A stretch of 12,232 bases of DNA from Bacteroidota bacterium (GTDB lineage: Bacteria > Bacteroidota > Kryptoniia > Kryptoniales > JAKASW01): assembly GCA_021796055.1 (NCBI GenBank), contig JAJYOS010000093.1, positions 1 to 12,232 of the forward strand. Reading direction: 5' to 3'. A program made the translations under genes and the position numbers. The notes under the pieces are model-generated. The model worked only from the letters and a program-made list of their open reading frames with translations, ran no database searches and had not been told where the DNA came from. Positions 1-12,232 of this stretch are shown one piece after another; positions within the stretch are counted from its first letter, which is position 1; every line of letters begins with the position of its first letter.

Positions 1-1239
1 CGTCGTTGGGTTGAACGGATTAGGATAGTTCTGGGACAGGCCGAACGAAGACGGCTGCGCTGACCGCTGGTCAACTGGGGTACTTACAAAAGTGTACCCT
101 CGCGAATAAAGGTGAAATGGACCAGACTTGTCGCTCTGCCACACCACGAAGGCAAGAGGAGAGATGAGGGGATCGCTCCCAGGCAGAATGCTGTCTGGAG
201 AGTCGCCGAAGAAAACGATCGACGTGTCGGAAGCCGCTATCTTTTCGGCGGTGACCATCCAGTTAAAATATGATGTCTGCACTGTAAATTTTGGCGACTT
301 GGTGCTGGCGGTCAACTGAGGATAACTGAGCTGCCTCGCGAAAATGTAATCAGCGTTTGCTCCGCCCGCAAGCTCGGCGGTTACCCAACCGTTTATTCCA
401 TAATAATAGTACCACCATGAAGACCGCTTGCCGTTTGCGCTTACGTTGAATGTAAATGTTTTCCCAAGCTCACCATTGTCGATCGTAAAACTCGGATCGG
501 TTATGCTTCCATCGGCACCGATGGAATCGGGGGGTGAGATGTGGAGTCCGGCGGAATCTTTCACAGCCGATTCCGCGCAGAACATATTTCCAGCGAGGTT
601 CTGCACGGTCCACACAAAATAGCTGCCGTCAAAATCAAATTCAGAATTGCCTGAATTCGTAAAGGTAAGAGTCCTTGTTGCCGAGAACCCGCCAGAATTG
701 TAAATCGAATAGAGAAAGGCGTTCCCCCTTTTCCAGATCAGGGCCATGCTCGAATCCGAAAGAGGCCTGACTTCGACGTTTGTGTTGCTGACGGAATCCA
801 TCGTAAGAGGCGAAGGCGTCGACCACAGGTCGCTGCTGATGTTTCCCAGGCTGTAGTAGATGTTCCAAACGCTGTCAGACTTCTGCTGCCACGCCGCGAT
901 AGAGACCCCGTTCTTCACCGTACAAATGTCCGGGTATTTCCGGACGATGCCGGAATCTTCTCCCGCAATCGTAACGACGCTCGTATCCCACTTCGATGTA
1001 GTAGCGTCGTATTTCAGCGCCACTATCGCGTCGTAATTACCACCCCATCTTTCAAAAACGACCCATGCACTAGGCAGAACAGTCTTATATCCTGTTATGA
1101 AGGGGAAACCAAGACCGGCGTGATCCACTTGCGGATTGATGTCGTTGAAATTTCCCGTTGTAATCGTGTCGATCGTATCCGACCACTGCGCGGATGCGGC
1201 GCACGTCATTAACAGAAGCAGTATCACGACCTTCTTCAT
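1..1239 (-). CDS. Type IX-secreted protein, probable beta-propeller (3' end cut by window edge)
   Basis: The frame is open for 413 codons from the ATG at 1239 to the window edge, with no internal stop. A stop lies just upstream at 1243-1245, and GGAGG sits about 8 bases before the ATG, so the start is well fixed. Residues 1-18 form a signal peptide (MKK, a leucine run, then an ASA-Q cleavage site). The visible end, residues 403-412, reads NYPNPFNPTT. In FCB-group bacteria this motif opens the C-terminal sorting domain recognised by the type IX secretion system, so the missing part is probably only about 70-80 residues. The body is rich in Ser, Asp, Trp and Tyr and has degenerate units such as AAWQQ..WNIYYS (about 115) and VVWQSD..FHLYS (about 367). 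These resemble the blades of sialidase/BNR-like propellers. The propeller call is inference; export and sorting are well supported. The substrate or ligand is unknown. Confidence 0.85.
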   Translation of the reverse strand, partial: MKKVVILLLLMTCAASAQWSDTIDTITTGNFNDINPQVDHAGLGFPFITGYKTVLPSAWVVFERWGGNYDAIVALKYDATTSKWDTSVVTIAGEDSGIVRKYPDICTVKNGVSIAAWQQKSDSVWNIYYSLGNISSDLWSTPSPLTMDSVSNTNVEVRPLSDSSMALIWKRGNAFLYSIYNSGGFSATRTLTFTNSGNSEFDFDGSYFVWTVQNLAGNMFCAESAVKDSAGLHISPPDSIGADGSITDPSFTIDNGELGKTFTFNVSANGKRSSWWYYYYGINGWVTAELAGGANADYIFARQLSYPQLTASTKSPKFTVQTSYFNWMVTAEKIAASDTSIVFFGDSPDSILPGSDPLISPLAFVVWQSDKSGPFHLYSRGYTFVSTPVDQRSAQPSSFGLSQNYPNPFNPTT

Positions 1240-1483
1240 CTCTCACCCTCCTTAATTGAGCGCCGGGCTCTCGGCCAGAGCCTGCAGTCTTTGTAGCATC
1301 GGCTGTATGAATCGCTCCCGAAAAGCCCCCGAACCTCTTCCTTCAACTCTTCGGCCCGGAGGACAGCCTGGCTGTTAGCTCTTGACCATGAAGCCCTTGA
1401 TGCCAAAACTTAGTCAGAAGAAGCGGAAACATCAATATCCCATCCGCACGCGTAAAGAAAGGATCTTCAAAACGCCCGGCTTT
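1240..1483. other. Intergenic spacer with two small dyads
   Basis: This 244-base gap separates two minus-strand genes. It holds the ribosome binding site of the left gene (GGAGGG on the minus strand, near 1246-1252). A 6-bp stem with a 5-base loop lies at 1266-1282 (GGCTCT/AGAGCC), and an odd-centred palindrome ACAGCC-T-GGCTGT at 1363-1375. Neither is followed by a convincing T-run, so I do not call a terminator for the upstream glycoside-hydrolase-like gene. The palindrome could be a regulator site, but nothing else supports that. Confidence 0.3.
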
Positions 1484-3760
1484 CTATTTCACGACTATCT
1501 CGTCGATGAATATCCAGCTCTTCTGCCCGGCGCCTAGGTGCCAAACTGGACAGACTTTGCGCGAGATGGCGTCAACCTTTATGTATCTCACCTTAACGGG
1601 ATGGAACTTCACGTCGAAATTTCTGACGAACGCTCCGTTGGTCGTATCCGGAACAATATCGGGAACTTCTCCTACCGGCGAGAAGGTCTTTCCGTCCGTG
1701 GATACGGAGAACTTCACTTTCAGCGGAAGCCATATCCAGGCATACCAATCCTGGAGCCATGAAGTCTTGATTTCGTCGACACGTTTTACGGACTGCAGGT
1801 CGACTATAGCTTCGCAGTTGTCACCCTCGAAACCGAGCCAGTTGCAGTCGTAGTTGTCTGGTCCGTGGAATCCGTCCGTCAGAGCAGCGCCTCCTCCAAC
1901 CGGGTACTTGTTGCTGTATTCAGTGAGTATCCTTACCGGCTTCTTATAAGCAAGGTTCCCCTTGATGCTGAGATGCATAAACTGCTCCACCGACTCCTTG
2001 TATTGCTCGGGAGACATGCCGTGTTCCTGTAGCAGCTTGATTCCGGCCTTCTCCGCCTCAGTCACGAAAGAGTTGAGAAGCCTCACCATCGAGCGGCGTA
2101 CCGTCCAGTTCCTTCCATGCCTGACAAAGTAGGATAGCTGAGGAGTCGGATGACGCATGGAGATGTCGAGTATGGCGAACTCCAGCGGAAGCCGGGCGAT
2201 CTTCACCCGGCGAAGGTCCGCGGGACGCTTCGCGACGGCTCGCTCGGCTTCGTCGAATAATCGCGAATACTTTTTGATCAACGATGGAGTAAGGTAGCTG
2301 TCGAGCGCGTCGTATGGCGACCCGTAAATATTTAGTCCCTTCCCGGACTTCGCGAGAGCATCTTCCATCATGTTTATGTACCTGTGGAGGTAGGGTCCGG
2401 CAGCGCCGTAGTACCCGTCGAGAAAATCTGTCATGACGGAGTCGAGATTGACATTCGGGTTCCAGAGAAGCTTCGCGAGAACATACGCGCGGAGGTGGCA
2501 GAACTCGCCGACGTTGTCGCCGCATCCCTGCTCGAACACCATGCGGATCCCATTCCGCTCGAAGTATTGGATGTTCGGCTGAAGGACACGGAAGTTGGGA
2601 AACGGGCTGACGAGGTTGCTGAATTGAACGACGTAGTCCCACATTATGATGTTGTGGGTGAGCTTCGTCCAGTTTTCCATGTCGCGGCGAAATGAGGCGC
2701 TCCGCGGATCGGTCGCGATCGGCTCGCTCCTATTACATTCAATGGAACAAAGCATTATGTTGACGTTCTTGGCAGGCTTGATATGTGTCGGTGCGGCACG
2801 GGTGTACTGGTAAGCGAGAGTCGAAATCGTTTTGTCGGGGAATTCGGCGGCGACATGGTTCACGAAATTGACGATCGTGCCGGAAGGACCTCCGTATTTT
2901 TCGTCGAGCGCTTTGCTCGAATCATCCTGGCTCTCGTTGGTATTGTCGTTCTGGGAGACCGACCAGTACTGAGCGCCCGGATTTTCGGACATCATCCGTT
3001 TCAGATTCTTGACGAGCAGCGGCAGGACGTGTGGATTCGACAGACACAACTGACCGTTTGGCACTCGCTGCCCGTTTACCTCCGAGAAGTAATCGGGGTG
3101 ATCCGCGAAGTATATTGACGGCGGAATTAGTCTCGCGAACGTGTGTACCCACATCCCCCACATCTTTTGCTGGTCTGCCGGGGAGTAGAGTTTCTGCCAG
3201 TCGCAGTAATCCTGGCTTTGCGTGTCGAGGTAGTAAACCTCTCGATACCGGAAGAAAGGATTGTAGAGTTTATGAAGCTGCGGGAGAACTATCGATGAAG
3301 AACGCGGAATCACAGTCACGGTGGCGGTGTACTTCCTGCATCCGAGATAATCTTCGAGAAGAGAGTAGACACCGTACAATGTACCCCTATGCGTCCCTCC
3401 GCAAATGACTAGCTTCGTCCCAACGGTCCGGAGGAGATAGCCGTCAGGTTCGAGCGAGTCGAGCGTCTTCGCTGATAGAAGCTGTCGGGTCTCCATCGTC
3501 CGCCCAATCAGTATCTCATCCTTGAAACTCGCAGGTTCCCGTTCTATCGGTAGAACCGCTCCGCTGATCTCAGCGAAATATTTCTGAAGTTGGTTCGCTG
3601 AACGGAGCTCGACCGAATCCGGGTGAACGGGAATGACTATGCGGAAGTCGCTCTTACCCTTTGTCACGATTTTGAATTTGCCGGGCGAGGACTGCGCGCC
3701 GAACGATTGCGACACTGGAAGGAAAATGATTGAAAAGAAAAGCAGTAATCGTTTTGTCAT
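1484..3760 (-). CDS. Exported DUF4838 / alpha-glucuronidase-like protein with C-terminal F5/8-type (discoidin) domain
   Basis: 758 residues. The frame stays open 33 codons further upstream, but the ATG at 3760 is preferred: GGAG lies 8 bases before it and it begins a clear signal peptide (MTKRLLLFF..., cleavage near residue 22). Residues about 28-145 look like the N-terminal alpha/beta domain of GH67-type alpha-glucuronidases and related hydrolases (GGTHRGTLYGVYSLLEDYLG at 121-140). Residues about 160-455 match the DUF4838 pattern: REVYYLD, WGMWVHTFARLIPP, a Ser-Gln-Asn-Asp-Asn stretch near 268-273, and the IMWDYV segment near 372. About 455-600 is helical. Residues about 600-758 resemble an F5/8 type C carbohydrate-binding domain, with a typical VRYIKVDA strand near 724-731. 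It probably attacks or binds acidic plant or algal polysaccharide in the periplasm or at the surface. The catalytic residues cannot be assigned with confidence, and the ending is not a type IX sorting tail. Confidence 0.85.
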   Translation of the reverse strand: MTKRLLLFFSIIFLPVSQSFGAQSSPGKFKIVTKGKSDFRIVIPVHPDSVELRSANQLQKYFAEISGAVLPIEREPASFKDEILIGRTMETRQLLSAKTLDSLEPDGYLLRTVGTKLVICGGTHRGTLYGVYSLLEDYLGCRKYTATVTVIPRSSSIVLPQLHKLYNPFFRYREVYYLDTQSQDYCDWQKLYSPADQQKMWGMWVHTFARLIPPSIYFADHPDYFSEVNGQRVPNGQLCLSNPHVLPLLVKNLKRMMSENPGAQYWSVSQNDNTNESQDDSSKALDEKYGGPSGTIVNFVNHVAAEFPDKTISTLAYQYTRAAPTHIKPAKNVNIMLCSIECNRSEPIATDPRSASFRRDMENWTKLTHNIIMWDYVVQFSNLVSPFPNFRVLQPNIQYFERNGIRMVFEQGCGDNVGEFCHLRAYVLAKLLWNPNVNLDSVMTDFLDGYYGAAGPYLHRYINMMEDALAKSGKGLNIYGSPYDALDSYLTPSLIKKYSRLFDEAERAVAKRPADLRRVKIARLPLEFAILDISMRHPTPQLSYFVRHGRNWTVRRSMVRLLNSFVTEAEKAGIKLLQEHGMSPEQYKESVEQFMHLSIKGNLAYKKPVRILTEYSNKYPVGGGAALTDGFHGPDNYDCNWLGFEGDNCEAIVDLQSVKRVDEIKTSWLQDWYAWIWLPLKVKFSVSTDGKTFSPVGEVPDIVPDTTNGAFVRNFDVKFHPVKVRYIKVDAISRKVCPVWHLGAGQKSWIFIDEIVVK

Positions 3761-4112
3761 CCGGCATCTCCATTCTTCAGACCTGAACTTCTTTAGGAGT
3801 CGTGAATTGATCGAAGGTGAACCTTCAAAGCTAGTTAGCGGGCCTTGTCGAAGCAACAAGAGAGCCTCCGGGATACTGCAATTTGACAGTTGACCCGGGC
3901 AAATTCAGGTTTTGGTAAACGGCCTGAGATTCTACCGATTGCACGATAATTTATAATGTTACGCAAATGGGATTGCAGGATATCTAAAAAGTTTGGGATT
4001 TTCAGGTGGTCGGAGAGAAATTCGCCGGGCTTTCACTCTGGTTCATTACCGTTTCCACGGCGGTCAATCAAGGAAGAGTTCAGTTCAAGTAACTTTTTGG
4101 CGCGTTCAGGTT
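3761..4112. other. Non-coding gap upstream of the DUF4838 gene
   Basis: This 352-base stretch between two minus-strand genes shows no plausible coding frame. On the minus strand a TATAAA box at 3955-3950, with a poor -35-like CTGCAA 17 bases upstream (3978-3973), is a weak promoter candidate for the hydrolase gene. It would give a leader of about 180 bases. A short dyad GAAGGT-GA-ACCTTC lies at 3813-3826 within that leader. I see no clear terminator for the msrB-like gene, only a weak CCGT-TTCC-ACGG hairpin without a T-run. Confidence 0.3.
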
Positions 4113-4643
4113 CTATTTTCCGCTGTCCGGCACGAAAATCAGCGCGGCCGAATTGATGCAGAACCTTTCACCGGTCGGCGGCGGGCCGTCGTAAAAAAGA
4201 TGCCCAAGATGATTCCCCGCTTTGTCTAGCACTTCTATCCTTGGCTCGCCCGGAAGGCTGTAGTCCCAGCGGAGTACCACCGCGTCGGAGTCGATCGGCG
4301 CCCAGAAGCTCGGCCAGCCGGTGCCCGAATGAAACTTGGCGGCAGAACTGAAGACTGGCTGGTGTGTCGCGGCGCTCAGGTAAATGCCACGCTTGAACTC
4401 CTGATCGAGTTTACCGCTATAAGGCATTTCGGTGCCCGCCTCTCTCATGATATAATACTGGTACGGCGTAAGTATCTTCCGCCATTGCGCGTTCGTCTTG
4501 AACTCACTGGCGTTGAAGCTACCCGATATTATCTTCCCGTTGGATGGAACAGGTCCCGCAACTCCGCGCGTTCCCTTGCTCAACACCGCTCCAACTCCCC
4601 CCACTGCCAACGCCGCGAGCACAATCCAAAGACTCTTGATCAT
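4113..4643 (-). CDS. msrB: Periplasmic peptide-methionine (R)-S-oxide reductase MsrB, zinc-free, single-cysteine
   Basis: 176 residues; the ATG at 4643 follows GAGG by 7 bases. Residues 5-20 form a hydrophobic signal or anchor, so the enzyme should face the periplasm. The MsrB fold (about 50-172) is clear: SGTGWPSF at 106-113, HLGHLF at 145-150, DGPPPTGERFCIN at 152-164. C162 in RFCIN is the catalytic cysteine that attacks methionine-R-sulfoxide. It is the only cysteine in the protein. The two CxxC pairs that bind zinc in most MsrBs are replaced (GIYLSAATHQ where GIYxCxxC is usual), and no resolving cysteine remains. The sulfenic acid on C162 must therefore be reduced by an outside thiol. The DipZ-like protein encoded 140 bases upstream on the same strand, with an exported thioredoxin domain, is the obvious candidate donor (inference). 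Confidence 0.92.
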   Translation of the reverse strand: MIKSLWIVLAALAVGGVGAVLSKGTRGVAGPVPSNGKIISGSFNASEFKTNAQWRKILTPYQYYIMREAGTEMPYSGKLDQEFKRGIYLSAATHQPVFSSAAKFHSGTGWPSFWAPIDSDAVVLRWDYSLPGEPRIEVLDKAGNHLGHLFYDGPPPTGERFCINSAALIFVPDSGK

Positions 4644-4702
4644 CTTGAATCCTCGTTTTCAAGTTTAGAACCTTAGACCTTTTCATCGAGACTTCCTGGT
4701 CG

Positions 4703-4764
4703 AAAATACCGGAGACACCGGGCGAAGAGCGACCATCTTCTCCGGCATTCTCCGTGTCTCCGGT
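4703..4764 (-). terminator. Long inverted repeat, possible terminator or attenuator between dipZ-like gene and msrB
   Basis: Perfect 11-bp arms, ACCGGAGACAC at 4708-4718 and GTGTCTCCGGT at 4754-4764, enclose 35 bases. Read on the minus strand, the hairpin follows the stop of the dipZ-like gene by about 20 bases and is followed by ATTTTC. The T-run is short and the loop long, so it may be a weak terminator that lets some transcripts continue into msrB. The enclosed DNA carries further TCTCCGG-like copies that allow alternative pairings. Confidence 0.45.
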
Positions 4765-4783
4765 TTACCATGGACCGGTTGTT

Positions 4784-6529
4784 TCATCCGAACGTAAAGG
4801 CAAATGCTTCAGTACCGGGATTCTCGAATTCCAGCACGAGAATGTGATCTCCTTTTTTGCCGTGCAGATCTATTAGGTTGTAAAGTCGCGCGGTGTCTAT
4901 TGTGATTGCGCCGTCCTTAACGTCGGAGCCTGCGTTCGAGCCATCGGCAGGCTTACCGTCGAGGAATACTTTCACCTTAGCGCCTGCGCCCGCCGATCCG
5001 GGGCGGAGGACAAGGAACACCTTGTCCGCATAGAAATGATAACTCAGCGTCGCATCTTTCCCCGAGACGGCTTCGTGCCGCCTTATGTCCCAGTTCCCGC
5101 CGAGACTGAAAGAGTTCAACGCCGGATCCTTCGCCAGAACAAAGAGGCGGTTCCCGACATTGACAGATCCCGATGGATAGAAGAACTCCATTCGATACGT
5201 CCCGAGGTAAGTCTCAGGCGACTGATTCCCATCCGGCGTTTTGTTCGGAATGTCCGTCAAGGGCGAGGTAACATTCTGGCCTGCCTGGCCGAGAAGCTCC
5301 CGGATCGCCATCTCCATCTGACGATACTCGCCTTCGCCGAAATGAGTCCGCCGCACCATCCCTTTCGCGTCTATGAGATACTCCGCGGGCCAGTACTCGT
5401 TGTTGTAATTGTTCCATGTCGCGTAATCGTTGTCCTGTGCGACCGGGTATTTTATATGGTACATCTTTATCGCGCTCAAGACATTCGAGGTCTTGTGCTC
5501 AAACTGAAACTCCGGCGTGTGAACCCCGATGACCACAAAACCTTTATCCTTATACTTATTGTACCATGCCGTAACATGCGGAAGCGTCCTTATGCAGTTG
5601 ATGCAGGTATATGTCCAAAAGTCGACGAGAACCACCTTCCCCCTCAGGCTCTTGATTGAGATCGGCTTGTCGGTATTAAGCCAATGAGTTATACCGACGA
5701 AATCCGGAGCTTTGTATTTTGCGTTAAACAGATCGCTTTGCGCCGGAGGTGGATCGACGTATTTCACATCCTTGATACCCTTGAGAAGATCGAGCTGCTT
5801 CGTTACCGCTCCGTTGCTCTCGAAGCCGTTTAGAGAAGTGCTGAATTCAGGGAACGCGTTCAGCAGTTTCGACTCAATGTACCTGTCGTAGTTCGTGTAA
5901 ATTGCGACGGCGGTAAGGAGCATTATCACGCCGAATCCCTGTTGTATTCTTCCGAGATGCGCCGATAGAAAACGAGTGCGGGTTAAAAGGGCTTGTCCTC
6001 CATAAGCGAATAGGAACAAAGGTATCCCGACACCGAGGACATATGCCGCGGTAACGAGAACGACAGCGAAGTCAACTTTTCCCGTGGCAGCCAACGCCGC
6101 TATCGATGCGAGTATCGGTCCCGCGCAAGGAGACCACACTATCCCAAGAGAGAGACCCGTCAGGAAACCTTGGCCAAAACCGGTCCCCTTCTTAGGGTGC
6201 TGTCCGAATAAACCGCTGAGCCTGCTTATGAATCCCTCCACCCTTCTCGAAAGGGCGGGAACAACCATCGTGAGTCCCATGAATGCTATGATTATCACCG
6301 CCGCGATGCGCAGAGAGTCGGGGTCGAAATGGAATTCCTTGACGAGATAAGAAAGCGCAAGGGTGAAGAACCCGAAACTGAGCATTACACCGAACGTTAT
6401 CCCGAGTGGTCGCCGTCGGCCTTTGCTCGCGACGGACGATGAGAGGACGATCGGGAGTATCGGCCAAATACACGGAGTAAGAATTGTCACTAAACCTGCC
6501 AGGAACGAGAAGCCAAGTAATATTATCAT
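4784..6529 (-). CDS. dipZ: DipZ-type thiol-disulfide carrier: CcdA membrane domain + thioredoxin domain + C-terminal beta-sandwich
   Basis: 581 residues from the ATG at 6529, which has AGGAG 5 bases upstream. An in-frame GTG at 6535 overlaps that ribosome binding site and is rejected. Residues about 1-215 form the six-helix CcdA/DsbD-type electron channel, with the paired cysteines in TPCIWP (C20) and SPCAGP (C135). After a linker, residues about 270-415 are a periplasmic thioredoxin-like domain with the active site WTYTCINC (C309, C312). The other hallmarks are VVIGVHTPEF and a cis-proline-type segment near YWPAEYLID. Residues about 435-581 form a Gly-rich beta domain like the carbohydrate-module-like tail of mycobacterial DipZ. 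These four are the only cysteines, matching a relay from cytoplasmic thioredoxin through the membrane pair to the outer CxxC. Likely clients are the MsrB downstream and apocytochromes such as the octaheme protein encoded divergently (inference). Confidence 0.92.
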   Translation of the reverse strand: MIILLGFSFLAGLVTILTPCIWPILPIVLSSSVASKGRRRPLGITFGVMLSFGFFTLALSYLVKEFHFDPDSLRIAAVIIIAFMGLTMVVPALSRRVEGFISRLSGLFGQHPKKGTGFGQGFLTGLSLGIVWSPCAGPILASIAALAATGKVDFAVVLVTAAYVLGVGIPLFLFAYGGQALLTRTRFLSAHLGRIQQGFGVIMLLTAVAIYTNYDRYIESKLLNAFPEFSTSLNGFESNGAVTKQLDLLKGIKDVKYVDPPPAQSDLFNAKYKAPDFVGITHWLNTDKPISIKSLRGKVVLVDFWTYTCINCIRTLPHVTAWYNKYKDKGFVVIGVHTPEFQFEHKTSNVLSAIKMYHIKYPVAQDNDYATWNNYNNEYWPAEYLIDAKGMVRRTHFGEGEYRQMEMAIRELLGQAGQNVTSPLTDIPNKTPDGNQSPETYLGTYRMEFFYPSGSVNVGNRLFVLAKDPALNSFSLGGNWDIRRHEAVSGKDATLSYHFYADKVFLVLRPGSAGAGAKVKVFLDGKPADGSNAGSDVKDGAITIDTARLYNLIDLHGKKGDHILVLEFENPGTEAFAFTFG

Positions 6530-6557
6530 ATTCACTCCTATCTATTTGTAAACTGAG

Positions 6558-6587
6558 ATTATTGAGTAAAGTTCCGCGATATGTTAA
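6558..6587 (-). promoter_or_regulatory. Candidate promoter for the dipZ-like gene
   Basis: On the minus strand TTAACA (6587-6582) and AATAAT (6563-6558) are separated by 18 bases. Each matches five of six positions of the sigma-70 consensus. Transcription would begin near 6550, giving a leader of about 20 bases before the ATG at 6529. FCB bacteria often use other promoter sequences, so this remains tentative. Confidence 0.35.
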
Positions 6588-6765
6588 CCTTCACGTAGGA
6601 ATTCTATTGAGAATCGCGGCCCTTGAAACGCGGATCGGGGGAATCAGAAAAAGACCATGGTGTAGATTGCGGCAAGCCACCGTTTAAGTTTTCAAGACTG
6701 GGACATTATACCACTCTCCAGCGATCAAATGGCCGGTAAAACCGCTCAATCTTGGGCATACTCCT

Positions 6766-6781
6766 TGTATTTATAAATACA
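6766..6781. promoter_or_regulatory. Perfect 16-bp palindrome just before the MerR-type gene, possible operator
   Basis: TGTATTTATAAATACA is its own reverse complement and ends three bases before the ATG at 6785. It sits in an AT-rich pocket of otherwise balanced DNA. It also contains a -10-like TATAAA (6772-6777). The first gene of the operon is a MerR-type regulator, so autoregulation through this site is plausible. I cannot place well-matched -35 and -10 boxes around it with the 19-20 base spacing typical of MerR-controlled promoters. A different regulator, or a translation-blocking hairpin, is also possible. Confidence 0.45.
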
Positions 6782-6784
6782 GGC

Positions 6785-7261
6785 ATGCAAACACGAGTCG
6801 AGGCTACACCAACCTACTCCATAGGAGAAGTTGCGGCCGCACTTGGAATATCGGTCGAGACGATCAGGCTGTATGATCGGCTTGGACTCGTAATTATTTC
6901 TAAGTCGGAAAGAGGCCGCAGGATCTTTTCCGAGGTGGACATTGAGCGGCTGAAGTGCATACGAACCGCGATCAACGAGCACAAGATTTCGATCGAAGGT
7001 ATTCGCCGGATGCAATCGCTCGTGCCATGCTGGTCTCACATTGAGTGTCCTGAAGATCAGAGAAAGAATTGTCCCGCATTCCTAAGGTCAAGCGGCGGGT
7101 GCTGGACATACATGCACAGCAACAATCGGCGCGCGGGGCTCGACTGCAAGGAATGCAAAGTGTACCAGCTTTCCGGCACCTGCGAAAACATCAAGTCTCT
7201 GATCTACAAGGATATTTTACCACCACCCGAATTTCAAAGACGACAGGAAGACCAGGAATGA
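6785..7261 (+). CDS. MerR-family regulator with C-terminal cysteine-rich two-CW-like domain
   Basis: 158 residues from the ATG at 6785. The frame could begin at a TTG at 6752, but that would put the start inside the palindrome region and add residues with no family match. Residues 11-78 are a MerR-type winged helix: YSIGEVAAALGIS, ETIRLYDRLGL, GRRIFSEVDIERL, then INEHKISIEGI. The dimerisation helix is cut short after about residue 80. Residues 81-135 hold seven cysteines in the order CW (82), C88, CPA (96), CW (106), CKECKVY (121, 124), C133. I recognise this spacing as the pattern called the two-CW domain in other proteins, whose ligand I do not know. An iron-sulfur, metal or thiol/redox sensor is the likely use. 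The gene overlaps the next by ATGA, so it is co-translated with the cytochrome it probably controls. Confidence 0.85.
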   Translation: MQTRVEATPTYSIGEVAAALGISVETIRLYDRLGLVIISKSERGRRIFSEVDIERLKCIRTAINEHKISIEGIRRMQSLVPCWSHIECPEDQRKNCPAFLRSSGGCWTYMHSNNRRAGLDCKECKVYQLSGTCENIKSLIYKDILPPPEFQRRQEDQE

Positions 7262-8826
7262 AAAGAATCGCTCTCGCTCTCCTAGTTCTGGGAACCTTCT
7301 CCGCTTTGGTCCTCACAGCGCTCAATAAGAATAGCTCAGACACTCCTCCTCTTACTAAGCTGAAGGAACAATACGCGACGAAGCCAAAACCGTCAGTCGA
7401 TCATTCGTTGTTTCCCGAACTCAAAAAGAAATTCAAGCGTCCCCAGGATGTCACCGCTGCCTGCATCTCGTGCCATAACGGTCGCGCGGAAGAAGTCATG
7501 CACTCTTCTCATTGGCAGTGGGAGCGGACGGAGTACATTGCCGGGAAGGGAATCCGAAACGTCGGCAAGAGAAACATACTCAACAATTTCTGCATCGGTG
7601 TTCAAAGCAACGAGCAGAGCTGCACGCGTTGCCACGTCGGGTATGGGTATGCGAACAACAAGGCTTACTTTGCCGACTCGCTCGACGTAGATTGCCTCGC
7701 GTGCCATGATAACAGCGGCACATACGCAAAAATGAATGAAGGCGCAGGCATGCCGGACGCGTCCGTGAACCTAAGCTACGCCGCTCAGCACGTCGGAATT
7801 CCCACTCGCGCAAACTGCGGCGCCTGCCACTTCTTCGGCGGAGGCGGGAACAACGTGAAGCACGGCGACCTTGAAGAGGCGATCTTCGATCCCGCAAGGG
7901 ACATCGACGTACACATGGCCACCGACGGCGTCAACATGCAATGCGTCGATTGCCATACGGCGAAAAACCACCAGATGCTCGGCAAGATGTATTCGGTCTC
8001 TTCGATGAACAGAAACCGCGTTCAATGCGAAAGCTGTCACGGGCCCATGCCGCACAAAGACGATGTGCTGAACAACCACACATTGAAAATTGCCTGTCAG
8101 ACCTGCCACATTCCAGAGTATGCTAAAGTCAATCCGACGAAGCTGTTCTGGGATTGGTCGAAAGCGGGGAGGCTGAAGAATGGTAGACCGTACGAGCTCA
8201 AAGATTCCAACGGCACCGACGTTTACATGTCGATAAAGGGCTCATTCAAATGGGGAAAAGACTTAAAGCCGAATTATCTCTGGTTCAACGGCACCGCAAC
8301 CCACTATCTACTCGGAGACAAGTTCGATCCGTCGAAGCCTCTCGACATCAATCGTCTCATGGGAAGCTACGACGATCCCGATTCGAAGATATATCCGGTG
8401 AAGGTCCACACCGCCGAACAGATCTATGATACCAAGAACGACTACCTCATCCAACCGAAACTCTACTCGGCAAAAAAGGGAGACGGCGGATTCTGGGGGG
8501 ATTTCAATTGGCAAACTTCGGCGACCGCCGGAATGCGCGCTGTCGGGCTCCCATACAGCGGCCATTATGGATTCACCGAGACAAAGATGTACTGGCCTAT
8601 AAACCACATGGTGGCGCCGAAGGAGAAGGCGGTCGGCTGCGGAGAGTGCCACACGCGCAGCGACGGACGGCTCGCGGATGTCGGAGGGTTCTATATGCCC
8701 GGACGCGATTACAACCCGTGGGTCGAAAGGTTTGGATTTGGATTGATGGCCCTGACGCTGGCGGGCGTTTTCATGCACGGCGGCGCACGAATAGTCGTCA
8801 ACCGTAAACGAAAGAGGAGCAGATGA
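7258..8826 (+). CDS. Octaheme c-type cytochrome, tetrathionate reductase (OTR) family
   Basis: 522 residues. The start is the ATG at 7258: it overlaps the upstream stop (ATGA), has AGGAAG 7 bases before it, and begins an export sequence (MKRIALALLVLG). The frame extends 63 codons upstream, but that part runs inside the regulator gene. There are exactly eight CxxCH haem sites, with first cysteines at 69, 122, 146, 187, 229, 257, 280 and 461. Seven are clustered and the last lies after a long insertion, as in the OTR family. Shewanella OTR reduces tetrathionate, nitrite and hydroxylamine in vitro through a lysine-ligated haem; K135 is a possible ligand here. C112 is an extra non-haem cysteine just before haem 2. 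A hydrophobic segment at about 492-512 followed by basic residues should anchor the protein with its haems in the periplasm. The cytochrome b encoded next is its likely quinol-side partner. The true physiological substrate is not provable from sequence. Confidence 0.9.
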   Translation: MKRIALALLVLGTFSALVLTALNKNSSDTPPLTKLKEQYATKPKPSVDHSLFPELKKKFKRPQDVTAACISCHNGRAEEVMHSSHWQWERTEYIAGKGIRNVGKRNILNNFCIGVQSNEQSCTRCHVGYGYANNKAYFADSLDVDCLACHDNSGTYAKMNEGAGMPDASVNLSYAAQHVGIPTRANCGACHFFGGGGNNVKHGDLEEAIFDPARDIDVHMATDGVNMQCVDCHTAKNHQMLGKMYSVSSMNRNRVQCESCHGPMPHKDDVLNNHTLKIACQTCHIPEYAKVNPTKLFWDWSKAGRLKNGRPYELKDSNGTDVYMSIKGSFKWGKDLKPNYLWFNGTATHYLLGDKFDPSKPLDINRLMGSYDDPDSKIYPVKVHTAEQIYDTKNDYLIQPKLYSAKKGDGGFWGDFNWQTSATAGMRAVGLPYSGHYGFTETKMYWPINHMVAPKEKAVGCGECHTRSDGRLADVGGFYMPGRDYNPWVERFGFGLMALTLAGVFMHGGARIVVNRKRKRSR

Positions 8827-8827
8827 A

Positions 8828-9511
8828 ATGAGGAAGGAATATATATATCACCGGTTCGAGCGATTCTGGCACTGGATGCAGGCCGCGCTCATTATCTTCC
8901 TTGGCGTTACGGGCTTCGAGATCCACGGCTCATTCACTTTCTTCGGATACGAACAGGCCGTAGAGTACCATGACATCGCCGCATGGAGCTTCATCATGCT
9001 CATCGTGCTGGCAATTTTCTGGCACATCACGAAAGGCGAATGGCGTCAGTATCTCCCGACGTGGAAAAATCTGAAGGCTCAGGCGAATTACTATATTTTC
9101 GGGATATTCAGAAACGCTCCCCACCCCACGAAGAAAACCGTGCTGACCAAGCTTAATCCTCTTCAGAAACTTGTCTACGCGGGGTTGAAGGTTCTCTTAA
9201 TTCCAACGATGGTCTTAACCGGCCTCGTGTACATGTTCTACCGCTACCCGCAGCAAAACGAAGTCCTTAGCCTGAATATAAGTGGGTTGCAGACGGTGGC
9301 CTTGCTCCACACTCTAGGCGCGTTTCTGCTCGTTTCCTTCTTCGTCGCGCACCTGTACCTGATCACCACGGGGCACACGGTAACCTCGAATCTTCGGGCC
9401 ATGATAACCGGCTATGAAGATCTCCATGACGAGACCACAAATGTAGCGCGTGAATCCGCGCCCACGGCATCGGACAAGATTGCAGCTGAGACTAAAGAGG
9501 TGACACAATGA
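8828..9511 (+). CDS. Four-helix membrane cytochrome b (b561/HupC-like), quinol dehydrogenase subunit
   Basis: 227 residues; the ATG at 8828 begins one base after the cytochrome c stop, with AGAGGAG about 8 bases upstream. Four membrane helices are visible at about 14-32, 50-68, 113-137 and 155-180. Histidines suited to bind two b haems are H8, H15 (RFWHWMQ), H48, H66 (FWHIT), H161 (LLHTLGA) and H175 (FFVAHLYLIT). This arrangement is that of di-haem cytochromes b serving hydrogenases, formate dehydrogenases and thiosulfate reductases. The tail after residue 195 is charged and Thr/Ala-rich, without recognisable function. By position it should pass electrons between the quinone pool and the octaheme cytochrome; direction is inferred. 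The gene overlaps the next by ATGA. Confidence 0.88.
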   Translation: MRKEYIYHRFERFWHWMQAALIIFLGVTGFEIHGSFTFFGYEQAVEYHDIAAWSFIMLIVLAIFWHITKGEWRQYLPTWKNLKAQANYYIFGIFRNAPHPTKKTVLTKLNPLQKLVYAGLKVLLIPTMVLTGLVYMFYRYPQQNEVLSLNISGLQTVALLHTLGAFLLVSFFVAHLYLITTGHTVTSNLRAMITGYEDLHDETTNVARESAPTASDKIAAETKEVTQ

Positions 9512-10020
9512 AAACGAAATATATGAACCCATACCTCGCAGGTTTCTTCCTCGGGCTTGTTTTGCTCGCGACGATATTCATAACGGGACGCGGGCTTGGG
9601 GCCAGCGGCGCAATTAAGGACGCAACGATCTCGATTTCCAACGCGATCGCGCCGAGATTTACTGAGACAAATCCCTTCTTCGGCCAATACGTCGGCGCCG
9701 GGAAAGAGAACCCTCTAAAATCATGGCTCGTGTTCGAGATAGCCGGGGTCCTGATCGGCGGCTTCATATCCGGTCTTGTTTCGGACCGGCTAAAATTGGT
9801 AACCGAGGCGGGACCGAGAGTTAAACCAAGAGCGAGATGGTTCTTCGCGGCGATAGGCGGCGCGTTATTCGGGATAGGAGCGCAGTTCACACGCGGCTGC
9901 ACCAGTGGCGCCGCGCTAAGCGGGATGGCTGTCCTTTCGACCGCCGGATTCATAGCAATGCTTTCAATATTTGGCACCGGGTACCTGGTTGCGTACCTCG
10001 GCCGCAAACTCTGGATATGA
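9508..10020 (+). CDS. YeeE/YedE family sulfur-transport protein, first half
   Basis: 170 residues; the start ATG at 9508 overlaps the stop of the cytochrome b gene and has AGAGGTG 5 bases upstream. Membrane segments lie at about 8-28, 72-92, 111-128 and 138-166. The family signature GAQFTRGCTSGAALSG (124-139) contains the only cysteine, C131. In the characterised YeeE thiosulfate importer, cysteines of this kind line the path and hand thiosulfate along. Full-length YeeE has two such halves; this protein is one half and needs the next gene product to complete the pore. Large basic loops precede helix 3. The substrate is probably thiosulfate or a related sulfur species. Selenium-associated members also exist, but no selenium genes are present here. 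Confidence 0.88.
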   Translation: MKTKYMNPYLAGFFLGLVLLATIFITGRGLGASGAIKDATISISNAIAPRFTETNPFFGQYVGAGKENPLKSWLVFEIAGVLIGGFISGLVSDRLKLVTEAGPRVKPRARWFFAAIGGALFGIGAQFTRGCTSGAALSGMAVLSTAGFIAMLSIFGTGYLVAYLGRKLWI

Positions 10021-10030
10021 GAGGTAAATC

Positions 10031-11224
10031 ATGGGACCATTCGTACCTGACCTGATTTCAGATCAATTGAATCTCATCGTAGCCCTCCTCCTTGGAATCG
10101 CCTTCGGCTTTGTCCTCGAGCAGGCAGGCTTCTCCTCCTCGCGGCGACTCGCGGGGGTTTTCTACGGCTATGATTTCACAGTGCTTCGAGTTTTCTTCAC
10201 TGCAGCGATCACCGCGATGAGCGGCGTGCTTCTCCTCGGCCATTTCGGTCTGCTGGACACCGATGTCATCTATGTGAATCCGACCTGGCTTGTCCCCGCT
10301 ATTGTGGGCGGAGTTATCATGGGAATCGGCTTCATCGTCGGCGGTTACTGCCCGGGCACAAGTGTGTGCGCCGCCGCGATCGGGAAGGTCGATGCGATGT
10401 TCTTTGTTGGCGGGGGACTCCTTGGCGTGTTCGCCTTCGGTGATCTATTCCCCCTGTACGAAAACTTCTACACTTCGACGGCGCTCGGACCAATCAGGGT
10501 GTTCGATTCGTTGGGGATGTCACAGGGGGTATTCGCTTTCATCATAATTATGGTTGCCGTCGCCGCTTTCGTGGTCACGACCATTATCGAAAGAAGAGTG
10601 GACAGTAAGTCGGCTCCTTCGTTTAAATTCAAGCCGCTTAAGCACGCGGCAGCGGGAACGTTCGCCATCGCGCTTGGCGTCATTTTCATTTTCATGCCCA
10701 ATCACAAGGCGGCCATGATCGAGAAAGTGACCGATCCATCGTACACGGCAGCGCATCCGGTTGACAAAATGGACGCCGACGAGCTCGCTTTCCGGATCGT
10801 CGATCACGAACAGAATATCCGGATAATTGACATCCGCTCGGCTAAAGAATTCGCCGAGCTCGCCCTGCCGAACTCTTACAATATCCAGAGGTCCGACTTA
10901 TTTGGTAAAGACTGGGTTTCGACTTTCTCTCAAAGACATCTCAAGAAAGTTGTGGTGGGCAACGACGAGGTTCAGGAGCGAACAGCATACTACTTACTGA
11001 AGGAGTTGGGATACGAGAATCTTGCTATCCTTCGCGGTGGAATCGGCACGTTCAGAAAAAACATACTTAGCTCTACCGCGTTCGTCCCGACGGGTTCCCA
11101 CTGGGATGCGGACGTCAAGGAATTTCGTGAAGGCGCCCGGGTTACGATCCTCAAAATGATTGCAGACGCGAAGAATAAGCCTGTTAAGACCATTATCAAA
11201 AGAAAAATTCAGGGGGGCTGCTAG
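10031..11224 (+). CDS. YeeE/YedE family protein, second half, fused to a rhodanese-like domain without catalytic cysteine
   Basis: 397 residues; the ATG at 10031 follows GAGGT by 5 bases and lies 10 bases after the previous stop. Membrane helices occur at about 13-32, 55-72, 86-105, 121-138 and 163-186, with a final one at about 206-222. The family signature GGYCPGTSVCAAA (104-116) supplies C107 and C113, the counterpart of C131 in the partner. After the last helix, residues about 243-345 form a rhodanese-like domain: IRIIDIRSAKEFAE, LPNSYNI, and RTAYYLLKELGYENLAILRGG. The active-site loop, normally CxxGxR, reads GNDEVQER, so there is no catalytic cysteine. The remaining tail (about 350-397) is basic and the protein ends QGGC, with C397 as the last residue. 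The domain should lie in the periplasm or cytoplasm depending on helix count; I cannot settle which. It may bind or pass on sulfur rather than transfer it catalytically. Confidence 0.88.
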   Translation: MGPFVPDLISDQLNLIVALLLGIAFGFVLEQAGFSSSRRLAGVFYGYDFTVLRVFFTAAITAMSGVLLLGHFGLLDTDVIYVNPTWLVPAIVGGVIMGIGFIVGGYCPGTSVCAAAIGKVDAMFFVGGGLLGVFAFGDLFPLYENFYTSTALGPIRVFDSLGMSQGVFAFIIIMVAVAAFVVTTIIERRVDSKSAPSFKFKPLKHAAAGTFAIALGVIFIFMPNHKAAMIEKVTDPSYTAAHPVDKMDADELAFRIVDHEQNIRIIDIRSAKEFAELALPNSYNIQRSDLFGKDWVSTFSQRHLKKVVVGNDEVQERTAYYLLKELGYENLAILRGGIGTFRKNILSSTAFVPTGSHWDADVKEFREGARVTILKMIADAKNKPVKTIIKRKIQGGC

Positions 11225-11236
11225 GCAGGGCAGGTG

Positions 11237-11262
11237 AATAGGGGGTGGCAACACCCCCTATT
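11237..11262. terminator. Bidirectional intrinsic terminator
   Basis: A perfect 11-bp stem, AATAGGGGGTG pairing with CACCCCCTATT, closes a GCAA loop of the stable GNRA type. It lies between the converging ends of the sulfur operon (stop at 11224) and the polyphosphate kinase gene (stop at 11275). The A/T ends of the arms give short U-runs in both directions, so it probably ends transcription from both sides. Confidence 0.8.
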
Positions 11263-11274
11263 TCGCCAGATTGA

Positions 11275-12153
11275 TCAGCGACGTTCTTCGAGCTTCTTAC
11301 GGATGTTCTTCAGCTCTTCCCTCCGGCCACCCGACGTCTTCGGATATTTGAGCCCCAGCGATTTAAGCGCGTCGACGACCACCTGAGAAACTATGAGCCT
11401 CGCGTTCTCCTTGTCGTCCGCGGGTATAACGTACCATGGTGCCTTATCCGTGCTTGTCGCGCTTATGCATTCCTCGTAGGCCTTCATGTAATCCTTCCAG
11501 TACTCCCGCTCCGCGATATCAGCTTCGCTGAACTTCCAGTTTTTTTCCTTGTCGTCTATCCTTTCGAGAAACCGCCTTCGCTGTTCTTCTTTCGATAAGT
11601 GGAGGTAAAACTTGAGCACCCTCGTACCGCTCTCATATAGATGCTTTTCGAAATGCCTAATCGCCTTGAATCTTTCTTTCCATAATTTGTCACCGCGCAA
11701 TTCGTCGGTATCGATCCCTTCTGCCCCGAGAAGATCCGGATGAACGCGCACGATAAGGACCTCCTCATAATAGGACCTATTGAAGATGCCTATCTTTCCT
11801 CTTTCCGGAAGACACTTGGTCGTTCGCCATAGAAAATCGTGTTGTAATTCCCCGGCACTCGGCTGCTTGAAGCTGTAGACCTGGCAGCCCTGCGGGTTGA
11901 CTCCGGACATCACGTGCCTGATGGTGCCATCTTTCCCGGCGGCGTCCATCGCCTGAAAGATCAGGAGTACAGCGTACTTGTTCGAAGCATAGTGGACGTT
12001 CTGCAACGAACTCAGCTGCGACACGTGCTCATCAAGAAGTTGCTTATAAGCTTTCTTGGAATTGTAAATCGGATTTACTCTCGTTGGCCGTTTGTCGAGA
12101 TCCGCCTTTTGATCTTCGCTTACCCTGAATTCTTCTACGTCTATTTTCATCAT
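11275..12153 (-). CDS. ppk2: PPK2-family polyphosphate:nucleotide phosphotransferase
   Basis: 292 residues, the normal size of a one-domain PPK2. It uses polyphosphate to phosphorylate nucleoside mono- or diphosphates (or the reverse) in the cytoplasm. The Walker A loop is [11 protein letters not shown] (67-77), with D70 and K74 as expected catalytic residues. The following segments [10 protein letters not shown] (80-89), FLWR (107-110), [16 protein letters not shown] (124-139) and the Arg-rich lid ([13 protein letters not shown], 189-201) are all family hallmarks. The overall pattern fits the class III-like group often named polyphosphate:AMP/ADP phosphotransferase, though class cannot be proven here. 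The tail after residue 272 is highly charged. The start is one of two adjacent ATGs (12153 or 12150); AAGGA lies close to both, and the second has slightly better spacing. It converges on the sulfur operon and shares only the terminator with it. Confidence 0.95.
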
Positions 12154-12232
12154 AATCCTTTCCGCGCGACATTCGCGATTGTCCCTACCATGGAAATTAG
12201 AAATCGCGCGCGACTCTTTCAGCTTCTCATAG
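12154..12232. other. Upstream region of the PPK2 gene
   Basis: The last 79 bases hold the PPK2 ribosome binding site (AAAGGA on the minus strand) and a 7-bp inverted repeat, CGCGATT at 12174-12180 and AATCGCG at 12202-12208, with 21 bases between the arms. No coding frame is recognisable before the window ends. Confidence 0.3.

Follow-up and report, generated by a model that had tools for sequence, protein, structure and literature searches.

Organization of the locus

What function could unite a MerR-family regulator, an octahaem cytochrome, a cytochrome b and a split sulfur transporter in a single operon? The question is raised by a contig of a Bacteroidota bacterium (JAJYOS010000093.1, positions 1 to 12,232; the whole stretch of 12,232 nucleotides is called the window here), which carries five genes in a row on the + strand: the MerR regulator, the octahaem cytochrome (OTR), the cytochrome b (CytB) and the YeeE halves A (YeeA) and B (YeeB). 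A sequence-only reading had taken these genes for one functional unit on account of their tight packing, and the boundaries agree with this. The MerR and OTR genes overlap by 4 bases, as do the genes of cytochrome b and half A, whereas gaps of 1 and 10 bases separate OTR from cytochrome b and half A from half B, respectively. The features are as follows.

6753..6782, +, putative operator (GGCA block and palindrome), based on sequence recurrence across MerR-CW loci
6785..7261, +, MerR-family regulator with a Cys-rich two-CW region (MerR-CW)
7258..8826, +, octahaem cytochrome c of the OTR family, with an N-terminal signal/anchor and a C-terminal transmembrane (TM) segment
8828..9511, +, gene of the cytochrome b561/PhsC-like membrane subunit, 4 TM
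9508..10020, +, YeeE/PmpA-like half (C-half type), Cys131
10031..11224, +, YeeE half B (YeeB), whole gene
10031..10699, +, YeeB residues 1-223, YeeE/PmpB-like half with an added sixth TM helix, Cys107
10775..11068, +, YeeB residues 249-346, rhodanese-like domain without the catalytic Cys
11069..11221, +, YeeB variable linker (residues 347-394) and terminal GGC arm (395-397)

The rhodanese-like domain with its lost catalytic Cys and its GGC arm, the shared operator and the sister operon described below had not figured in the sequence-only reading.

Conservation of the gene order and a sister operon

The order OTR-CytB-YeeA-YeeB was kept in 55 of the 62 named loci with at least 4 kb of downstream flank and was found in Bacteroidota, Armatimonadota, Acidobacteriota and Electryoneota. 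Strains that carry the cassette include Carboxylicivirga sp. A043 (L080) and Labilibacter sediminis CG51 (L099). Because the order recurs across phyla, the grouping is not due to chance; it is not unique to this genome, and the view of the five genes as one unit is supported. The OTR proteins of these cassettes form almost one clade. In a FastTree phylogeny with long branches 98 of 99 fell into one group, L121 being placed outside the clade, perhaps wrongly, and the cassette label changed 4 times on this tree versus 38.5 times when shuffled.

In a sister operon, a PhsA/PsrA-type reductase replaces OTR-CytB, while YeeA and YeeB are kept, together with a rhodanese-like protein that has a Cys tail (PhsA-FeS-NrfD-YeeA-YeeB-carrier in 19 of 19 inspected loci). 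It shares the PhsA-like, FeS and NrfD set with PhsABC/PsrABC but adds YeeA-YeeB and the Cys-tailed carrier, mostly under MerR-CW, which is present in 15 of the 19. Together with the split YeeE pair, this exchange of the reductase supports the link to sulfur that had been suggested from the window. Other cassettes retain pore and arm and carry a MarR or ArsR gene in place of MerR-CW. OTR-CytB also occurs without a YeeE or rhodanese-arm match in the Chlorobi-like loci L113 and L114, in Paracoccus and in Photobacterium; thus some OTRs do without the arm.

Of the 182 ORFs around 47 loci, 150 entered a survey of the neighbourhood; 22 ORFs of at least 700 aa and 10 others were set aside, the latter including the downstream part of YeeB in L096, where this gene is split. 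TusA, DsrE and Sox, which had been named as possible neighbours, were rejected as such, as none of them was among the 25 commonest of the 227 Pfam families in these ORFs; the same holds for nitrogen-oxide families. Beyond the cassette and MerR-CW, clustering returned a mixed thioredoxin-fold cluster (21 loci), response regulators (15 loci), a Nitro_FeMo-Co-type cluster and a MarR-type regulator (11 loci each), and no sulfur-pathway family stood out among the clusters. Genes for DsbD-TlpA are located upstream both in the window and in three close relatives, and MsrB occurs in the window and in two; both were left out of the unit because they are confined to near relatives.

The octahaem cytochrome and its cytochrome b

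The OTR protein matches TIGR04315 with 590.7 bits (curated cut-off 375), and the eight CxxCH sites counted in the sequence-only reading are all present. It aligns over residues 55-468 with the Shewanella OTR (1sp3; phmmer, 433 bits), the structure of which was solved in 2004. Both proteins have eight CxxCH motifs, and Lys201 and Cys112 of the window OTR were present in all 101 rows. Lys201 corresponds to K153 of 1sp3, which we take to be the active-haem lysine, and Cys112, located ten residues ahead of the haem II motif, corresponds to C64. In contrast to the Shewanella protein, the window OTR has a C-terminal TM segment (residues 488-506; a further hydrophobic segment spans residues 4-22), and its operon also encodes a sulfur transporter and a cytochrome b dedicated to it.

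We know of no agreed physiological substrate of OTR. A Beggiatoaceae OTR is reported to reduce tetrathionate faster than nitrite (PMC6449678), a tetrathionate microcosm showed a raised level of the otr transcript at day 8 (p=0.0488; PMC8528874), and nitrite and hydroxylamine were reduced by OTR in vitro (PMC4484225). In Caldithrix, which has an OTR as well as a Psr/Phs set with two sulfurtransferase genes nearby, respiration of sulfur, polysulfide or thiosulfate was not confirmed by growth tests (PMC5317091). In the sections of the literature that were searched, no pathway was assigned to the exact gene set of the window, in line with the sequence-only reading; those seen of PMC9516567 and PMC6548844 treat subjects other than this operon.

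The cytochrome b matches Ni_hydr_CYTB (PF01292) with 94 bits and the NCBIfam thiosulfate reductase cytochrome B model with 102.4 bits, below its cut-off of 204. His15, His48, His161 and His175 are kept in 99-100 of 100 aligned rows and His66 in 88. The di-haem nature assigned to it earlier is therefore plausible. The protein has 4 TM segments.

The split transporter and its arm

Both YeeE halves with their signature cysteines were confirmed. Half A matches the Pfam profile Sulf_transp with 62.2 bits (profile positions 174-309) and half B with 52 bits (positions 10-191); Cys131 of half A is kept in 84 of 84 rows, and all 65 locus rows of half B have Cys107. Half A aligned best to residues 234-317 of TsuA (8k1r, E=0.0002). 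Transporters of the PmpAB type consist of two short proteins, whose conserved cysteines correspond to C91 and C293 of TsuA (PMC11582611); for half A this match is also visible in the alignment with TsuA. The pair in the window likewise consists of an N-half and a C-half protein with one conserved cysteine each, but half B exceeds PmpB in length, as it has gained a TM helix, the rhodanese-like domain and the GGC arm. Six TM segments were recognized in YeeB by hydropathy and appear as helices in an AF2 model of middling quality (pLDDT 76.5, pTM 0.62). The fold search with this membrane half gave a list of matches filled by rhodanese, with no TsuA among the matches listed. Unlike TsuA/SoxT, the system has no TusA/TsuB domain: PF01206 (TusA) had no match in the window's own genome, which is 99.82% complete, and was found in 11 of 14 control genomes.

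The C-terminus of YeeB is GGC in all 120 listed homologues (query included) of 2724 matches and in 63 of 65 locus rows, the other two having gaps. Over 89 selected rows, mean column identity is 0.45 in the linker versus 1.0 for GGC, and residues 389-397 have a pLDDT below 50. A near-full-length YeeB at L089 has no GGC end. A cysteine within one column of the catalytic loop, as expected for an active rhodanese, is present in only one of the 89 rows, which is not that of the window; 35 rows have some cysteine besides that of the arm from residue 196 on. Stand-alone carriers end in EGC in all 120 listed sequences (query included). Among 945 other ORFs of L002-L112, a [GED]GC followed by at most one residue ends a single one, a GGC-ended rhodanese with a signal-anchor-like N terminus at L102, which directly follows OTR-CytB at a locus without YeeE. 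This intermediate arrangement ties the arm to the reductase.

The loop ahead of TM6 of YeeB has a charge of +3.0 (positive-inside), and in 112 of 121 stand-alone carriers the N side of the hydrophobic segment is the more positive. The charge pattern and the stand-alone relatives suggest that the arm is periplasmic, whereas the charge after TM6 (net +2.3; last 15 residues +4.4) does not by itself favour an outside location.

On this predicted side, the arm resembles that of periplasmic SoxY (motif GGCGG), being flexible, Gly-containing and equipped with a Cys near the C terminus. A further parallel is the SoxY gene located downstream of otr in lucinid symbionts, as reported in PMC11237559. The domain does not resemble SoxY, as Pfam (E<=0.001) gave Sulf_transp and Rhodanese only for YeeB; the fold is that of a rhodanese, a SoxZ partner is lacking, and the arm is fused to the transporter. 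A second relative in function may be Sud, which shows kinship to rhodaneses. Sud is the periplasmic sulfurtransferase of polysulfide respiration in Wolinella (PMC3397948), a setting comparable to that predicted for YeeB, but most YeeB rows lack the catalytic Cys and have a conserved Cys at the C terminus in its place.

The regulator and a putative operator

The regulator matches Pfam MerR_1 with 63.9 bits and has an N-terminal HTH, which matches MerR structures in its AF2 model (pLDDT 83.4). The fold search with the CW region gave MerR-type matches only among the matches listed. In an alignment of 32 rows that represent both operon types, Pro81, Cys82, Cys88, Cys96, Cys106, Trp107, Cys121, Cys124 and Cys133 are invariant, and Trp83 is present in at least 90% of the rows; the window protein lacks a Cys in column 116 that at least 90% carry. 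The two-CW regulator described earlier thus stands as a MerR protein with both CW motifs, but the name two_CW_domain is not established because the NCBIfam model gave 11.6 bits (E=0.27) versus a cut-off of 35.

The putative operator consists of a GGCA block (6755-6758) and a perfect palindrome, TGTATTTATAAATACA, at 6766-6781, which ends 3 bases ahead of the MerR start codon. The exact palindrome occurs in 9 MerR-CW loci, window included, and other operons, of the OTR type as well as the Phs type, have the related form TTGATATTTATAAATATCAA ahead of MerR-CW. If up to 3 mismatches are allowed, a mean of 0.01 matches arises by chance in the window, and at up to 1 mismatch the site is the sole occurrence in its own genome. 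A site with no more than 3 mismatches was found in 10 of 15 sister operons with MerR-CW versus 0 of 78 control loci, the consensus for this comparison having been built from those same sites. The spacing TGGCA-N6-TTG before MerR might point to a sigma-54 promoter, but most sites lack the GC of the -12 element. TTGAT...ATCAA resembles an FNR site, but this reading was dropped on account of the spacing, which deviates from the FNR consensus.

Proposed function and alternatives

Starting from what is observed, namely the gene set, its conservation, the arm, the lost catalytic Cys, the exchanged reductase and the shared operator-like site, we propose, at roughly even chances, that the module performs quinol-fed periplasmic sulfur reduction and import with a SoxY-like tethered arm. 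Electrons from menaquinol would pass through cytochrome b to the membrane-anchored OTR, where the active-haem Lys and Cys112 may serve in the reduction of oxidised sulfur. The likeliest substrate would be tetrathionate, or else a thiosulfonate or persulfide on the terminal Cys of the GGC arm. The arm, carried by a flexible linker from the rhodanese-like domain, could act as a SoxY-type swinging arm that collects sulfur at the reductase and offers it to the mouth of the fused PmpA/PmpB-like pore. The MerR regulator would govern the operon via the palindrome ahead of its start codon. Judging from TsuA and SoxT, Cys107 and Cys131 probably help to move thiosulfate or sulfane sulfur inward; sulfur transfer from the SoxY Cys along the SoxT channel cysteines was deemed conceivable in PMC11582611. 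Several observations speak against the proposal: the reduction of nitrite and hydroxylamine by OTR in vitro, the OTR-CytB loci without YeeE or arm, the growth tests in Caldithrix, the missing TusA match in the genome, the L089 YeeB that lacks a GGC end, the further cysteines in 35 of the 89 rows, the charge after TM6 and the middling AF2 model.

It is an equally balanced proposition that these proteins represent a new class of periplasmic carrier, rhodanese-like with a mostly lost catalytic Cys and a terminal GGC/EGC swinging arm. Some of these carriers would be fused to a PmpB-like transporter, others anchored next to it. They would shuttle sulfur between a two-part pore and a quinol-linked reductase that can be exchanged, being either OTR-cytochrome b or of the PhsA type, and a single MerR-CW regulator would often control the set. 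The swinging-arm sulfur carrier is known from Sox oxidation; if the proposal is true, a tethered form is used in reductive sulfur metabolism, which would explain genes annotated merely as 'rhodanese-like' or 'YeeE/YedE' across several phyla. The conserved association of OTR with a sulfur pore and with an arm that ends in Cys provides a directly testable substrate class.

Alternatively, OTR might respire free tetrathionate to free thiosulfate for import by the split YeeE, with the arm as a minor accessory or docking element. The PhsA/PsrA-type replacement of OTR-CytB and the activities described for both families in PMC6449678 and PMC11582611 fit this explanation, which is possible but rather unlikely to suffice, as it does not account for the conserved GGC on a variable linker, the lost rhodanese Cys and the GGC-ended rhodanese beside OTR-CytB at L102. 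A reversed, oxidative direction appears doubtful. In this case OTR or the Phs-type enzyme would oxidise thiosulfate or a persulfide on the arm, electrons would enter the quinone pool via cytochrome b, and the remaining sulfur would be imported in a Sox-like manner. The tetrathionate/thiosulfate couple can run both ways, but cytochrome b561/PhsC and NrfD modules usually pass electrons from quinol to reductases. Likewise, the adjoining SoxY and otr genes in sulfur-oxidising symbionts (PMC11237559) and the precedent of import by SoxT (PMC11582611) are to be set against the absence of Sox families from the 25 commonest neighbour families.

Defence by OTR against nitrogen oxides, hydroxylamine or peroxide, with the sulfur part repairing thiols, seems improbable. 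The reduction of nitrite and hydroxylamine by OTR in vitro (PMC4484225) and the DsbD-TlpA and MsrB genes would suit such a role, as would a YeeE-less short OTR at L013, which adjoins a peroxiredoxin and a CGGC protein, and a peroxiredoxin-like ORF identified by eye ahead of OTR at L113. However, the DsbD and MsrB neighbours are restricted to near relatives, nitrogen-oxide families are missing from the 25 commonest neighbour families, and the sister operon carries a thiosulfate/polysulfide-type reductase. A mere signalling role is very improbable, in which the sulfur imported by pore and arm suffices only as a signal to the regulator, a function put forward for SoxT1B and SoxR (PMC11582611): the dedicated operator-like site would agree with such signalling, but pore and arm stay in cassettes where MarR or ArsR replaces MerR-CW.

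Operon structure and conservation

The genes within and around the operon are arranged as follows.

6785 to 11224, + strand: five-gene set of a MerR-type regulator, an octahaem cytochrome c (OTR), a cytochrome b561-type protein (CytB) and two YeeE/YedE halves (YeeA and YeeB)
4113-6535, - strand: MsrB and DsbD-TlpA genes, divergent from the operon
1484-3859, - strand: DUF4838/GH67-N protein, flanking gene
11275-12153, - strand: ADP-polyphosphate phosphotransferase (PPK2), flanking gene

The five genes on the + strand are separated by gaps of 1 to 10 bases or share 4-base overlaps. The DUF4838/GH67-N and PPK2 genes are not part of the unit. MsrB and DsbD-TlpA perhaps serve in periplasmic thiol repair; both recur in two close relatives (L034 and L036), and a third (L033) has DsbD-TlpA alone.

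The sequence-only reading had regarded the five genes as one functional unit and suggested a search for their order across FCB genomes. OTR, CytB, YeeA and YeeB, here called the cassette, do recur outside the genome of the window. The named-genome scan used the OTR of the window as query, which biases the named loci to near kin, and retained the best 80 of 154 candidates. Among the 62 of these loci with at least 4 kb downstream of OTR, 55 harbor CytB, YeeA and YeeB within reach and on the same strand as OTR, and seven lack the full set nearby (L102, L103, L106, L108, L109, L110 and L112). The window comes from a Bacteroidota genome, and the closest named relatives of its YeeB include some labeled Kryptonia and some labeled Ignavibacteriales. 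Among 296 genomes drawn evenly from the phylum, 41 have an OTR above the cut-off; the listed rows comprise 44 OTR places, 26 of which are adjoined by a YeeB-like match. The corresponding numbers of genomes with OTR were 20 of 247 in Acidobacteriota and 9 of 151 in Armatimonadota. Twenty stretches from these two phyla were inspected. Seven contain OTR, YeeA and a YeeB ending in GGC (L240, L244, L246, L253-L256; for L254 a separate CytB is not listed, as a long overlapping frame was taken first), eight contain OTR with CytB or alone (L238, L239, L241-L243, L245, L247, L248), and in five OTR lies inside proteins of 1078-1130 aa (L249-L252, L257).

A FastTree phylogeny was calculated from 144 OTR rows, of which 137 are different and some represent the same contig twice (for example L071/L130 and L100/L127). 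One starred group comprises 98 of the 99 cassette OTR rows, two short contigs and L102, which is located at its edge. The exception is L121, which falls outside the main group on a very long branch.

A sister operon with a molybdoenzyme

Searches with YeeB gave matches in 135 of the 296 genomes sampled from the phylum. Many of these matches are no more than short YeeE halves, and some are adjoined by a separate rhodanese-like match. Twenty of these places were inspected, including one OTR locus (L172). All 19 others harbor a PhsA/PsrA-like molybdoenzyme, an FeS subunit, NrfD, YeeA, YeeB and a GC-ended rhodanese-like protein, which shares one frame with YeeB in L169 and is present twice in L170. 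The best NCBIfam match of the L164 molybdoenzyme was thiosulfate reductase PhsA, at 512.7 bits and thus under the cut-off of 694. The MerR-family regulator with a Cys-rich CW region (MerR-CW) is present in 15 of these 19 Phs-type operons.

A search with the stand-alone carrier gave 325 matches; the 120 homologues listed all end in EGC, and 13 of them retain a cysteine at the catalytic column. A C-terminal [GED]GC followed by at most one residue occurs in only one of 945 other ORFs of at least 120 aa from L002-L112. This ORF lies directly after OTR-CytB in L102, a locus without YeeE:

L102, 6591-7115: GC-ended rhodanese with hydrophobic N terminus and retained catalytic Cys

This indicates that a GC-ended rhodanese can accompany the reductase where the pore is missing.

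OTR residues and proposed mechanism

The OTR of the window matches TIGR04315 with 590.7 bits (cut-off 375), and residues 55-468 of its 522 are spanned by the alignment to the Shewanella OTR structure 1sp3. K201 and C112 correspond to K153, the ligand of the active haem, and C64, which is located in the active site. Both are conserved in 101 of 101 aligned OTRs, and 100 of these harbor eight CxxCH motifs. PMC4484225 gives haem II as the catalytic haem.

Electrons would pass from quinol via cytochrome b to OTR, which would reduce a sulfur oxyanion or a sulfur species bound to the C-terminal arm of YeeB; the reduced sulfur would then be handed over to the PmpAB-like pore. Published work supports parts of this proposal, with SoxT transfer from SoxY, considered conceivable (PMC11582611), SoxY adjoining otr in symbionts (PMC11237559), activity of a Beggiatoaceae OTR on tetrathionate (PMC6449678) and higher otr expression on day 8 of a tetrathionate microcosm (p=0.0488; PMC8528874). 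Against it stand the activity of OTR on nitrite and hydroxylamine (PMC4484225) and Caldithrix growth tests in which respiration of sulfur, polysulfide or thiosulfate was not confirmed (PMC5317091). No description of the cassette was found in the listed part of the open-licence literature.

In YeeB, loops 1, 3 and 5 carry a net negative charge, the even-numbered loops 2, 4 and 6 are neutral or positive, and the loop before TM6 carries +3.0. Based on these charges, the rhodanese domain and arm are predicted to be periplasmic. The C-terminal 15 residues are basic (+4.4), which taken alone does not support an outside location. The sister operon mostly encodes the homologue of this domain as a protein of its own, with a hydrophobic segment at the N terminus; the N side of this segment is more positive than its C side in 112 of 121 proteins (the 120 listed homologues and L102).

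Regulation

A putative operator, the palindrome TGTATTTATAAATACA, is located 3 bases upstream of the MerR start; in the window, chance alone would give 0.01 matches at up to three mismatches. In the genome of the window no second copy was found at up to one mismatch, and one occurs at two. The palindrome is exact in nine MerR-CW loci, the window included, and in further OTR-type and Phs-type operons a longer version, TTGATATTTATAAATATCAA, stands ahead of MerR-CW. With an upstream TGGCA included, a consensus scored on the same sites from which it was drawn matched at up to three mismatches in 12 of 25 OTR-type MerR-CW loci (the nine with the shorter palindrome are not among these 12), in 10 of 15 Phs-type MerR-CW loci and in none of 78 loci without MerR-CW. 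In L180 and L182 the match and the regulator lie on opposite strands, and a good site is missing in five of the 15 Phs-type loci. The occurrence of this regulator and site in both operon types suggests a common signal. MarR or ArsR genes adjoin other cassettes. At 6753-6769 of the window, ahead of MerR-CW, the upstream GGCA block and TTG are spaced as in sigma-54 promoters; some relatives have TTGC (L018, L042-L044).

Sulfur-related genes in the genome

The genome of the window contains a siroheme-type reductase domain pair (PF01077), four rhodanese matches and weak molybdopterin matches in two places; a TusA match was not found in it. Based on this set, sulfur assimilation is possible.

Variant OTR proteins

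In the five long Acidobacteriota proteins OTR forms the C-terminal part. Pfam placed NrfD N-terminal to OTR in L250, the only long fusion tested, and an FeS gene precedes that of L252. These arrangements are another electron-input design. OTR-linked cytochrome b is fused to PAS domains in L103 (3038-4372) and L109 (6601-7563), for which PAS was shown, and long frames occur too in L105, L106, L108, L110 and L112. The PAS-cytochrome b operons lack YeeE, and some were seen by eye near Nitro_FeMo-Co and ParA/Mrp-like genes. L121 (4842-9956) encodes OTR-YeeA-YeeB with the tail GGLCS and no separate cytochrome b; the protein encoded next combines a cytochrome c with a b561 domain. In L013 (742-3275) a short OTR without cytochrome b adjoins a peroxiredoxin and a CGGC-domain protein, and such short OTRs may have a different role. 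TIGR04315 is also given as a selenoprotein family in PMC13188914. An OTR-like stretch in pieces with three in-frame TGA codons (G015:C42:1988-2857) is perhaps a decaying gene.
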